A DNA stretch of 64,000 nt from Serratia liquefaciens (GTDB lineage Bacteria > Pseudomonadota > Gammaproteobacteria > Enterobacterales > Enterobacteriaceae): the NCBI GenBank assembly GCA_012719855.1, contig JAAXZN010000029.1, positions 98,526-162,525 of the forward strand, in the 5' to 3' direction. The notes below the pieces were generated by a model that made no database searches, was not told the origin of the DNA, and saw nothing but the letters and a program-made list of their open reading frames with translations. Made by a program: the position numbers and the translations under genes. This document shows, one piece after another, positions 1 through 64,000 of this stretch; within the stretch, counting starts at the first letter, position 1; each line of letters starts with the position of its first letter.

Positions 1-200
1 AACCAGGGATGCTCAAGTAATTTCAAACACGCCAGGCTATGCCTGCCACGATCGATTAAATCCCCCACGGCAATCAGACGATCTTTCTCGCTATCGAAAC
101 CAACATGCTCAAGCAGATCATGGAGTTCAGTTAGACAACCATGAATATCTCCGACGACAAAATCTCGCCCCAAGGTATTGGTGGTTAACTCGGTGATCAT
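1..200 (-). CDS. metallophosphatase, N-terminal part (gene runs off left edge)
   Basis: Only the first 66 codons are present. The reading frame starts at the ATG ending at 200, with a clear GGAGG ribosome binding site seven bases upstream. The visible part carries two metal-binding signatures of the PPP serine/threonine phosphatase / ApaH family: GDIHG near residue 17 and GDLIDRG near residue 46. A PrpA/PphA-type protein phosphatase is the likely identity, but symmetrical diadenosine tetraphosphatase or another calcineurin-like enzyme cannot be excluded from this fragment. The gene is divergent from the toxin-antitoxin pair to its right. Confidence 0.8.
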   Translation of the reverse strand, partial: MITELTTNTLGRDFVVGDIHGCLTELHDLLEHVGFDSEKDRLIAVGDLIDRGRHSLACLKLLEHPW

Positions 201-245
201 TGCACCTCCAGATAGTCATAAACTGAACGTTGCATTGCTTGTGAT

Positions 246-285
246 TTGTTCATAAACTACTTTCGTTCATGATGCATGAACAAAC
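246..285. promoter_or_regulatory. palindromic operator candidate upstream of AbiE-like pair
   Basis: A perfect inverted repeat, GTTCATG-ATG-CATGAAC, occupies 265-281. A further GTTCAT half-site lies at 248-253 and a GTGAAC half-site just before the ATG at 301. AbiEi-type antitoxins are known to repress their own promoters through inverted repeats, so this is the natural autoregulatory site. That role is inferred. Confidence 0.5.
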
Positions 286-300
286 AAAGAGCGTGAACAA

Positions 301-1311
301 ATGCCTATACTTGATGCAGAAGAAGAGCTGTTAGCGTCGGTAAGAGCAAACTTGCCTGACAGCATAAACCTGACAACAACGTTACAACAAAACGAAGGTC
401 ATGAAGGCTATGCCTGTTTGTCCGTCAGCAACAATAGAACATTTACCTTCAAGATAGAGGTAAAGATTATCCGCCGAAAAGAAAACCTCTTTTTGCTGCG
501 AAAATCATGGGATAACAGAACAACGCAGGACCGGCTCTTAATCTGCTCCCCATTAACGCCTGCTCAAATAAAAATCTGCGAAGAGCTGAAACTAAACTTT
601 ATTGATGCGGCCGGTAACGCCAACATCAATACTGAAGGCCTTTTCTTGCAAATCTCCGGCAAAAAAGCGGCCAAAAGGTTTGAACATCCGCCCCTAAGAA
701 TCAGCGAAGGCACGCTAAAACTGTTGTTTGTGCTGCTTACCGATACCAAGGCGATTAACGCAACCTATCGTGAACTGGCCGACATGGCAGGAATTTCTTT
801 AGGGATGGTCAGCAAGGCCTTTGACAGCCTTGAGACCCAACGCTATTACCGTAAGTCACAAAGCGGGCGCCGGTTGTTAGAACCTCAGGCGCTAACGGCC
901 TTATGGTTGCGCGAGTATGCGGTTATGCTGCGCCCAAAACAAAAAAGTATCCGTCTGGCGACACCGGAAGATTGGCAAAATGTCCCTCTGCGCCCCAATG
1001 AAGTTTGGGGAGGAGAAGCCGCAGCCTCGTTGTTGACGGATGGATTCCTTTATCCTGAGAAACTCATCTTATTTACTCATGAGCCGCTACACCAACGCAG
1101 AAAAGAACTCGACCTACGCCCAGAACGTGAAGGCCAAATGCAGCTGGTCACCGCCTTTTGGGGGAATGATTGGCCATTGACGCCCTTGGCTAAAGCCATG
1201 CTCAGCGTCGGCGAATTACTTGCCAGCCGAGACGATCGCAACCTTGAAATCGCGAGGATCGTTAATGACGAATACCTTGGAATTAAAGACAGCGCTCTCT
1301 TTAGAGACTGA
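301..1311 (+). CDS. AbiEi-like antitoxin / transcriptional regulator (type IV toxin-antitoxin)
   Basis: This 336-residue protein has a winged-helix region around residues 140-200 (sequence around ELADMAGISLGMVSKAFDSL). It is followed by a C-terminal region of the kind seen in long AbiEi-family antitoxins. It overlaps the downstream nucleotidyltransferase gene by 47 bases, so the two are co-translated. In this type of system the antitoxin represses the operon and counteracts the toxin without forming a stable complex. The N-terminal 130 residues are not something I recognise in detail. A palindrome at 265-281 is the likely operator. The start at 301 has only a weak ribosome binding site (AAGAG). 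Confidence 0.65.
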   Translation: MPILDAEEELLASVRANLPDSINLTTTLQQNEGHEGYACLSVSNNRTFTFKIEVKIIRRKENLFLLRKSWDNRTTQDRLLICSPLTPAQIKICEELKLNFIDAAGNANINTEGLFLQISGKKAAKRFEHPPLRISEGTLKLLFVLLTDTKAINATYRELADMAGISLGMVSKAFDSLETQRYYRKSQSGRRLLEPQALTALWLREYAVMLRPKQKSIRLATPEDWQNVPLRPNEVWGGEAAASLLTDGFLYPEKLILFTHEPLHQRRKELDLRPEREGQMQLVTAFWGNDWPLTPLAKAMLSVGELLASRDDRNLEIARIVNDEYLGIKDSALFRD

Positions 1312-2089
1312 GAGGTTGTTAGCGAAAATCAGTGATATCTGCGAAGAACAATCCATCGCTTTCTTTATTGCCGGAGCAACGGCGAGGGAGATGCTGTCGC
1401 ATCATGTGCATGGGCGCCCGATAGGGCGGAAAACACGGGATATAGACATCGCTATTTTTGTCGATAACTGGCAGCAATTCGATGAGCTTAAAGCCGCATT
1501 TATCGGTCAAGGCGCAACGACACTTACGGGCAATGCTCATCGCCTGCTGTGCCAAGGTAGCGAACTCGATATCATTCCTTTTGGAAACATCGCAGAAGAA
1601 AATACCCTTGCCTGGCCACCTGATCGCGCCATTGTTATGGCGGTGGACGGGTTTCAGGAGGCTTTTCAGCAAGCTGTCCAAGTGCATTTGAGCAACGGCT
1701 ACGTCTTGTATTTCTGTTCTTTGCCAGGCCTGGCGCTACTTAAGTTGTTCGCCTGGCGCGACCGCGGTAATCAGAATGGGAAAGACGCGACCGACCTTTT
1801 CACCATAATCAGTGAATATAGTCATATTGAAGATGAACGAATTTATGACATCCCCCTCGACATAGAGAACTTCGATTCAGATCCAGACCGGCTGGGAGCC
1901 TTCTTGTTAGGTACAGATGTCACCTCGCTTTTGCCGCAAGCCCCCGTAAACGAGACTTTCGCGCAATTGCTGCAGCTTCAGACGCCAAAACTCGTCGATG
2001 CCGTTGTTCGCCAATATAGCCGAGACACCCCTGCCAGGGTTGAGCAATTGCTCGAGGACTTTTGGCAGGGCATAAACCATTCAGCGTGA
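1265..2089 (+). CDS. AbiEii/AbiGii-family nucleotidyltransferase toxin
   Basis: The 274-residue product has the minimal nucleotidyltransferase signature: AGATAR at residues 36-41, then the metal-binding motif RDIDIAI near residues 58-64. AbiEii-type toxins of this fold transfer nucleotides to RNA (tRNA acceptor ends in characterised cases) and stall growth. The start at 1265 is preferred over an in-frame codon at 1220 because GAGG lies seven bases upstream. It sits inside the end of the antitoxin gene, which couples their translation. The C-terminal region (SLPGLALLKLFAWRDRG) resembles the conserved helical part of the family. The exact target cannot be read from sequence. Confidence 0.75.
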   Translation: MTNTLELKTALSLETERLLAKISDICEEQSIAFFIAGATAREMLSHHVHGRPIGRKTRDIDIAIFVDNWQQFDELKAAFIGQGATTLTGNAHRLLCQGSELDIIPFGNIAEENTLAWPPDRAIVMAVDGFQEAFQQAVQVHLSNGYVLYFCSLPGLALLKLFAWRDRGNQNGKDATDLFTIISEYSHIEDERIYDIPLDIENFDSDPDRLGAFLLGTDVTSLLPQAPVNETFAQLLQLQTPKLVDAVVRQYSRDTPARVEQLLEDFWQGINHSA

Positions 2090-2093
2090 TGGT

Positions 2094-3023
2094 TCATGCA
2101 GTTCCATGAGCCGCCAGCAGGCACTCGTGGAACAGCTTGACCACCCGCTGCGGGCCGGGCGAACGCCGCAGCACGCTGGAATACTCGCAGTGATAACGGA
2201 ACAGCATCGGTTTGATGGCGCGCATCATATTCTGCGCGACAAAAAACGCCGCATAGTGGTCGGGAAGAAAGCCGACGTACTTGCCGGAAAGGATTAGGGT
2301 CGCGATCGACTCCTGGGCAAACCCCGTTGCCTTGCGATGCAAATGCTGCTGCAGGCTCAGTTCCATATTCGGCGAATGGTAGCCTAATCCGGCAAAGGCA
2401 TAATTGTGCAACAGATCCCAATTCAGCATTTCATGATGAGCGGAAAATAACTCATGCTGCGCGCCACAATATAAGAACATCCTCTCATGAAATAACGAAC
2501 TATAAGATAAACTTTCCGCACTGCGGTGCATGGGAATAATGCCAATTTGAAATTGGCCGTCAATCACGCCGCGTTCAATGGTATTTATCGGCTCCACATA
2601 CATTTGCAAAGAGACATCCGGCGCCTGCTCGCTGAATAAGGCGATCGCCCGGCCGATATGCGCCTGAGGATTACTGACGGTATGGTCGAATATCGCCACG
2701 TGCAGCTGTCCTCCCAGGCGTTGATGCACATCATCCACCCCACGGCGAAAGGCCTCGGTCGCCGCCAACAAATTCACGGTTTCCTGATAAATCAGCAGCC
2801 CTTCGTCAGTAACCGCAAACCCTTCGCGCCCGCGGTGGCACAGCGTCAGGCCCAGCCGCTGCTCCAGATCCTTGATGTGCTTGCTGATGGTCGACAGGCT
2901 GATGTTCAGCTCCAGCTCGGCGGCACTCATGCCGCCACAGTCGACCACCGCCTTGAATACCCGCAGCAACCGCAGATCCATATCCGATAACTGGCCCAAC
3001 AATGCGCGCTTTTTTACTTGCAT
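2094..3023 (-). CDS. LysR-family transcriptional regulator of the adjacent beta-amino acid operon
   Basis: A 309-residue LysR regulator. The N-terminal helix-turn-helix spans about residues 14-72 (DMDLRLLRVFKAVVDCGGMSAA), followed by a substrate-binding-type effector domain from about residue 100. It is transcribed divergently from the transaminase gene at 3283. The 259-bp shared region carries an ERIC element, leaving about 90 bp next to the regulator for binding sites. By the usual LysR arrangement it probably activates the 3283-8793 operon in response to beta-alanine or a related amine. The effector is inferred from neighbours only. Confidence 0.85.
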   Translation of the reverse strand: MQVKKRALLGQLSDMDLRLLRVFKAVVDCGGMSAAELELNISLSTISKHIKDLEQRLGLTLCHRGREGFAVTDEGLLIYQETVNLLAATEAFRRGVDDVHQRLGGQLHVAIFDHTVSNPQAHIGRAIALFSEQAPDVSLQMYVEPINTIERGVIDGQFQIGIIPMHRSAESLSYSSLFHERMFLYCGAQHELFSAHHEMLNWDLLHNYAFAGLGYHSPNMELSLQQHLHRKATGFAQESIATLILSGKYVGFLPDHYAAFFVAQNMMRAIKPMLFRYHCEYSSVLRRSPGPQRVVKLFHECLLAAHGTA

Positions 3024-3116
3024 AAAACCTTAAGTAAGTTTCGACATATGATTATTCACATTAGTGAAGAAGCAGAACATAGTCAATTTCACTCAACATT
3101 TCATTAACACATTATT

Positions 3117-3243
3117 TATACCCTATGGCTTTTAAGTTACGGCTAGGCGACCAGCTCGCTCATCCCCAGGCGCTTACTCAAGTAAGTAACTGGGGTGAGC
3201 GAGTGCAGATAACAACGCTGTAACTTAAAAGATGACGGGTATA
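3117..3243 (+). repeat. ERIC element, copy 1 (127 bp)
   Basis: A 127-bp imperfect palindrome bounded by TATACCC and GGGTATA. Its core, CAAGTAAGTAACTGGGGTGAGCG, matches the classical ERIC2 sequence with a single difference over 22 bases. The length equals that of canonical enterobacterial repetitive intergenic consensus elements. A second copy lies in opposite orientation at 10802-10928. It sits between the LysR gene and the transaminase operon and will be transcribed if the promoter lies to its left. Confidence 0.93.
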
Positions 3244-3282
3244 TTTAATTAACCGTACCTGTTCTCCCCCTCGGAGGGAAAA

Positions 3283-4623
3283 ATGGCTGATTTAAATCAC
3301 CGTGAAAATAAAGCCGACCGTGAATGGTTAGAAGCACATTGGATGCCCTTTACCGGCAACCGTAATTTTAAAGCCAACCCGAGAATGATAAGCCACGCGC
3401 AAGGCGTTTATTATACCAGCCAGGACGGTCGCAAGATTTTTGACGGATTATCCGGGTTGTGGTGCTGCGGATTGGGCCATGGCCGCCAGGAAATTGCCGA
3501 TGCCGCTCACCGGCAACTTTCCCGATTGGATTATTCCCCGGCGTTTCAGTTCGGCCATGCCTTATCTTTCGAGCTGGCGAACAAAATCAAGGCCATGACC
3601 CCGGCCGGGCTGGACTACGTGTTTTTCACCGGCTCTGGCTCCGAAGCGGCAGACACCTCGTTAAAAATGGCTCGTGCCTACTGGCGAGCCAAAGGCCAGG
3701 CGGGAAAAACCTGTTTTATCGGTCGCGAAAAGGGCTACCACGGCGTTAACTTTGGCGGCATCGCGGTGGGCGGCATTGCCGGCAATCGTAAAGCCTTTGG
3801 TGCCAGCGCCGAAGCGGACCACCTGCCCCATACCCAACTGGCGGGAAATGCCTTTTCACGCGGCATGCCCGAGCAGGGGGCCGAACTGGCGGAGGAACTC
3901 AACCGCATCATCGCACTGCGTGACGCCTCGACCATCGCCGCGGTGATTATCGAACCCTTCTCCGGTTCTGCCGGGGTGATCGTACCGCCGGTCGGTTACC
4001 TGCAACGCATTCGCGAGATCTGTACTCAACACAATATCCTGCTGATTTTTGACGAAGTGATCACCGCCTTCGGCCGCTGTGGCGCCTTGACCGGCGCCGA
4101 GGCATTCGGCGTCACGCCGGACATCATGAATATTGCCAAACAGGTCACCAACGGCGCACAACCGATGGGCGCCGTGGTGGTTCGGTCCGAGATTTACCAG
4201 GCCTTCATGGCCACCGATGAACCGGAATATTTGCTCGAATTCCCGCACGGCTACACCTACTCCGCCCATCCGGTCAGCTGTGCGGTGGGGCTGGCGACGC
4301 TGGATATCATTGAACGCGAGCAGATGATCGAACGGGTGCAGGCATTGGCCCCCCATTTCGAACGGGCGGTGCACGGTTTGCAGGGTTGCAGCCACGTCAG
4401 CGACATTCGCAACTTTGGCCTGGCGGCAGGTATCACGCTGGCGGCCCGGCCGGGTGAGGCGGCACGCAGACCGTATGAGGTGGCGATGCGCTGCTGGGAA
4501 AGCGGGTTTTATGTCCGCTATGGTGGCGACACCCTGCAGTTGGCACCGCCGTTTATCAGCAGCGAGGCGCAGATCGACTCGCTGATCAACGCCCTCGGCG
4601 ACGCTATCAACGCAACCGAATAA
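3283..4623 (+). CDS. omega-amino acid:pyruvate aminotransferase (beta-alanine--pyruvate transaminase)
   Basis: A 446-residue class III, PLP-dependent aminotransferase. Visible signatures are WMPFTGNR near residue 20, the GSGSEAAD cofactor-phosphate loop near residue 114, FDEVITAFGR near residue 250, and the Schiff-base lysine, Lys286 in NIAKQVTNGAQP. These features are those of omega-amino acid:pyruvate transaminases, which convert beta-alanine plus pyruvate to malonate semialdehyde plus alanine. The next gene encodes the CoA-acylating dehydrogenase expected for that aldehyde, supporting the assignment. It is the first gene of the operon and has a strong GGAGG site upstream. Confidence 0.88.
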   Translation: MADLNHRENKADREWLEAHWMPFTGNRNFKANPRMISHAQGVYYTSQDGRKIFDGLSGLWCCGLGHGRQEIADAAHRQLSRLDYSPAFQFGHALSFELANKIKAMTPAGLDYVFFTGSGSEAADTSLKMARAYWRAKGQAGKTCFIGREKGYHGVNFGGIAVGGIAGNRKAFGASAEADHLPHTQLAGNAFSRGMPEQGAELAEELNRIIALRDASTIAAVIIEPFSGSAGVIVPPVGYLQRIREICTQHNILLIFDEVITAFGRCGALTGAEAFGVTPDIMNIAKQVTNGAQPMGAVVVRSEIYQAFMATDEPEYLLEFPHGYTYSAHPVSCAVGLATLDIIEREQMIERVQALAPHFERAVHGLQGCSHVSDIRNFGLAAGITLAARPGEAARRPYEVAMRCWESGFYVRYGGDTLQLAPPFISSEAQIDSLINALGDAINATE

Positions 4624-4639
4624 TAAAGGAGCGCAAGCC

Positions 4640-6148
4640 ATGCCAATTGCACATTGGATCAACGGCCAGTCCGCCACCGGCGGAACCCGCAGCCAGCCGG
4701 TTTACGATCCGGCTACCGGGCTGTCGCATCAGGAGGTGTTACTGGCCGACCGCGCCACGGTAGAAAGCGCCATCGACGCCGCCGAGCAAGCCTACCCAGC
4801 CTGGCGCGATACGCCACCGCTAAAGCGGGCCAGGGTGATGATGCGTCTAAAAACGCTGCTGGAACAGCATGCCGATGCCATCTGCCGATTGATCACCGCC
4901 GAACATGGCAAAGTGCTCAGCGACGCCATGGGCGAACTGCAGCGCGGCATCGAGAATATTGAGTACGCCAGCTATGCGCCGGAACTGCTGAAAGGCGAAC
5001 ACAGCAAGGATGCCGGGCCGGGCATCGACAGCTGGAGCGAGTTTCAACCGCTGGGAGTGGTGGCAGGCATCACGCCGTTTAACTTCCCGGCGATGGTACC
5101 GCTGTGGATGTGGCCAATGGCGGTGGTGTGCGGCAACACCTTTGTGCTGAAACCCTCCGAGCGCGTCCCTTCCTCCACGCTGTATATCGCTCAACTGGCG
5201 TCCGAAGCCGGGCTGCCGCCGGGAGTGCTGAACCTGGTCAACGGCGACCGCGAGGCGGTGGACACCCTGCTGCACGATCCCCGGGTCAAAGCCGTCAGCT
5301 TTGTCGGCTCTACGCCGGTAGCGGAGCACATCTATCACACCGGTTGTGGCCAGAACAAACGGGTGCAGGCGCTGGGCGGCGCGAAGAACCATGCTGTGGT
5401 GCTGCCGGATGCCGACATCGCCGGCAGCGTCAGTGCGCTGATGGGTGCGGCGTTCGGCTCCTGCGGACAACGCTGCATGGCCATCCCGCTGGTGGTGGCG
5501 GTGGGAGACGGCACGGCCGACGCGTTGGTTGCCGGGTTACAGCGGCAAATGGCGGCCATGCGGGTCGGTGCCGGTAACGATAACCGCAACGACATGGGGC
5601 CACTGGTCACCCAACAGCATTATGAAAAGGTGAAAGGCTATATCGATCGGGGCGTTGAGGAAGGCGCCACTCTGGTAGTCGACGGCCGCAAGCTGGCGGT
5701 GCGGGACGACAGCGGGCAAATCAGCCAGGGCTATTTCCTTGGCCCAACGCTGTTTGACCACGTGCGACCGGGCATGCGGATTTATCAGGAGGAGATCTTC
5801 GGCCCGGTGCTGGGCGTGGTTCGGGTCGGATCGCTGAAAGAGGCGATGGCGATGATAGACGCCCACGAGTACGGCAACGGGACCTGCCTGTTCACCCGCG
5901 ACGGCGAGGCGGCACGTTATTTTTCCAATCATATTCAGGTCGGTATGGTGGGGATCAACGTCGCGCTGCCGGTTCCGGTGGCCTACCACTCGTTCGGCGG
6001 CTGGAAACGCTCGCTGTTTGGCGACCTGCACGCATACGGCCCGGATGCCGTCAGGTTCTACACCAAGCGCAAAACCATTACCCAGCGCTGGCCCTCTTCC
6101 CATGACGCCCAGCATGCCACCTTCAGCTTCCCGTCCGGGCAAGGGTAA
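4640..6148 (+). CDS. CoA-acylating (methyl)malonate-semialdehyde dehydrogenase
   Basis: A 502-residue aldehyde dehydrogenase with NAD-binding and catalytic domains in the usual order. The catalytic cysteine is Cys279 in GQRCMA, the motif that marks methylmalonate-semialdehyde dehydrogenases (MmsA/IolA group). These oxidise malonate semialdehyde to acetyl-CoA with loss of CO2. It follows the transaminase by 16 bases with an AAAGGAGCG ribosome binding site, so the two enzymes form a beta-alanine to acetyl-CoA pathway. The C-terminus continues about 15 residues past the usual KRKTITQRWP end. I do not assign a gene symbol because mmsA and bauC homologues cannot be separated by eye. Confidence 0.9.
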   Translation: MPIAHWINGQSATGGTRSQPVYDPATGLSHQEVLLADRATVESAIDAAEQAYPAWRDTPPLKRARVMMRLKTLLEQHADAICRLITAEHGKVLSDAMGELQRGIENIEYASYAPELLKGEHSKDAGPGIDSWSEFQPLGVVAGITPFNFPAMVPLWMWPMAVVCGNTFVLKPSERVPSSTLYIAQLASEAGLPPGVLNLVNGDREAVDTLLHDPRVKAVSFVGSTPVAEHIYHTGCGQNKRVQALGGAKNHAVVLPDADIAGSVSALMGAAFGSCGQRCMAIPLVVAVGDGTADALVAGLQRQMAAMRVGAGNDNRNDMGPLVTQQHYEKVKGYIDRGVEEGATLVVDGRKLAVRDDSGQISQGYFLGPTLFDHVRPGMRIYQEEIFGPVLGVVRVGSLKEAMAMIDAHEYGNGTCLFTRDGEAARYFSNHIQVGMVGINVALPVPVAYHSFGGWKRSLFGDLHAYGPDAVRFYTKRKTITQRWPSSHDAQHATFSFPSGQG

Positions 6149-6177
6149 TCTCATAATAAACATAATGATTTTTTAGG

Positions 6178-6193
6178 GGCGAAGAAATTCGCC
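6178..6193 (+). terminator. hairpin inside the beta-alanine operon
   Basis: GGCGAA-GAAA-TTCGCC forms a six-pair stem with a four-base loop, followed by TCGTTTTCC. It lies in the 159-bp gap between the dehydrogenase and permease genes. It could be a partial terminator or a processing/stability element that sets the enzyme-to-transporter ratio. Confidence 0.4.
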
Positions 6194-6307
6194 TCGTTTT
6201 CCACGCGCTCCATTTAATCAGGCCCGGGCCGCGGCATGCCATCGCAATGCTCTACCGCACGACCGCCGTCCGTAAAATAATCCACTAACGCGTTAATGGA
6301 GTTTTGA

Positions 6308-7684
6308 ATGACTGAGTCCACACCAGAACACAAATTCAAAGGTAATCTCAGCGTCCTCGACGTGGTGATGATTACCGCCTCCGGCGTCACGCCCGCCAGC
6401 TCAATTTTCGTTATTGCTCCGCTGGCGATCGCCAGCGCCGGCAGCGGTGCCTTTATCTCATTTCTGATCGCCGCCTTTATCGCCGCCACCATCGCCCTGT
6501 GCTATGCCGAACTCGGCGCGGCGCACCCCAGCGCCGGGGGCGAATACAGCATTATCAAACGCCTGTTCGGCACCCTGTGCGGACTGCAAACTTACCTGTT
6601 TATCCTCAGCGCTGCGCTGTTCGTGCCGGCGGTGCTGGCCACCGGTGCCGTGCCTTATCTGAACACCGCGCTGGGGACTCAGTTCGACGCCTCTACCGCC
6701 GGGATGATCACCATCCTGATCGGCGGTGCCTGCGCCATTTTCAACATCAAGGCCAATGCGCTGCTGACCGGCACCTTCTTGGTGGTTGAAATCGCGGTGC
6801 TGGGGTTAATCGCCTGGTTGGGCTTCAGCAACCCGCACCAAAGTGCGGACATCCTCGTCGCGCCGGTGATGCTAAACCCCGAAGGCGTGTTGGCGCCGGT
6901 TTCCGTACCGCTGATCGTCGCCATGGTCGGCGTCGCACTGTTTTCCTATAACGGCTACGGTGCCGCGGTGTATATGGCGGAGGACATGCGCGAACAGGGC
7001 AAGCCCATGGCCACCGCCATCATGCTGACGTTGGCGATCGTGGTACTGGTCGAGCTGCTGCCCTTTACCGCTTTGCTGATTGGCGCGCCGTCCCTGGCGG
7101 AAATGGCCAAACAGGCCGATCCGGTCGGCTACGTGGTCAGCCAACTGGGGGGGCCGACGCTGGCGCGGGTGGTCAGCGGTGCGATTTACCTGTCGGTGTT
7201 TAACGCCATTATCGCCATCGTGGCGCAGTTTAGCCGCATGATGTTCTCCAGCGGGCGTGACGGTTTTTGGCTGCCGCAGGTGAACCGGGCATTGAAAATC
7301 ATCCACCCGCGTTTTGGCACGCCGTGGATCGCCACCCTGCTGTTCGGTATTCCCTCCGCGCTGTTGGCCTTTTGCTCCAACCTCGGCGATCTGACTTCCT
7401 TTACCGTGATCCTGCTGCTGCTGGTGTACATCATCATGGCGGTCGCCGCGCTGATCAGCCGCCGCCGCGCACGCTTCCACCACCCGTACCTGATGCCGCT
7501 GTGGCCGCTGCCGGTGGCGATCGCGCTGATCGGCTGCCTGTATGTGTTATGGACAATTTTGATCGCCAGCAGCCTGAAAGACTTTATTATCATCGCCGGT
7601 ATCCTCTGTTTTGGTCTGCTGCTGAGTTACATGCGCACCCGGCAGGCTATCCCGCACGTTGAACCCTCAATTGAAGGAGAATAA
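6308..7684 (+). CDS. APC-superfamily amino acid permease
   Basis: A 458-residue polytopic inner-membrane protein with about twelve hydrophobic segments. It opens with the typical APC TM1 region (LDVVMITASGVTPASSIFV, a GVTPA-type substrate-binding break) and has a conserved segment around residue 330 (FSSGRDGFWLP). It is probably a proton-coupled importer. Position between the semialdehyde dehydrogenase and the beta-peptidase, with the stop three bases before the next ATG, points to beta-alanine, another beta-amino acid or a beta-alanyl dipeptide as substrate. That specificity is inferred from neighbours. Confidence 0.85.
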   Translation: MTESTPEHKFKGNLSVLDVVMITASGVTPASSIFVIAPLAIASAGSGAFISFLIAAFIAATIALCYAELGAAHPSAGGEYSIIKRLFGTLCGLQTYLFILSAALFVPAVLATGAVPYLNTALGTQFDASTAGMITILIGGACAIFNIKANALLTGTFLVVEIAVLGLIAWLGFSNPHQSADILVAPVMLNPEGVLAPVSVPLIVAMVGVALFSYNGYGAAVYMAEDMREQGKPMATAIMLTLAIVVLVELLPFTALLIGAPSLAEMAKQADPVGYVVSQLGGPTLARVVSGAIYLSVFNAIIAIVAQFSRMMFSSGRDGFWLPQVNRALKIIHPRFGTPWIATLLFGIPSALLAFCSNLGDLTSFTVILLLLVYIIMAVAALISRRRARFHHPYLMPLWPLPVAIALIGCLYVLWTILIASSLKDFIIIAGILCFGLLLSYMRTRQAIPHVEPSIEGE

Positions 7685-7686
7685 CC

Positions 7687-8793
7687 ATGTCGCAGCGCGC
7701 TCAGGATTTGGGCATTAAAATCGGTCACGGCGTTGCCGGCCCGCTGAACGCCATCACCGACGTGCCCGGCGTTCGCGTCGGTCACGCCAGCATCCACGCC
7801 GATTTAGCCGAGGGGCGCAGCGTGCGCACCGGCGTCACGGTGATTGAACCGCGTGCCGGTCAGGCGCGACAATCCCCCTGCTTTGCCGGCGTGCATGTGC
7901 TTAACGGCAACGGCGACGCCACCGGGCTGGAGTGGATCCGCGAAGCCGGCCTGCTCACCAGCCCAATCGCCTTCACCAACACCCACAGCGTCGGCGTGGT
8001 ACGTGACAGCCTGATCGCGCTGGAACGCGAAGCGCTGCCGGCCGGCGACGCGGTGTACTGGAATATGCCGGTGGTGATGGAAACCTTCGATGGCCTGCTC
8101 AACGACATCAACGGCTTTCACGTCAAGCCTGAACATGTGCGGCAAGCACTGCAGGCGGCACACCAAGGGCTACCCCAGGAAGGTGCCGTCGGCGGCGGCA
8201 GCGGCATGATCTGCCATGAGTTCAAGGGCGGCATCGGCACCGCTTCGCGGCGCCTGCCTGCCGATCGCGGTGGCTGGACGGTCGGTGCCATAGTGCAGGC
8301 CAACCACGGCAAACGCACGTCGCTGCTGGTGGGCGGTTACCCGGTGGGCCGTCATTTGGCACATATTCACTCGCCGTTTACGCCGCAGCTGCCGCACCCG
8401 GGCATGGGGTCGATCGTCGTCACCCTGGCCACCGACGCCCCGCTGTTGCCGCACCAATGCGCCCGTCTGGCCCAACGCGCCAGCATCGGCATTGCCCGCA
8501 CCGGCGGCGGTACCGAAGACTCGAGCGGCGACATTTTTATCGCCTTCGCCACCGGCAATGACGGCCTCCCCCCTGCCGACTATGCCAACAAAGGGGCCTT
8601 TACCACCCCGCTGCGCATGGTGAATAACGATTACATCTCCGAACTGTTTGCAGCCGCGGCAGAAGCGGTGGAAGAGGCGATTATTAATGCCCTGTTGGCC
8701 GCCAATACCGTTTCCGGTAATGGCCATCGGGCGGAAGGACTGAGCGCCGAACAGTTGCTGACGGCACTGGAAAAAAGCGGCTGGCGCAAATAA
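7687..8793 (+). CDS. P1-family peptidase (DmpA/BapA-like beta-aminopeptidase)
   Basis: A 368-residue N-terminal-nucleophile hydrolase of the DmpA/ArgJ-like fold. Family signatures are DVPGVRVGH near residue 25, NGNGDATGL near residue 75, GGGSGMICHEFKGGIG near residue 170, and GGTED near the C-terminus. These proteins self-cleave into two chains and release N-terminal D- or beta-amino acids from peptides. The cleavage region here reads GIG-Thr185-ASR, so the new N-terminal nucleophile would be a threonine rather than the DmpA serine. It is the last gene of the operon; hydrolysis of beta-alanyl peptides would feed the transaminase encoded upstream. A cytoplasmic location is likely because no signal peptide is seen. 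Confidence 0.85.
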   Translation: MSQRAQDLGIKIGHGVAGPLNAITDVPGVRVGHASIHADLAEGRSVRTGVTVIEPRAGQARQSPCFAGVHVLNGNGDATGLEWIREAGLLTSPIAFTNTHSVGVVRDSLIALEREALPAGDAVYWNMPVVMETFDGLLNDINGFHVKPEHVRQALQAAHQGLPQEGAVGGGSGMICHEFKGGIGTASRRLPADRGGWTVGAIVQANHGKRTSLLVGGYPVGRHLAHIHSPFTPQLPHPGMGSIVVTLATDAPLLPHQCARLAQRASIGIARTGGGTEDSSGDIFIAFATGNDGLPPADYANKGAFTTPLRMVNNDYISELFAAAAEAVEEAIINALLAANTVSGNGHRAEGLSAEQLLTALEKSGWRK

Positions 8794-8839
8794 TCCGGTG
8801 AAGCCCAGAACGTGGGTGCTGCATTAACAGGGGTAAATC

Positions 8840-8859
8840 GGGTCGAACGTGTTCGACCC
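8840..8859 (+). terminator. hairpin after the beta-alanine operon
   Basis: GGGTCGAAC-GT-GTTCGACCC is a perfect nine-pair stem located 47 bases after the peptidase stop and before the convergent phospholipase gene. It lacks a proper T-run, so it may act on both strands as an RNA-end hairpin rather than as a strong intrinsic terminator. Confidence 0.5.
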
Positions 8860-8896
8860 TTGCCGGTTCAGTCTTGACGAGGATTTGCCGACACTC

Positions 8897-10147
8897 TCAG
8901 GACTCACCGCCCGGTTTGGGCGTCGGGTAGTCGTAATCCAGCTTCAGCGGTTCGGCGTACAGGCTGTCCCACAGTTGGCTGTACAGCTTGTCCAGCCGCC
9001 GGCTCATGTTCGCGTCGTGCAGCACAATCTCCAGATTATGCGAATTGTCCAGATAGCCGCCGGTCCAGTTGCTGGTGCCCACCCAGGCGATCCCGCCGTC
9101 GATGGTCATGATTTTACTGTGGATCACTCGGGCAAACGGGATAAACCCGCTGCTGGCCGGTGGAATGGTGACAATTCTCACCTGTACGTTCGGCACCACC
9201 GCCAGGCTCTTCAGCCAGGCGATATCCGGCTTTTTGGTATTCCAGTTGGCAACCATCAGCTCGATCTGCACACCGCGCGCGGCGGCGCTGCGCAGGGCGT
9301 TATCGATCACCGCGTAGTAAGGCCGGGTGCGCTCCGGGCCAAAAGACAACGGCGCATAGTCCATCACCTGTACCCGTACCCGCTGCCTGGCGGAAGCCAA
9401 CAGGCGCGGCAGCTCAAGCTGCGAGTCAATCACGCCCGCCGGGTTGTAGGCGCGTGGGCTGGCGATCAGGTAATTGCCCTGCGGCGTTTCCGCCGTGGGT
9501 TGGTACGTCAGTTGGGGCACCGGTTTATCCGCCGCCAGCAACGCCTGCGCCTGCCAGTCCTGTTCGAAGATCGCCTGGATCTGCCCCACGACCCCGGCAT
9601 CGCTGATGCGCAACCCGGTTTCATGGATGTGTGCCAGCGCGCGCCAGTCAAAGTTCTGGCTGCCGACAAACGCCTGCTCACCGTCCACCAGCAGGTATTT
9701 GGCATGCAGAATGCCGCCGCTCAGCCGCTGGTAAGGGATGATGCGCAGCTCCAGATTCGGGATCGCCTTGAGCTGTTCCAGCGTTTCGGGAGTAGAAATG
9801 CGGATGCCCTTCTCCTCCATCAGGAAACGAATTTTTACCCCACGTTCCCCCGCCGCTTTAAGATGCTGCAGCACGCCATCCAGCAGCGAACCCTGTTGGT
9901 TCGCCACGTAGAACTGGCCCAGATCGATGCGGGTTTTCGCCGCATCAAACATCTGCTGCCACACCTCGGCCGTGTTGCGCAGGTCATCCGCCAGCAACGC
10001 AGTTTCTACCGGTGCGGTATACACCAGCTCGTAGCCGGGAATTTCAAAGCGCGCCGCCGCATTCTGGCTCAACATCAACAGGCAACCACCCCATAACGCA
10101 GTGTAAAGGCGGCCCAGTGGCCACCGTGAATGACGGCCATTAGGCAT
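8897..10147 (-). CDS. secreted phospholipase D-family protein with two HKD motifs
   Basis: A 416-residue protein with an N-terminal hydrophobic export signal (about residues 8-32, ending near NAAARFE) and two HKD-type catalytic motifs. They are HAKYLLVDGEQAFVGSQNF around residue 178 and HSKIMTIDGGIAWVGTSNW around residue 345. Two HKD motifs form one active site in phospholipase D and related phosphodiesterases. The start at 10147 is chosen because its ATG overlaps the end of the exbB-like gene (ATGCCTAA, eight bases), indicating translational coupling. It is therefore the last gene of a TonB/Exb/receptor operon. Substrate could be phospholipid, lipid-linked phosphate or nucleic acid; none can be chosen from sequence. 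Confidence 0.87.
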   Translation of the reverse strand: MPNGRHSRWPLGRLYTALWGGCLLMLSQNAAARFEIPGYELVYTAPVETALLADDLRNTAEVWQQMFDAAKTRIDLGQFYVANQQGSLLDGVLQHLKAAGERGVKIRFLMEEKGIRISTPETLEQLKAIPNLELRIIPYQRLSGGILHAKYLLVDGEQAFVGSQNFDWRALAHIHETGLRISDAGVVGQIQAIFEQDWQAQALLAADKPVPQLTYQPTAETPQGNYLIASPRAYNPAGVIDSQLELPRLLASARQRVRVQVMDYAPLSFGPERTRPYYAVIDNALRSAAARGVQIELMVANWNTKKPDIAWLKSLAVVPNVQVRIVTIPPASSGFIPFARVIHSKIMTIDGGIAWVGTSNWTGGYLDNSHNLEIVLHDANMSRRLDKLYSQLWDSLYAEPLKLDYDYPTPKPGGES

Positions 10148-10790
10148 AGCGCGGCACCTCGCTGTCAACCCGTTGCTCGCGGCTGCCGTTTTCCGGGCGG
10201 CTGCCCGGCGCACCGGCGCGGATCAGCAGCACCTTCAACAGTTCGTTAATCCGCTCCATGCGGCTTTGCAGATAGTTGTTCCCCACCAGGCACAGCAGCG
10301 CGATGGCGATACCCAGCCCGGTAGCGTACAGCGCGGTGCCCATCCCGGCAGAAACCAGGCTCGGCTCGGACACCCCCGAGGCAGCCAGTGCCTTAAAGGT
10401 TTCGATAATCCCCATCACCGTCCCCAGCAGCCCCAACAGCGGCGCCGCGGTAACGATAGTTTCCAGCAACCACAGGCCCCGCGCCATCAGCGGCTTGCTC
10501 AACAGATACTGAGCGTCGATCAGATCACCGATCGCCTCGCGGTCACCGGCACGGTGTTTTTGCTCCAGCACCGGTGAAATCACCGCCAGCGGCAGGCTGT
10601 TGCGCTGGGTCAACTCATCCGGCAGATCGGCCGTGCGGTGCACGTCCAACGTCAGCGCCTGCTCCAGTCGACGCGCCTGGCGCTGGGTATAGGCGAAGTA
10701 CAATGCACGTTCGATAATGATCACCAGTGCAATCGCCAGCGCGGCGTACATCACGTAGAAAATAATGTCGTGTAATAGATTGGCATTCAT
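10140..10790 (-). CDS. ExbB/TolQ/MotA-family proton channel
   Basis: A 216-residue inner-membrane protein with a first transmembrane segment at residues 8-28. Two more lie in the conserved block from about residue 108 (LETIVTAAPLLGLLGTVMGIIETF, then GMGTALYATGLGIAIALLCLVGNN). That block is the ExbB/TolQ signature. It should combine with the ExbD-like protein encoded at 13968-14375 to energise the TonB of the same operon. The ribosome binding site GAGGA lies six bases before the ATG. The C-terminal tail is short and charged. In the operon it is separated from the receptor gene only by an ERIC element. Confidence 0.9.
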   Translation of the reverse strand: MNANLLHDIIFYVMYAALAIALVIIIERALYFAYTQRQARRLEQALTLDVHRTADLPDELTQRNSLPLAVISPVLEQKHRAGDREAIGDLIDAQYLLSKPLMARGLWLLETIVTAAPLLGLLGTVMGIIETFKALAASGVSEPSLVSAGMGTALYATGLGIAIALLCLVGNNYLQSRMERINELLKVLLIRAGAPGSRPENGSREQRVDSEVPRYA

Positions 10791-10801
10791 CGTTCAGTCC
10801 T

Positions 10802-10928
10802 CTTACCCGTCGTCTTTCAAGCCGCAGCGTTGTTACCTGCACTCGCTCACCCCAGTTACTTACTTAAGTAAGCGCCTGGGGATGAGCGAGTTGGCCGCCT
10901 GGCTGCAACTTGAAAGCCGCAGGGTATA
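10802..10928 (-). repeat. ERIC element, copy 2 (127 bp), inside the TonB operon
   Basis: The reverse complement reads TATACCCTGCGG at its start and matches copy 1 (3117-3243) along its whole 127-bp length, including the ERIC2-type core. It fills nearly all of the gap between the receptor gene and the exbB-like gene on the minus strand. It will therefore be transcribed as part of the message and can fold into a long hairpin there. Confidence 0.93.
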
Positions 10929-10933
10929 AATAG

Positions 10934-13174
10934 TTAAAAGGTGGCTTCCAGCGATACGCTGAAGGTACGTTCTTCACCGACGTTGTAGTAAGGCGTGCTG
11001 GCCCTCACGCCGTTATAAGGCACAGAGTTGAAGGTCGTGGTGCGCACCGAAGTCAGGTACTCCTTGTCAAACAGGTTGCTGATGCCAAAACGGAGCGCCG
11101 CACTCTTGACGATCTTCTTGTCCACCGGCAGATGCACCCCCGCCGCCAGATCGAATACCGTACGGCCGCCAATCTTCTCGTCATTGGTCAGGTCGCCGTA
11201 GAACGCACTGACGTACTTGCCGCTCAGGCTGCTGTAATACAAACCGTCGTCATAACCCAGGGTCACGTTAAGCAGGTTTTTGGGCACGTTCGGCACCTCT
11301 TTGCCGCTGGTCGGTAGCGGCAGGCCGCCGTTGCTGACAATGTCGCTCTTCTGCTTGGACTCGGTATAGGTGTAAGAGGTGTAGTAGTTGAAGTTATGCG
11401 GCAGTTGACCACTCCACTCCAGCTCCAGCCCTTTGTTCTCTACGTTGCCGATGTTCATCATCTCGTAGTCACCGGCCGGGTTGGTGGTGGAGATTTGACG
11501 GTCGCTGTAGCGCATGTAGAACAGCGAGGCGCTCAGCAGCATATCTTCACGCTCGAAGCGCCAGCCCAGTTCCTGGTTCCAGCTCAGTTCCGGTTTGGTG
11601 CTGATGGAATCGCCGACGTTGTACAACACATAGTTTGGCGGGGTGCGCATGTTGCGCGTCAGGTTATAGAACACCTGGTTTTCCGGGTTCAGCTTGTAGC
11701 TGGCGCTGAAGTTCGGCAGGAATTCATGGTATTTGGCATCACGCTTTTCCGGCACGTTATACAGGCTGCCCTTGTTATCGCCTTTTCGTTCAACGTACTG
11801 ATAGGCCAGCCCACCGACGAAGGTCCAGTTCGGCGTCGCGAACCAGGTGTCCTGCAGCCACAATTTTTGCGCCGGGGTAATGGTGTACTGGTTACGCCCC
11901 TGCACGGTTTTGCCGTTGGCGTCCTTCACCTGATCGGAACCGCCCGGTTTGCCCGAGAGCTGCTGCGGGTTGCCGTCGTCCTTGATGCCGATAAACGGCT
12001 GGGTCTGCGACTGGCGCGCGCGTTCAAACCAGTAGCCGATATCCAGGCTGTGCTGATCGTTGATGTCCCACTTCAGCTTGGTGGTGATGCCCGGCCGCCA
12101 GGTCTGGGTCCAGGAAGGGCGGTAATAGGTGTTGGACTGCAAGTTGCTGAGGTCATACTGACCGGCCCGGTCCGAGGTATTGGACAATACCGATGCCGTC
12201 TGGCCGCTGAAGCTGCCGCCGTTCCCCCAGTAGTAGTACGGCTGCAGGGTCAATGCCAGGTTGTCGCGCAGCTGCAGTTTCTGGGTGAACGTCAGGTTGA
12301 AATTCTCGAACGGATTACGGTTGAGCTTGTAGTAACGAGTCAGCTGGCCCCGGTTGTTGTAGGACGGCGTGGTGTCATAATCGCCACGGGGGTCCTCCGC
12401 GAACTGCGCCTTGCTGCGGGTGTTGTAGTTGACGTTATTTTGCTGGTTGTACTTCATGATCAGGTTGCTGCTGTTGCCGTTACCGTCCTCATACAACGAG
12501 TTCATCTCGAACTTGTTGGAGTACAGACGCCCTTCCCCGCGCCACTTTTTGGCCTCGGTGTGCGAATAGGAGATCCAGTTGCTGAAGCCGTTGTACTCAC
12601 CGGTCTCCAGACGGGCAAAGGTTTTGCTCAGGTTGTTGCTGCCCAGCGTCTGTTTGACGAAGCCGCCGAAGTCCTTCGACGGACGTCGCGTTACCATGCC
12701 AATATTGCCGCCGCTGGAGCCAATGTGCGGGCCGTCGGCTTCCGAGGAGCCTTGGGTGACGAACACTTCTTCCAGGTTCTCCGAATCGCCCAGCAGGTTC
12801 GGGTAAACCGCGTAGTTGCCGGAGTCGTTTATCGGGATCCCGTCCACCGACAGGCCAATTTGATCGGAGTTCATACCGCGCATGGTGTAATCGACGCCGC
12901 TCAGACCGCTGGCGTCGTCGCTGTTAACGTTCAGGCCCGGCGTATATTTCAGTTTGTCGATGGCGTTGGCCGCCGCCGGCATTTTATCCATCGCCTCTTT
13001 GGTGACGGTGGAGCGCGACTTGGCGCTGTCCTCCTGCACCATCATGCCGCCCCCCAGCGACTGCCCTTTTACGTTGATGGTGCCGACGTCGGTCGAGTCC
13101 GCCGCCAGCACGGCACCCGGCAACATCGCCGACATCACTGCCAGATAAATCCCAGATCGATTGAAAGATTTCAT
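10934..13174 (-). CDS. TonB-dependent outer-membrane receptor
   Basis: A receptor of about 746 residues with a signal peptide (MKSFNRSG...GAVLA). A plug domain follows from about residue 30 (AANAIDKLKYTPGLNV, MRGMNSDQIGLSVDGIPIND), then a 22-strand beta-barrel ending in the aromatic C-terminus SLEATF. The TonB-box region is near DVGTINVKG. The ligand is unknown: the sequence does not point clearly to siderophore, haem or vitamin B12. It lies in one operon with its own TonB and ExbD (upstream) and ExbB and phospholipase D (downstream). No convincing Fur box was seen upstream of the operon, so regulation by something other than iron is possible. An in-frame ATG at 13183 is an alternative start. 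Confidence 0.9.
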   Translation of the reverse strand: MKSFNRSGIYLAVMSAMLPGAVLAADSTDVGTINVKGQSLGGGMMVQEDSAKSRSTVTKEAMDKMPAAANAIDKLKYTPGLNVNSDDASGLSGVDYTMRGMNSDQIGLSVDGIPINDSGNYAVYPNLLGDSENLEEVFVTQGSSEADGPHIGSSGGNIGMVTRRPSKDFGGFVKQTLGSNNLSKTFARLETGEYNGFSNWISYSHTEAKKWRGEGRLYSNKFEMNSLYEDGNGNSSNLIMKYNQQNNVNYNTRSKAQFAEDPRGDYDTTPSYNNRGQLTRYYKLNRNPFENFNLTFTQKLQLRDNLALTLQPYYYWGNGGSFSGQTASVLSNTSDRAGQYDLSNLQSNTYYRPSWTQTWRPGITTKLKWDINDQHSLDIGYWFERARQSQTQPFIGIKDDGNPQQLSGKPGGSDQVKDANGKTVQGRNQYTITPAQKLWLQDTWFATPNWTFVGGLAYQYVERKGDNKGSLYNVPEKRDAKYHEFLPNFSASYKLNPENQVFYNLTRNMRTPPNYVLYNVGDSISTKPELSWNQELGWRFEREDMLLSASLFYMRYSDRQISTTNPAGDYEMMNIGNVENKGLELEWSGQLPHNFNYYTSYTYTESKQKSDIVSNGGLPLPTSGKEVPNVPKNLLNVTLGYDDGLYYSSLSGKYVSAFYGDLTNDEKIGGRTVFDLAAGVHLPVDKKIVKSAALRFGISNLFDKEYLTSVRTTTFNSVPYNGVRASTPYYNVGEERTFSVSLEATF

Positions 13175-13213
13175 TGTTTCCATCCCATAAAAATCAAACT
13201 GTTATACCAGGCA

Positions 13214-13966
13214 TCAAGGCGCCTGATAATTGAACGTGGCTGAAAATCTTTTGGTTGTCTGCCCGTTGAAAGCCTCACTTGGGAACGGCTTCACCTGGCT
13301 GATACTTTGCAAACTGCTGAGCGCCGCGCGGTTGAGCAGCATGCTGGGGGCCTTATTGGTGATGCCGGACGAGATCACCCGACCGCTGCGATCCACCTCC
13401 AGCCACACCTCGACGTTGCCCTGCGGCCGTTCAAGCGAAGCCTGTCGCCCGCTGGGATAGCGCTTGCGCTGCTCCAGCTCATGGCGCAATGCCTGCAGAT
13501 AACCGTTTTCAATGGCCTGCGCGTTCACCTTCGGTGCCGCCGGAGCCGGCGGAACGGGTTGTATGGCGGGCTTGCTGACCAGGGTTCTCGGCGCTGTCGG
13601 TACCGCGACCGGCCTGGCCTTTTCCACCGGTTTGGCTTTCTCCTTCACCGGTTTGGGTTTGGGTTTCGGCTGCGGCTTGGGCACCGGTTTGGCCTCGACA
13701 ATCGGCTCAGGTGCAGGCACCACGGGTTCAGGAAGGGGCTCAGGTTCCGGCGGCGGTGGCTCGGGTTGCGGTGGGGTTTCCACCGGCGGCTCCGGTTCCG
13801 GCTGTGGCTGAGGTTCCGGCTCGACCAATGCCAGCTCCATGGCGGTTTCGTCATAGCGCGGCTGAATTTTCAGCGCCGCCTGTTGGCTGGCGAACAGCAC
13901 GCAGCCCGCGACGATCAGCGCCGGCAACCAGCTGAAAAGGTGACGTGAACGATAGAGCAGATACAT
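13214..13966 (-). CDS. TonB-like energy-transducing protein
   Basis: A 250-residue protein with a short cytoplasmic tail and one transmembrane segment (about residues 12-28). A long Pro-Glu then Pro-Lys repeat region spans residues 50-125, the rigid periplasmic spacer of TonB. The C-terminal TonB domain runs from about residue 150 (YLQALRHELEQRKRYPSGRQ, GNVEVWLEVDRSGRV). Its ATG follows the ExbD stop by one base (TGACATG). It should connect the ExbB/ExbD motor to the receptor encoded next. This is not the housekeeping tonB locus, so it is probably dedicated to the neighbouring receptor. Confidence 0.92.
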   Translation of the reverse strand: MYLLYRSRHLFSWLPALIVAGCVLFASQQAALKIQPRYDETAMELALVEPEPQPQPEPEPPVETPPQPEPPPPEPEPLPEPVVPAPEPIVEAKPVPKPQPKPKPKPVKEKAKPVEKARPVAVPTAPRTLVSKPAIQPVPPAPAAPKVNAQAIENGYLQALRHELEQRKRYPSGRQASLERPQGNVEVWLEVDRSGRVISSGITNKAPSMLLNRAALSSLQSISQVKPFPSEAFNGQTTKRFSATFNYQAP

Positions 13967-13967
13967 G

Positions 13968-14375
13968 TCACAGCTTCCGTGTGGCGATGGAGACGGAGAA
14001 GAAACCGCCCTGACGCAGGTTATCCATCACCGCGACCAGGCGCTCTACCGCAACGCCTTTGTCGCTGTTGACGATAATGGTGGTGGTCTGGTTGGCCTGC
14101 TGCTGTTGCTTCAACGTGCTGACCAACGCGCTCAGTGCAATGGGCTGACCGTCCAACTGCAGTTGTTCCTCAGCGCCCAACGTGATGATCGCCTTCTTCT
14201 GCGGCTTCAATTGCTGAGCGCTACCTGCGGACGGCAACTGAGTCTTCAGCCCAAGGGCCGGGATCACGTTCAGGCTAATCAACACAAAAAACACCAGTAA
14301 AAACATCATCACGTCGATCATCGGGATCAGTTCGATGTGCGCTTTGTTCTTTTTCGGCTCGTTCCAGTTACGCAT
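13968..14375 (-). CDS. ExbD/TolR-like protein
   Basis: A 135-residue protein with a single N-terminal transmembrane helix containing the conserved proton-relay aspartate in MIDVMMFLLVFFVL (about residue 20). A periplasmic TolR/ExbD domain follows, ending in VMDNLRQGGFFSVSIATRKL. The start at 14375 is favoured by GGGAGG eight bases upstream; the frame is open ten codons further, but that extension has no such site. As the first gene of the operon it lies far from its ExbB partner (last but one), an unusual split order. Confidence 0.9.
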   Translation of the reverse strand: MRNWNEPKKNKAHIELIPMIDVMMFLLVFFVLISLNVIPALGLKTQLPSAGSAQQLKPQKKAIITLGAEEQLQLDGQPIALSALVSTLKQQQQANQTTTIIVNSDKGVAVERLVAVMDNLRQGGFFSVSIATRKL

Positions 14376-14881
14376 GACACGCCCTCCCAAAAGCAAAGCA
14401 GCCAATATAGAGAGCCTATGTTTATCTTTTGTTACGTTTGTGTGATCTTATTTTCACAATGCAGCGGTTTTGAGAGTTTTTTCTCAGGCAATCACTGGTC
14501 GGAGGGGATATATAACCAATTAATTAACGATGATTTTTTGAGGAATAATTGTCAGGAAGGGCTTAGAGCGGTAATGCATAGGCAGGTAAGCTGTGATTAT
14601 TCTGACACTTTACAGCAAGATCTTCAGGCCGTGTTTTTGCACCAGAGAAAGAAGTTTCAGCGACGGGCCTCCCGGCAGTTCCCTGTCGCAATTTTGCCCA
14701 CCTACAGCTTCGCGATGCCCGTTTAAGGCAACGAGAAAATCTGGCTTTTGCTAACAGTACCGGACCTTTAAAGCGGCAGAGGTAACGAAAGGAAAAGCAC
14801 TGCGGAGACCTGCGCAAAACGGTGTTTTTTAGCCATAAAAAAAGACGCCCGCAGGCGTCTTTTCTACAGCGACTGAATCAA
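14376..14881. other. 506-bp intergenic region between exbD-like gene and ldtB
   Basis: No convincing gene is seen here; the open frames on both strands lack start signals and resemble no family I know. The left part (14400-14560) is AT-rich and should hold the promoter of the leftward TonB operon. It contains TGTGA and TCACA half-sites at 14441-14458, but spaced by eight bases rather than the six of CRP sites. The right end holds the ldtB terminator. Confidence 0.5.
14837..14863 (-). terminator. intrinsic terminator of ldtB
   Basis: On the minus strand, AAAGACGCC-TGCG-GGCGTCTTT is a nine-pair stem followed by a run of T (plus-strand A-run at 14837-14843). It lies 19 bases after the ldtB stop. 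Confidence 0.9.
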
Positions 14882-15802
14882 TCAGTTCACTTTAACCGGC
14901 ATACCGGAACGGGCTTTGATTGCCGCGTCCACTTCGCTCTGGTTAACCGCTGGGTCCATCATCACTTTGCCCACTGGCGCAGAGATGGTCAACGGCACCG
15001 GATCTTTGGACTGCAGCTGTTCTTCGTTAGCAGAAAGTGGGTTGTGCACTTCAATGTAACGGGAACCGTCCGGCTCAACGCTGGCTTTGATCGGCTCGTT
15101 GATGAACTGCACGCGGGTGCCGACCGGAACGTTTTCAAACAGGAACTTGATGTCGTCAGCACGCAGACGCACACAGCCATGGCTCACGCGCAGACCGATA
15201 CCAAAGTTGGCGTTGGTGCCGTGGATGGCATACAGACGACCGACGTACAGCGCGTACAGCCCCATAGGGTTGTCCGGACCGGCCGGGAATACCGCAGGCA
15301 GGATCTCGCCGTCAGCGGCGTATTCTGCGCGCATCTTGGCAGTTGGCGTCCAGGTCGGGCCGTCTTTCTTGCGCTGCACGGTGGTGGTCCAGTTCAGCGG
15401 GGTGTCTTTGCCCAACTGGCCGATACCGATGGGCAACACGATCACGGTGTTGGTGCCTTTCGGGTAGTAGTACAAACGCATCTCGGCGCTGTTGATGATG
15501 ATGCCTTCACGTGGCGCATCCGGCAGGATCAACTGCTGTGGGATGGTCAGAGTGCTGCCCGCCTTCGGCAGGAAAGGATCCACACCCGGGTTGGCTTCCA
15601 GCATATTGCTCAGGCCCATCTGGTATTGAGCGGCAAAGCTCTCCAGCGGCAGCTTGCTGTCTTCCGGTACGGTGATTTGGATGTTCTCACCCACCAGACG
15701 GCTGTCTTTGGCAGGCAAAGGATATACAACGGCGAAGGCAGCCTGGCTGAAAGCCACCAGTGCCGTAAACAGGGTTAGGAACGCGCGAATGCTCATTTTC
15801 AT
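14882..15802 (-). CDS. ldtB: L,D-transpeptidase LdtB (YbiS)
   Basis: A 306-residue periplasmic enzyme with a signal peptide ending near AFAVVYPLP, a LysM-like N-terminal region and a YkuD catalytic domain. The active-site signature [21 protein letters not shown] contains the nucleophile Cys210. Length and sequence follow E. coli YbiS/LdtB closely throughout ([40 protein letters not shown]). The enzyme attaches Braun lipoprotein to meso-diaminopimelate in peptidoglycan. The ATG at 15802 gives the E. coli length; an in-frame GTG at 15823 is open but would add seven residues before the signal peptide. Confidence 0.95.
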
Positions 15803-15973
15803 CTTCGTGTTGGTAGTGGCCACTGGCAGTTATCAATATAGGTTATGCGGCCATAAATGACCGGATGCGCATTATATGTGCACATCGGCCCAAGTGTGAA
15901 ACATTACCAGCGCAATATCGAACTTTTTTGTAACCTGGTGCGGCACGGAGAGGTTTTTCTGCGAAAACTGCCG

Positions 15974-16852
15974 TTAAAGCGCAGCGGCCGGCGGTGACGT
16001 TCGGCGAATCGGGATCAGATATTCGCAGCGGATCGCCGTACCGGGTGCGTTGCAAACCTCACCCGGCGTCGGATAAAAACGCTCGATATCCTGCCCGGGG
16101 CGCCGTACGGCTTTCATCATGGGCATCGCGGCTTCATACAGGCGGTCCACGAAGTTTGGCAACTCTTCGACCTGCCCCTGGTAGGTAAAGCTGGCGTAAT
16201 CCCCCTGTTCGATCAGCACCTGCTCCCCTTCGGCCTGCTCATCCGCCAGCGCCAGAGTATAGGCCATGCGTTGACCATCAAGCTGTCGGCTGTCCGCTTC
16301 CAGGCTGGTGAGGCCGTAGACCACCGCCGGTGGCGCAACTTCGGGTTGCAGCACCTGGTTCCAGACATACTGGCGCAGCTCATTTTTCGAACGTTGCATT
16401 TGCCCCAGAGTGCAGCAGCGGCGCTGGGTACGTCCCACCAGCTGCATGGCCGGCAGAGTGACAATATCCCCCTGCGGCAATGGGCCTTCTGCCATCCGCA
16501 GCGGCGGCTGCATGCCGTGGCTGGACCAATCCGCACTGCGGCGATAGCCGGCCGGTGGCAAACCAAACTGTTTTTTGAAGCAACGGGTGAAGGTCTGCTG
16601 GGAATCGAACTGGTACTTATCGGCAATGCAGGCCACGCCGGTATGGGTGAGCCGCAGCTCACGCGCGGCGGCGGTCAAACGCCTGCGCCGGGCGTAGGTG
16701 CCCAGAATATGGCCGGTCAACTGCTTGAACAGCCGTTGCAAATGCCATTTGGAATAACCGGATTTGGCGGCGATATCGTCCAGCGTCAGCGGCTGGTCGA
16801 GGTTTGCTTCAATCCAGGCCAGCAGTTGCGCAATTACCTGTTGCTGATACAT
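15974..16852 (-). CDS. Rob-like AraC-family regulator with GyrI-like effector domain
   Basis: A 292-residue regulator. The N-terminal AraC/XylS DNA-binding domain (residues 8-105) contains SGYSKWHLQRLFKQLTGH and FDSQQTFTRCFKKQFGLPPAGYRR, closely similar to Rob/MarA/SoxS. A C-terminal GyrI-like ligand-binding domain follows (about 130-290). Rob itself has this same architecture and regulates stress and efflux genes. This protein is a paralogue rather than certain Rob, because it is encoded just 16 bases downstream of an unknown small gene (16869-17264) with which it forms an operon. Confidence 0.85.
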   Translation of the reverse strand: MYQQQVIAQLLAWIEANLDQPLTLDDIAAKSGYSKWHLQRLFKQLTGHILGTYARRRRLTAAARELRLTHTGVACIADKYQFDSQQTFTRCFKKQFGLPPAGYRRSADWSSHGMQPPLRMAEGPLPQGDIVTLPAMQLVGRTQRRCCTLGQMQRSKNELRQYVWNQVLQPEVAPPAVVYGLTSLEADSRQLDGQRMAYTLALADEQAEGEQVLIEQGDYASFTYQGQVEELPNFVDRLYEAAMPMMKAVRRPGQDIERFYPTPGEVCNAPGTAIRCEYLIPIRRTSPPAAAL

Positions 16853-16868
16853 GGCGCTTCCTTATTAA

Positions 16869-17264
16869 TTATTGTTCCCGTGGCTCGAGCAGGCGCTGTG
16901 CCAGCTCATGAGCCTGCTGCTCACTGGCCACCACCATCACCGGGTAGCCCCAGAAACGGCTGGCGAAATCGACAAACCCTTCCGCTGCCTGGCGGCGCAC
17001 GTCGTCCGGCTCGATCAGCACCATGCCTTTTACCCACTGCGCCAGCGCCTCGCGGTGATCGCGTTTCCACAAGGCGACCTGGGTGCGCTCGTCGCGATCC
17101 TGCTCGCCGCTCTCATCCATACGACGATCGCAAAGCAGCACAAACGGCTGTTCTCGCTGCAGCAAGGTGCTGAATTCGGCAAATTCGGCGAGGGTATCTT
17201 TCGGTTCACCGGCGGCTTGCTGACGCATCCAGACCAGCGGGAAGGTTGCAGAGTCTAATGACAT
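16869..17264 (-). CDS. conserved hypothetical protein
   Basis: A 131-residue, acidic, soluble protein with no signal peptide or transmembrane segment. The start at 17264 is preferred to the longer open frame (17327) because AGGAG lies seven bases before it. I do not recognise the family. The sequence has a short alpha/beta character: FVLLCDRRMDESG, KGMVLIEPDDV, GYPVMVVASEQQAHELAQRLLE. It lies 16 bases upstream of the Rob-like regulator in one transcription unit and is divergent from an AraC regulator gene, whose promoter shares the 116-bp gap. Confidence 0.65.
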   Translation of the reverse strand: MSLDSATFPLVWMRQQAAGEPKDTLAEFAEFSTLLQREQPFVLLCDRRMDESGEQDRDERTQVALWKRDHREALAQWVKGMVLIEPDDVRRQAAEGFVDFASRFWGYPVMVVASEQQAHELAQRLLEPREQ

Positions 17265-17380
17265 GAGACTTCTCCTAAGAGTTCGAAAACGTGCGCTTAT
17301 TTTATCGACGACCGCACTAGACCACATTGCGCAATCAGGACATAATATTGCTCTATTGCGCCAATTTGAGAATTATTCTC

Positions 17381-18199
17381 ATGAACTTCGTCACCCCGCT
17401 AAGTTTCGATATCGATCTAGTGCCTCGAGCGATTTTCGCCGTACCGGGTTCCACCGTTAACAAAGACTGGGAAGTCAGTCATCACCGGCACCAAAAAGCA
17501 CAGTTGATTTATACGATGCGCGGCATGATCCGATGTGAAGTGGAAAGCGGGCTATGGCTGGTACCACCACAGTGCGCACTTTGGATGCCCAGCAACGTGC
17601 TGCACAACGCTCAGGGAACCGGTGCTACCGAATGCTACTGCCTGTTTGTCGATCAGGATGCTATTGCGGGCCTGCCGACCCACTGTTGCACGCTGGCCGT
17701 TTCGCCATTGCTGCGCGAACTGTTGTTGCAGGCCAGCGGTTTTGACCCGCAGTATGACGAGCAAGGCACTGAAGGGCGGCTGATTGGCGTACTCTTGGAT
17801 CAATTGGTCAACGCGCCGATTGAGAATTTGCACCTGCCGGTTTCTAATGACGCCCGCATTCGCCAATTGACCGAGCGCCTGCTGGCCGATCCGGCGGACA
17901 AAGCCACCCTCAGCCAATGGGCTCAGCGCATCGGCATGAGCGAACGCACCCTCAACCGTACCCTGCAGCAGCAAATGGGCATGAGCTTTGGCCACTGGCG
18001 ACGGCAGTTGCACGTGATGCTGGCGCTGCAACGCCTGACCATGGGGGAGACCGTACAGCGGGTGGCGCTGGATCTGGGCTATGAGAGTGCCAGTGGCTTC
18101 GTCACCATGTTCCGCAAAGCGGTGGGCAAACCGCCGGCACGCTATCTGGCGGAGAAAACCGCCGCGGGTCGACCTCAGGGCACTTGGATCTCCCTGTGA
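17381..18199 (+). CDS. AraC-family transcriptional regulator (cupin-HTH type)
   Basis: A 272-residue regulator with an N-terminal cupin-like sensing domain (VSHHRHQKAQLIYTMRGMIRCEVE) and a C-terminal AraC double helix-turn-helix (about residues 165-262: LSQWAQRIGMSERTLNRTLQQQ, VALDLGYESASGFVTMFRKAVG). This is the NimR/YdeC-like domain order, the reverse of the Rob-like protein next door. The ATG at 17381 matches the beginning of the conserved region; an upstream ATG at 17327 is open. Members of this group often control a nearby efflux or transport gene, but no obvious partner lies beside it here. Confidence 0.85.
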   Translation: MNFVTPLSFDIDLVPRAIFAVPGSTVNKDWEVSHHRHQKAQLIYTMRGMIRCEVESGLWLVPPQCALWMPSNVLHNAQGTGATECYCLFVDQDAIAGLPTHCCTLAVSPLLRELLLQASGFDPQYDEQGTEGRLIGVLLDQLVNAPIENLHLPVSNDARIRQLTERLLADPADKATLSQWAQRIGMSERTLNRTLQQQMGMSFGHWRRQLHVMLALQRLTMGETVQRVALDLGYESASGFVTMFRKAVGKPPARYLAEKTAAGRPQGTWISL

Positions 18200-18210
18200 A
18201 ATAACCAGAC

Positions 18211-18236
18211 AAAAAGGCCGGCAACGAGGCCGGCCT
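18211..18236 (-). terminator. intrinsic terminator of the porin gene
   Basis: AGGCCGGC-AACGAG-GCCGGCCT forms an eight-pair GC-rich stem flanked by five A on the left, which is a T-run on the minus strand. It follows the porin stop at 18257 by about 20 bases and may also stop readthrough from the AraC gene. Confidence 0.85.
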
Positions 18237-18256
18237 GGAAAGTTTGTGCGGGGGGA

Positions 18257-19393
18257 TCAGAAGTCGTAGAACACCGTCACCCAGGTGGAGTCCGGTTCGT
18301 TGTCGCTGCTGTTGGCCAGCGTCCGTTCCACATACACCGACAGGCCGTAGCCGATAGTGGTACCTGCCCCGAGGTATACGTGATTGGCGTGGTACTCTTC
18401 GTCGCCCTTCAATTGCAGCGAGTCCGCAGCCACATAAGGTTGGATCGATTTCAGGAAAGGCTTGTCGATATTAAAGGTATAACCGACAAAACCTTCCACC
18501 CCGTAACCGCTCCCGGCGAAATAATGCGACAAGGTACGTTCACGGGTGCTGGGCACATAGTCTTTGTAATAGCTGGCGGTCCCGACGATATACCAGTTAT
18601 TGGGTTGCCAGGTCAGCGCGGTGCCGGACAACTGCTGGTGATACTCTTTCTCGTTATATTGGTTGTCTTTGATTTTTGCGTCGGTGTAGCTGTAAGCCGC
18701 GCTTACCGTTAATGTTTTCGTCGCCTTATAATCGACCCCCACCCCGCCGCCACCTTTGCGGCGATAGCTGAGATTATCCGCCGTGTGCAACTCGTCCTCC
18801 GGCAATAAATAGTTGGCGTATAAGGTGACCGGTCCAAAATCATTGGTGTATTTCAGGCTGTTCTTCGGTTTATTACCCCCGTCGTAGTCGCCGGAAATAC
18901 CAATACCGGTGCCGCCCGCATGCCCATCGTTATCCCAGACGTCGCTTTTAATGCCGACAACCGAATAATAAATGCCGTATTGGTGGCCAAAGGTTAAGGT
19001 GCCGTAGCGGTCATCTTTGAAGCCGCCATACAGCTGGCGCTGATAGTCGCGTTTGCCGTCTTCGTTGTAGTGGCCGTCCCAACTCAGCGCATGTGCCAGA
19101 TCGACACCCCACTCGTAGTAGCCGATAACCGAGGTATCCTGCGTCAGCGCATAGTCGCCGCTAAAGCGAAAACGCGTGCCGCCGTCGTGACCATTTTTAT
19201 AATACCCCGGCTCCGGGCCATTATTAAATATCCACTCGGGGCGAATACTGCCGCCGACTTTCAAACTCAGTGGTGCCAGCAACACATTGCTTTGCGGGTT
19301 TTTATCCAGAATGGTGATTTCTGCCTGCGCGCCGGCGGATAACGCCGACAGCACAACGCCGCCAATGAATATTGGCGTTTTTATATATCTCAT
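18257..19393 (-). CDS. outer-membrane porin of the general Gram-negative porin type
   Basis: A 378-residue protein with a signal peptide (MRYIKTPIF...AGAQA). The beta-barrel pattern includes RFRFSGDYAL, GGFKDDRYGTLTFGHQYGIYY and alternating aromatic strands, and it ends in VFYDF, the C-terminal phenylalanine needed for outer-membrane assembly. It resembles general diffusion porins but is only distantly OmpC-like, with a longer N-terminal lead-in (ITILDKNPQSNVLLAPLSLKV). Such variants are often substrate-specific, for example for sugars or acidic compounds. It stands alone with its own terminator and a long AT-rich upstream region. Substrate unknown. Confidence 0.82.
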   Translation of the reverse strand: MRYIKTPIFIGGVVLSALSAGAQAEITILDKNPQSNVLLAPLSLKVGGSIRPEWIFNNGPEPGYYKNGHDGGTRFRFSGDYALTQDTSVIGYYEWGVDLAHALSWDGHYNEDGKRDYQRQLYGGFKDDRYGTLTFGHQYGIYYSVVGIKSDVWDNDGHAGGTGIGISGDYDGGNKPKNSLKYTNDFGPVTLYANYLLPEDELHTADNLSYRRKGGGGVGVDYKATKTLTVSAAYSYTDAKIKDNQYNEKEYHQQLSGTALTWQPNNWYIVGTASYYKDYVPSTRERTLSHYFAGSGYGVEGFVGYTFNIDKPFLKSIQPYVAADSLQLKGDEEYHANHVYLGAGTTIGYGLSVYVERTLANSSDNEPDSTWVTVFYDF

Positions 19394-19975
19394 TATTACC
19401 CCTGCCCGAAAAATTATTTTTATAAATACGGTGGTCTTAAGCCACGCATAAACAATTACCCGATGTGTGCAAATGACGCAAGTTATAAAAATTCATGTCA
19501 TAACCTGAGATTATTCACCACCGGATGACTTTTTCACCCTAAAAGTATTCAACTGTAATTCAATGCAAGACAATGTAATTAACCGCTCATATAACGTACA
19601 AAATGAGGTTTTTTAACCCGCAGAAACCTCCGTTATTATCGGGTTTTTATTATAAGAGATAACAAATAAATATTATTACAGCCACCAAACAATAACGCAG
19701 CTAAATTAATTATTTGTTATCTGCCCGCAGGGAAAACCAGGAAACCCACGCGGCGGCAAGGCATCGGCAACCTTCTGCCCACTCTTCACATTGTGATTTT
19801 CACCCCAGCCTGGGTAGAAATCACTCCCCTCCAGCATGAATAATGATTATTATTCGCAAACAGAAGGCCCGGCGCGACGCGACCGGCCGGATTTTGCTTT
19901 GAATTCAATGTTGAGCTTTTTAGCCTCAGGGCAACCGCCCTGCGGCGACAGGCATTTTAACTCCATGGAGAGGTT
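19394..19975. other. 582-bp AT-rich intergenic region between the divergent porin and yncE genes
   Basis: No gene is seen. The left two thirds are strongly AT-rich and should contain the porin promoter. An AACCCG/CGGGTT pair (about 19616-19646) separated by 19 bases and followed by TTTTATT may form a weak terminator reading right. The right third holds the Fur box described separately and an untranslated leader of about 110 bases before yncE. Confidence 0.5.
19837..19856 (+). promoter_or_regulatory. Fur box upstream of yncE
   Basis: GAATAATGATTATTATTC (19838-19855) is a near-palindrome fitting the Fur consensus GATAATGATAATCATTATC. It lies about 120 bases before the yncE ATG. E. coli yncE is known to be repressed by Fur, so the site and its target agree. 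Confidence 0.75.
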
Positions 19976-21052
19976 ATGAACTCTGCAACAACCACCAGCC
20001 GCCGCTTTGGCGCACGCGCCGCTTTCCCACTGCTGCTGCTCACTTCAATGCTGTTTTCCGCCCCGCTGCTGGCCCAGGGCAAGCCGGAACTGCTGCGCAA
20101 GCCCGTCGGCAAAGGCGCTTATGAGATGGTCTACAGCCAGGGCGAGAACGCGCTGTATCTGGCCACCTCACAAAGCCGCAAGCTGGACAAAGGCGGCGTA
20201 GTGTATCGTTTGGATCCGCAAACGCTGGATATCACCCAGATCATTCACAACGATATCAAACCTTTCGGCGCGGCCATTAACAGCAAAACCGACACGCTAT
20301 TCTTCGGCAACACCGTCAATAACTCGGTCACGGCCATCGACGGTAAAACCGGTGAGGTTAAAGGCCGCCTGGTGCTGGATGCGCGTAAACGCTCCGAGAC
20401 GGTAAAACCGCTGGCACCGCGTGAGCTGGTGGCCGACGCCACCACCGACACCCTGTATATCACCGGGCTGGGTGAATCCAGCGTGGTTTGGGTAGTGGAC
20501 GGCAAAGACCTGACCCTGCGCACCACCATCACCGAAACCGGCAAATACGGTACCGGTCTGGCGCTGGATGCGGCCGCAAGCCGCCTGTACGTGACCAACG
20601 CCGACGGCGAGCTGGTGACTATCGACACCAAAACCAACAAGGTGCTCAGCCGCAAGAAATTGGACGAGTCCAAAGAGCACTTCTTCCTGAACATCAGCTT
20701 GGATCCTGCCACGCATCGCGCCTTTATCACCGACTCCAAGCAAGCACAGGTGCTGGTGGTCGATACCCGCGACGGCAAGATTTTGAGCAAAATCGACGTG
20801 CCGGAATCACTGGCGGTCCTGTTCAACCCGACGCGCAATGAGGTGTATGTCACCCATCGTCAGGCAGGCCAGGTCAGCGTGATCGACGCCAAGAACTACA
20901 AGCTGCTGCAAACCATCAAGACCCCAACCCACCCGAACAGCCTGGCGCTGTCACCGGATGGTCAGACGCTGTACGTGAGCGTCAAACAGGCTTCAAGCCG
21001 TGAGAAAGAAGCCACGGCGCCGGACGACGTGATCCGTATCGCGTTGAAATAA
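19976..21052 (+). CDS. yncE: YncE, iron-regulated periplasmic seven-bladed beta-propeller protein
   Basis: A 358-residue protein with a signal peptide (ending near LLAQGKPELL) followed by repeated beta-propeller blades with YVTN-type motifs: DTLYITGLGESSVVWVVDGK, RLYVTNADGELVTIDTK, NEVYVTHRQAGQVSVIDAK and QTLYVSVKQ. Length and sequence match E. coli YncE, a periplasmic protein that binds single-stranded DNA in vitro and whose physiological role is unsettled. The Fur box upstream supports induction under iron limitation. It is monocistronic with its own terminator. Confidence 0.92.
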   Translation: MNSATTTSRRFGARAAFPLLLLTSMLFSAPLLAQGKPELLRKPVGKGAYEMVYSQGENALYLATSQSRKLDKGGVVYRLDPQTLDITQIIHNDIKPFGAAINSKTDTLFFGNTVNNSVTAIDGKTGEVKGRLVLDARKRSETVKPLAPRELVADATTDTLYITGLGESSVVWVVDGKDLTLRTTITETGKYGTGLALDAAASRLYVTNADGELVTIDTKTNKVLSRKKLDESKEHFFLNISLDPATHRAFITDSKQAQVLVVDTRDGKILSKIDVPESLAVLFNPTRNEVYVTHRQAGQVSVIDAKNYKLLQTIKTPTHPNSLALSPDGQTLYVSVKQASSREKEATAPDDVIRIALK

Positions 21053-21060
21053 CAGCACAA

Positions 21061-21088
21061 GGGCGCCTCGGCGCCCTTTTTTTTATCG
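21061..21088 (+). terminator. intrinsic terminator of yncE
   Basis: GGGCGC-CTCG-GCGCCC followed immediately by eight T, starting eight bases after the yncE stop. Confidence 0.95.
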
Positions 21089-21090
21089 TT

Positions 21091-21390
21091 TTAAACCCTA
21101 AATCCAACGTGTTTGCCATCCGGCAGTTCAATATCCAGCCGCAGTGTTCCGCCCATCGCTTCCACATACCGTTTTAATGTCGAAATCTTCAGTTCATTGC
21201 CACGTTGCTCTATAGCAGCAACAGAGGGTTGCGAAATACCGAGATTATTCGCCAGTGTTTGCTGTGAAATATCCAGTGCCTCCCGCACCTCATATAAGCG
21301 CGTTTCCAGCAGCATTTCCTCTGCCATTTCCTCAATCCGCTGTCTGCTATCAGGGGTACGCGAAGCTAACATTTCTTTTAAAGTACCCAT
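21091..21390 (-). CDS. HTH antitoxin of a RelE/HigB-type toxin-antitoxin pair
   Basis: A 99-residue protein with an alpha-helical N-terminus and a lambda-repressor-like helix-turn-helix at about residues 38-75 (ALDISQQTLANNLGISQPSVAAIEQRG). The C-terminal extension (GGTLRLDIELPDGKHVGFRV) is typical of HigA-like antitoxins. It is encoded three bases after the toxin gene, so the toxin comes first, the HigBA order. It should bind the toxin and repress the shared promoter through the inverted repeats at 21758-21800. Confidence 0.88.
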   Translation of the reverse strand: MGTLKEMLASRTPDSRQRIEEMAEEMLLETRLYEVREALDISQQTLANNLGISQPSVAAIEQRGNELKISTLKRYVEAMGGTLRLDIELPDGKHVGFRV

Positions 21391-21393
21391 TGG

Positions 21394-21744
21394 TTACTCC
21401 TCAAAATTACACATCAAATGTTGGGTAAACTGCGCATCGGCAATAGGCAGCATGACTTTGTAAAACCGCTTCTCATTGCCTGTCTTGTCGCCAGCACACA
21501 AAACGATAGCCTGACGTACAGGATCGAATGCAAAGAAAGCACGAATTGGTCGCCCCTTATGCTGAATTCGCAGCTCTTTCATATTGGAATGCTGCGATTC
21601 CTTCAGCGAATCGACAAATGGGCGGGATAAGTTGGGGCCACCTCTCTCAAGCATCACCAATGCAGCAAGCACCTTTTCCTGGGTAAGGTCATCTTGCGAT
21701 ACAAACCATCGATCAAACTCTTCCGTTGTTATGACAGTCCACAT
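21394..21744 (-). CDS. RelE/HigB-family toxin
   Basis: A 116-residue protein of the phage-derived Gp49/HigB-like RelE group: WTVITTEEFDRWF at the start, then LKESQHSNMKELRIQHKGRPIRAFFAFDPVRQAIVLCAGDK, then RFYKVMLPIADAQF. These toxins are ribosome-dependent mRNA endonucleases. The basic and aromatic residues of the core (Lys in MKELR, Arg in GRPIR, Lys in GDK, Arg-Phe in KRFY) are all present, so it looks active. The gene lies immediately upstream of its antitoxin. Confidence 0.88.
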   Translation of the reverse strand: MWTVITTEEFDRWFVSQDDLTQEKVLAALVMLERGGPNLSRPFVDSLKESQHSNMKELRIQHKGRPIRAFFAFDPVRQAIVLCAGDKTGNEKRFYKVMLPIADAQFTQHLMCNFEE

Positions 21745-21757
21745 GGCATTCCCTTTT

Positions 21758-21800
21758 TATAGACTACAATCTATAAATAAGATATAGAGCACAGCCTATA
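21758..21800 (-). promoter_or_regulatory. paired inverted repeats, toxin-antitoxin operator
   Basis: TATAGA-CTACAA-TCTATA (21758-21775) and TATAG-N8-CTATA (21783-21800) share half-sites and sit just upstream of the toxin ATG, overlapping the expected promoter. Two operator copies of this kind are typical of conditional co-operativity in type II systems. Confidence 0.6.
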
Positions 21801-21844
21801 ATTACAACGCCATTTTTAAAACTGTACCGCCAAGAACCCTGCTG

Positions 21845-22159
21845 CTATGGCTTCCCCGCCATCTCGCCAGCGTCCTGAACCACCGCCTTTTTAGTGGCTC
21901 GTTGGTAAAGGCACAGCTCTTTGCCCGCTTTGTTATGCATAAACGCCTGCGGATAGCGCCCGGCGATCAACAGGGCCGAGTAACCGACGTCGTCACCATA
22001 ATGGATAATGCTGCCGACGGCTTTGGCCCCATGCAAACTGCTGGCTTTCAGGCAGGCGGTTTGCAGTGCTTTATCGCCGCTGGCCCATGCCGCTTCAGAG
22101 GAGGCCCCGACGCTGAACGCCGTCATCACGGCGGCAAACACGATAAAAACTCTGATCAT
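21845..22159 (-). CDS. small secreted protein of unknown function
   Basis: A 104-residue protein with a clear signal peptide (MIRVFIVFAAVMTAFSVGASS). The mature part contains two cysteines (TACLKASS and KELCLYQR) that could form a disulfide in the periplasm. It is preceded by GGAGAGAAAATAATG. I do not recognise the family; the segment SIIHYGDDVGYSALLIAGRYPQAFMHNKAGKELCLY looks like a compact beta-rich module. It is monocistronic, between the toxin-antitoxin pair and the glutamine-synthetase-like gene. Confidence 0.6.
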   Translation of the reverse strand: MIRVFIVFAAVMTAFSVGASSEAAWASGDKALQTACLKASSLHGAKAVGSIIHYGDDVGYSALLIAGRYPQAFMHNKAGKELCLYQRATKKAVVQDAGEMAGKP

Positions 22160-22383
22160 TATTTTCTCTCCTTATAACGGCGTTCTCAGCAGTATATGCA
22201 GCCTTTTATTCTTCAGCCATCAGAACCACGCCCCTTATTTACAGCTTTTTTATTCCGGCCATAAATAAAGTTACGGCGTTTTTACAGACAGGTTTTAGGG
22301 GCGCGGATAACATCATTACATCGCCAATATGGCCTTACGAGACGGATGCCTCATGTGTTTATCCCCTGCCCTGATAATAATTT

Positions 22384-22411
22384 CCCCCGCTGTTTTCATT
22401 TATTTCGGGGG
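22384..22411 (+). promoter_or_regulatory. hairpin covering the ribosome binding site of the glutamine-synthetase-like gene
   Basis: CCCCCG (22384-22389) can pair with CGGGGG (22406-22411). The second arm is the only purine-rich Shine-Dalgarno candidate before the ATG at 22417, so folding would block translation. This is visible in the sequence; a switching role is inferred. Confidence 0.4.
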
Positions 22412-22416
22412 CTGCC

Positions 22417-23796
22417 ATGCATGCTAACGTTATTGGTTTTAACCCGCTGCTGGCAGATATTCCCACTTCGCAGGCGCGTTCATTCCACAAAGAAGTGGAA
22501 CAGTATTTACAGCGCTACCCGGACACCGAACACGTCGATATTTATCTCAACGATCTGAACGGTCAATTCCGCGGGAAACGGTTGCCTGTCGCCGAGCTGT
22601 TTGCGCTGGATAAAGGCTGTTATTTCCCGCTGTCGATCTACGCCATGGATCTTGGCGGCCAGGTGATCGAAGAGAGCGGACTGGGCCAACAGGCCGGCGA
22701 GCCGGACAGGTTGTGTCTGCCGGTGCCCGGTACGTTGCGGCCCTGCGCCCGCGATCCGCAGCACCATGCCCAATTGTTGCTGACGATGAAAAATGCCGAC
22801 GGCGACGCCTGCGAACTGGAACCGCGCGTGGTGCTGCAACAGGTGCTTAAACGCCTGCATGCCAAAGGTTACTTCCCGGTCGTGGCGGCAGAGCTGGAGT
22901 TTTATCTGCAGGATCCGCTGCAGCAACCGGCTGACACCGGACGGTGTCCGACGCAGAGTTTTTCTGTTGATGCGCCGGAGCGCCACCAGGCATTGCTCAA
23001 TGACATCGAGCATCAGGCCAGGCTGCAGGCATTGCCGCTGACCGGCGTGGTCGCCGAAGCGGCCTCCGGCCAGTATGAGCTGAACCTGCATCACAGCGCT
23101 CGCGTGCTGGAGGCCTGCGATCAGGTGCTGGCCCTGAAGCGGCTGACGCGCCAGATCGCCGAGAAACACCACCAGCACGCCTGCTTTATGGCCAAACCCT
23201 GTGCCCAGGCCGCCGGCAGCGGTTTGCATTTTCACATCAGCCTGCAGGATGAACAGGGCAATAACCTGTTGGCCAGCCCGCCGGGCGAGTTGAGCGCCAC
23301 CATGACGCAGGTGATGGCGGGCATGCTGGCGCTGATGCCGGCCTCGATGGCGATATTCGCGCCAAACGTTAACGCGTTCCGCCGCTTTCGCCCCGGCATG
23401 CACGTGCCGCTGCGCGCCTCCTGGGGGCACAACAACCGCACGGTGGCGCTGCGTTTGCCCTGCGCCGACAATGCCAACCAGCGCATCGAATACCGGCTGG
23501 CCGGGGCCGATGCCAACCCGTATCTGGCCGTAGCGACGATGCTAAGCGGCATGCTGTATGGGCTGGAGCACGCGCAGCTCCTGCCACCGGCGGCCTGCGG
23601 CAACGGCTATGAAAATGGCGACGCGGTGGCACTGCCGCTCAGCCAGCAGGAGGCATTGGCGTTGTTCCGGCAGACCCCACCGTTGCAGGAAAGCCTCGGC
23701 CCGGCGTTTGCCGCGCTGTGGCACACCTGCAAGAGCGCCGAGCTGCGCCGCTTTGAAGCGCAGGTCACCGAAGCGGAAACCCGCTGGATGCTCTAA
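22417..23796 (+). CDS. glutamine synthetase-like ATP-dependent amide ligase (PuuA-type)
   Basis: A 459-residue member of the glutamine synthetase family. Visible elements are the N-terminal beta-grasp region (DIYLNDLNGQFRGKRLP), the metal/glutamate-binding AAELEFYLQD near residue 153, and SGQYELNLHHS near residue 217. GSGLHFHISLQD near residue 270 and the ATP/phosphate region RASWGHNNRTVALRLP near residue 338 follow. These fit gamma-glutamyl-polyamine or gamma-glutamyl-amine synthetases (PuuA-like) better than true GlnA. The usual puu neighbours are missing; instead a half-length GT20 gene follows by 33 bases. The amine substrate is therefore unknown. Confidence 0.8.
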   Translation: MHANVIGFNPLLADIPTSQARSFHKEVEQYLQRYPDTEHVDIYLNDLNGQFRGKRLPVAELFALDKGCYFPLSIYAMDLGGQVIEESGLGQQAGEPDRLCLPVPGTLRPCARDPQHHAQLLLTMKNADGDACELEPRVVLQQVLKRLHAKGYFPVVAAELEFYLQDPLQQPADTGRCPTQSFSVDAPERHQALLNDIEHQARLQALPLTGVVAEAASGQYELNLHHSARVLEACDQVLALKRLTRQIAEKHHQHACFMAKPCAQAAGSGLHFHISLQDEQGNNLLASPPGELSATMTQVMAGMLALMPASMAIFAPNVNAFRRFRPGMHVPLRASWGHNNRTVALRLPCADNANQRIEYRLAGADANPYLAVATMLSGMLYGLEHAQLLPPAACGNGYENGDAVALPLSQQEALALFRQTPPLQESLGPAFAALWHTCKSAELRRFEAQVTEAETRWML

Positions 23797-23828
23797 CCCC
23801 TATTCGTAACCTGAACAAGGAAAGCAGC

Positions 23829-24539
23829 ATGTCTCGTTTGGTTTTGATCTCGAATAAGCAGTGTGACGGCAAGGATCTGGCCTGCGCTACGCAGGCCCTA
23901 TCGCCTGACAGCCAGAGCGATGACGATCGCGGGTTGTGGCTGGGCTGGAACGGTGACGTACAGAACTTTGGCGAGGCGCCGCTGCGCCCGGTCAGTTACC
24001 AGCACCACAGCGGCTACGAACAGGTGACCTTTCCGCTGTCGACCGAGGAGTTTCACTTCCACTATCAGGGCTACTATCACGATGGATTGTGGCCAGTGTT
24101 CCATAACCACCCGGAAAAGGCACATTTCACGCCGGAGAACTACCGCGCTTATCGACAGCTCAACCGGCACTTCGCCGATATCGCCTGCGAGTATGTTTGC
24201 CCGAACGACATCATCTGTATTGATGATTACCAGCTGTTGCCCTGCGGCCAGGCGCTGAAAGAACAGGGGTTGCTGAACCCCTGCGCGTTCTTCTTCCATT
24301 TGCCGTTCCCGTCGACGGCGCTGCTCAGACAGATCCCCGAGCACCACGGCTTAATCGAATCGCTGTTTTTCTACGATCTGATCGGCTTTCAGACGCTCGA
24401 CGACCGCAACAACTTTCTCAGTTATCTGACCCATGAATACCCGGTCGAAATGCTGCCCGACGACCAGTTGCAGGTTAACGGACACATCTTCGCCACCGGC
24501 ATTTTCCCCGCCGGGATCAATGGCAGACAGGTTTATTGA
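23829..24539 (+). CDS. half-length GT20 (trehalose-6-phosphate synthase-like) protein
   Basis: A 236-residue protein matching only the N-terminal Rossmann half of OtsA (474 residues): MSRLVLISNK, GLWLGWNGD, DDYQLLPCGQALKEQG, FFFHLPFPST and YDLIGFQTLDDRNNFLSYL. The C-terminal half, which binds the nucleotide sugar, is absent, and no remnant of it follows before the terminator at 24548. The phosphate-binding arginine of OtsA's SNR motif is Lys here, and the early GG loop is lost. The aspartate and histidine of the acceptor pocket are kept. It is therefore unlikely to be a working trehalose-phosphate synthase. The close coupling to the ligase gene suggests a retained binding or regulatory role. 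Confidence 0.8.
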   Translation: MSRLVLISNKQCDGKDLACATQALSPDSQSDDDRGLWLGWNGDVQNFGEAPLRPVSYQHHSGYEQVTFPLSTEEFHFHYQGYYHDGLWPVFHNHPEKAHFTPENYRAYRQLNRHFADIACEYVCPNDIICIDDYQLLPCGQALKEQGLLNPCAFFFHLPFPSTALLRQIPEHHGLIESLFFYDLIGFQTLDDRNNFLSYLTHEYPVEMLPDDQLQVNGHIFATGIFPAGINGRQVY

Positions 24540-24547
24540 TTTTACGG

Positions 24548-24578
24548 CGGCGCGCGACATTCAGGCGCGCCGTTTCAT
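24548..24578 (+). terminator. terminator after the ligase / half-GT20 unit
   Basis: CGGCGCGC-(9 bases)-GCGCGCCG forms an eight-pair stem followed by TTTCATTT, starting nine bases after the stop of the GT20-like gene. Confidence 0.75.
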
Positions 24579-24767
24579 TTCGCTTCGATTTACTTTTACC
24601 GTATTTATCGCCATCGCAATAGGTTATTTTATTTTCTGAATATAGCGATTAAAAAATGAATATTCATCCTGTTACACATCAACAATAAAAACCGCATGCC
24701 ACCAATTGCTTTTTATTAGCAAAACACATTACCCTCTCCCTGCCATATTTAAACCGAGGAGGGCCCT

Positions 24768-24821
24768 ATGGGCGATGAAAGTTTTAGTTTTACGCTAATT
24801 CTATTGGGCGCCTTTCAGTAA
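24768..24821 (+). CDS. 17-residue leader peptide before the ABC permease gene
   Basis: ATG at 24768 is preceded by an excellent ribosome binding site (GAGGAGGGCCCT). The frame encodes MGDESFSFTLILLGAFQ and stops at 24821. A hairpin begins nine bases later. A similar peptide (28945-29007) precedes the second ATPase gene. Both are short, begin with Gly/Asp/Glu/Ser and end in a hydrophobic Leu-rich run. The placement between a terminator and a transporter gene, with about 180 bases of leader after it, suggests translation-dependent control of the downstream gene. No known leader family is recognised. Confidence 0.6.
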   Translation: MGDESFSFTLILLGAFQ

Positions 24822-24830
24822 TGCCACCCA

Positions 24831-24864
24831 GGTTGCATTCTGAAAGACACGGAATGCGGCAACC
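24831..24864 (+). promoter_or_regulatory. conserved hairpin after leader peptide 1
   Basis: GGTTGC-ATTC (24831-24840), loop TGAAAGACAC, then GGAAT-GCG-GCAACC form a long stem with one bulge. The stretch TTGCATTCTGAAAG is nearly repeated (TTGCATCCTGAAAG) in the hairpin after leader peptide 2 at 29016-29029. Further downstream both have a CCCTTC block. Confidence 0.6.
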
Positions 24865-25001
24865 GCTCCCCTTCTGACGGCCTTTCCCGCTCTGCCGGCC
24901 CGCCCATCGCCCCGCTGCGAAAACAACGTCTGTCTCAACCGCTGTAGCGGTATTTATCTGAGGTCGCCGGGAATATTCCCCCGAGCGCCGACGGATTTCT
25001 T

Positions 25002-26747
25002 ATGGGAAAATTAAGGTATTGCGTTATGCAAAATAACCGGGGTACATCTATTTTCAGAAAGTCTTATTTAAATGACTTTATCGTTATCGCCATCGGCGTT
25101 TTCTTCATTGCATTTTTTATTCGCGCCTGGGGCGACATGCACGGCGATTTCAATGAACAGAACGTCTCCGCCATTAATCTCGATGCCTGGAATCTGCTCT
25201 ATTATTCGCTCAGAACCAGCATGCGCTTTCTCCTCGGCATGGTCTGGTCGTTGCTGTTCTCTCTGGTGTTCGCCGTGCTGGCCGCGCGCTATGCGCCGCT
25301 GCGCCGGGTGATCCTGCCCTTCGTCAACTTTATGGAGTCGGTGCCGTTGGTGGGGTTCCTGACCTTCACCACCGTGTACTTTCTCAACCTCTACCCGCAC
25401 AGCGTGATGGGGCTGGAGTGCACCGCCATCTTCGCGGTGTTTACCGGCCAGGCCTGGAACATGATGCTGACGCTGTATCAGACGCTGCGCATCGTGCCCA
25501 AGGAGCTGGACGAAGCCGCGCGCAGCTTCAATTACAACCCGTGGCAACGCTTCTGGCGGCTGGAGTTCATCTATTCGGTGCCGGGCCTGCTGTGGAACGC
25601 CATGGTGTCGCAGTCCGCCGCCTGGTTCGCCCTGGTGGCCTCCGAAGCCATTCCGGTTGGCGATCGCTCGGTCGAATTACCCGGCGTCGGCTCCTATATC
25701 GCCGAAGCGCTGGCGCAGCAGAACGTAGCGGCGATCCTGTATGCGATCGTCGCGCTGGCCGCCAATATCGTGCTGCTCGATCAGCTGGTTTTCCGCCCGC
25801 TGGTGCGTTACACCGCCCGTTTCAAATACGAAGACGTCACCGCCAATCGGCCGTTCGGCAATCCGTGGTTCTACAACAGTCTGGCCTTCTCGCACATCGG
25901 CGCAGCTCTGGGCAGCACGCTGCGCGCGCTGGCTGACCTGTGGCTGTTCAAGCTGCCGCGGCTGTGGTACGCCCTCTGCCTGCACCGCCTGTTTCGCCTC
26001 GCCGCCAAAGGTAATTGGCTGTGGCGTAGCCTGTGGTATCTCGGCGTGGTGCTGGCCTGCGTCTGGTTCGGTTACCGGCTGTGGGAATACTTCCCCAAAC
26101 AGTACTTCGCCATGCTGCCGGAGTGGATGCTGCTCACTACCGCGCGCGTGGTCGCGGCTATGCTGCTCAGCGTGGCGATCTTCACGCCGCTGGGAGTCTG
26201 GATCGGCATGAATCCACGCCTGGTGAAGATCTTCCAGCCGATCATCCAGATCCTGGCGGCCATTCCGCCCAACATTTTCTACCCGCTGATCGCCGCCTTC
26301 ATCGCCATTTATCATCAGGATCTCGGCTGGTGGGCCATTCCGATGATCATGCTGGGTACCCAGTGGTACGTGTTGTTCAACGTGATCGCCGGCGTCTCCG
26401 CCATTCCGACGCAGATCACCGAGGTCAGCGAAACCTTCGGCCTGCGTCGCTTTCGCTGGTGGCGCTACTACATGCTGCCGGCGATTTTCCCCTACATCGT
26501 GACCGGCATCATCTCCGCCGCCGGCGGCGCCTGGAACAGCGCCATCGCCGCCGAGGTGATCCAGTGGGGCAGCACCACCCTCAGCGCCACAGGGCTGGGC
26601 GCCTTCATTTCCGTGGTGACCGACGCCGGCAAGAACCCGGAGTCAGCACTGGGCTGCGCAGCGATGTGCGCGCTGGTGGCATTGTGCATCATCTTCGTCT
26701 GGCAACCGCTGTATCGCATAGCGGAAACCAAATTCAAATATGACTGA
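25002..26747 (+). CDS. ABC transporter permease, duplicated (two fused BPD domains)
   Basis: A 581-residue inner-membrane protein made of two tandem binding-protein-dependent permease domains. The first has the EAA-type coupling loop ELDEAARSFNYNPWQRFWRLEF near residue 170, the second TEVSETFGLRRFRWWRYYMLPAIFP near residue 480. Such duplicated permeases belong to the NitT/TauT-like anion transport group (COG4986-like). One polypeptide can therefore replace a permease dimer. It is followed by an ATPase gene and a porin gene, but no periplasmic binding protein gene is found in the cluster. An ATG at 25026, preceded by AAGG, is an alternative start. Confidence 0.88.
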   Translation: MGKLRYCVMQNNRGTSIFRKSYLNDFIVIAIGVFFIAFFIRAWGDMHGDFNEQNVSAINLDAWNLLYYSLRTSMRFLLGMVWSLLFSLVFAVLAARYAPLRRVILPFVNFMESVPLVGFLTFTTVYFLNLYPHSVMGLECTAIFAVFTGQAWNMMLTLYQTLRIVPKELDEAARSFNYNPWQRFWRLEFIYSVPGLLWNAMVSQSAAWFALVASEAIPVGDRSVELPGVGSYIAEALAQQNVAAILYAIVALAANIVLLDQLVFRPLVRYTARFKYEDVTANRPFGNPWFYNSLAFSHIGAALGSTLRALADLWLFKLPRLWYALCLHRLFRLAAKGNWLWRSLWYLGVVLACVWFGYRLWEYFPKQYFAMLPEWMLLTTARVVAAMLLSVAIFTPLGVWIGMNPRLVKIFQPIIQILAAIPPNIFYPLIAAFIAIYHQDLGWWAIPMIMLGTQWYVLFNVIAGVSAIPTQITEVSETFGLRRFRWWRYYMLPAIFPYIVTGIISAAGGAWNSAIAAEVIQWGSTTLSATGLGAFISVVTDAGKNPESALGCAAMCALVALCIIFVWQPLYRIAETKFKYD

Positions 26748-26762
26748 TCAATGGGGAACAAC

Positions 26763-27554
26763 ATGGTGACTCAAGACGTGATTATCCGCGCCCGCCGGCT
26801 GAACAAGACGTTTATCGGCGAAAACAAACACCCCAAACCCGTGCTGCGCGACGTGTCGCTAGCCATACACGCCGGCGAGTTCGTCACCATTCTGGGGCAA
26901 TCCGGCTCGGGCAAGTCCACGCTGCTGCGCATGCTGGCGGGGCTGATCCCGCCGGACAGCGGCACGCTCACCCTGGCGAGCAAACCGGTCAACGGCCCGA
27001 GCGCCAACGTCGGCATGGTGTTTCAGTCCTACGCGCTTTACCCCTGGCTGACGGTGTACGACAACATCGCCTTCGGCCTGCTGGCTCAAAAGCTGCCGCC
27101 GCAGACGATCGCCGAGCGGCTGGGGGCGCTGCTACGCCTAGTGGGGCTGACCGGCTATGAGCACGCCTGGCCGCGCGAGCTTTCGGGCGGTATGCGCCAG
27201 CGCGTGGGTTTCGCCCGGGCGCTGGCGGTAGAGCCCGACGTCTTGCTGCTGGACGAGCCCTTCTCCGCCCTCGATATCTTTACCGCGCAAAAACTGCGGG
27301 GCGATCTGCTGGCGCTTTGGGGAGAAAACCACCTGCGTACGCGCGCCATGGTGATGGTGACGCACGACGTCGAAGAAGCGGTGCTGATGTCCGATCGGGT
27401 GCTGATCCTGGACGCCGCCGACAAACGAATCGACGACGAATTCAGCGTCAACATCCCTCGCGCGGCGCGCAACCGGGAAAGCCTGCGGCACCTCACCGAT
27501 CTGATCCGCAGCTGCCTGTACAGAAAAATCGCGCAATCGCAATCGGCCGGTTAA
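26763..27554 (+). CDS. ABC transporter ATP-binding protein (NitT/TauT type)
   Basis: A 263-residue ATPase with Walker A GQSGSGKST near residue 45, the Q-loop VFQSYALYPW, ABC signature ELSGGMRQRVGFARALAVEP, Walker B VLLLDEPFSALD and the H-loop VMVTHDVEEAV. It energises the duplicated permease encoded immediately upstream. The start at 26763 is chosen over an in-frame ATG at 26751 because GGGGA lies just before it. The gene for the porin follows 32 bases after the stop, so permease, ATPase and porin form one unit. Confidence 0.9.
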   Translation: MVTQDVIIRARRLNKTFIGENKHPKPVLRDVSLAIHAGEFVTILGQSGSGKSTLLRMLAGLIPPDSGTLTLASKPVNGPSANVGMVFQSYALYPWLTVYDNIAFGLLAQKLPPQTIAERLGALLRLVGLTGYEHAWPRELSGGMRQRVGFARALAVEPDVLLLDEPFSALDIFTAQKLRGDLLALWGENHLRTRAMVMVTHDVEEAVLMSDRVLILDAADKRIDDEFSVNIPRAARNRESLRHLTDLIRSCLYRKIAQSQSAG

Positions 27555-27586
27555 CGGCCCTGTTTTCATCCACTTGGGGAATTGAA

Positions 27587-28669
27587 ATGAACCATAAAAG
27601 CTTGCTGATGACGCTGGTCATCCTGCTGCCGGCTGCCGCCACCGGTGCGGAAATCGTCAATAAGGACGGTAATAAACTGGATCTGTACGGCCAACTGAAC
27701 GGCGTGCATTACTTCAGCAGCGACGCCAGCAATAACGGTGACCGCTCCTACACCCGCTTCGGCTTCAAAGGCGAGACGCAGATCGGCGACGAGCTGACGG
27801 GGTATGGGCAGTGGGAATATCAGGCGGGGCTTAATCAGGCGGAAAGCGCCGGGCCGGGCGACAGCTATACCCGTCTGGGCTTTGCCGGATTGACGTTCGG
27901 CCGCTGGGGTAGCCTGGATTACGGCCGCAACTACGGCCTGCTGTATGACGTGGCTGGCTGGACGGACGTGCTGCCTGAATTCGGCAACGACAGCTACGAA
28001 GCGGCCGACAACTTTATGACCGGTCGCGCCAACGGCCTGCTAACCTACCATAACCGCAGCCTGGGTGGACTGTTGGACGGTCTGGATCTCGGCCTGCAAT
28101 ATCAGGGGAAGAATCGGGGGGACGACGCCCTCCGGGCGAAGGATATTCAGACACAAAACGGCGATGGCTACGCCTTTTCCGCCACCTACGACACCGGCGT
28201 AGGGCTAGACTTTGGCGCCGCCTACGCCAACTCTGCGCGCACCCTGGCGCAACAGCGCTTCGGTCTGGCTGACGGCGATCGTGCCCGGGCCTGGACGCTG
28301 GGACTGAAATACGACCAAGACAACCTCTACCTGGCGGCAAGCTACGCGCGCACCGAGAACATGACCTACGTCGACGGCGATCGCTACGCCGGCTTCGCTC
28401 CCCGCGCGGACGCCGTCGAGGCGGTCGCGCAGTATCATTTCGATTCCGGCGTCACGCCCTCGCTGGCCTACCTGCAAACGCGCGGCCGTAACCTGCCCGG
28501 CATCGGCGGCGCCGATCTGGTCAAATACCTGGATCTGGCGCTGAATTACAGCTTCAACGCCAACATGTCGACCTACGTGGAGTACAAACTCAACCTGCTG
28601 CAACGGCAGAACGCCGTGGGTGCCAGCGCCGACGACATCGTCGAAACCGGCATCATGTATCAGTTCTGA
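27587..28669 (+). CDS. OmpC/OmpF/PhoE-type trimeric porin
   Basis: A 360-residue porin with signal peptide MNHKSLLMTLVILLPAAATGA. The classical mature start AEIVNKDGNKLDLYGQLNG follows, then the YTRFGFKGETQIGDELTGYGQWEYQ segment and the constriction-loop region FGRWGSLDYGRNYGLLYDVAGWTDVLPEFG, and the protein ends in GIMYQF. It is clearly a member of the OmpC family, but it is encoded within an ABC transporter operon, so it probably provides the outer-membrane route for the same solute. The start at 27587 follows GGGGAATTGAA. The long perfect palindrome after the gene ends the unit. Confidence 0.93.
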   Translation: MNHKSLLMTLVILLPAAATGAEIVNKDGNKLDLYGQLNGVHYFSSDASNNGDRSYTRFGFKGETQIGDELTGYGQWEYQAGLNQAESAGPGDSYTRLGFAGLTFGRWGSLDYGRNYGLLYDVAGWTDVLPEFGNDSYEAADNFMTGRANGLLTYHNRSLGGLLDGLDLGLQYQGKNRGDDALRAKDIQTQNGDGYAFSATYDTGVGLDFGAAYANSARTLAQQRFGLADGDRARAWTLGLKYDQDNLYLAASYARTENMTYVDGDRYAGFAPRADAVEAVAQYHFDSGVTPSLAYLQTRGRNLPGIGGADLVKYLDLALNYSFNANMSTYVEYKLNLLQRQNAVGASADDIVETGIMYQF

Positions 28670-28677
28670 TCCCCATT

Positions 28678-28713
28678 CCGGCCGGAGGGCGCCCTCCGGC
28701 CGGTTCATTATTT
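28678..28713 (+). terminator. strong hairpin terminator after the porin gene
   Basis: A 26-base perfect palindrome (28678-28703), CCGGCCGGAGGGC and its complement, is followed by TTCATTATTT. It separates the first ABC/porin unit from the second leader and ATPase unit. Confidence 0.8.
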
Positions 28714-28885
28714 GACTTGCCGCATACCATGTTATTCTCTCGTTTAATTCAGGTTTATATTTCCATAAAATGATGCCTATATTCATTCTTGTTATTTCTG
28801 TTGACACACCGTTTAATTAATAAAGAAAACCTTTCCCGCATTCATATTAAATTACATTTTGCCGACATAATTCGGCGCAACCACA

Positions 28886-28915
28886 TTGAATAACAGGCTA
28901 TACCACGCGTATTAT
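28886..28915 (+). promoter_or_regulatory. sigma-70 promoter candidate for the second leader/ATPase unit
   Basis: TTGAAT (28886-28891) and TATTAT (28910-28915) are separated by 18 bases. The predicted start near 28922 lies about 23 bases before the leader-peptide ATG. An additional TTGACA lies at 28801 without a good matching -10. Confidence 0.5.
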
Positions 28916-28944
28916 GGCCACACGAAAAATAACGGGAGAAAGAT

Positions 28945-29007
28945 ATGGAAGGCGACAGTTGGTTGTTTATTTTATTGTTGGAATCGCTGAGGTCACAGGA
29001 GCAATAG
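28945..29007 (+). CDS. 20-residue leader peptide before the second ATPase gene
   Basis: ATG at 28945 follows a GGGAG ribosome binding site. The frame encodes MEGDSWLFILLLESLRSQEQ and ends at 29007, ten bases before a stable hairpin. It parallels the peptide at 24768-24821 in length, acidic start, aromatic residue and Leu-rich centre, in distance to the hairpin, and in lying about 250 bases upstream of an ABC gene. No gene family is recognised. Confidence 0.6.
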   Translation: MEGDSWLFILLLESLRSQEQ

Positions 29008-29017
29008 TCATCCCATT

Positions 29018-29042
29018 GCATCCTGAAAGTGTCAGGATATGC
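29018..29042 (+). promoter_or_regulatory. conserved hairpin after leader peptide 2
   Basis: ATCCTGA-AAGTG-TCAGGAT is a perfect seven-pair stem flanked by a further GC/GC pair. Its left arm and loop (TTGCATCCTGAAAG) match the corresponding part of the hairpin at 24831-24864. Compensating changes on the right arm keep the base pairing. Confidence 0.6.
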
Positions 29043-29256
29043 GTTAGTTACCACATCCCTTCGCTTTACCCCTTCAGCGCATGGCCTCCGCGCATGCCAG
29101 TCCGGCGCGCCTGACAGGCTAATCACTCCAGCATATGCTTATTAACAGTCCGATAACGGTCAGGCTTATTTGCGCTCGCATTTATTTCACGCCGGCCCGA
29201 CGATAAATATCGGCCATTTTTCCATGCTCATATTTTTAATTGAGTGGAGAAACATC

Positions 29257-30036
29257 ATGATGGTAAAAAAAACCACGCTGCTAACAGTCAATAACGTCAG
29301 CAAAAGCGTTCAGCCTACCGGAAAAGAAAAACGCCTGGTGCTGAATGAAATCAACTTGCGCCTCTACGACAACGAGGTCGTCAGCATTTTGGGGCAGTCC
29401 GGCTCAGGCAAATCCACCCTGCTGCGCATTATTTCCGGCCTGATCGCGCCGGATCTGGGTACCGTGATGCTGGGGGATAAAAAAGTCTCGGGGCCAAATC
29501 CGCAGATCAACATGGTGTTCCAGACCTTCGCCATTTTCCCGTGGCTTAACGTCTACCAGAATATCGCCTTCGGGCTGCAGGCGCAGGATCTGCCGCCGCA
29601 GGTAGTCGAAGCCCAGACGCTGAAAATGCTCGATCTGGTCGGGCTCGCCCCCTACCGCGATGCCTACCCGCGCGAGCTTTCCGGCGGCATGCGCCAGCGA
29701 GTCGGCTTTGCGCGCGCGCTGGCGGTAGAACCGATGCTGCTGTTGCTGGACGAGCCCTTTTCCGCGCTGGACGTCTATACCGGCGAACACCTGCGCAGCG
29801 ACCTGCTGCGTATCTGGAGCACTCGCCAGATCAAAACGCGCTCCATCGTACTGGTTACCCACAGCGTAGAGGAGGCGGTGATGATGTCTGATCGCATCTT
29901 CCTGCTGGGCGCAGGTACCCTCGACGGCTGCTATCACATCGCGCAGCGCCGCGAGACGCGCACCCGCGAGGGAATGCAGCCGCTGACGGACAAAATCAGC
30001 GAGACACTCAGCCGGCAGATCGCCGCCGCGCACTGA
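29257..30036 (+). CDS. second ABC transporter ATP-binding protein (NitT/TauT type)
   Basis: A 259-residue ATPase with Walker A GQSGSGKST, Q-loop VFQTFAIFPW, signature ELSGGMRQRVGFARALAVEP, Walker B LLLLDEPFSALD and H-loop VLVTHSVEEAV. It is a close paralogue of the ATPase at 26763. It has no permease of its own nearby, so it probably serves the same duplicated permease, perhaps as the second half of a heterodimer. Start at 29257 follows GGAGAAACATC. The MgtC-like gene begins 112 bases downstream in the same direction. Confidence 0.9.
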   Translation: MMVKKTTLLTVNNVSKSVQPTGKEKRLVLNEINLRLYDNEVVSILGQSGSGKSTLLRIISGLIAPDLGTVMLGDKKVSGPNPQINMVFQTFAIFPWLNVYQNIAFGLQAQDLPPQVVEAQTLKMLDLVGLAPYRDAYPRELSGGMRQRVGFARALAVEPMLLLLDEPFSALDVYTGEHLRSDLLRIWSTRQIKTRSIVLVTHSVEEAVMMSDRIFLLGAGTLDGCYHIAQRRETRTREGMQPLTDKISETLSRQIAAAH

Positions 30037-30148
30037 GCGAAGCCATGGCTTGGCGGGACGGAACCCCGCCAACTTCACTACCTGTTTATCAAGAGTTACC
30101 CCGCCACGGGTGGCTCATGATAAGCGGATAATACATCGAGTTATTATC

Positions 30149-30841
30149 ATGCATTTCATTCATACACTGCTGACGCTGCTGACCGCGTCCGTCCTGGGCG
30201 CCGCCATCGGCTACGAAAGACAGTTCCGCCAGCGCACCGCCGGGCTGCGCACCAACACGCTGGTGGCCACCAGCGCAGCGATCTTCGTCCACCTGGCCAT
30301 GACCATCGACGGCAGCGACGGCGCGGTGCGCGTCATCTCCTACGTGGTCTCCGGCGTCGGCTTTCTCGGCGCCGGAGCCATCATGAAGGAAGGGATGAAC
30401 ATCCGCGGTCTGAACACCGCCGCTACGCTCTGGGGTTCCGCGGCGGTCGGGGCCTGCGCCGGCTGCGGCCTGTACGGCGATGCGCTGGCCGCCACGCTGT
30501 TCGTGCTCGCCGCCAATACCCTGTTGCGTCCTCTGGTCAATATGGTCAACAAACAACCCTTCAATGACGTTAACGGCGAATCCACCTACCAGATTTGCGT
30601 GATCGCCTTCGAGCATGAGCAGCGTGAAGCGCTGGCTAAATTCAAACAGGTGCTGCAAGGCGAAAACTGCTTTATCTCGCATCTGGATATCGAACCCTTT
30701 GGCGACGACGACGTGGAGATCACCGCCACGCTGATGCCGGCTTCCGTCACCACGCCGGTGCTCGACCAGACCATCAATAAACTGCTGAACGGCAGCATGA
30801 TGAAACAAGCCTATTACAGCCGCATCGCTGGCTCCGGCTAA
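30149..30841 (+). CDS. MgtC-family inner-membrane protein
   Basis: A 230-residue protein with four to five transmembrane segments in the N-terminal 140 residues and a soluble C-terminal domain of about 85 residues. Family signatures are ASVLGAAIGYERQFRQRTAGLRTNTLVA, SGVGFLGAGAIMKEGMNIRGLNTAATLW and the acidic/cysteine region ACAGCGLYG. MgtC proteins act in magnesium limitation, intramacrophage survival and, in Salmonella, inhibition of the F1Fo ATPase. Here the gene is placed in an ABC transporter cluster rather than with mgtB. The ribosome binding site is weak, which may mean low translation or coupling. Confidence 0.88.
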   Translation: MHFIHTLLTLLTASVLGAAIGYERQFRQRTAGLRTNTLVATSAAIFVHLAMTIDGSDGAVRVISYVVSGVGFLGAGAIMKEGMNIRGLNTAATLWGSAAVGACAGCGLYGDALAATLFVLAANTLLRPLVNMVNKQPFNDVNGESTYQICVIAFEHEQREALAKFKQVLQGENCFISHLDIEPFGDDDVEITATLMPASVTTPVLDQTINKLLNGSMMKQAYYSRIAGSG

Positions 30842-30868
30842 TGCCTTTCACCTTCAGGGAGACCAACC

Positions 30869-31753
30869 ATGAAAACCATGCCGAAGCTGGCTCATCTGAC
30901 GATGTTCAAAGATATCGTCCACTGCGGAAGCTTGCACGAGGCCGCGAAAAAACTGGCCATCTCGCAACCGACGCTCAGCCGAGTGCTCAAGGAGCTGGAA
31001 ATGTCCATAGGCGCACGGCTGCTGGAGCGCAGCAACCGCGGCGTGCGCCTGACGGCGGTGGGCGAGCTGTTTTACCGGCGGATAGACGCCGCCACCAATC
31101 AGTTGTTCAGCGTGTTTGACGAACTACGCGGCATGAGCGCTGACGGTGAGAAGCGTCTGCGGGTGGGGATGAGCGTCGATCCGCTGCTGTGCTATCTGCC
31201 GCAGGTGCTCGAAGGCTTCAACCGCCGCTACCCGCATACCCGGGTGACGGTGGTGGAAGACGGCCCGGAAGGCCTGCTCGCCCGGCTGCGAAACTGCGAG
31301 CTGGATTTGGCAGTCAGCAGCCTGAACGGCGCGACGGGCGGCGCCGATCTGGCCATGCAGGCGCTGAAAAGCGAGCGCTTCTCGCTCTATCAGGGGGGCG
31401 ACCTTACCGCCGCCGGGCAGCCGCCGGCCGAGGCCAAATGGGTGGTGCCGCGCTCCTGCTCGGTGGGGCACGCCGCCATCCGCGAGATCGCCGAGAGTTA
31501 CACGCCGCACGGCCAGATAGTCGAGACCGACTCCTTTCTGGCGACCTGGTGCCTGGTCAGGCAGCAGGGTTATATCGCGCTGCTGAGCGATCGGGTTGTC
31601 GCGCACTATGCGCCGCAACTGCACCTGCAGAAAATCCCGACGCAGGGGATCGACATCAGCGCGCGCTTTTACGTCTTTACCCGCCATGAACCGGCTACGC
31701 CGCCGCTCAGCGCCGCGTTTATCCACCTGCTGCAAACCCTGCAGACGGCCTGA
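30869..31753 (+). CDS. LysR-family transcriptional regulator
   Basis: A 294-residue LysR regulator with an N-terminal winged helix (LTMFKDIVHCGSLHEAAKKLAISQPTLSRVLKELEMSIGARL) and an effector domain from about residue 95. It follows the MgtC gene by 27 bases in the same direction, so it is probably co-transcribed and may control the cluster from 22417 onward. Its ligand is unknown. It is a typical CbpB/GalR-like LysR by architecture, without a distinguishing feature I can name. Confidence 0.87.
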   Translation: MKTMPKLAHLTMFKDIVHCGSLHEAAKKLAISQPTLSRVLKELEMSIGARLLERSNRGVRLTAVGELFYRRIDAATNQLFSVFDELRGMSADGEKRLRVGMSVDPLLCYLPQVLEGFNRRYPHTRVTVVEDGPEGLLARLRNCELDLAVSSLNGATGGADLAMQALKSERFSLYQGGDLTAAGQPPAEAKWVVPRSCSVGHAAIREIAESYTPHGQIVETDSFLATWCLVRQQGYIALLSDRVVAHYAPQLHLQKIPTQGIDISARFYVFTRHEPATPPLSAAFIHLLQTLQTA

Positions 31754-31938
31754 AGACGCAGGCCGCCGGAAACGTTCGGCACCCAGTAGGCGAACAGAAA
31801 AACAGGGGGTTAAAGCCGGCCGGTTATTCCGGGGGGTGTATTAGCACAGCGGCGGCCGGGCGGCAGTGCTAATGCAGCAACACAGAAAGGTATTATTACG
31901 CTCTCCTGCGCCACTTTTATCGATAACGCTCGCGGCCA

Positions 31939-32730
31939 TTACGCCATGACAGTTCTATAAAGCAATTCATCGAGCGAAAAATCACTGCGCGCGCGGCTAT
32001 CTGGTAATTCGGTCTGTTGTTCATGAGCTTTAAGCCCTTGCAGGATAAACGCGTGTATCAGCTCCCTGCGGGGACCGTATTCTGCTTCTCCGGCTCTTTT
32101 CTTGGCAGCCAACAAGGCATGAATTTCCGCTAACAACAATGGATCGCTCACCGTTCCAGCCAGCAGGTGCTCGAAAAGCATTGGCGGCACTCCTTTGCCC
32201 GCTTCTATCCAGAGGACAGCCAGCAGTGGCCGCAGAACGTAAAAATATTTTTTGAGGCGCACCTCCTCGCCTTGCAAGTAGCCGCGGAAGTTTTTACGCG
32301 CCATGGAAAGATAGTGCCAGCGCGCTCGCTTAGCCGAAAACCATTCCGGTACGACGCCTTTCAGCGCCTCTACACTTTCAGTGTCCTGCTGATAAACCAC
32401 CGGTGAATCCAACCATTCGATCAAAGTCGGGTTAGCCCGCTTTAACAGGCCGAGCGACTTACGCCATTCCCATCCACAGACGTCTAGCTCATCATCTATC
32501 GGCAGCTCTATCACGTCACGCTGCGTCTCAACGCGCAAATACCATTCAGGCCGATGCACATACAAGAAACGCACGTCGTAATCACTGTCCGGCGAGGCGA
32601 ATCCCCACCCTCGACTGCCGGACTCGCAGGCATATAACACCCTTACGTCATACCGCGCTTCTATTTCACGCAACACCTTTTTTATTTTGACGCGCATTTC
32701 ACTGCTGACGCCTTCTGTTTGTTCTTCCAT
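31939..32730 (-). CDS. RlaP-type nucleotidyltransferase (YcgL-like)
   Basis: A 263-residue protein with the polymerase-beta-type signature GSRGWG at residues 38-43 and DSDYDVR at residues 48-54. This is the arrangement of the RlaP / YcgL family (predicted nucleotidyltransferases associated with RNA repair). The all-helical C-terminal part includes KKYFYVLRPLLAVLWIE. The start at 32730 is favoured by GGATAAGGTC immediately before it; another ATG lies at 32748. No RNA ligase gene is adjacent. It is unrelated in detail to the AbiEii proteins of this window. Confidence 0.8.
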   Translation of the reverse strand: MEEQTEGVSSEMRVKIKKVLREIEARYDVRVLYACESGSRGWGFASPDSDYDVRFLYVHRPEWYLRVETQRDVIELPIDDELDVCGWEWRKSLGLLKRANPTLIEWLDSPVVYQQDTESVEALKGVVPEWFSAKRARWHYLSMARKNFRGYLQGEEVRLKKYFYVLRPLLAVLWIEAGKGVPPMLFEHLLAGTVSDPLLLAEIHALLAAKKRAGEAEYGPRRELIHAFILQGLKAHEQQTELPDSRARSDFSLDELLYRTVMA

Positions 32731-32831
32731 GACCTTATCCTTTTCCATACGTTATCTAACGCAGGGTATATACGATTTTCACCCGAGACAACTGCGCCGC
32801 TATATTCAAAACATGATGAAACCAGCTACCA

Positions 32832-32881
32832 ACCGCTTACCCCGCCAATCCAACCGTTCACCCGGCGAATCCAACCGCTGA
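32832..32881 (+). promoter_or_regulatory. three BtsR (YehT)-type binding sites upstream of btsT
   Basis: ACCGCTTA (32832), ACCGTTCA (32853) and ACCGCTGA (32874) recur every 21 bases. The E. coli BtsR motif on the btsT/yjiY promoter is a direct repeat of ACC(G/A)CT(C/T)A with 13-base spacing, that is, the same 21-base period. The first unit matches fully and the others at seven of eight positions. The surrounding bases are also repeated (AATCCAACCG twice). Confidence 0.75.
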
Positions 32882-33034
32882 CTGAAATTCGCCTGTCTTC
32901 CCCTGCCCCAACCCACAATGATGAGCTGTTCCTAAACCTATACCCGAACGTTATCCGCACCGGGCCGCGTGCCTGAAACATCTTATAAGCGGGTTAACTC
33001 ACTCATTTTGCAGATTTGAACTAAGGACACCTCA

Positions 33035-35215
33035 ATGAACAGAGAGGGGATTTTAAAACACCTACCCTGGATGCTGCTGGGAATACTCGGCGCGTCCTGC
33101 CTGGGCGTGGTTGCGCTGCGCCGTGGCGAACACATCAGCGCACTGTGGATCATCGTCGCCTCGGTGGCGGTGTATCTGGTGGCGTACCGTTATTACAGCC
33201 TGTATATCGCCACCAAGGTGATGAAGCTGGACGCCTTCCGCGCGACGCCGGCGGTGGTCAATAACGACGGTCTGAACTACGTGCCGACCAACAAAAACGT
33301 GCTGTTCGGCCACCACTTCGCCGCCATTGCCGGGGCTGGCCCGCTGGTGGGCCCAGTGCTGGCAGCGCAGGTCGGCTATCTGCCCGGTACGCTGTGGCTG
33401 CTGGGCGGCGTGGTGCTGGCGGGGGCGGTGCAGGACTTTATGGTGCTGTTCATCTCCTCGCGCCGCAACGGCGCTTCGCTCGGCGAGATCATCAAAAAGG
33501 AAATGGGCCCGGTACCGGGGACCATCGCGCTGTTTGGCTGCTTCCTGATCATGATCATCATCCTGGCGGTGCTGGCCTTGATCGTGGTGAAAGCGCTGGC
33601 GGAAAGCCCGTGGGGCGTGTTCACCGTCTGCTCCACCGTGCCGATTGCCCTGTTTATGGGCGTTTACATGCGCTTCCTGCGCCCGGGACGGGTGGGCGAA
33701 GTGTCGATCATTGGCATCGTGCTGCTGGTGGCTTCCATCTGGTTCGGCGGCGTAATTGCCCACGACCCGTACTGGGGCCCGGCGCTGACCTTTAAAGACA
33801 CCACCATCACCTATACGCTGATTGGCTATGCGTTCGTTTCCGCCCTGCTGCCGGTCTGGCTGATCCTGGCGCCGCGCGACTATCTGGCGACCTTCCTGAA
33901 AATTGGCGTTATCGTCGGGCTGGCGATTGGCATCGTGATCCTCAACCCTGAGCTGAAAATGCCGGCGATCACCCAGTTTGTCGACGGGACAGGTCCGGTG
34001 TGGAAAGGCTCGGTGTTCCCGTTCCTGTTCATTACCATCGCCTGTGGCGCCGTGTCCGGCTTCCATGCGTTGATCGCCTCCGGCACTACGCCGAAGCTGT
34101 TGGCCAATGAAAAAGACGCGCGCTTTATCGGTTACGGCGCAATGCTGATGGAGTCTTTCGTGGCCATCATGGCGTTGGTGGCGGCCTCGATTATCGAGCC
34201 GGGCCTGTACTTCGCCATGAACACCCCGCCGGCAGCATTGGGCATCACCATGCCTGACCTGCACCGTTTGGGGACCGAAGATGCGCCGATGATCATGGCG
34301 TCACTGAAAGATGTGACCGCCCACGCGGCGGCGACCGTCAGCTCATGGGGCTTTGTCATCAGTCCGGAACAGATCCTGCAGACCGCCAAAGACATCGGCG
34401 AGCCTTCGGTGCTGAACCGCGCCGGTGGCGCACCTACGCTGGCGGTGGGTATCGCCCACGTGTTCCACCAGATCATTCCCGGCGCCAACATGGGCTTCTG
34501 GTACCACTTCGGTATTCTGTTTGAAGCGCTGTTTATTCTGACCGCGCTGGATGCCGGTACCCGTTCCGGCCGCTTTATGCTGCAGGATCTGCTGGGCAAC
34601 TTCGTGCCGTTCCTGAAGAAAACCGACTCGCTGGTAGCCGGTATTGTCGGCACCGCCGGCTGCGTGGGCCTGTGGGGCTACCTGCTATATCAAGGGGTGG
34701 TCGATCCGCTAGGCGGCGTGAAAAGCCTGTGGCCGCTGTTCGGCATCTCCAACCAGATGTTGGCCGCCGTGGCGCTGGTGTTGGGTACCGTGGTGCTGAT
34801 TAAGATGAAGCGCACCCAATACATTTGGGTCACCGTGCTGCCGGCGGTGTGGCTGCTGATTTGTACCACTTACGCCTTGGGTCTGAAGCTGTTCAGCGAC
34901 AACCCGCAGCTGGAAGGCTTCTTCTTCCAGGCCGGTGAGTACAAGCGCAAAATCGCTGAAGGCGGTGCCGAGCTGACCGCGCAGCAAGTGGCTAACATGA
35001 ACCATATCGTGGTGAACAACTACACCAACGCCGGGCTGAGCATTCTGTTCCTGCTGGTGGTGTACAGCATCATCTTCTACGGGGTGAAAACCGCCATGGC
35101 GGCGCACAAAAACCCGAACCGCAGCGACCAGGAAACGCCTTACGTGCCGGTGCCTGAAGAAGCGCCTGCCAACGGCGTAACTGAGGGGGACGTCAAAGTT
35201 TCACCGCAGCACTGA
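33035..35215 (+). CDS. btsT: pyruvate/proton symporter BtsT (YjiY), CstA family
   Basis: A 726-residue polytopic membrane protein, collinear with E. coli BtsT: RRGEHISALWI, NVLFGHHFAAIAGAGPLVGPVLAAQ, SSRRNGASLGEIIKKEMGPVPG, and C-terminal TPYVPVPEE. CstA-family proteins carry about 16-18 transmembrane helices. BtsT is the high-affinity pyruvate importer controlled by the BtsS/BtsR two-component system, and matching BtsR sites are visible upstream. The neighbours yjiX and yjiA are in the same order as in E. coli, which separates it from cstA. The start follows CTAAGGACACCTCA. Confidence 0.95.
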   Translation: MNREGILKHLPWMLLGILGASCLGVVALRRGEHISALWIIVASVAVYLVAYRYYSLYIATKVMKLDAFRATPAVVNNDGLNYVPTNKNVLFGHHFAAIAGAGPLVGPVLAAQVGYLPGTLWLLGGVVLAGAVQDFMVLFISSRRNGASLGEIIKKEMGPVPGTIALFGCFLIMIIILAVLALIVVKALAESPWGVFTVCSTVPIALFMGVYMRFLRPGRVGEVSIIGIVLLVASIWFGGVIAHDPYWGPALTFKDTTITYTLIGYAFVSALLPVWLILAPRDYLATFLKIGVIVGLAIGIVILNPELKMPAITQFVDGTGPVWKGSVFPFLFITIACGAVSGFHALIASGTTPKLLANEKDARFIGYGAMLMESFVAIMALVAASIIEPGLYFAMNTPPAALGITMPDLHRLGTEDAPMIMASLKDVTAHAAATVSSWGFVISPEQILQTAKDIGEPSVLNRAGGAPTLAVGIAHVFHQIIPGANMGFWYHFGILFEALFILTALDAGTRSGRFMLQDLLGNFVPFLKKTDSLVAGIVGTAGCVGLWGYLLYQGVVDPLGGVKSLWPLFGISNQMLAAVALVLGTVVLIKMKRTQYIWVTVLPAVWLLICTTYALGLKLFSDNPQLEGFFFQAGEYKRKIAEGGAELTAQQVANMNHIVVNNYTNAGLSILFLLVVYSIIFYGVKTAMAAHKNPNRSDQETPYVPVPEEAPANGVTEGDVKVSPQH

Positions 35216-35283
35216 TGGTGATTTAATGGATACCCTGCATAATGAAATCTGTTATGCAGGGTAATTTTTTTGGGGAGAAGGTT

Positions 35284-35487
35284 ATGTTCGGAAATCTCGG
35301 CCAGGCGGGGAAATACCTCGGTCAGGCAGCGCGCATGTTAGTGGGCGTGCCCGACTACGATACCTACGTCCAGCACATGAAAGACAACCACCCGGACAAA
35401 CCGGTGATGACCTATAAAGAGTTTTTCCGCGAACGCCAGCAGGCCCGCTACGGTGGGGACGGCAAAGGCGGCATGCGCTGCTGTTAA
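35284..35487 (+). CDS. yjiX: YjiX, small DUF466 (YbdD/YjiX) protein
   Basis: A 67-residue protein, [13 protein letters not shown]... to KGGMRCC, nearly identical in length and sequence to E. coli YjiX. CstA-family transporters are regularly encoded with a partner of this type, and it is thought to be needed for transporter function. The start at 35284 (GGGGAGAAGGTT before it) is preferred to an upstream ATG at 35242. The pair of C-terminal cysteines is conserved. Confidence 0.94.
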
Positions 35488-35499
35488 TAAGGACCCGTA

Positions 35500-36462
35500 A
35501 TGAAACCCATCGCAGTCACCATTCTGACCGGCTTTTTGGGCGCCGGTAAAACCACTCTGCTACGCCATATTCTCAATGCCGAGCACGGCTACAAGATTGC
35601 GGTCATCGAAAACGAATTCGGCGAAGTGCCGATCGACAATGCGCTGATTGGCGACCGCGCCAGCCGCATCACCACCCTGAGCAACGGCTGCATTTGCTGC
35701 AGCAAATCCAACGAACTGGCGGATGCGCTGCTGGACTTGCTGGACGGCGTAGACCAGGGCCAATTAACCTTCGATCGGCTGATCATCGAATGCACCGGCA
35801 TGGCCGATCCCGGGCCGATCACCCAGACCTTTTTCTCGCACGAGATCCTCTGCGAACGCTTCCTGCTGGACGGCATCATCACCCTGGTGGACGCCGCACA
35901 TGCCGACCAACAACTGACCCAGTTCAGCATCGCGCAGGCGCAGGTGGGCTACGCCGACCGCATTCTGCTGACCAAAACCGACGTCGCACCGGACTGCGAA
36001 GCGCTGATCCAACGCCTGCAGCAGATGAACGCCCGCGCACCGGTGTATAAAGTGACGCACGGCGATATCGATCTCAGCGTGCTGTTCGACATCGAAGGCT
36101 TTGTGCTGAACGACAAGCTGACCCTGACACCGCCGGCGCCGCTGTTTCGCCGCATTCCGCAAGCCCAGAACAACATTGGCTCGATCGTGGTGTACCACGA
36201 CCAGCCGCTGGAACTGATGCAGATTTCCGAAGTGATGGAAAGCCTGCTGCTGGACTATGCCGACAGCCTGCTGCGCTATAAGGGCATTTTGTCGATCAAG
36301 GACGAGCCGCGCCGGCTGTTATTCCAGGGCGTACAGCGGCTGTATAACGCCGACTGGGATCGCGAGTGGCTGCCAGAAGAAGAGCGCCGCAGTACGCTGG
36401 TGTTTATTGGCGTGGATTTGCCGGAGGAAACGATCCGGGAGCGGTTTGCCGACCTGACATAA
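35500..36462 (+). CDS. yjiA: YjiA, G3E-family (CobW-like) GTPase
   Basis: A 320-residue GTPase with Walker A GFLGAGKTT at residues 11-19, the metal-binding CICC motif at residues 64-67, Walker B ECTGMADPGP, the base-recognition LTKTD and a C-terminal CobW domain. It matches E. coli YjiA, a metal-binding GTPase of uncertain physiological role. It starts 12 bases after yjiX and completes the btsT-yjiX-yjiA unit. Confidence 0.93.
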   Translation: MKPIAVTILTGFLGAGKTTLLRHILNAEHGYKIAVIENEFGEVPIDNALIGDRASRITTLSNGCICCSKSNELADALLDLLDGVDQGQLTFDRLIIECTGMADPGPITQTFFSHEILCERFLLDGIITLVDAAHADQQLTQFSIAQAQVGYADRILLTKTDVAPDCEALIQRLQQMNARAPVYKVTHGDIDLSVLFDIEGFVLNDKLTLTPPAPLFRRIPQAQNNIGSIVVYHDQPLELMQISEVMESLLLDYADSLLRYKGILSIKDEPRRLLFQGVQRLYNADWDREWLPEEERRSTLVFIGVDLPEETIRERFADLT

Positions 36463-36475
36463 CCTTAAGTTCACC

Positions 36476-36501
36476 AGGCTGCGCCTTTGCCTGCGCAGCC
36501 T
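36476..36501. terminator. hairpin between convergent yjiA and ascG
   Basis: AGGCTGCGC-(8 bases)-GCGCAGCCT is a nine-pair stem placed between two convergent genes. It has no T-run on the plus strand, so efficiency is uncertain. Confidence 0.55.
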
Positions 36502-36510
36502 AATCCCCCC

Positions 36511-37533
36511 TCATTCCTTCTGAAAATAAGGCCCCGCCGCCACCGAATCGCGCAGGATCAGGCTGGCCGGGAAGGTGGGGCGCTTGCTCAGCTCGCCGCC
36601 GTCCAGCATCGACACCAGCCGATTGATGGTTTCCTTGATCATGTCGGTCACCGGCATTTTCATGCTGGAGAGCGAGGGGATGGTATAAGGCGCCAGCGGG
36701 ATATCATCAAAACCTATCACCGAAACGGCAGACGGCACCGGGATCTGGCGCTCCGTCAACCGCTTGATGGCGCCGATAGCCATCTCGTCGTTGCTGGCGA
36801 CAATGGCGCTGAAAGCGCAGCCGCTGGCCAGCAGCGTATCGACCGCCGCCATGCCGCTTTGCGCATTCCACTTCCCTTCGACAATCAGGGCGCTATTGAC
36901 GGCGATACCCTGCTCCGCCAACGCGGCTTTATAGCCGGAAAGCCGCTCCAGCCCGGTGGGTGAATCCAGCGAGCCGGTGATGAAAGCGATATCGCGGTGC
37001 CCCTGTTCGATCAGGTGCCCCACCGCCGCCGCGCTGGTGGCGTGCTGATCGCTGAAGATGCAGTAGCTGTCGTTCAGCCTTAACCGACGATTGATCACCA
37101 GGATCGGCTGTTTGTGCTGGGAAATGATCTCGTCCATTTCCGCAATCGACAGAAAACGCGGGTAGATGATCACGCCGTCGCAGCGCAGATCCAGCAGGAA
37201 TTGAATGGCGGCCTTTTCTTCTTCGGCGGTGTGCTTGCCGTCCGCCAGGATCAGTTGGCGGCCGTGCTCTTCCATGATGCGCGCCGACTGGAACATCAGC
37301 TCGCTGAAATAGTTGCCGCTGTACAGCGTGTTGGTGACCACCAGCCCGATGGTCTGAGTGGTTTTGGTGGCGAGGTTGCGCGCCAGCAGGTTGGGCCGAT
37401 AGCCGGTCTCGGCGATGGCTTTCTCTACCCGTTCGCGCTTTTCCGGGCCCACATAGCCGCTGCCGGATAACACGCGGGACACCGTCGCTTTCGAAACGCC
37501 GGCCCTTTTTGCCACCTCAAGTATTGTTGCCAT
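36511..37533 (-). CDS. ascG: AscG, LacI-family repressor of the asc operon
   Basis: A 340-residue LacI-type repressor with helix-turn-helix MATILEVAKRAGVSKATVSRVL, hinge GYRPNLLARNL and a periplasmic-binding-protein core. It follows E. coli AscG (336 residues) throughout, e.g. TLYSGNYFSEL, DLRCDGVIIYPRFLS, GSLDSPTGLERLSGYK and GFDDIPLAPYT. The start at 37533 corresponds to the E. coli start; the frame is open far upstream but that part is non-coding. It is divergent from ascF and should repress it through the palindrome at 37710. Confidence 0.93.
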   Translation of the reverse strand: MATILEVAKRAGVSKATVSRVLSGSGYVGPEKRERVEKAIAETGYRPNLLARNLATKTTQTIGLVVTNTLYSGNYFSELMFQSARIMEEHGRQLILADGKHTAEEEKAAIQFLLDLRCDGVIIYPRFLSIAEMDEIISQHKQPILVINRRLRLNDSYCIFSDQHATSAAAVGHLIEQGHRDIAFITGSLDSPTGLERLSGYKAALAEQGIAVNSALIVEGKWNAQSGMAAVDTLLASGCAFSAIVASNDEMAIGAIKRLTERQIPVPSAVSVIGFDDIPLAPYTIPSLSSMKMPVTDMIKETINRLVSMLDGGELSKRPTFPASLILRDSVAAGPYFQKE

Positions 37534-37628
37534 CTCTGCGCCGTCAAAATCCAGGGTTCCGCGCAGTCTACCCAAGACGCCCTGGCTTTGAAATGTTTTC
37601 GCGCCTGCCGCTGCCGTCCCTTTCGGCC

Positions 37629-37722
37629 TTAAAGTGACTGACTTCACGAAATGAAAAACCAAAAAATCATAATTCTTGCCAGAACAAAAACAGATCAGCA
37701 TGATTTTGTGAAACCGGTTTCT
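37629..37722 (+). promoter_or_regulatory. ascF promoter with CRP site and AscG operator
   Basis: A CRP-type site GTGA-N6-TCAC lies at 37634-37647. A promoter TTGCCA-N17-CATGAT lies at 37676-37704. A perfect palindrome GAAACCGGTTTC at 37710-37721, of the GalR/LacI operator type, overlaps the expected transcription start. The CRP centre is about 70 bases upstream of that start, a class I activating position. Confidence 0.7.
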
Positions 37723-37816
37723 TGTGGGCGTTTCATTGAGATGGAACGGCGGATCGCCCAGGTAGCGCAAATTCGCCTTTGGGCAATCCGAATTCATATC
37801 TAAGAGACGATATTCC

Positions 37817-40706
<2,890 letters not shown>

Positions 40707-40772
40707 TGGGGATGAGGGCGATAAGGGCCGCTAAAGGCGATTGTTGCGAGCCGCATTCCAGATTGGGCAGTA

Positions 40773-40805
40773 AGCCCCTGTAATTCTGTACAGGCTATTT
40801 TTTCG
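40773..40805 (+). terminator. intrinsic terminator downstream of ascB
   Basis: CCTGTA-ATTCTG-TACAGG (40777-40794) is followed by CTATTTTTT. It separates the asc operon from the structured leader that begins the defence island. Confidence 0.75.
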
Positions 40806-40820
40806 CCTTCTGGTCAGCGC

Positions 40821-40826
40821 TATAGT
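40821..40826 (+). promoter_or_regulatory. -10 element of the structured-leader promoter
   Basis: TATAGT in the context CGCTATAGT is the likely -10. The -35 at the expected distance is poor (the T-run at 40798-40803). The predicted start near 40833 coincides with the first hairpin of the leader. Confidence 0.45.
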
Positions 40827-40831
40827 CTGTT

Positions 40832-41059
40832 GGCTGCGGCACATTCCGCAGCCGGAGTTAGCGTTCCGAACATACACTGAGCAGCATTATGTATATAATG
40901 CTGGGGCCTCAAATATCCAAAATTATGGTGGCCCAGGCGGAGGCTTCGCAAGAAGCGCCGGTTTCCTTAGTGTCCGGTGACGCTAACTCCGTTTGGGCTA
41001 CCACCATGGGTTTAGCGTCTCACGTGGTAGCAGCGCACCACACTAAGGAGAACAGCCAC
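40832..41059 (+). ncRNA. structured leader resembling the ash/icd leader of P4-type satellites
   Basis: About 230 bases with nested perfect stems. These are GGCTGCGG-CACATT-CCGCAGCC (40832-40853); CGGAGTTAGCGT (40853-40864) pairing with ACGCTAACTCCG (40980-40991); AGCATTAT-GTAT-ATAATGCT (40883-40902); GCTTC-GCAA-GAAGC with a GNRA loop (40943-40956); and GCTACCAC (40997) with GTGGTAGC (41024). Its open frame contains MVAQAEASQEAPVS and SVWATTM, phrases typical of translated leaders of ash/icd-like genes in P4-type elements. In P4 this kind of leader yields the CI immunity RNA. Function here is inferred. Confidence 0.6.
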
Positions 41060-41368
41060 ATGGAAAACACTTCCACCTCAGAAACCGCTACAAGCACCCT
41101 CACCCTCTATCGCCAATTGTTCAATCAGCTCGATCTCAGCACCCTAGACGCAACGCAACTCTTAGATTTTGCCGCCCTCTCCGCCGAACAGGCCGAAGGG
41201 CTCTGCCACGGCCTGCTGCTGTTCGGTGAGCTTATGCAAAAGCACCCGCAGCCCGACGACACCCAATGGGAACAGCTGAATCACTACCTCAACGCGACGG
41301 CTCACTTGGTGCCGGCACTGTGTAACCTCTATGGCCGTGCTCTACGTGAGATGGAGTGCCAGAGCTGA
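41060..41368 (+). CDS. small acidic helical protein behind the P4-like leader
   Basis: A 102-residue protein (MENTSTSETATS...REMECQS) rich in Leu, Ala, Thr and Gln and predicted to be helical. The start at 41060 is supported by AAGGAG ten bases upstream. The frame continues open to 40889 through the structured leader, but that extension reads like leader, not protein. I do not recognise the family. Its position behind an ash/icd-like leader suggests an accessory gene of a satellite or remnant island. The hairpin at 41396 ends the unit. Confidence 0.6.
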   Translation: MENTSTSETATSTLTLYRQLFNQLDLSTLDATQLLDFAALSAEQAEGLCHGLLLFGELMQKHPQPDDTQWEQLNHYLNATAHLVPALCNLYGRALREMECQS

Positions 41369-41395
41369 TAAGTTAAAATAAAAACCAAAATAAAT

Positions 41396-41430
41396 AATAA
41401 GAACGGTATTAGTTTTATGCCGTTCTTATC
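41396..41430 (+). terminator. hairpin terminator after the small gene
   Basis: ATAAGAACGG (41396-41405) and CCGTTCTTAT (41419-41428) form a ten-pair stem with a 13-base loop. The ends are AT-rich rather than a pure T-run. Confidence 0.6.
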
Positions 41431-41515
41431 ACTCCGGTAAATCTCATAGATCTGACTGACACATCACGATAAACATATTCACGAAGGTAGGCATTTCCCC
41501 TGTGGCCTGGCATAG

Positions 41516-41544
41516 TTAACACATTCGATAAATCGATGAGTTAA
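41516..41544. promoter_or_regulatory. near-palindrome upstream of the HNH endonuclease gene
   Basis: TTAAC-A-CAT-T-CGAT-AA-ATCG-ATG-A-GTTAA is symmetric apart from one bulged T and one A/A mismatch. It lies 80-110 bases before the gene and could be the operator of a repressor that keeps the nuclease low. The binding protein is unknown. Confidence 0.4.
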
Positions 41545-41622
41545 CTGCTGGATAACCACGCATGGCCGCTGGCAGTACGCAAACGCATTGATCAGAATCC
41601 GTTCTGCAATGAGGGAAATGTT

Positions 41623-42744
41623 TTGCCGACTAAAATAGAGACGTTATCTTCGAAAGAGGCTGTTTTAAAAGCCATTGAAGAATATAAAGCGTTGGGTTGT
41701 GATGCTCTGCTGGAAAAATACAACGTCAAACGAATTAAAAAATGTGAACTCCTTTATAATAACGAAAAGTACGATATCAGAGTCATCGTCGCGGCCGCTT
41801 ATGTTTACCAGTTCGGAACACCCTTCGAAAAAATAAAATCTAATAGTGGCGCTAAAATTGCGATCCAAGCACTTAAAAACCTCGGCTTCGAGATTGTCGA
41901 AACACCTCACCCTATTGAGCATTTAGTCAAAGGTAGGCTTTACTCGCGTAAAGAGCTTATCGACCTCTATGGTGGGCAACTGCAGGGCGGTATCTGGACA
42001 CCCACTGAGTTCCCCGTAATCTTCATCTTTACCGGTGAGAACGGCGAGGCCTATGGCTACAAAGACGGTTGGTCAGCTGATGGCAGCTTCTCCTATACCG
42101 GAGAAGGCCAGAAAGGCCCAATGGAGTTTATTAGGGGCAATAAGGCCATCCGCGACCACAAAGAGAATGGCGAAGATATCTTCTTATTTGAAGATAATAA
42201 AAAAGATAAGGGCGTAAGATTTATTGGCATGTTTGAATGTGATACTTGGGATTACATTCAATGCTTAGACTTCGAAAAAAAGGATATGCGGCAGGGTATA
42301 GTTTTTAATTTATTCCCGGTATCTTCTGCTCGCGAAGTTGATAATGATATCGACACTTCAGAAGTCGCTTCGAAGAAAGAAACGCTCGAGCAGCTACGCG
42401 CCAAGGCTATCAAATCATCCATGATGACGGGCCAGCGTAAAGAGAGTGACAGCAAAAATTCTTGGTTCAAGCGCAGCGAGGACGTGAAAAAATACGTACT
42501 GCAACGCGCCAATGGCATCTGTGAGTCATGCGATAAACCCGCGCCGTTCAAGAAAAAGAATGGCGAACCCTACCTGGAGCCTCACCACACAAAACGCTTA
42601 GCCGATGAAGGTCCCGATCACCCCCAGTGGGTAGGCGCTATCTGCCCTACCTGCCACCGCCGGATCCATAGTGGGGTTGATGGGAAAACACTGAACCAGA
42701 CTTTGATGGTGAAGTTGGAGCTGAAAGAGGCTGATTTCAAATAG
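41623..42744 (+). CDS. ScoMcrA-like HNH endonuclease (type IV restriction)
   Basis: A 373-residue nuclease. The N-terminal 90 residues form a small head domain (KAIEEYKALGCDALLEKYNV). The middle (about 105-215) is an SRA-like base-reading domain: YSRKELIDLYGGQLQGGIWTPTEF, YGYKDGWSADGSFSYTGEGQKG, FIRGNKAIRDHKENG. The C-terminus has an HNH nuclease with CESC, EPHHTKRL and CPTCHRRIH. This order is that of ScoMcrA-type enzymes that cut modified (methylated or phosphorothioated) DNA. The start codon is TTG at 41623, with GAGGGA six bases upstream; such a weak start suits a toxic nuclease. Modification specificity is not readable. Confidence 0.82.
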   Translation: MPTKIETLSSKEAVLKAIEEYKALGCDALLEKYNVKRIKKCELLYNNEKYDIRVIVAAAYVYQFGTPFEKIKSNSGAKIAIQALKNLGFEIVETPHPIEHLVKGRLYSRKELIDLYGGQLQGGIWTPTEFPVIFIFTGENGEAYGYKDGWSADGSFSYTGEGQKGPMEFIRGNKAIRDHKENGEDIFLFEDNKKDKGVRFIGMFECDTWDYIQCLDFEKKDMRQGIVFNLFPVSSAREVDNDIDTSEVASKKETLEQLRAKAIKSSMMTGQRKESDSKNSWFKRSEDVKKYVLQRANGICESCDKPAPFKKKNGEPYLEPHHTKRLADEGPDHPQWVGAICPTCHRRIHSGVDGKTLNQTLMVKLELKEADFK

Positions 42745-42790
42745 CTGTTGTTTAAAAACTATCCGTGTAGGAATACTTCGAGGATGGTGT

Positions 42791-44089
42791 TTAAAGAGCG
42801 GGGTCTAGAAAAGGATCATCTTTTCCCCACATCATCCTCTGCCCACGCTTAGCTGTGATCCGATAAGGTACCACCCATAACCGCAATGAATCTGAGAAAG
42901 CAAAATGCTGCGGTATCGGATGATTGAAGTCATCGTGTGCCGGGTAGATCAAATACATGTCACCGTCGCCATCAAGATACTTTTGGCCGTATGCAAACAT
43001 TTGATAGAAATCGGATTGTGCGATGCCATAGAGAGATTGTTCCTGCGAGTTGTTATTAATCAACTTCCATTTGGTATCCAGCACCATCTTGGTTTTTACC
43101 GGATGACGTGACTGAATCAACAAATCTGGGCGCAGCTTAAAGCAGTCCCTCTCACCATGTTTAACCAACGAATAGCTCGCAGCCTGCGGCTTCAATTTGA
43201 AGCCGTGTGGAAGCTCATCAGCAAGAGTCTGTGCGACAAAGGACTCAAACACCGCCTCCATAGGGAACAACAGCGATAAGGCTTTAGCATCCCCTTGCAA
43301 AGCACTCGGGCTCATTCCGTGCAAAATCAATTGCGCCCATGCAAGCGGCTCATGGTAATGGGCCATACCGCGATCCAGACGCAAGCTCGATATATCCCCA
43401 TCAATATCTCGGCTATATGGAACCCCATCAAAAGCAAAGCGCATTTCCTGCAGCCAGCGCTGATTCTCTGATGACAAACTAAGGCTGCCTAGCTTATGAA
43501 GTGCTGAGTGTAAGAGCCTATTGGCGGCACAGTCGGGCAAATAGTCATCGTAATCGACACAGAATTTATGACGATCCACAACGTTATGGCGCAACTGAGC
43601 GGATAGCATCAGCTTGCCTTTCATGAAGGGTAAATTACCCTGTTCATTCACATAGTCTGAGCGCAAACCCTGTTTAAGCAGTTGGCTAACGCTGTGTAAA
43701 AACTGGTTGATAAAAATCTCCAGCAAAGGCATTCGTTGCGCATGAACAGAGGCCTGCTGGGTTTGGATATGCCGAAAACCAGACAAATGGCTCAGCATAA
43801 TCAGCAAAGTTTCACGTGCGTGCCCACGCGAAAGGTTTTTGCCTACCTTGGGCAGAACTTCAAGCTGCAGGCCAAAGGGGGTATAAAGTATCCCTGCGTA
43901 ATTCTGTACTTGAAGCAACCGGCACCCAGAGCGTGAAGTGAGTTTGAGCAGTTGGCTCCCCTTCTCGCTGGTCAGGCTAAGCGATTCTAAATAATTGAAT
44001 ACCTCATGAGGGAGAGGAACAGCACCCGCCGGCGTTTCTTTTTCAACACCTAACAGGTCATACTCAAAAACAGAGATCACCTTACCCAT
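42791..44089 (-). CDS. mcrC: McrC, nuclease subunit of McrBC type IV restriction
   Basis: A 432-residue protein with an N-terminal McrB-contact region and a C-terminal PD-(D/E)xK nuclease. The motif halves are FKLRPDLLIQ and MVLDTKWKLI near residues 315-345. McrC stimulates the McrB GTPase and cuts DNA containing 5-methyl- or 5-hydroxymethylcytosine. The start at 44089 overlaps the last codons of mcrB (ATGGGTAA, eight bases), so the two are translationally coupled. It is longer than E. coli McrC (348 residues). Confidence 0.9.
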   Translation of the reverse strand: MGKVISVFEYDLLGVEKETPAGAVPLPHEVFNYLESLSLTSEKGSQLLKLTSRSGCRLLQVQNYAGILYTPFGLQLEVLPKVGKNLSRGHARETLLIMLSHLSGFRHIQTQQASVHAQRMPLLEIFINQFLHSVSQLLKQGLRSDYVNEQGNLPFMKGKLMLSAQLRHNVVDRHKFCVDYDDYLPDCAANRLLHSALHKLGSLSLSSENQRWLQEMRFAFDGVPYSRDIDGDISSLRLDRGMAHYHEPLAWAQLILHGMSPSALQGDAKALSLLFPMEAVFESFVAQTLADELPHGFKLKPQAASYSLVKHGERDCFKLRPDLLIQSRHPVKTKMVLDTKWKLINNNSQEQSLYGIAQSDFYQMFAYGQKYLDGDGDMYLIYPAHDDFNHPIPQHFAFSDSLRLWVVPYRITAKRGQRMMWGKDDPFLDPAL

Positions 44090-46157
44090 TTTGCGCAGCC
44101 TGTGTAACAGGGGCAGCCTCTTCGGGTTGATAAATAGCACGGTAAGCCTGAGGCATATTCCAGACTTCTTGCTCAAAAGCCTTAAGTTCGTAGGCTGTTG
44201 ATTGCTGATCGTGACGCCGTAAACCGTGGTCGGCACCAAACAGCATGTCTAGATCGTCGGTTTTCTCAATGACAAACTGTAGGTTGTCGTCTTGCTTTTG
44301 ATTATCCGCCAACACCAACCGTATTTTGTTCCAATCGTCGAAGAAATATTCCTGCAATAAGGGAATGATCTTTTTCTGGAATGCCGCCTTCAGCTGTTTA
44401 AACGCCTTCTCTTCATCCTTCGCATCGCAGGCTTTTTTTACCGGCATAAGGAACGCATGCCCTAACGTATGCTCGCGATCGTAAAGCGCCTCAATTCGGC
44501 TATTAAGTTTTTCTAATAACGATTCAAGCTCAATGCCTTTTACTTTTGCACCACTGAGTAATGAGAGATCTGGCATCATCTCGACAAAGTCGAAGCGGCG
44601 GCGTAATGCCGTGTCCATCAGTGCCAACGAACGGTCTGCGGTATTCATTGCTCCAATGATGTCGACGTTGCCAGGCACACTGAATGTCTGGCCGCTATAG
44701 GACAGCTGCAGGCTCATCGCATTGCTCATACCGGCGCGCTTGTCGATTTCAATCAACGAAATCAGCTCGCCGAAAATCTTGGAGATATTGCCACGGTTAA
44801 TCTCATCAATAAAAATGGCATAGCGGTGCGCCGGATCGGCATTAGCACGCTGGCATAAGCGCATGAAAATGCCAGGCTCAATGGGATAAGAGATATTGCC
44901 GCCCTCATCGGCGCGGGCTCGCATCCCTTCGATAAACTCTTCGTAACCATAAGATTGATGGAAGGTAACGACGGCAAACCGCTGAATGGCCTCAGCTGTT
45001 TGCGGGCCCTGCTTTAACTCAGCATAAAGTGAAACAAGATCTTCCACCTGCTCTAGCTGCGACTTCACTAGGAACCACTCACTCTCGGCCGTTTTATTGA
45101 AAATCGTAGGCTCACGGCGGTTTTTATATTCAACCGTGGTGGATTCCGGCACGGTAAAGGATTGCAGCGTAGCCCAAGCCGTTTGCGATAAATTACTGCT
45201 GCGACCATTCAATAAGGCTTTACGTTGGAACCACTGGTGTTCAGTCAATTGGCGAACTTTAGCTCGTTTATTCAGATCCAATAAGACTAGCGCTGTCACC
45301 TGCATCCAGTTAAGTGATTCAAGGCGGGAATCTAGCCAGGCATCATAATCGGCTGGAGCGGCCTGCGTGGTGTACTCCTTCATCTTCTGCTGCAAGATGA
45401 AGGTTTTTCCGGTTCCCGGAGGACCAAAGTAGATCATATTGACGGGTGAATGCTGCGGTATCGTCGCGCTCACCACTTCATTGCTCACCGTGACTGGGCT
45501 GCTAACCATTTTCTCTTGTTTTTGCTCGCTGTCACGCTCACGCAGCAGTTCATAGAGATGCCAGATCGCCATGTTCACATAGTAAGGATCCGCATCTGGC
45601 AGTTGCCTGTTAATCGCGCCCTTCAATTCATGGTTTTTCTGCAGCCAATCGCCAGTAAGCGTCAGGCCAAACGAAAATTGCTCATTTATAAACGTCGCGG
45701 CTTTGGTAAACGCATTCTCGTCTACCGTGCTGGTGCAAGTTTCTGGAGTAAATGCCGCAAAGACACGATTCCTCAAACTCCAATACATCCGCTTGAGTTG
45801 CCCGGTTTCCTTGGCTTGCTGTAAGGCGGCTTCTACATATTGGTAAGTTTGTTCGTCGGGTTGACGATGAATACGCTCGGTCAGTTCTCTGAGCAATGGG
45901 AGACTTTGCTGGAACTCGGCCAACGACGGAACCCCCTGGCGGATACTGGCAATTCCGTTATCACGCTCATACCAAAGCCGTTTAACCAGATCATCCGTCT
46001 CCGGCTCTGAAAATGTCTGGGTTTGTTGAAGCAATGCCGTAAATTCACGGTAACGGCTATTCCACTCTGAATGAGAATAATCTTTGTATTCGGCCAGAGA
46101 GTTAATTAATTCACTGAGAGTCAGCTTACCTGCTTCAACATCGGCAACGATATCCAT
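44082..46157 (-). CDS. mcrB: McrB-like GTPase with unfamiliar N-terminal domain
   Basis: A 691-residue AAA+ protein with Walker A GPPGTGKT at residues 245-252, Walker B AIFIDEINRGN and the McrB signature MNTADRSL followed by ALRRRF. It should use GTP and translocate DNA to activate McrC. The first 220 residues are helical (many Glu/Leu, e.g. ELTERIHRQPDEQTYQYVEAAL) and do not look like the DNA-reading domain of E. coli McrB, so the modified base or context recognised may differ. The start is taken at the ATG at 46157; a GTG directly before it is in frame. Confidence 0.88.
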   Translation of the reverse strand: MDIVADVEAGKLTLSELINSLAEYKDYSHSEWNSRYREFTALLQQTQTFSEPETDDLVKRLWYERDNGIASIRQGVPSLAEFQQSLPLLRELTERIHRQPDEQTYQYVEAALQQAKETGQLKRMYWSLRNRVFAAFTPETCTSTVDENAFTKAATFINEQFSFGLTLTGDWLQKNHELKGAINRQLPDADPYYVNMAIWHLYELLRERDSEQKQEKMVSSPVTVSNEVVSATIPQHSPVNMIYFGPPGTGKTFILQQKMKEYTTQAAPADYDAWLDSRLESLNWMQVTALVLLDLNKRAKVRQLTEHQWFQRKALLNGRSSNLSQTAWATLQSFTVPESTTVEYKNRREPTIFNKTAESEWFLVKSQLEQVEDLVSLYAELKQGPQTAEAIQRFAVVTFHQSYGYEEFIEGMRARADEGGNISYPIEPGIFMRLCQRANADPAHRYAIFIDEINRGNISKIFGELISLIEIDKRAGMSNAMSLQLSYSGQTFSVPGNVDIIGAMNTADRSLALMDTALRRRFDFVEMMPDLSLLSGAKVKGIELESLLEKLNSRIEALYDREHTLGHAFLMPVKKACDAKDEEKAFKQLKAAFQKKIIPLLQEYFFDDWNKIRLVLADNQKQDDNLQFVIEKTDDLDMLFGADHGLRRHDQQSTAYELKAFEQEVWNMPQAYRAIYQPEEAAPVTQAAQNG

Positions 46158-46273
46158 CACGATAGTTCCTGTACGGTGACATTATTATTTGAAAGAAAAA
46201 CCGGTACTGTTACTACAAAACTACGGCAGCCAAGACGTTAACATCAAGGCTGCTAACCACTGCCTAATTAATC

Positions 46274-49200
46274 TCAAGCGCCTTTCAGCATATCAAACAC
46301 CACGCGGGCAAACCCCTTGGCGAGCTCTGGGTTGGACAGATACTGCACCATCATTTCGTGCTGAGCTTCATTGCTGTCCATGACCGCGTCATCAATGGCT
46401 TTTGGGAAATCCCCCAGCATGGCCTGTTCACGGGTATTGTTGGCAATCTGCGTCATCACCGCTTGGTTTTCCGATAACTTGTCGCGCACGGTAAACGCAT
46501 AGTTGATCATGTCTTTATCGCTGAGATTGTCGGTCATAAACAGGTCGTTAAGGCGCGCCAGAATGTTCGACAGAAACTCTTCTTTCTTATCCTTCGGCTT
46601 GGCGGTGCCGATGTCATTACCTGGCTCGATTTTGTATTCTTCGGCATCTTCCTGAAGCTTGAGATGCTGTTCGTGGATTTTCGAGAGGCGGTAATGGCTC
46701 ATATCCACGTTGCTTAAATCAATCTCATCTTCTTCTATACGTTGTTCATGCAACAACGGACGCAGATGACGGGAAAACAGACTCAGTTTTTCCAGATCCT
46801 TGTCATCGTACTCAACGATTTGCGACATAAACTCGTAGAAACGGACAAAACTGCCGAGATCTTTTTTGAAAATATCCAGCTTGTCTTTTTCTTGTTTGCA
46901 GTCTTTGAAGCTGTTTTCAGCATTGGTGATCAACGCGATATCGTTAGTTTTCTTCGTGCGTTCAAAGATCTCTTTTGCCAGTACGTAAGCATCGATAGCG
47001 GAGGTATAACGTTTTTTCCAGCGCTCAACAGCCGGCTTGCAGATATTACTGATCGCCGCATTGGATTTGTTTTTGGTAAAGAAAGCCTCGCAGAACTGTT
47101 CGACTTCGTTCCACAAAAATATGCCGCTGGTACGCAGCTTCTCGAATAATTCGAAAACCAGCTGAGGGTCGCTAACATCGGTCAGTTCTGCCGTTTGGTA
47201 GTACGGCTGGAAAGCAGCGAGAATTTCATCAGGCTCGTTATAAAAATCCAGCACAAAAGTGCCCGACTGCGCTTTGCCCGGATAGGTGCGGTTCAGGCGC
47301 GACAACGTTTGTACACACTCCACGCCGCCAAGCGCTTTGTCCACATACATGGCACATAGCTTTGGCTGGTCAAAACCGGTCTGGAATTTATTTGCCACCA
47401 GCATCACCTGATAGTCTTCGCTATCAAAAGCTTTACGCATGTCCCGGCCTTTCAGCCCTGGGTTCATATTCATTTCGGTAAACTTTTGATTCAACAGTGC
47501 AAGGCTATTGTGGTCATTTTCAACAAACTCTACCTCGCCAGAGAATGCCACCATCGCATTGATCTTCGCGTAGTGATTCTCGGCAATGTACTTATCAAAC
47601 GCCAGCTTATAGCGCACCGCCGCTTTACGCGAACTGGTCACCACCATCGCTTTGGCCTGCCCACCCAGCAAATGCATCACATGCTTGCGGAAGTGCTCAA
47701 CGATCACTTTTACTTTTTGGGCAACGTTATGGTCGTGCAGCGTGACCCACTGGTTCAGTTTGATTTTGGCTTTTTTGCTGTCGACTTCTCGATCGGGATC
47801 GTCCAACTTTTGCAGCAGCTTGTATGCCACTTTGTAGTTGGTGTAATTCTTCAGCACGTCCAGAATAAAACCTTCTTCAATTGCCTGGCGCATGGAGTAA
47901 ACATGGAAGGCTTCTGGCTTGTTGGTTTTCGATGCCGGTTCAAGCGGGTTAGGACGACGACCAAACAACTCTAGGGTTTTGGCTTTTGGCGTGGCGGTAA
48001 ACGCATAGTAGTTAAGATTGCTGCTGCCTTTGCGCGCGGCGACAGTGGCATCAAGAATATCTTCCGATGACAGCTCGACATCATCATCCGCCTCTTCCGT
48101 CATCAGCACTTCTTTCAACTGACGCGCCGTGGAACCGCTTTGCGATGAATGAGCCTCATCGGCGATCACCGCATATTTACGCTGCTTGAGGCTGACACTG
48201 TTTTCGATAGCTTTCAGCACGAACGGGAAGGTCTGGATGGTAACGATAATAATCGGCTGTGAGTTTTCCAGCGCGCTGGCGAGTTTTTCTGATTTCGAGC
48301 CATCGCCTTCTTTATTATTGATGCGCCCGACCACGCCGTCCGCATGTTCAAACTGATAAATGGTGTCTTGAAGCTGATCGTCCAGTACCGTGCGGTCCGT
48401 GACCACAATCACCGAATGGAACTGCTTCTCGCCTTTCTCGTCATACAGTGTGGAAAGCTGATGTGCCGTCCAGGCGATAGAGTTAGATTTCCCGGAACCG
48501 GCGCTGTGTTGAATAAGGTATTTATGCCCCGTCCCTTCCACCATGGCCGCACTAATCAGTTTATTCACCACGTCCCATTGGTGATAACGCGGGAAGATCA
48601 GGCTCTCTTTCTTGCCCTTCAGCCCATTCCACTCTTCTTTTTCTTCGATTTGCAGATGCACGAAACTGGCGAGAATTTTCAGCATGTTGTCTGGCAGCAG
48701 AACTTCATTCCACAGATAATCGGTGGCATAGCGATTTGGGTCTTCAGGGATATCGTTCCCCGCTCCGCCGGCTTGGGTGCCTTTGTTAAACGGCAGGAAG
48801 AAGGTGTCATCACCCGCCAATTTGGTAGCCATAAACACTTCATACTGGCTGACGGCAAAGTGCACCAAAGCACCACGCTTGAAGGTGAGCAGCGGCTCCG
48901 GCTTGTTGGTAACCGGATCTTTCGGCAAACGCGTTTTCTTATATTGTTTAATCGCGTTTTGCACCGCCTGCTTGAACTCAGATTTGAGTTCTAGCGTCGC
49001 TATCGGCAGGCCATTAACAAACAGCACCAAGTCGATTCGCCACTTCTTGGCTTTTGCCCCTGCATCATCAAATGCCGCTTTGGTGGCATAGGGGCTATAA
49101 ACCAGTTCCGGCACAATGCGGCAGATGTTCTGCTGATACCGCGCCAGCGTTTCCGGGTTGAGATTATGTTCGGGCTTAAACTGGCACAGCGAAAAACGCG

Positions 49201-49522
49201 CGTTATGGCTTTTGATTCCGTGTCGCAATACGCCCAGCGTGCCGTAAGTGCGCGAAAGCATATCGGTGGCGTTGTTATCCGCTTTTTTTAGCTGAGCCAC
49301 CAACGCATCGAGGAAATGGCGTTCGGTATCGGTCGGGTAAATCTTGGCAAATTTCTCCCACTCCAGCGGCTGGGTGTTTTGCACAAAGGCAATCGCATCT
49401 TGCGAGTATAGAGCACGTTCGCGATTGTAGCCGTCAGGTTTGCCGACAATCCATCCCTTGGCAACCATTTGAGCAATCATCTCATTTTGGAAGATTGCCT
49501 CTTTGGTGGTGTCCATACTCAT
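46274..49522 (-). CDS. hsdR: HsdR, type I restriction endonuclease subunit
   Basis: A 1082-residue motor nuclease. The N-terminal PD-(D/E)xK nuclease has Asp164, Glu178 and Lys180 (IDLVLF...LELK). The SF2 helicase has Walker A SAGSGKS at residues 340-346, DEAH in VIADEAHSSQSG and motif VI in QTLSRLNRT. A helical C-terminal region binds the methylase complex. All active motifs are intact. Its ATG overlaps the hsdS stop (ATGA), and it is the last gene of the M-S-R unit. Confidence 0.95.
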   Translation of the reverse strand: MSMDTTKEAIFQNEMIAQMVAKGWIVGKPDGYNRERALYSQDAIAFVQNTQPLEWEKFAKIYPTDTERHFLDALVAQLKKADNNATDMLSRTYGTLGVLRHGIKSHNARFSLCQFKPEHNLNPETLARYQQNICRIVPELVYSPYATKAAFDDAGAKAKKWRIDLVLFVNGLPIATLELKSEFKQAVQNAIKQYKKTRLPKDPVTNKPEPLLTFKRGALVHFAVSQYEVFMATKLAGDDTFFLPFNKGTQAGGAGNDIPEDPNRYATDYLWNEVLLPDNMLKILASFVHLQIEEKEEWNGLKGKKESLIFPRYHQWDVVNKLISAAMVEGTGHKYLIQHSAGSGKSNSIAWTAHQLSTLYDEKGEKQFHSVIVVTDRTVLDDQLQDTIYQFEHADGVVGRINNKEGDGSKSEKLASALENSQPIIIVTIQTFPFVLKAIENSVSLKQRKYAVIADEAHSSQSGSTARQLKEVLMTEEADDDVELSSEDILDATVAARKGSSNLNYYAFTATPKAKTLELFGRRPNPLEPASKTNKPEAFHVYSMRQAIEEGFILDVLKNYTNYKVAYKLLQKLDDPDREVDSKKAKIKLNQWVTLHDHNVAQKVKVIVEHFRKHVMHLLGGQAKAMVVTSSRKAAVRYKLAFDKYIAENHYAKINAMVAFSGEVEFVENDHNSLALLNQKFTEMNMNPGLKGRDMRKAFDSEDYQVMLVANKFQTGFDQPKLCAMYVDKALGGVECVQTLSRLNRTYPGKAQSGTFVLDFYNEPDEILAAFQPYYQTAELTDVSDPQLVFELFEKLRTSGIFLWNEVEQFCEAFFTKNKSNAAISNICKPAVERWKKRYTSAIDAYVLAKEIFERTKKTNDIALITNAENSFKDCKQEKDKLDIFKKDLGSFVRFYEFMSQIVEYDDKDLEKLSLFSRHLRPLLHEQRIEEDEIDLSNVDMSHYRLSKIHEQHLKLQEDAEEYKIEPGNDIGTAKPKDKKEEFLSNILARLNDLFMTDNLSDKDMINYAFTVRDKLSENQAVMTQIANNTREQAMLGDFPKAIDDAVMDSNEAQHEMMVQYLSNPELAKGFARVVFDMLKGA

Positions 49523-50883
49523 GCGGTGGCCTCCTGTGATACCTCAGCTTTTTCGTCTTCTGGTGCGACCCAGTTACGGACGTCGATTTTGCCAGTGACG
49601 GCCGCGGAGATCAGGGCGGTGCGGCGTTCTTGGAGAAGTTCAATTTGTTTCTCACATATACATAAAAGGTTTGAAAAATTATCTTTCTCTTTTTCAATAT
49701 CTCTTATTATTTCTAATTGTTCTTTTATAGGTGGAACAGGAATTGGATAATTCTTGACATCAGAGCATGTAATTGCTGCCTTTGTGCTTCCCCACCCAGC
49801 AGAAATTGTGCGTATTTGTTGATATTTACTTTGCAACCACAGATGAATAAAATCTGACAATATTTTATGAGTTGTACGAGGCGTGATATATGCAACGTGT
49901 TGATTAATAGTTGCGTCTATCATCATTAATGCGGATGTACCTCTTGTTTTGCCTTCACCTGTAATAGCCATAATCACACTTCCTTTCCTTACTTTAGGTA
50001 AACTACATTCAGAAAGTGCTTTCGGTGTAACAAATTGATCTGTGGTTAGTACTTTTTCATCATTCACTTTTGAACTATTTAGCCATGGATAAGAGCCGTT
50101 TTGCCAAAAAAGGGCATTTTCTCTACTAGGAGTACAACCATTACCAACATTGCATAACCAACCTATACGAGATGCTTCCCAATGCTCCGGCACTTCCCCC
50201 AACCACTCAACACCAGAATCTTTCATTGGCGCATTAGGGTTTAGCCCTTTAGTAACCGCATGGCTAATCACTGCCTGACGTTTTTCTTTGAGCAGTTCAA
50301 TCAATTGCTGCTGCTTCTCGATCAGGTTATCTATTTTTGCGGTTTCGTGATCGAGGAATTTAGCTATCTGAGCTTGCTCAGTGAGAGGAGGTAAAGAAAG
50401 AAGCAATCCCGAAAATTCGTTGAACCTAAATTCAGTTGACCGCTCACGAATTCCTTTCGCTAACGATAAAATAAAATCAGTCACTGCAAGCTGACGGACT
50501 AAATAACCGTAATAGCGCATGTGTGTTCCTTTTTCATCCCATGGGATGCATACAGAACAGACAGGAGAACACTTACCATCTGAATCACTAATACCAATAG
50601 CACCAGCAAAACCATCCATTGCATGAACCAAAAGATCCCCGGCCTTTACTCCCTGATAGCCTATTTCTTTAAGCGCATTAGTAAAACCATCTACTCGCCG
50701 ATTTGATCGTAAGGTCACTTGCCCATCACGAAAGGCTGTTACAATTCCGTCCTGCTCAGTTGTTGCACGCTGTACTTTGCGGAAAATATATTTTGCTTTT
50801 TGCAAGTTCCAATGACACGGCATCTCACCCAACCACTCTACTCCAGAATTCTTATACTCCGGGTACGCCTTATATTTAGCCAT
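49519..50883 (-). CDS. hsdS: HsdS, type I specificity subunit
   Basis: A 454-residue subunit with two target recognition domains and two conserved spacer helices. The half-repeats begin NSGVEWLGEMPCHW and DSGVEWLGEVPEHW, and the helices read TEQAQIAKFLDHETAKIDNLIEKQQQL and KEQLEIIRDIEKEKDNF. The bipartite target cannot be deduced. The DNA of the second recognition domain (about 49640-50160) is visibly AT-richer than the conserved parts, as expected if domains are exchanged by recombination. It overlaps both hsdM and hsdR by ATGA junctions. Confidence 0.93.
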   Translation of the reverse strand: MAKYKAYPEYKNSGVEWLGEMPCHWNLQKAKYIFRKVQRATTEQDGIVTAFRDGQVTLRSNRRVDGFTNALKEIGYQGVKAGDLLVHAMDGFAGAIGISDSDGKCSPVCSVCIPWDEKGTHMRYYGYLVRQLAVTDFILSLAKGIRERSTEFRFNEFSGLLLSLPPLTEQAQIAKFLDHETAKIDNLIEKQQQLIELLKEKRQAVISHAVTKGLNPNAPMKDSGVEWLGEVPEHWEASRIGWLCNVGNGCTPSRENALFWQNGSYPWLNSSKVNDEKVLTTDQFVTPKALSECSLPKVRKGSVIMAITGEGKTRGTSALMMIDATINQHVAYITPRTTHKILSDFIHLWLQSKYQQIRTISAGWGSTKAAITCSDVKNYPIPVPPIKEQLEIIRDIEKEKDNFSNLLCICEKQIELLQERRTALISAAVTGKIDVRNWVAPEDEKAEVSQEATA

Positions 50884-53246
50884 CAGGAATGCACCTCCTG
50901 CAGCAGCTTCATAATCTCGGCGCTCACCGCGCCCAGATCCGCATCAATCTCTTCCAGCGGGCGCGGCGGCTGGTAAACGTAGAAATGGCGGTTAAATGGA
51001 ATCTCGTAGCCGACGATCCCCACTTCACCGTCTTTAGCATCTCGTTTATCGGCATTAATCCAGGCATCGGCTACGTGCGGCAGCACTTCGGCTTTAAAGT
51101 AGTTCTCGATCAAATCGCTGGTAGAAACGGTTGGATTTAGCGGCACGTTTTCGTTATCGCGCAGATCACCGTCCTGCTCGAACTCCACCACTTTGCCTTT
51201 GTATTCAAAGGCACCGTACAGCGGCTGGGCGGCTTCTTTCAGCACCTTCTTCACTACCGGCTCGGCGGCCGGATTTTTAGTGGTGATGGCGTCGATAAAC
51301 TGTTTGTTCTCTTTGGCATCCAGCTTCACGCCAGCCGCTTTGATGGCCCCTTTCAGGGTCAACTGGAACTGATTGAAGTCATTGCTCACCAGCGTTTTGC
51401 CACCCGCCTGCGTACCCAGAGCCGTCTGAATCTGCTGCGCTTTTTCCAGTAACCCGCGCTGCGCCAGCCACAATTTGCTGTCGAGCAGGTCTTTAATCTG
51501 CTTCTCTTTTAATTCAGCAAATTCCGCTTTGATGATAGAGCGAACTTCTGCTTCCAGTTCGGAGAAATCACCATAGGTCTCTTCCTGCCATTGGGACGCG
51601 AACTCTTTATACAGACGTTCCATCGGCGCATTAAACGGCTTTGGTGCAAAGCGCAGCGTGGTAATGGCCTCATCAGTGACCTGTGCAGACAAACGCAGCG
51701 GGCGCTCGATGGTCAGGCGGCGGTAGCCAAAATCCGTGCTGTTAAAGATTTTGCTGGCGAAGGTTTTTGGCGCTTCGGTTTTAGCCGTTGTCGACTGGCG
51801 GCCACGGTTAGATTTCTGCTCTGGCGCTTTTTCCAGGCCCAAATCTTCAAGAGCAGTCGCATCCACCACTTCAAAGTCACCAAAGGTGCGGGTGATCAGC
51901 TTGATATCGTCCTCGCCCATCAGGTTACGTTTAGAACCTAATGACTTACGCATCTTACCGCACAGGTTGGTGCCATCAATCAGCTGGACTTTGCCTTTAC
52001 GCTCTGGCGCTTTCTTATTGGAGAGGATCCAGACATAGGTAGCAATGCCGGTGTTGTAGAACATGTCCGTTGGCAGCGCGACGATGCCTTCCAGCAAATC
52101 GGCTTCCAGAATATAACGGCGAATTTCACTCTCACCGCTTCCCGCCCCGCCGGTAAACAGTGGCGAACCATTGAGGATAATACCGATACGTCCACCGTTG
52201 CTCACCGAACCATCGGCGTTACGGCTATCACGCATTTTGCTGATCAGGTGCATCAGGAACAACAGCGAACCATCAGAGACACGCGGTAAACCGGGGCCAA
52301 AGCGCCCGTTAAAGCCTTTCTGCTGATGTTCATCGTTGATCTCACCTTCAATCTTTTTCCAATCCACGCCAAAGGGTGGGTTAGACAGCATGTAGTCGAA
52401 CTGGTCCTGCGGTAACTGGTCATTGGAAAGGGTGTTCCCCAGTTTGATACGGCTAACGTCTTGCCCTTTGATCAACATATCGGCTTTACAGATAGCGTAG
52501 GACTCTGGGTTTAGCTCTTGACCAAAAGCACGCATCACCGCGTTCGGGTTCAGCTCGTGCACGTACTCCATGCCGGAAGAGAGGAAGCCACCGGTACCGG
52601 CTGTTGGGTCGTAAATGGTGCGGATGATACCGTCTTTCGACAAGGCGTCATTATCTTCCATAAACACCAGCGAAGTGGTTAAACGCACGATATCACGCGG
52701 GGTAAAGTGCTCCCCGGCAGTCTCATTCGAACTCTCCGCAAAACGGCGAATCAGTTCTTCAAACACCAGGCCCATATCATGGTTAGAAATGGCTTTTGGG
52801 CTCAGATCGGTAGTGGCGAATTTTTTAACCACCTTGTACAGCAGGTTGGCATCATCCAACAGGCTGACAAATTCACTAAATTTGAAGTGCTCAAAGATTT
52901 CCCGCGCGTCCTTGGAAAAACACTGAACATAGTTCTCCAGGTTAGCTTTGATGTCGTTCTGCCCCATCTTGCCAAGATCCATCGGCGAGATATTGAAGAA
53001 CGTAAGGCCATTGGTCGCACGTAACAGAAACTTATCCCTTCCTTCTTCAGGCAACGGGCTGGTCTTCAACTTTTCCGCTTGTGCTACGACGGCTTCTTTA
53101 CTGGCGGCTAACACGCACTCCAGACGGCGTAACAGGGTAAAAGGCAAAATCACCCGCCCGTACTGGGATTGCTTAAAATCACCGCGAAGCAGGTCGGCTA
53201 CCGACCAGATGAAAGCAGCTGTTTGAGAGAAGTTTGTGTTAGCCAT
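50883..53246 (-). CDS. hsdM: HsdM, type I DNA adenine methyltransferase subunit
   Basis: A 787-residue methyltransferase. The N-terminal HsdM helical domain is followed by the S-adenosylmethionine loop DPTAGTGG at residues 213-220 and the catalytic NPPF at residues 289-292, both intact. The C-terminal 300 residues are long for the family and helical. It is the first gene of the hsdMSR unit. The unit reads toward the McrBC genes and ends just beside them. Confidence 0.94.
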
Positions 53247-53484
53247 ATCAACAACCTGAATAGGGGCGCAAAAAGATGGCTAGATTATACATGAATCAAT
53301 ACGGCTTGCTGTGACATCAGTACGTAGTGGTTTTTACTTGCATATAGCAATAGTCACCTGATGCACGCAAATTCGTTCTAACGTTTACCCCTAGGTATAT
53401 ATTCATCTCGGATAGTATATAATCTTCAGTCATCACCCTGTGAAACAACCTAACGGGTAGACTCTCTAATAATCATTAAAACAC

Positions 53485-54405
53485 TCACATCTTAAAGACA
53501 GTATTTATTTCACTGCTGCCATAGAGTTCATTTTTCACCTGAGTCAATAGCGACTTCAAGGTATCCAGTAAGTACTGTGAAAACCCTTCTCGTCCCAGAC
53601 TCGTATCATAAACATGACTAGGAATAAATCGTTTCATTTCTTCATGAAACCGTCCGCCGCCGATAATATCTTCCAATGAGTCGATTCTGGACTGGAGCTT
53701 ACTTTCAAAGTTTTCGATTTTATAATCATCCAATTTTTTACGAACCAGTTCAGAGTTCACATTGATTGAGCGTTGTTTAAGCCAGACTAAATCCCATAAA
53801 TCACGATACCGGATATACTTTGTCGTGGCAGGGAGTGAGACCAATTTATCCGCCATCACTTCTTCCAGCGTTTCAACATTAATCAACGTGTCACTATAAC
53901 CATCAGGGAGAACCGAATAGTTACGTACTAGCTGCTTCACTGAGCGTGTATAGGCCGGAATGTTGGCAACTTCAACTTTGATACGTTGTTTTGGCATATC
54001 CCGCAGTTCAGGTGCCGTTGTGATCGAGATTTGCCACTTATCAACCTTAACCTCAGAGTATTCAGGCTCGGCACGCAGCTCTTTAGGCTCTTTGACTACA
54101 ACCTCTAACCCATAACGATCACCCAAGTAGGATTCAATACACTTTTTCATTGCAGTCAGATCGGCAGAACAAAACTCCACACCACCGGCAAAATCCAGAT
54201 CCTCACTGAAACGATTTGAGTCATAGCATAGTCTTAACGAAGTTCCCCCCTGAAATACCAGTGACTTCAATAGTCCGGCCTCAGACAAACAGAAGAGAAT
54301 GTCGTAATGTAACAATTCCTTTTCAACTACTGGACGTAAAGCAGACAGCCCTTGTTGTTGGATCGCTTCCGCGACCAAACCATCAAAATCAATACGCTTA
54401 GACAT
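53485..54405 (-). CDS. AbiEii-family nucleotidyltransferase toxin (second AbiE pair)
   Basis: A 306-residue protein of the AbiEii/AbiGii family with nucleotidyltransferase motif I FQGGTSLR (residues 51-58) and the metal-binding SEDLDF (67-72). The catalytic lysine/aspartate region follows in VETLEEVMADKLVSLPATTKYIRYRDLWDLVWL. It is of a different subtype from the toxin at 1265, closer to the phage-abortive-infection AbiE toxins. The start at 54405 overlaps the antitoxin stop by eight bases; the order antitoxin-toxin is the usual one. Confidence 0.87.
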   Translation of the reverse strand: MSKRIDFDGLVAEAIQQQGLSALRPVVEKELLHYDILFCLSEAGLLKSLVFQGGTSLRLCYDSNRFSEDLDFAGGVEFCSADLTAMKKCIESYLGDRYGLEVVVKEPKELRAEPEYSEVKVDKWQISITTAPELRDMPKQRIKVEVANIPAYTRSVKQLVRNYSVLPDGYSDTLINVETLEEVMADKLVSLPATTKYIRYRDLWDLVWLKQRSINVNSELVRKKLDDYKIENFESKLQSRIDSLEDIIGGGRFHEEMKRFIPSHVYDTSLGREGFSQYLLDTLKSLLTQVKNELYGSSEINTVFKM

Positions 54406-54931
54406 TCTCCAGCTCCGTATTATCAATCAGGTGTGTATTGCGGCCAACTCTACGTAAATCTCGCACCGCCGTTTCTTTTTTCGCGAACCTAATGGGGGAC
54501 TTTGTTTCAACCGTCCCCTCCAAAATAGAGCTAACAGAACGTTCAGTATGGGTTAACTCAATAACCCCCCACGGCGTTTTGTATTCACCCGATCTTCCCG
54601 TCGTCATAACGGTTAAACGATCCATCGGGATCTGCGAGATAACCCCATATTGTGATAAAGCAGACTCCAGACTAACGTAATTGTATTCTCCTCTCCGCAT
54701 GGTTTTGACAATATGTTCAAGGATATAGCTATCCTTTATGGCCCGATCGTAAACGTAAACGCCTTGCGCAGCCCTAATCAGGATTTTGCTTCGCACCAAA
54801 CGCTCAAGCGATGCTTTTAAGGCGCGGGGAGACTCATCAGGGAAAATTTTATCAAAGTCATGCAGATGAAAAACATAGCGCCCGTTGCGGCTAAATTCGT
54901 CAAGTGTGGTAATCGCCGTCAGTTTATCCAT
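54398..54931 (-). CDS. AbiEi-family antitoxin (second AbiE pair)
   Basis: A 177-residue protein with an N-terminal winged helix (MDKLTAITTLDEFSRNGRYVFHLHDF; LKASLERLVRSKILIRAAQGVYVY) and the C-terminal antitoxin domain (YNYVSLESALSQYGVISQIPMDRLTVMTTGRSGEY, TPWGVIELTHT). The start at 54931 is chosen because it begins the conserved domain; in-frame starts at 54970 and 55108 would add unusual hydrophobic sequence. It should repress the pair's promoter and neutralise the nucleotidyltransferase. Confidence 0.82.
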   Translation of the reverse strand: MDKLTAITTLDEFSRNGRYVFHLHDFDKIFPDESPRALKASLERLVRSKILIRAAQGVYVYDRAIKDSYILEHIVKTMRRGEYNYVSLESALSQYGVISQIPMDRLTVMTTGRSGEYKTPWGVIELTHTERSVSSILEGTVETKSPIRFAKKETAVRDLRRVGRNTHLIDNTELENV

Positions 54932-55049
54932 TGGATTTATCTCGACAAAAAAGACATTTTTTAGTGTCATTACTGTATAGATACCTAACTTAACATTGGT
55001 ATGTGCGCAATAAAAACACCATTTAGCGTCTTTTTTGTAAAGATAGTAA

Positions 55050-56012
55050 CTACCGACGTTGTAGAGGCTCAATGAGTAATGCCCAATAATGCTCTGCAGC
55101 ACCTTCAAAGCTCAGTTTTGAATCTCGCAAGCCGCCGCGAAACATTTGCATGCCCATCGGACGCAAATGCATTGATTGCTCATCGTTTTCAACCGTCAAA
55201 TTCTCATTCAACGTGTTGCCAGGGGCACTCTCGTCATGGGAGAACGAAATCCCTGCACCAAACCCCCGAGCCACATTTCTTCGGATGCCACAACGAGCCA
55301 CGGCTTTGCCCTGCTGATAAATCACACAGCCGAAAGCATTACCATCAATAGGGATAAACCGCGAATCAATCCCTGGGTTACGCTGCTGGAGCTCTGACAG
55401 CGAGAGTTCGAAGAATCGGCTAATAAACGCAAAGGCTTCATCAAGAAAGCGATCTTTATCCACGTCAGTAAAGGTTTTAGTCAGCCTGAGATTACTCGAT
55501 CTCGGTACGTCAACACGTTGGATATTCTCGCTAATGACAGCCCCTGAGGGCTGGGAAAACGTCTGACGAGGCGCTTTAGGTAACGCACCACGGATTTGGC
55601 GAACGATATCGAGAAATGCCTCATCGCGATCCGGCCACCGGGTCACAGGTAATCCATCACGTGGGACAGCCAATAATTGATTAAACGGCACTGCCGGAGA
55701 CTGCCAGTCACAATGGCGCAGTATGACCGGAATAACCCTCGCCTCCCCAGCATGGTGACGCGCGATCGCTCTTTGGACTTCAATGTCATAACAATACTTC
55801 GAAGCTAAGAAGTCGGGGCTAACTAACAGTAATACTATGTCCGCATGATCTAGCTGTGCATCAATAGAAGCATTCAGATCATCACCTGCATTAATCCGGC
55901 GATCGTGCCAAACATCAATGACGCCTTCACGCTTAAGCATGGCCAAATGGACTTCTAATTCGTCCCGCAAAGCTTCATCTTTATGCGTATAAGACATAAA
56001 AACTCTTGCCAT
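55050..56012 (-). CDS. TIR-domain protein, probable NAD-consuming defence effector
   Basis: A 320-residue protein. Residues 1-140 are a TIR domain (RVFMSYTHKDEALRDELEVHL; VWHDRRINAGDDL; DADIVLLLVSPDFLASKYCYDIEVQRA), with the catalytic-position glutamate at Glu78. Bacterial TIR domains of this kind degrade NAD+ on infection. The C-terminal half (from about residue 170; FLDEAFAFISRFFELSLSELQQRN, then a beta-rich segment with CGIRRNVARGFGAGISFSHD) is not something I can name and may be the sensor. No Thoeris ThsA or other partner is adjacent, so it may act alone. Start at 56012 follows AAGGAG. Confidence 0.83.
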   Translation of the reverse strand: MARVFMSYTHKDEALRDELEVHLAMLKREGVIDVWHDRRINAGDDLNASIDAQLDHADIVLLLVSPDFLASKYCYDIEVQRAIARHHAGEARVIPVILRHCDWQSPAVPFNQLLAVPRDGLPVTRWPDRDEAFLDIVRQIRGALPKAPRQTFSQPSGAVISENIQRVDVPRSSNLRLTKTFTDVDKDRFLDEAFAFISRFFELSLSELQQRNPGIDSRFIPIDGNAFGCVIYQQGKAVARCGIRRNVARGFGAGISFSHDESAPGNTLNENLTVENDEQSMHLRPMGMQMFRGGLRDSKLSFEGAAEHYWALLIEPLQRR

Positions 56013-56132
56013 AAACACTCCTTATCCAGTTAATCCAAATCGCTGAAAGCCAGTTAATAACTATAGGCTTTACAGGGTTTCATAACCGGAAGCCAGGCGA
56101 CATTATTGATGCTTAACACAAGCGCCCCGTAC

Positions 56133-56429
56133 TCACCACTGTTCCCGCCTGGCGGGTGAGTTTATATGTTCGGCAGAGACTTCCTCGGTTTCACATCCCG
56201 CAGAGGTAAGCTCTGATGAAAACACCATTTCAATACCCAGCACATTAAACACCCTAAACAAACGTTCCAGGCTGGCTGATGTAGGGTTTGACTCCAGGCG
56301 TGCATAGGTCTGCTGGGTGACGCCCAGCCTCTCAGAGACGTCTTTTTGCGTCAGGCCTTTTGCTTTACGGAAACCCACCAGTAAAGGACGTAGCTGGCTC
56401 AGAGTTTTTAACGGATAGACGGTATTCAT
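56133..56429 (-). CDS. orphan HipB-like helix-turn-helix regulator
   Basis: A 98-residue protein with a lambda-repressor-type helix-turn-helix (GFRKAKGLTQKDVSERLGVTQQTYARLE) and a short acidic tail, as in HipB antitoxins. No hipA kinase gene follows: the next gene downstream is the TIR gene. It is therefore either a remnant of a hipBA pair or the transcriptional regulator of the TIR gene. A palindrome at 56471-56492 upstream is its probable operator. Confidence 0.82.
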   Translation of the reverse strand: MNTVYPLKTLSQLRPLLVGFRKAKGLTQKDVSERLGVTQQTYARLESNPTSASLERLFRVFNVLGIEMVFSSELTSAGCETEEVSAEHINSPARREQW

Positions 56430-56470
56430 AGATAGCGGCTCGCTGCCTCATAGCTCTGTACAGATTATAG

Positions 56471-56492
56471 GCTGTATTATTATAAATACAGC
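56471..56492 (-). promoter_or_regulatory. operator candidate of the HipB-like regulator
   Basis: GCTGTATT-ATTATA-AATACAGC is a perfect eight-base inverted repeat about 40 bases upstream of the HipB-like start, overlapping the probable promoter. A further GGCTGTTA half-site follows at 56498. Confidence 0.6.
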
Positions 56493-56697
56493 TTAAAGGC
56501 TGTTAAAAAGATAACTCGCTGGCTCTTTCTTAACTGCTGTCAGGTTATAGCAGGAAACGCCTCAGCCCCAGAGCCCATGCCTGACGGAGTCTAAAACCAA
56601 AGCATGGACCACATAGAACTCGCCTTATCGCTGCCATACTTACCCCCCTTTGCGATAGTAACTAGAATTCACTCCGAATTCCGTTTAAGTCCTAAAA

Positions 56698-57624
56698 TTA
56701 CGAACCCAACATTCCTGGCAGATCCGCACTTGTAAGTTTGAAACTGCATCCTTGAGTAATCAATTCGGTCCTATTAGCTAGCACAAGAGGGTGTTGCAGT
56801 GGCTTCTCGTAATGCTCACCGTCATAGCTGACTTGCAGCCGCTCTAGGGCATAATGCATTAGCGGGATACGTTGGGTAATTAGAAGCTTCCCCTTACTCA
56901 TCATGTAATCACTAGCTATGATTTCTTGTTGAGTGCGTCTTAATTCGGGATTTGGTACAACCACAGCAACTACTTGTGTATTCCATTCACGATCCTGCTC
57001 CCTACCATGCTCTGATACATCAAGTAATTCCGGGATCCCGCGAAAACGACTCATCACAAAGTCCAAATAATCACTCTTCTTTTCGCAGTAAGCGCGAACA
57101 TGCCATCGAATCCCATCATAGACCAAGGTATGCGGAATAATATTGCGTCCGCTTTGCTCTCCCGAGTTTAAGGAGACGTAGTCCACATCAACTCTTAACT
57201 GATAGCGAGCAGCCTGCACCAAGCCTCGAACTATGACTGGGTCAATATGTCGAACCGGGACATTTAGAATTTCAATATGGCCATAGCGTAAATCCATCAT
57301 GGGAAGTACAGCATCATGATCTTGATGCTGACGTACCTGTTGTTTCTCCTCGTATAGAAGTGTTAAGTACTCGTCTACTTTTCCTTCGCTAAAGCAGGGA
57401 ACAAAATGCACGGTAGGCTTATATCCCTTCAGTTTAGGATCGTACTCTAACCCTTTTCGAGAATGATTTTTGATATAGCGATTGATATCTCTTGATGCCT
57501 GCTGGCGACCGATATTGAACGCAGTACAAAGATGATTAGCAGTCAGCCGCCCCTCCCACTGCAACACAATCTCAAGCAGACGATACCGTAAGGTTTGATC
57601 CCAAGTGAGCTTACTCACTGTCAT
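56698..57624 (-). CDS. WYL-domain regulator of the BrxR/CapW type
   Basis: A 308-residue regulator with an N-terminal winged helix (LRYRLLEIVLQWEGRLTANHLCTAFNIGRQQASRDINRYI), a WYL domain in the middle (PHTLVYDGIRWHVRAYCEKKSDYLDFVMSRFRG) and a C-terminal WCX-like extension. BrxR and CapW have this layout and repress defence operons until infection. It is divergent from the zinc-finger/SMC operon at 57828 and shares a 203-bp promoter region with it, so it most likely represses that operon. Confidence 0.88.
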   Translation of the reverse strand: MTVSKLTWDQTLRYRLLEIVLQWEGRLTANHLCTAFNIGRQQASRDINRYIKNHSRKGLEYDPKLKGYKPTVHFVPCFSEGKVDEYLTLLYEEKQQVRQHQDHDAVLPMMDLRYGHIEILNVPVRHIDPVIVRGLVQAARYQLRVDVDYVSLNSGEQSGRNIIPHTLVYDGIRWHVRAYCEKKSDYLDFVMSRFRGIPELLDVSEHGREQDREWNTQVVAVVVPNPELRRTQQEIIASDYMMSKGKLLITQRIPLMHYALERLQVSYDGEHYEKPLQHPLVLANRTELITQGCSFKLTSADLPGMLGS

Positions 57625-57656
57625 AAGTGCTCCAAAATGCTACATGTTTAACTAAC

Positions 57657-57740
57657 CAGTATCGGAATGTTATGCCCAGTTGAATATACTGAACTCGTTA
57701 ACAACGAAAAAAATATCGCTACTCATTGATTTTAATCAAT
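57657..57740. promoter_or_regulatory. inverted repeats between the WYL gene and the SMC operon
   Basis: ATTGATT-TT-AATCAAT (57725-57740) is a perfect palindrome, and CAGTAT (57657) pairs with ATACTG (57686) over 23 bases. Both lie in the shared divergent region and are candidate WYL-regulator sites. Confidence 0.45.
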
Positions 57741-57827
57741 ACACGGCGCAAAGAGGAACAATTATTTAAACAATTAATAGGGATGTATTTTTTAAACGAT
57801 AAAGTTCATGTTCCAATGGGAGGTACA

Positions 57828-58730
57828 ATGAAACTGGAACTGGCACGTAGCCTACAAATTTTGAAAGATGTTACTGCAGAAGAGGCAGATAAATTTTTTT
57901 CAGAGGGAATTTTAACTTCAAAACATCTTTTTGAATGCCCTGAGTCAAACTGTTGCGCCCAAGTAACCTGTGCCAATTTGGATAGGCCAAAGCGCCTTCG
58001 TAAACGGGAGCCTTACTTCAAATTTGTTTCTGAACATAGTTCGGGGTGTCGCCTAGAAGCCGAAACAGATGAAAATATACGTCATGTAAGAATGACTCGA
58101 GAAGACCCGGAAGCCCTCCCTTTCATTTTTGATGATGTAGTGGATTTAGATTTATCCTCACCAAACAAATGCACCATTCATGACTTACCCGCATCAGATG
58201 ATGAGGAAGCCGTGGTAAAACGACTACGCAGAGGAGTAGCCGAGGATGAGGAGAACATTAAACACCGCAATTCAAGGAAGCGTCTTTCAGGACTAGTTAA
58301 CGCCTTTATTCGAAAAGAAAACTTTTTCCTAAACACAGCTGAAGGAAAATTGCCTCTTAGAAATTTCTTTATCAAAGTCGACGATAGCAAGGATCTGAGC
58401 GAGTATATGGATGAACCGCGCATCTTCTTCGGTAAGGCATGGCTCAACCGCAAGGATGATTACTATCTTGTTCGTTTTGATAATGAAATTCGGGCAGGAA
58501 AATTAAGATGCAAGCCAACCTTATTCATCCCAGCCAGACACGTTGACAGTTCAGAGTATGATAGAACGTCCAGGGAGACGCTGGATAAAATAGCACGGGC
58601 AACAAAGCCATTGTATCTCTTTATTTTCAGTGAGTTACCACCCGTTAAAAATAACAAAGGTGAGTATATCAACTTCAAATTAGACGATTTAACTTATTTG
58701 TATTATCTGCCTTGGGGGCAGAAATCCTAA
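57828..58730 (+). CDS. zinc-finger (CoiA-like) protein of the SMC-complex operon
   Basis: A 300-residue protein. Near residues 33-75 it has a probable zinc site: CPESNCC...C, then YFKFVSEHSSGC, resembling the CoiA-type zinc finger that precedes nuclease domains in competence-like proteins. No clear nuclease motif is visible in the rest, which is charged and includes EEAVVKRLRRG and LFIPARHVDSS. The start at 57828 has GGGAGG directly upstream; an in-frame start at 57726 is possible. It is the first gene of the operon, 13 bases before the SMC gene. Function unknown. Confidence 0.65.
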   Translation: MKLELARSLQILKDVTAEEADKFFSEGILTSKHLFECPESNCCAQVTCANLDRPKRLRKREPYFKFVSEHSSGCRLEAETDENIRHVRMTREDPEALPFIFDDVVDLDLSSPNKCTIHDLPASDDEEAVVKRLRRGVAEDEENIKHRNSRKRLSGLVNAFIRKENFFLNTAEGKLPLRNFFIKVDDSKDLSEYMDEPRIFFGKAWLNRKDDYYLVRFDNEIRAGKLRCKPTLFIPARHVDSSEYDRTSRETLDKIARATKPLYLFIFSELPPVKNNKGEYINFKLDDLTYLYYLPWGQKS

Positions 58731-58743
58731 TCAGGGAGAGCAT

Positions 58744-61700
58744 ATGTCGAAGCTGCTTCGCCTTATCTTGATTCATACCCATTTACCTGGCGTATATGAA
58801 ATAGAGCTTGATCAACATTCGAATATTTGTGGCACCAATGCGTCAGGGAAAACGACGCTTCAGCGTCTGCTACCAGTATTTTATGGTGAGCAGCCTAACC
58901 GGGTTGTGCCAAAAACCCGCAAGAAATTTGACGAATTCTACCTACCCTTTAGCAACAGCTACATCATCTATGAATATCGACGCACTAACGGCAATATTTG
59001 CCAGGTGGTCCTCACCCGCAGAAATGAAGGTGGGGTTGAATACCGCTTTGTCGCATGTGCTTATAATAGCGAGCATTATCTGCGCCATACAGACGAGGGC
59101 GTCAAAGCATTAAGCTACAGCGGCCTGGTCTCGGCAATGCGTGAGCTAGGTAATATTCAGATTACCGCAAAAATCAGCGCCACCAGTGAATATCGCAGCA
59201 TCATCCAGAATGACATGACAGCTCTGCGTGGCAACAGCGTGGATAACCATAAATTACGCCGTCTGGCCGCTGTATTTAGCCTGGTCGAAGGCGGCCATAA
59301 ACTTCGGCATATTGAAAAACTGGTCAGTGCGGTACATGCCAAAGAAGGCAAAATGGACACGCTGAAAGCAATGCTGGCGGCGATTTTCGAAGAAGATGGT
59401 GTGACCCTTCCTGAAACCAAAGTCAAAAGCAGCAAAGCACGAGAATGGATCCAGAAAATGCGCCATTCTTTGCACTTCGACAAATTGCAGCAAAACTTTG
59501 AACACCTGCAACAACTAGGCTTACAGCTGGATGATCACGAATCACAGCTCGCCGCGTTGCGTCCTTTACTGCACGCTGATGAATTACAGCAAAAAGATAG
59601 TCGGGCTCAGAAAGAACAAATGCTGTTGCACTGTCGTGAAGCGTTAAAGCTACTGGAAGAAGATTACAACTTACAGCTTGGCGAACTGAACGGAAAACTC
59701 AGCGAAACACGCAGTGAACTAGAGACCACCCGCGTTTCCCTGAAAAAAATTCACGAAGAGTATGAGGAGTATGAACGTCGGGATATAGCGCAATTGCAGG
59801 TCGATACCGCCGCGCTACCGCAGTGGCGTATTTCGCTACAGGAGCTGGCTGAAGAGCGGCAATTGATGGGGGAAGAACAAGGTGAGCTGGCGAATAAATT
59901 TGAACAACACAAATTAAAACTTAAAGAGAATTTTCATGAACTTACTGAAAAATTACAACAAAAAATCAAGTACCTTAATAAAGATAAAGACGCTATCTAC
60001 CAACGTTATGACCTGAAAAATAAAGCGCTTATTCAGCAGTTTAGTGAGCGGCAACAGCATCAAACAGCACAGTTTACACTTCAGCTCAGAGATATTGGGC
60101 AAAATATCGCCATTATTAAAACAGAACTAGGGCACTCACAGCTCACTGTCGAAGAATGTGAAGCAAGCCAGATTGCAGAACTTCGTGTCGAACAAGCTCA
60201 ATCAAATGCACAACTATTGGCGCAGCAACTCCAACTGCAACAACAACACTATCAGCAAGCGTTTCAGCAGCAAGAAACTGCCGATCAACAGCTTGAACAA
60301 TGCCGAGTCCGGCATCACAAAACAGAGATCGAACTGCAGCAGCTACATCGCCAGTTAGATCCAGAACAGGGCACTTTGCGCTATTTTCTACGTTCAAATT
60401 ACCCTGACTGGCAGCAGAATTTGGGGAAAGTACTCAACGAAAATCTGCTCGATCGTAAAGATCTCCAACCTTACCTGGCTGCTCCCAACGATTTGCTTTA
60501 TGGCCTGCAACTTGAACTGGTCAACGTGGAAATGCCCGTCTTCGCCCTAGATGAAGCGGCCATCCTGCATCATATAACCCGTGCACAGCAGGAAGTTACA
60601 CAGGCGAAAGCTGCGTTGCATGCCACTGAAAAAAAATTCGACGAATACCATAAACAGGTCGAACAGCAGAAAATACAGTTGGAGAAGTTGGTGAGAGATA
60701 ATTGCCAACAGCAAATTGAAATTGAACATACTCGAGCTAGTCGCCAACGGCTAAAAGAGAAACACACTGCTTTGGATCTGGAGCGTAAACAGCTGAAACG
60801 CGAAGATTTACAGCACCTTGAGAAGAACCAACAGTCAGTTTTACAACAGCAACAACACATGTTGACAGAATTAAAAACAGAGCAGGATCTCAAGGAGTTG
60901 CAGTCCTCTTTTGATCTTCAGGGTGAAATTCAGAGCGTTGAGACGGAACTGGAAGCTCTGGAACGACAGATAAGTGATAAGCGCGACAGCATCAGCCAAC
61001 AAATTGAGGAGTTACAGCAGGCGCTAAATGTTGAGCTGTCAGAAAAAGGAATTGATCACGTGCGTATCAGATTAGTTGAACAGCGGTATCAAGAATTAAG
61101 AAAAGAAATCCAGATAATTGAGGATCGTGCTGATGAGCTTAAAGACTGGAAGCATTTCATGCGTTCCTTTTGGAACGAACTGCGCCCACAACGCGAAGCC
61201 CAGGAAACTACGCTCAGTCATCTCGAGCGCGAACTAAAACAACAGTTAGATCGACTCAATATCAGCCATCATGACCAGAAACAACAGCTCAGCAGCCAAC
61301 GACTGCAGTTTCAGCGTGAAATAGCCGAGATTGATAATTTACTGATTCAGTTAAGAGATAGGCTTTCTGTGTTACAGCTGTTTAATCTGGAAAACGTCAC
61401 TCCAGCCAGGCTGGATACTACAGCCGATATTCTGGAGCGTCTGGCACGCACCGATGAAATGTGTGAGCTGTACGCCAGGATCACGGCACAGCTGGAAAGT
61501 AAACTGCATGACTTCAAGTCAGTACTCAGCCTGGATGCGCAAACCGAATTTCTCGATAGGCTCGACTATGAAGTCAAGCAGTTGCCAGATCCAACGGCCA
61601 AGCGCCAACAGATCCCCATCCTGGCTGGACTGCTGAAAATCCTTAAGGATCAGCAACAGCAACTCCTTGAAATGGGAGAAAACATTGGCGGCGATCTAAA

Positions 61701-62409
61701 GAAGTTCTTCACCGTGTTTAGTGATATCAATCGTCGCATTTCACTCCAGAGCCGCCGTTTGAGTGAAGCAGTGGCCGATGATTTGTTGCTGGAAGAGATC
61801 GGTAAATCTGAAGTACGGATTCGTTCCACTATTGATGAACTGAAGTTTTGGCGGCCATTAAAGCATTTCGCCCGCAGTTATGATGAATGGCGTTCTTCCG
61901 ACAAAGCTGCCCCTTCCACAAACTATCTCAATGCTTTAGCCGATGTTGTCGACCTGATGCAAGGCGATGAACGTTTCAGCATGGAGTCCTTGCTGAGCCT
62001 TGAGCTTCATTTGCATGAAAGCGGTTCTGATTTAGTGATTAAAAGTGATCGCCAACTGCTGGAGGCTTCCAGTCATGGAATGGCCTATCTTATCCTTTGC
62101 AAATATCTGTTGGCCTTTACTCGTCTGCTGCGTGGTAATTCAGAGGTGACCATTCACTGGCCGATCGATGAGATCGGTACTCTGGCCTACCACAATGTGG
62201 AAAAACTGTTCACTGCCTGTAACAACAATAACATTGTGATCGTTGGAGCATTCCCGAACCCGGAGTCAGAGGTGCTGATGCTATTTCAGCACCGCTATCT
62301 GATTGAAGCCGATCAGCTTGAACCAGGCAAACGTCGGCTGAAGCGCATCCATCCCGAACCAAACAGGTTATCCCTACGCCTGGCGCAAAAACAACAGGAG
62401 ACGATGTAA
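58744..62409 (+). CDS. MukB/MksB-like SMC ATPase (DUF3584 type)
   Basis: A 1221-residue SMC-like protein. Walker A GTNASGKT lies at residues 30-37. Long coiled coils run through about 240-535 and 620-960, with a hinge-like globular segment between (around GTLRYFLRSNYPDWQQNLGKVLNENLL). The C-terminal head carries the signature-like ASSHGMAYLILCKYLL and the Walker B VTIHWPIDEIGTL. This is the DUF3584 / MukB-like layout shared by MksB and Wadjet JetC, which extrude DNA loops and exclude plasmids. Both ATPase halves are intact. The stop overlaps the next ATG (TAATG). Confidence 0.87.
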   Translation: MSKLLRLILIHTHLPGVYEIELDQHSNICGTNASGKTTLQRLLPVFYGEQPNRVVPKTRKKFDEFYLPFSNSYIIYEYRRTNGNICQVVLTRRNEGGVEYRFVACAYNSEHYLRHTDEGVKALSYSGLVSAMRELGNIQITAKISATSEYRSIIQNDMTALRGNSVDNHKLRRLAAVFSLVEGGHKLRHIEKLVSAVHAKEGKMDTLKAMLAAIFEEDGVTLPETKVKSSKAREWIQKMRHSLHFDKLQQNFEHLQQLGLQLDDHESQLAALRPLLHADELQQKDSRAQKEQMLLHCREALKLLEEDYNLQLGELNGKLSETRSELETTRVSLKKIHEEYEEYERRDIAQLQVDTAALPQWRISLQELAEERQLMGEEQGELANKFEQHKLKLKENFHELTEKLQQKIKYLNKDKDAIYQRYDLKNKALIQQFSERQQHQTAQFTLQLRDIGQNIAIIKTELGHSQLTVEECEASQIAELRVEQAQSNAQLLAQQLQLQQQHYQQAFQQQETADQQLEQCRVRHHKTEIELQQLHRQLDPEQGTLRYFLRSNYPDWQQNLGKVLNENLLDRKDLQPYLAAPNDLLYGLQLELVNVEMPVFALDEAAILHHITRAQQEVTQAKAALHATEKKFDEYHKQVEQQKIQLEKLVRDNCQQQIEIEHTRASRQRLKEKHTALDLERKQLKREDLQHLEKNQQSVLQQQQHMLTELKTEQDLKELQSSFDLQGEIQSVETELEALERQISDKRDSISQQIEELQQALNVELSEKGIDHVRIRLVEQRYQELRKEIQIIEDRADELKDWKHFMRSFWNELRPQREAQETTLSHLERELKQQLDRLNISHHDQKQQLSSQRLQFQREIAEIDNLLIQLRDRLSVLQLFNLENVTPARLDTTADILERLARTDEMCELYARITAQLESKLHDFKSVLSLDAQTEFLDRLDYEVKQLPDPTAKRQQIPILAGLLKILKDQQQQLLEMGENIGGDLKKFFTVFSDINRRISLQSRRLSEAVADDLLLEEIGKSEVRIRSTIDELKFWRPLKHFARSYDEWRSSDKAAPSTNYLNALADVVDLMQGDERFSMESLLSLELHLHESGSDLVIKSDRQLLEASSHGMAYLILCKYLLAFTRLLRGNSEVTIHWPIDEIGTLAYHNVEKLFTACNNNNIVIVGAFPNPESEVLMLFQHRYLIEADQLEPGKRRLKRIHPEPNRLSLRLAQKQQETM

Positions 62410-63032
62410 TGCTGCAACATGGTCCTTTATTAGAGCGTTTACTGGCCGGTGAATTTATCTGCAATGTCAGCGACAGCGATGCATTTCGTCATCTACATAA
62501 CGAACAGACCCGCCAAAAAATAAATGATTATTTGCGCCCACTGAACCGTAGAGTGGTCAGCAATGACAGTAGTACGGTGTACTACGCAGGTTATTGTGAG
62601 CTGACCAGGGAGGCTCGAAATCAGCTTAGCAACCAGTTTTGTTTGATTATCACGGCATTGCTGCCACTGCTTGAGTGGATGCGACTAGTGCAGGAAACGC
62701 TGGGCCAGGAAAATATCCTAAGCGCAGGGGACGTTCTCAAACTGGCAGAAATAATTGCACGAGTCGAAGATAATCAAAGCTTACGTCATCGCTTAAATCA
62801 ACTCGCAAGTCACCGTTTTTTCAACAGTCAGAGCCCGGCGGCTGATACTCAGTTGAAGCTGATTTTTAACCGCCTTAAAGAGCATGGTTATCTGAGACAG
62901 CCCCATGCGGATCGCCACTATTTTTATGTTACCGGTAAAATTGATTACCTGATTGATGTTATCAGGTTTATTCGTGATGAAGAGCACCTTCCAGTGGAAG
63001 ATACTGCTCCAGTGCAGGAGAGTTTGATCTGA
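62409..63032 (+). CDS. MksE-like (kite) subunit
   Basis: A 207-residue protein with two winged-helix-like segments (FRHLHNEQTRQKINDYLRPLNRRVV; LKLIFNRLKEHGYLRQPHADRHYFYVTGKIDYLIDVIRFI). This matches the size and position of MksE/JetB subunits, which dimerise on the kleisin. It overlaps the SMC gene before it and the next gene after it by one base each, so the subunits are translated in fixed proportion. Confidence 0.8.
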   Translation: MLQHGPLLERLLAGEFICNVSDSDAFRHLHNEQTRQKINDYLRPLNRRVVSNDSSTVYYAGYCELTREARNQLSNQFCLIITALLPLLEWMRLVQETLGQENILSAGDVLKLAEIIARVEDNQSLRHRLNQLASHRFFNSQSPAADTQLKLIFNRLKEHGYLRQPHADRHYFYVTGKIDYLIDVIRFIRDEEHLPVEDTAPVQESLI

Positions 63033-64000
63033 TGACTGAAGATGTCCTCACCTCCGGGTTGTTTAGAACCGGCTCCGAACGCCTTGCACTGCTGGGGAAA
63101 CATCATCAGGCGCTGATGAAAGGCTATCTGGATGGTTATGTTGATGAAACATCCTTCAGCGATACTGCCCTCAAGAGGTTGATTGTTGCACGTATTCTCT
63201 ATCGACCGGATGAACAGCAACCACTGATGCTACGACCCCTGGTCAGTGAACTGATTGCCAGCATGATTGCTGATGAGAACCGTCGCCAAATAAATGCCGA
63301 TGTGGCCGAAAAACTCGAGCAAATACGCAATAAAGTACAGGCATGGCGCGACTCTCATTACAAAGCAGATTATGTGGTGGCTGAGTTGCATATGCAAAGA
63401 CTGGCAGAGCACGTTCACGATCTCAGTGGTCAGTTTGAAGAAGCAATTGACAGTCTCTGGCATCGTTTAAACAACGACTTTGGATTTGTCAGCACACTGA
63501 ACGAAAAAATAAATGAAAATGCCCGAGCACAAAAACAGTCTCGCCGCCTGCTAGATGGCCTGGAATTACTGGATTTTAATGAGTTGATTGAACTGGCTGA
63601 GGGCAATAACCCCCTGCGCAAGCTGCTCGTCAGTCAGTTGCAGCATCGTTGTAGCTCTCACCACAGCACCTTACTGGAAGTTCAGCGTCGGCTTGTAGAT
63701 CTCATGGCTAAGTTTCGCCAACAACAGTCTCGTTCACTCTTGGTCAGTAATATGGCAGCATTTTTACAGCAGCATCCTCAATATAAACCCGCGAGTTATA
63801 CCGATCGTCTTGACGTTCCCGATTTGTTTAATATTGCTGCTGTTCTTCATACTCAGGCATCGATCGCGCTCGATAGATTTGCCGATCGGCAGACTCTTGC
63901 TGAGCTGTTGCACGCAATACCTTGTCCAACGTTGCCGACGGTAGCGAGATTTGAAACTGTCAGTACAGCCGATCAAGGTATTGATGAAGCCATACTTGCA
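63032..64000 (+). CDS. MksF/kleisin-like subunit, 5' part (runs off right edge)
   Basis: The first 323 codons are open to the end of the window. The product is helical with coiled-coil stretches (VAEKLEQIRNKVQAWRDSHY, AEHVHDLSGQFEEAIDSLW). It occupies the position expected for the kleisin of an SMC-kite-kleisin complex. Similarity to MksF/JetA is inferred from position, size class and composition rather than a motif. The order SMC-kite-kleisin is reversed from the usual MksF-E-B / JetA-B-C. Any JetD-type nuclease gene would lie outside the window. Confidence 0.65.
   Translation, partial: MTEDVLTSGLFRTGSERLALLGKHHQALMKGYLDGYVDETSFSDTALKRLIVARILYRPDEQQPLMLRPLVSELIASMIADENRRQINADVAEKLEQIRNKVQAWRDSHYKADYVVAELHMQRLAEHVHDLSGQFEEAIDSLWHRLNNDFGFVSTLNEKINENARAQKQSRRLLDGLELLDFNELIELAEGNNPLRKLLVSQLQHRCSSHHSTLLEVQRRLVDLMAKFRQQQSRSLLVSNMAAFLQQHPQYKPASYTDRLDVPDLFNIAAVLHTQASIALDRFADRQTLAELLHAIPCPTLPTVARFETVSTADQGIDEAILA

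Follow-up and report, generated by a model that had tools for sequence, protein, structure and literature searches.

The leader with the layout closest to that of the modules described here is the mgtM module of the mgtCBR leader of Salmonella, which has a counterpart upstream of the canonical mgtC in Serratia. It contains a short ORF whose end pairs with the left arm of the next hairpin, the hairpin itself being the alternative, and is followed by a pyrimidine stretch and an MgtC-type gene. mgtQ, a translation-aborting uORF between mgtC and mgtB, has an acidic start and the alternative stems 1:2 and 2:3, the latter being its ON state according to its description, and masks the downstream RBS in a stem 3:4. 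The leaders of mgtA and corA (mgtL and corL) carry acidic or Pro codons, and in two reports their translation is inverse to downstream expression, with Rho taking part in the proposed outcome (PMC11282234, PMC11552253). Excerpts from three papers provide precedents for acidic codons, ribosome drop-off and alternative stems (PMC8092293, PMC11282234, PMC3641672), and one of these excerpts adds that acidic pairs on their own need not destabilise ribosomes (PMC11282234).

Two leader modules in an ABC transporter locus

We analysed a stretch of 64,000 nt (the window) of Serratia liquefaciens GCA_012719855.1, contig JAAXZN010000029.1, positions 98,526-162,525 of the forward strand; all coordinates are those of the window. 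As an earlier note on this DNA had described, two leader modules lie upstream of ABC genes in one cluster (Table 1), leader 1 ahead of a permease and ATPase 1, and leader 2 ahead of a second gene set that includes ATPase 2 and an MgtC paralogue. The start of the permease corresponds to M9 of the frame opening at 25002, and its relatives start at or near the same Met. The MgtC paralogue scored 165 bits against NCBIfam PRK15385, whose threshold is 255, and the second MgtC match of the source genome was located on contig C64, adjoining mgtB-like DNA. For the terminator-like hairpin between the first gene set and leader 2, shuffles of the surrounding region yielded 0.4 expected sites. Tandem duplication as the source of the twin modules is unproven, given that the two ATPases share 52% identity and do not group as sisters in the tree.

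Table 1. Features of the two leader modules and neighbouring genes (window coordinates).
Feature	Position	Strand	Remarks
Shine-Dalgarno of leader ORF 1	24756..24763	+	GAGGAGGG in 9/10 compared genomes, AAGGGAGGG in PL17
Leader ORF 1, MGDESFSFTLILLGAFQ*	24768..24821	+	17 codons in 10/10 genomes
Alternative hairpin A1 (1:2)	24812..24846	+	24812-24818/24840-24846 and 24820-24824/24835-24839, bulge U24819; kept in PL17
Hairpin B1 (2:3)	24832..24860	+	24832-24842/24850-24860; mutually exclusive with A1
C-rich, G-poor stretch	24868..24940	+	possible Rho loading region; includes CCCCTTC 24868-24874
ABC permease, two permease domains	25026..26747	+	Pfam BPD_transp_1, two stretches
ABC ATPase 1	26751..27554	+	
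Porin (OmpC/PhoE family)	27587..28669	+	
Intrinsic-terminator-like hairpin	28678..28703	+	11 pairs; between gene set 1 and leader 2
PhoP-box-like direct repeat	28741..28757	+	CGTTTA-N5-GGTTTA; 1 mismatch, in 10/10 genomes
Second PhoP-box-like repeat	28799..28815	+	2 mismatches
Promoter-like site ahead of leader 2	28886..28915	+	TTGAAT-N18-TATTAT; 5 such sites in all against an expectation of 1.8
Leader ORF 2, MEGDSWLFILLLESLRSQEQ*	28945..29007	+	20 codons in 10/10 genomes; SD GGGAG
Alternative hairpin A2 (1:2)	28996..29025	+	28996-29000/29021-29025 and 29001-29005/29015-29019, bulge A29020
Hairpin B2 (2:3)	29018..29042	+	29018-29025/29033-29042; mutually exclusive with A2
Possible hairpin C2 (3:4)	29026..29067	+	29026-29031/29062-29067 and 29035-29038/29055-29058; overlaps CCCTTC
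ABC ATPase 2	29257..30036	+	
MgtC-family protein (paralogue of canonical MgtC)	30149..30841	+	Pfam MgtC, 119.9 bits
LysR-type regulator	30869..31753	+	

Leader ORFs, competing pairings and their spread

Both leader ORFs were found at the positions and with the good ribosome binding sites described before, and both open with acidic codon pairs (MGDE, MDDD, M[DE]GD), the N-terminus of ORF 2 being MDGD in the nine other genomes of the 10 compared. An acidic pair, adjacent or one apart, within residues 2-6 was present in 6/6 leader types vs 11/245 predicted proteins of the loci.

In both copies the left arm of the post-ORF hairpin (region 2) has two complementary partners: the last codons of the ORF with its stop codon (region 1, the 5' arm of A1 in the case of ORF 1) and the right arm of the hairpin (region 3). 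Pairings 1:2 and 2:3 exclude each other. Because the last codons and the stop can pair with the left arm, a ribosome that completes the ORF would favour the hairpin over the alternative. The switch is kept in the diverged Serratia sp. PL17, where ORF lengths, A and B are all retained, and, in a weaker form, in L078 (a MAG, the third variant), which has the ORF, B and a shorter and weaker A. Of the two readings offered by the earlier note, translation-controlled attenuation is thus well supported by the anatomy.

As isolated 37-nt segments, the hairpins folded with -14.3 kcal/mol (B1, z -3.8) and -10.1 kcal/mol (B2, z -2.3), in agreement with the hairpin proposed after each ORF; in 100-nt folds that included the ORF end (two copies, 10 genomes), however, the ORF-end alternative was preferred in 18/20, and the post-ORF hairpin was chosen only in PL17 copy 1 and L039 copy 2. 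For each of five variants, 0/1000 dinucleotide shuffles matched both the observed strength of pairings A and B and the number of bases they share; at a looser A/B threshold 29/363 control frame ends passed, and pairing A of L078 alone was equalled by 248/1000 shuffles. The stability of hairpin 3:4 was no better than that of shuffles in any of 11 sequences.

The right arms had been said to covary. Pairing of the post-ORF hairpin was indeed kept in 97% of 101 cells (10 rows), and the numbers of paired and of doubly changed cells and the covariation score were each reached by 11/500 shuffles, but true double compensation was confined to one pair (UA to CG), a count reached by 369/500 shuffles, so that the covariation is modest. 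The shared left arm and loop, TTGCATYCTGAAAG, had two exact matches in the whole genome, both in these modules, and its single match with one mismatch lay inside a 256-aa open frame; a recurrent match to TCGCATYCTGAAAG was rejected, as in the source genome and the four relatives checked it fell within open frames 256-264 aa long. The likeness of left arm and loop between the copies is partly due to the fact that both also pair with the ORF end. The CCCTTC block reported downstream stood in the window copies but was absent from PL17 copy 1.

The view that no described family fits had to be abandoned, since the mgtC leader of Serratia itself contains an mgtM module with this layout, and the acidic start is that of the mgtQ and MgtL uORFs. 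Among canonical mgtC leaders, 28/29 loci had an element at the ORF end able to pair with the left arm (12 modules folded). All the elements listed above for mgtM recur here, leader 2 standing before ATPase-mgtC and leader 1 before the permease. The M-D start common to mgtM and these leaders is by construction, as the mgtM search required Asp as second codon. Unlike the mgtM leader, the module occurs in two copies, of which one heads a permease gene, and no mgtP-like second ORF was seen. In Serratia mgtQ, N-termini were MDGD or MDDD in 24/26 loci with intact mgtC, mostly MDGDP or MDDDP; unlike mgtQ, the leaders described here lack Pro at position 5 and head a gene set instead of lying between genes. 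Their stop codons are 204 nt (leader 1) and 249 nt (leader 2) from the next start codon, so that there is no direct RBS masking of the mgtQ kind. With mgtL and corL they share acidic codons but not a proline run, and Rfam returned no match to an mgtA-type leader.

Homologues were searched with a covariance model, R1, built from 10 rows (the window leaders, relatives and L078). Among 30 Serratia genomes it gave 22 strong matches, all in 11 genomes carrying both modules, which are exactly those with the permease at at least 87% identity; five of the 11 had supplied rows to R1, and the other 19 genomes showed no strong module match. Under stricter filters, the only strong matches in 295 genomes of the order were the window's own two. 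All 16 weak matches, 10 from the genus search (20-22 bits) and six from the order search (23-29 bits), were inspected: 14 fell within long open frames, eight of these in one same 554-aa frame, and L168 (intergenic) and L170 (short antisense frames only) had no leader-like ORF visible by eye; all 16 were dropped.

Proposed switch and alternative explanations

We propose, with a probability of about 0.5, that each module is an attenuator gated by translation, of the type represented by mgtM, mgtL and mgtQ, whose early-acidic ORF is translated to the stop only when Mg2+ is ample. The signal, direction and termination step of the switch we infer as follows. With ample Mg2+, a ribosome at the stop would cover region 1, so that hairpin 2:3 would form and termination would be favoured. 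With low Mg2+, the acidic codon pairs at positions 2-5 would cause ribosome drop-off, 1:2 would form first and block 2:3, and transcription would continue, beyond leader 1 into the permease genes and beyond leader 2 into the ATPase-mgtC genes; a Mg2+ response of both gene sets is predicted. The ON state of mgtQ being stem 2:3, the direction of the switch is uncertain. Termination would probably occur by Rho in the C-rich stretch, Rho being proposed because the only intrinsic-terminator match after leader 1, of 5 pairs at 24938-24951, is weak and at chance level (0.5 expected in shuffles) and none was found after leader 2; no intrinsic terminator was therefore present as stem 3:4. The C-G excess among 170-nt stretches placed copy 1 in the top 1% and copy 2 at a borderline 5.7%; PL17 and L078 were ordinary (23-30%), and a Rho site defined by this excess was rejected as not conserved.

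The PhoP box consensus used was the direct repeat (T/G)GTTTA-N5-(T/G)GTTTA. In PL17 the half-sites of the repeat nearest this consensus are intact while 4/5 spacer bases are changed. Repeats with one mismatch occurred in 7/2320 background segments, some of which contain leader 2's own site, and in 5/375 AT-rich segments (27/375 with up to two mismatches); as a positive control, canonical mgtC had a repeat with up to two mismatches in 28/29 cases. We predict additional activation of gene set 2 by PhoP. No PhoP-like box was found for leader 1 (best, at least 3 mismatches). The TTGAAY and TATTAT elements before leader 2 are kept in five aligned genomes.

In the leucine attenuator leuL, rare CUA Leu codons stand ahead of competing stems. 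Classical attenuation, in which scarce Leu-tRNA would stall the ribosome at the leucine codons (CTA-x-CTA-TTG in leader 1, a Leu-rich run in leader 2) and thereby pick the stem, would account for the CTA-x-CTA-TTG run with a variable middle codon in 10/10 copy-1 ORFs, CTA accounting for 13 of the 468 Leu codons that ten genes of the window contain, and for the Leu positions common to the window and PL17 peptides; three Neisseriaceae uORFs are also Leu-rich by eye. However, copy 2 has TTG, TTA and CTG but no CTA, the L078 and DEPPS uORFs are not Leu-rich, AT-rich leader DNA may account for Leu and Phe codons, and, in contrast to leuL, there is no good intrinsic terminator and no leucine or other biosynthetic gene among the ten neighbouring genes scanned, so that we consider this explanation unlikely. 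A slightly lower probability is given to a true mgtM homologue sensing ATP, or UTP (the ORF being U-rich, not A-rich), via transcription-translation coupling. Anatomy and genomic company agree with it, and the mgtM peptide sequence itself varies between species according to one report (PMC3641672), but the leaders start with ATG, not TTG, have no adenine run near the ORF end and differ in arm sequence. Covariance models R1 and R2 (mgtM) did not recognise each other's families: R2 scored 2.0 bits in each module, which is chance level, and the R1 search gave no mgtM match at E up to 1. The modules can thus be said to work like mgtM, membership not being proven.

Small functional, perhaps membrane, peptides with hairpins that merely stabilise the message would agree with the hydrophobic middle segments and good ribosome binding sites, yet we hold them improbable. 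Between window and PL17, 9/18 codons of ORF 1 and 9/21 of ORF 2 (stop counted) are changed, all nonsynonymously, with 15 changed bases in each ORF and lengths kept; residues vary freely between the ends, and it is mainly the ends, acidic or RNA-pairing, that are held. The same variation leaves the formerly suggested ligand-sensing peptide without support. Least probable is a ligand-binding riboswitch with the ORF as passenger: stable, conserved hairpins would suit it, but the two pairings explain the conserved left arm, the alignments show no longer conserved core, and Rfam gave no gathering match in the modules, only an unrelated snoRNA on the other strand (E 2.5). Nothing in these data calls for a ligand-binding RNA. 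The preferred attenuator reading connects an ABC transporter about which little is known with magnesium-type leader switches and gives a testable guess on the timing of its production, and the twin copies, unlike in sequence but with the same competing pairs, constitute a small natural experiment on switch evolution.

Permease relatives and their uORFs

We retained the best 80 of 211 permease relatives and scanned 19 loci for uORFs. A Pro-Pro or acidic-pair uORF was present in 15/19 permease-relative loci vs 9/98 control genes, two of these nine being leader 2. Acidic uORF starts (MDGD, MDDD, MDSD) were found in Serratia and L078; elsewhere permease uORFs were mostly Pro-Pro, not acidic-only, and had no ORF-end switch. 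DEPPS uORFs occurred in Yokenella, Cedecea, Arsenophonus, Izhakiella, Rahnella and Erwinia, and LQPP uORFs in Vibrio and Photobacterium; no Pro-Pro or acidic-pair uORF was found in Burkholderia (L079). Tentatively, this two-domain-permease ABC family of gamma- and betaproteobacteria might belong to the Mg2+ stress regulon, guarded by separately designed ribosome-destabilising or -stalling uORFs (acidic in Serratia and L078, DEPPS, LQPP), with the acidic switch of Serratia used twice to coordinate the transporter with the MgtC paralogue. The findings suggest that the use of acidic or Pro-Pro ribosome-acting uORFs extends beyond the mgt and cor genes. A survey of titles and abstract openings, subscription papers being outside its scope, returned nothing on these leaders or on Mg2+ control of the permease family.

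In DEPPS leaders the ORF end did not compete for the hairpin as it does in Serratia, and no stop-anchored hairpin was found in Vibrio, Photobacterium or L085. In the eight Enterobacterales rows of DEPPS leaders, the folded hairpin starts with the first base of the stop codon or one base later, and it beat most shuffles in 7/8 rows, that of L077 being equalled by 123/300.

The Yokenella permease (L070) is preceded by an mgtM-like TTG ORF and hairpin, a likeness read from alignment A7; L070 is one of the 11 R2 rows, and its R2 match is therefore by construction.

Two leader modules and their gene sets

Two modules, each made of a short ORF and a hairpin ahead of ABC transporter genes, had been described in the earlier note, and this observation was confirmed. 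A whole-genome search with the pattern TTGCATYCTGAAAG gave two exact matches, both in these leaders. Gene set 1, behind leader 1, encodes an ABC permease with two permease domains, an ATPase and a porin; gene set 2, behind leader 2, encodes an ATPase, a member of the MgtC family and a LysR-type regulator. Because a terminator-like hairpin follows the porin and a promoter-like site precedes leader 2, the latter likely heads a transcript of its own.

The gene that separates leader 1 from a glutamine-synthetase-like gene encodes an OtsA-like protein of 236 aa, which matches its family profile, 473 positions long, at positions 42-250 only; since relatives with 78-89% identity occur in S. bockelmannii and in PL17, a diverged Serratia sp., it is perhaps a genuine short protein. 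The PL17 cluster has no counterpart of the porin of gene set 1, and its ATPases are only 675 nt apart (L068, 10549 to 11225).

Coordinates of the features (window positions unless a locus is named)
Feature	Position	Remark
OtsA-like protein	23829-24539 (+)	
Block 5' of leader 1	24657-24676	TGAATwTTCATCCTGTTACA
Leader ORF 1	24768-24821	good ribosome binding site
CTA-x-CTA-TTG	24795-24806	rare leucine codons
Terminator-like hairpin	28678-28703	strong; directly after porin
PhoP-box-like repeat	28741-28757	before leader 2
TTGAAT-N18-TATTAT	5' of leader 2	promoter-like; the stretch has five sites of this kind
Block 5' of leader 2	28845-28861	TATTAAATTACATTTTG
Leader ORF 2	28945-29007	good ribosome binding site
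LysR protein	30869-31753	
C4 antisense RNA	40921-41008 (+)	RF01695, 76 bits
67-77 aa ORF	L070 (Yokenella) 7605-7826	
67-77 aa ORF	L077 652-885	
67-77 aa ORF	L074 7643-7846	

Competing pairings at the ORF ends

In both copies the left arm (region 2) of the hairpin (2:3, pairing B) is contested by the ORF end (region 1, pairing A), a feature overlooked in the earlier note. Isolated B folded at -14.3 kcal/mol (z -3.8) in copy 1 and -10.1 kcal/mol (z -2.3) in copy 2, and A pairs CUUUCAG(U)AAUGC with GCAUUCUGAAAG in copy 1 and CAGGAGCAAU with AUUGC(A)UCCUG in copy 2. When 100-nt stretches spanning the ORF end were folded, A was chosen in 18 of 20 and B in PL17 copy 1 and L039 copy 2. For each of five sequences (both copies of the window and of PL17, and the MAG variant L078), none of 1000 dinucleotide shuffles matched the real sequence in the strength of both A and B together with the number of bases that the two share. 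A looser threshold was reached by 29 of 363 long-open-frame ends (six frames, genes and non-genes, from the window and eight loci), which counts against an A/B switch; the A part of L078 by itself was matched by 248/1000 shuffles. Over 10 rows, 97% of the B cells were paired, and paired cells, doubly changed cells and covariation score were each equalled by 11/500 shuffles, with double compensation at one pair, not above shuffles (369/500). Because the predicted stem 3:4 was of ordinary strength compared with shuffles and conservation of the C-rich stretch after the leaders was not found, a Rho-dependent step is a guess.

Conservation in Serratia and uORFs before permease relatives

The permease was found at 87% identity or more in 11 of 30 searched Serratia genomes, including the window's own and a second one of the same species. 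The covariance model of these leaders (R1), built from 10 rows of five of these genomes and L078, gave two strong matches in each of the 11, by construction in the five row donors. Elsewhere in the genus R1 gave only weak matches (20-22 bits) within open frames, and across 295 genomes of the order the only strong ones were the window's own. Detailed comparison covered 10 of the 11 genomes, G329 being left out. The PL17 peptides, MDDDIFNVSLTLLSIFQ and MDGDGSLFNGLLNLLKDQEQ, keep the ORF lengths and stop-to-arm distances (11 and 8) of the window; each ORF carries 15 substitutions in 9 changed codons, all nonsynonymous, which argues that the peptide interior is unconstrained. The conserved parts are the acidic start, the ORF length, certain Leu positions and the final codons, which form region 1; a frame kept through so few codon changes is, on its own, poor proof of translation. 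The blocks 5' of both leaders are nearly unchanged in PL17 and are possible regulator sites, perhaps bound by the LysR protein.

A genome scan for permease relatives confirmed 211 stretches, of which the best 80 were kept; 19 loci with at least 46% identity (two Serratia and 17 others, the near-duplicate Serratia loci L067 and L069 being left out) were scanned automatically; a hit had to be a short ORF that starts with ATG, has a ribosome binding site and contains Pro-Pro or, near its start, an acidic pair. Such uORFs were found at 15/19 loci and before 9/98 control genes with at least 150 nt upstream, two of these nine being leader 2 itself; the 15 loci are partly kin (three Rahnella; Yokenella, Cedecea and Arsenophonus; Izhakiella and one Erwinia) and represent fewer independent cases. 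The acidic type occurs in Serratia and L078, the DEPPS type in Yokenella, Cedecea, Arsenophonus, Izhakiella, Rahnella and Erwinia, the LQPP type, two per locus, in Vibrio and Photobacterium, and the HIPPS type as one ORF of 44 aa at L081. The automated scan gave no qualifying uORF at L079, L082, L085 and L128; by eye, MPPS, EPPS and IPPS ORFs that lack the start signal asked for were seen at L082, L085 and L128, respectively. Among the scanned loci the ORF-end switch was restricted to Serratia and L078, and in the DEPPS group the hairpin begins inside the stop codon.

The LQPP tandem pairs at L083 and L084 (Vibrio, Photobacterium) read MYKLYTPLQPPCRH/MYRYFPLQPPPIAQIDR and MKTLSTPLQPPCRY/MVRYLSLQPPPIKKD. 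Eight Enterobacterales relatives carry an ORF of 67-77 aa between DEPPS leader and permease, with ...D(S/T/A)L(L/I)P or a close variant at its C-terminus; none of three tested matched Pfam.

Likeness to magnesium-related leaders and possible mechanisms

Ahead of the canonical mgtC locus of Serratia there is likewise an ORF with a TTG start, MDSFSCSDINKAG*, and its end is complementary to the left arm of the next hairpin; a Pro-Pro ORF was also seen there by eye. With a script that demanded Asp as second codon, an mgtM-like ORF was found at 29/29 fetched mgtC loci (frame shifted in L198, shorter in L202), and the complementary ORF-end element at 28/29, the competing segment of L202 lying just past the stop. 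All 12 modules folded (11 mgtC loci and L070) adopted both pairings. The R1 model did not recognise mgtM, nor did the model of canonical mgtM modules (R2) recognise the twin leaders, so descent from a common mgtM ancestor is unproven. The mgtQ ORFs of Serratia, which lie between mgtC and mgtB, begin with MDGD or MDDD at 24 of 26 loci with intact mgtC and with MNGD and MDDG at the other two; at a 27th locus, where mgtC is broken, the ORF found does not fit the mgtQ pattern. The same four residues start leader 2 (MDGD, 9/10) and PL17 leader 1 (MDDD). An early acidic pair was present in 6/6 leader types vs 11/245 predicted proteins of the loci. Also, 3' of mgtC at L202, from another genus, a short ORF starting M(TM)NEPPSGDRR resembles the permease DEPPSG leaders.

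The PhoP-box-like repeat before leader 2 has one mismatch to the PhoP-box consensus and is present in 10/10 genomes; in PL17 both half-sites are intact and four of five spacer bases changed. In the background, one mismatch was reached in 7/2320 overlapping 220-nt segments (5/375 among the AT-rich ones); the repeat itself lies in some of these segments. At most two mismatches were found in 28/29 canonical mgtC leaders, and no such site at leader 1. The repeat lies about 150 nt 5' of TATTAT, a long distance if it were to activate that promoter directly.

We consider that the twin modules are attenuators (probability about 0.8), and give an acidic mechanism of the Mg2+ type roughly even odds. According to the reports on Salmonella mgtM, mgtP and mgtQ (PMC3641672, PMC8092293, PMC6908480), a leader whose mgtM has lost its start codon is locked ON, and the twin leaders are assumed to respond in that direction; the reverse could apply, since the ON state of mgtQ is stem 2:3 in these reports. 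Early acidic residues, adjacent or one apart, make the ribosome stall or dissociate, and MgtL acts thus, while not all acidic pairs act on ribosomes (PMC11282234). The main rival to the acidic mechanism is leucine attenuation, favoured by CTA-x-CTA-TTG, kept in 10/10 copy-1 ORFs, and by the rarity of CTA, which accounts for 13 of the 468 Leu codons counted over ten genes of the window. A ligand-binding RNA is unlikely. Searches of an open-access library brought up no report of such leader control for this transporter family.

The sole Rfam gathering match in the window is a C4 antisense RNA, a feature of P1/P4-type phages.
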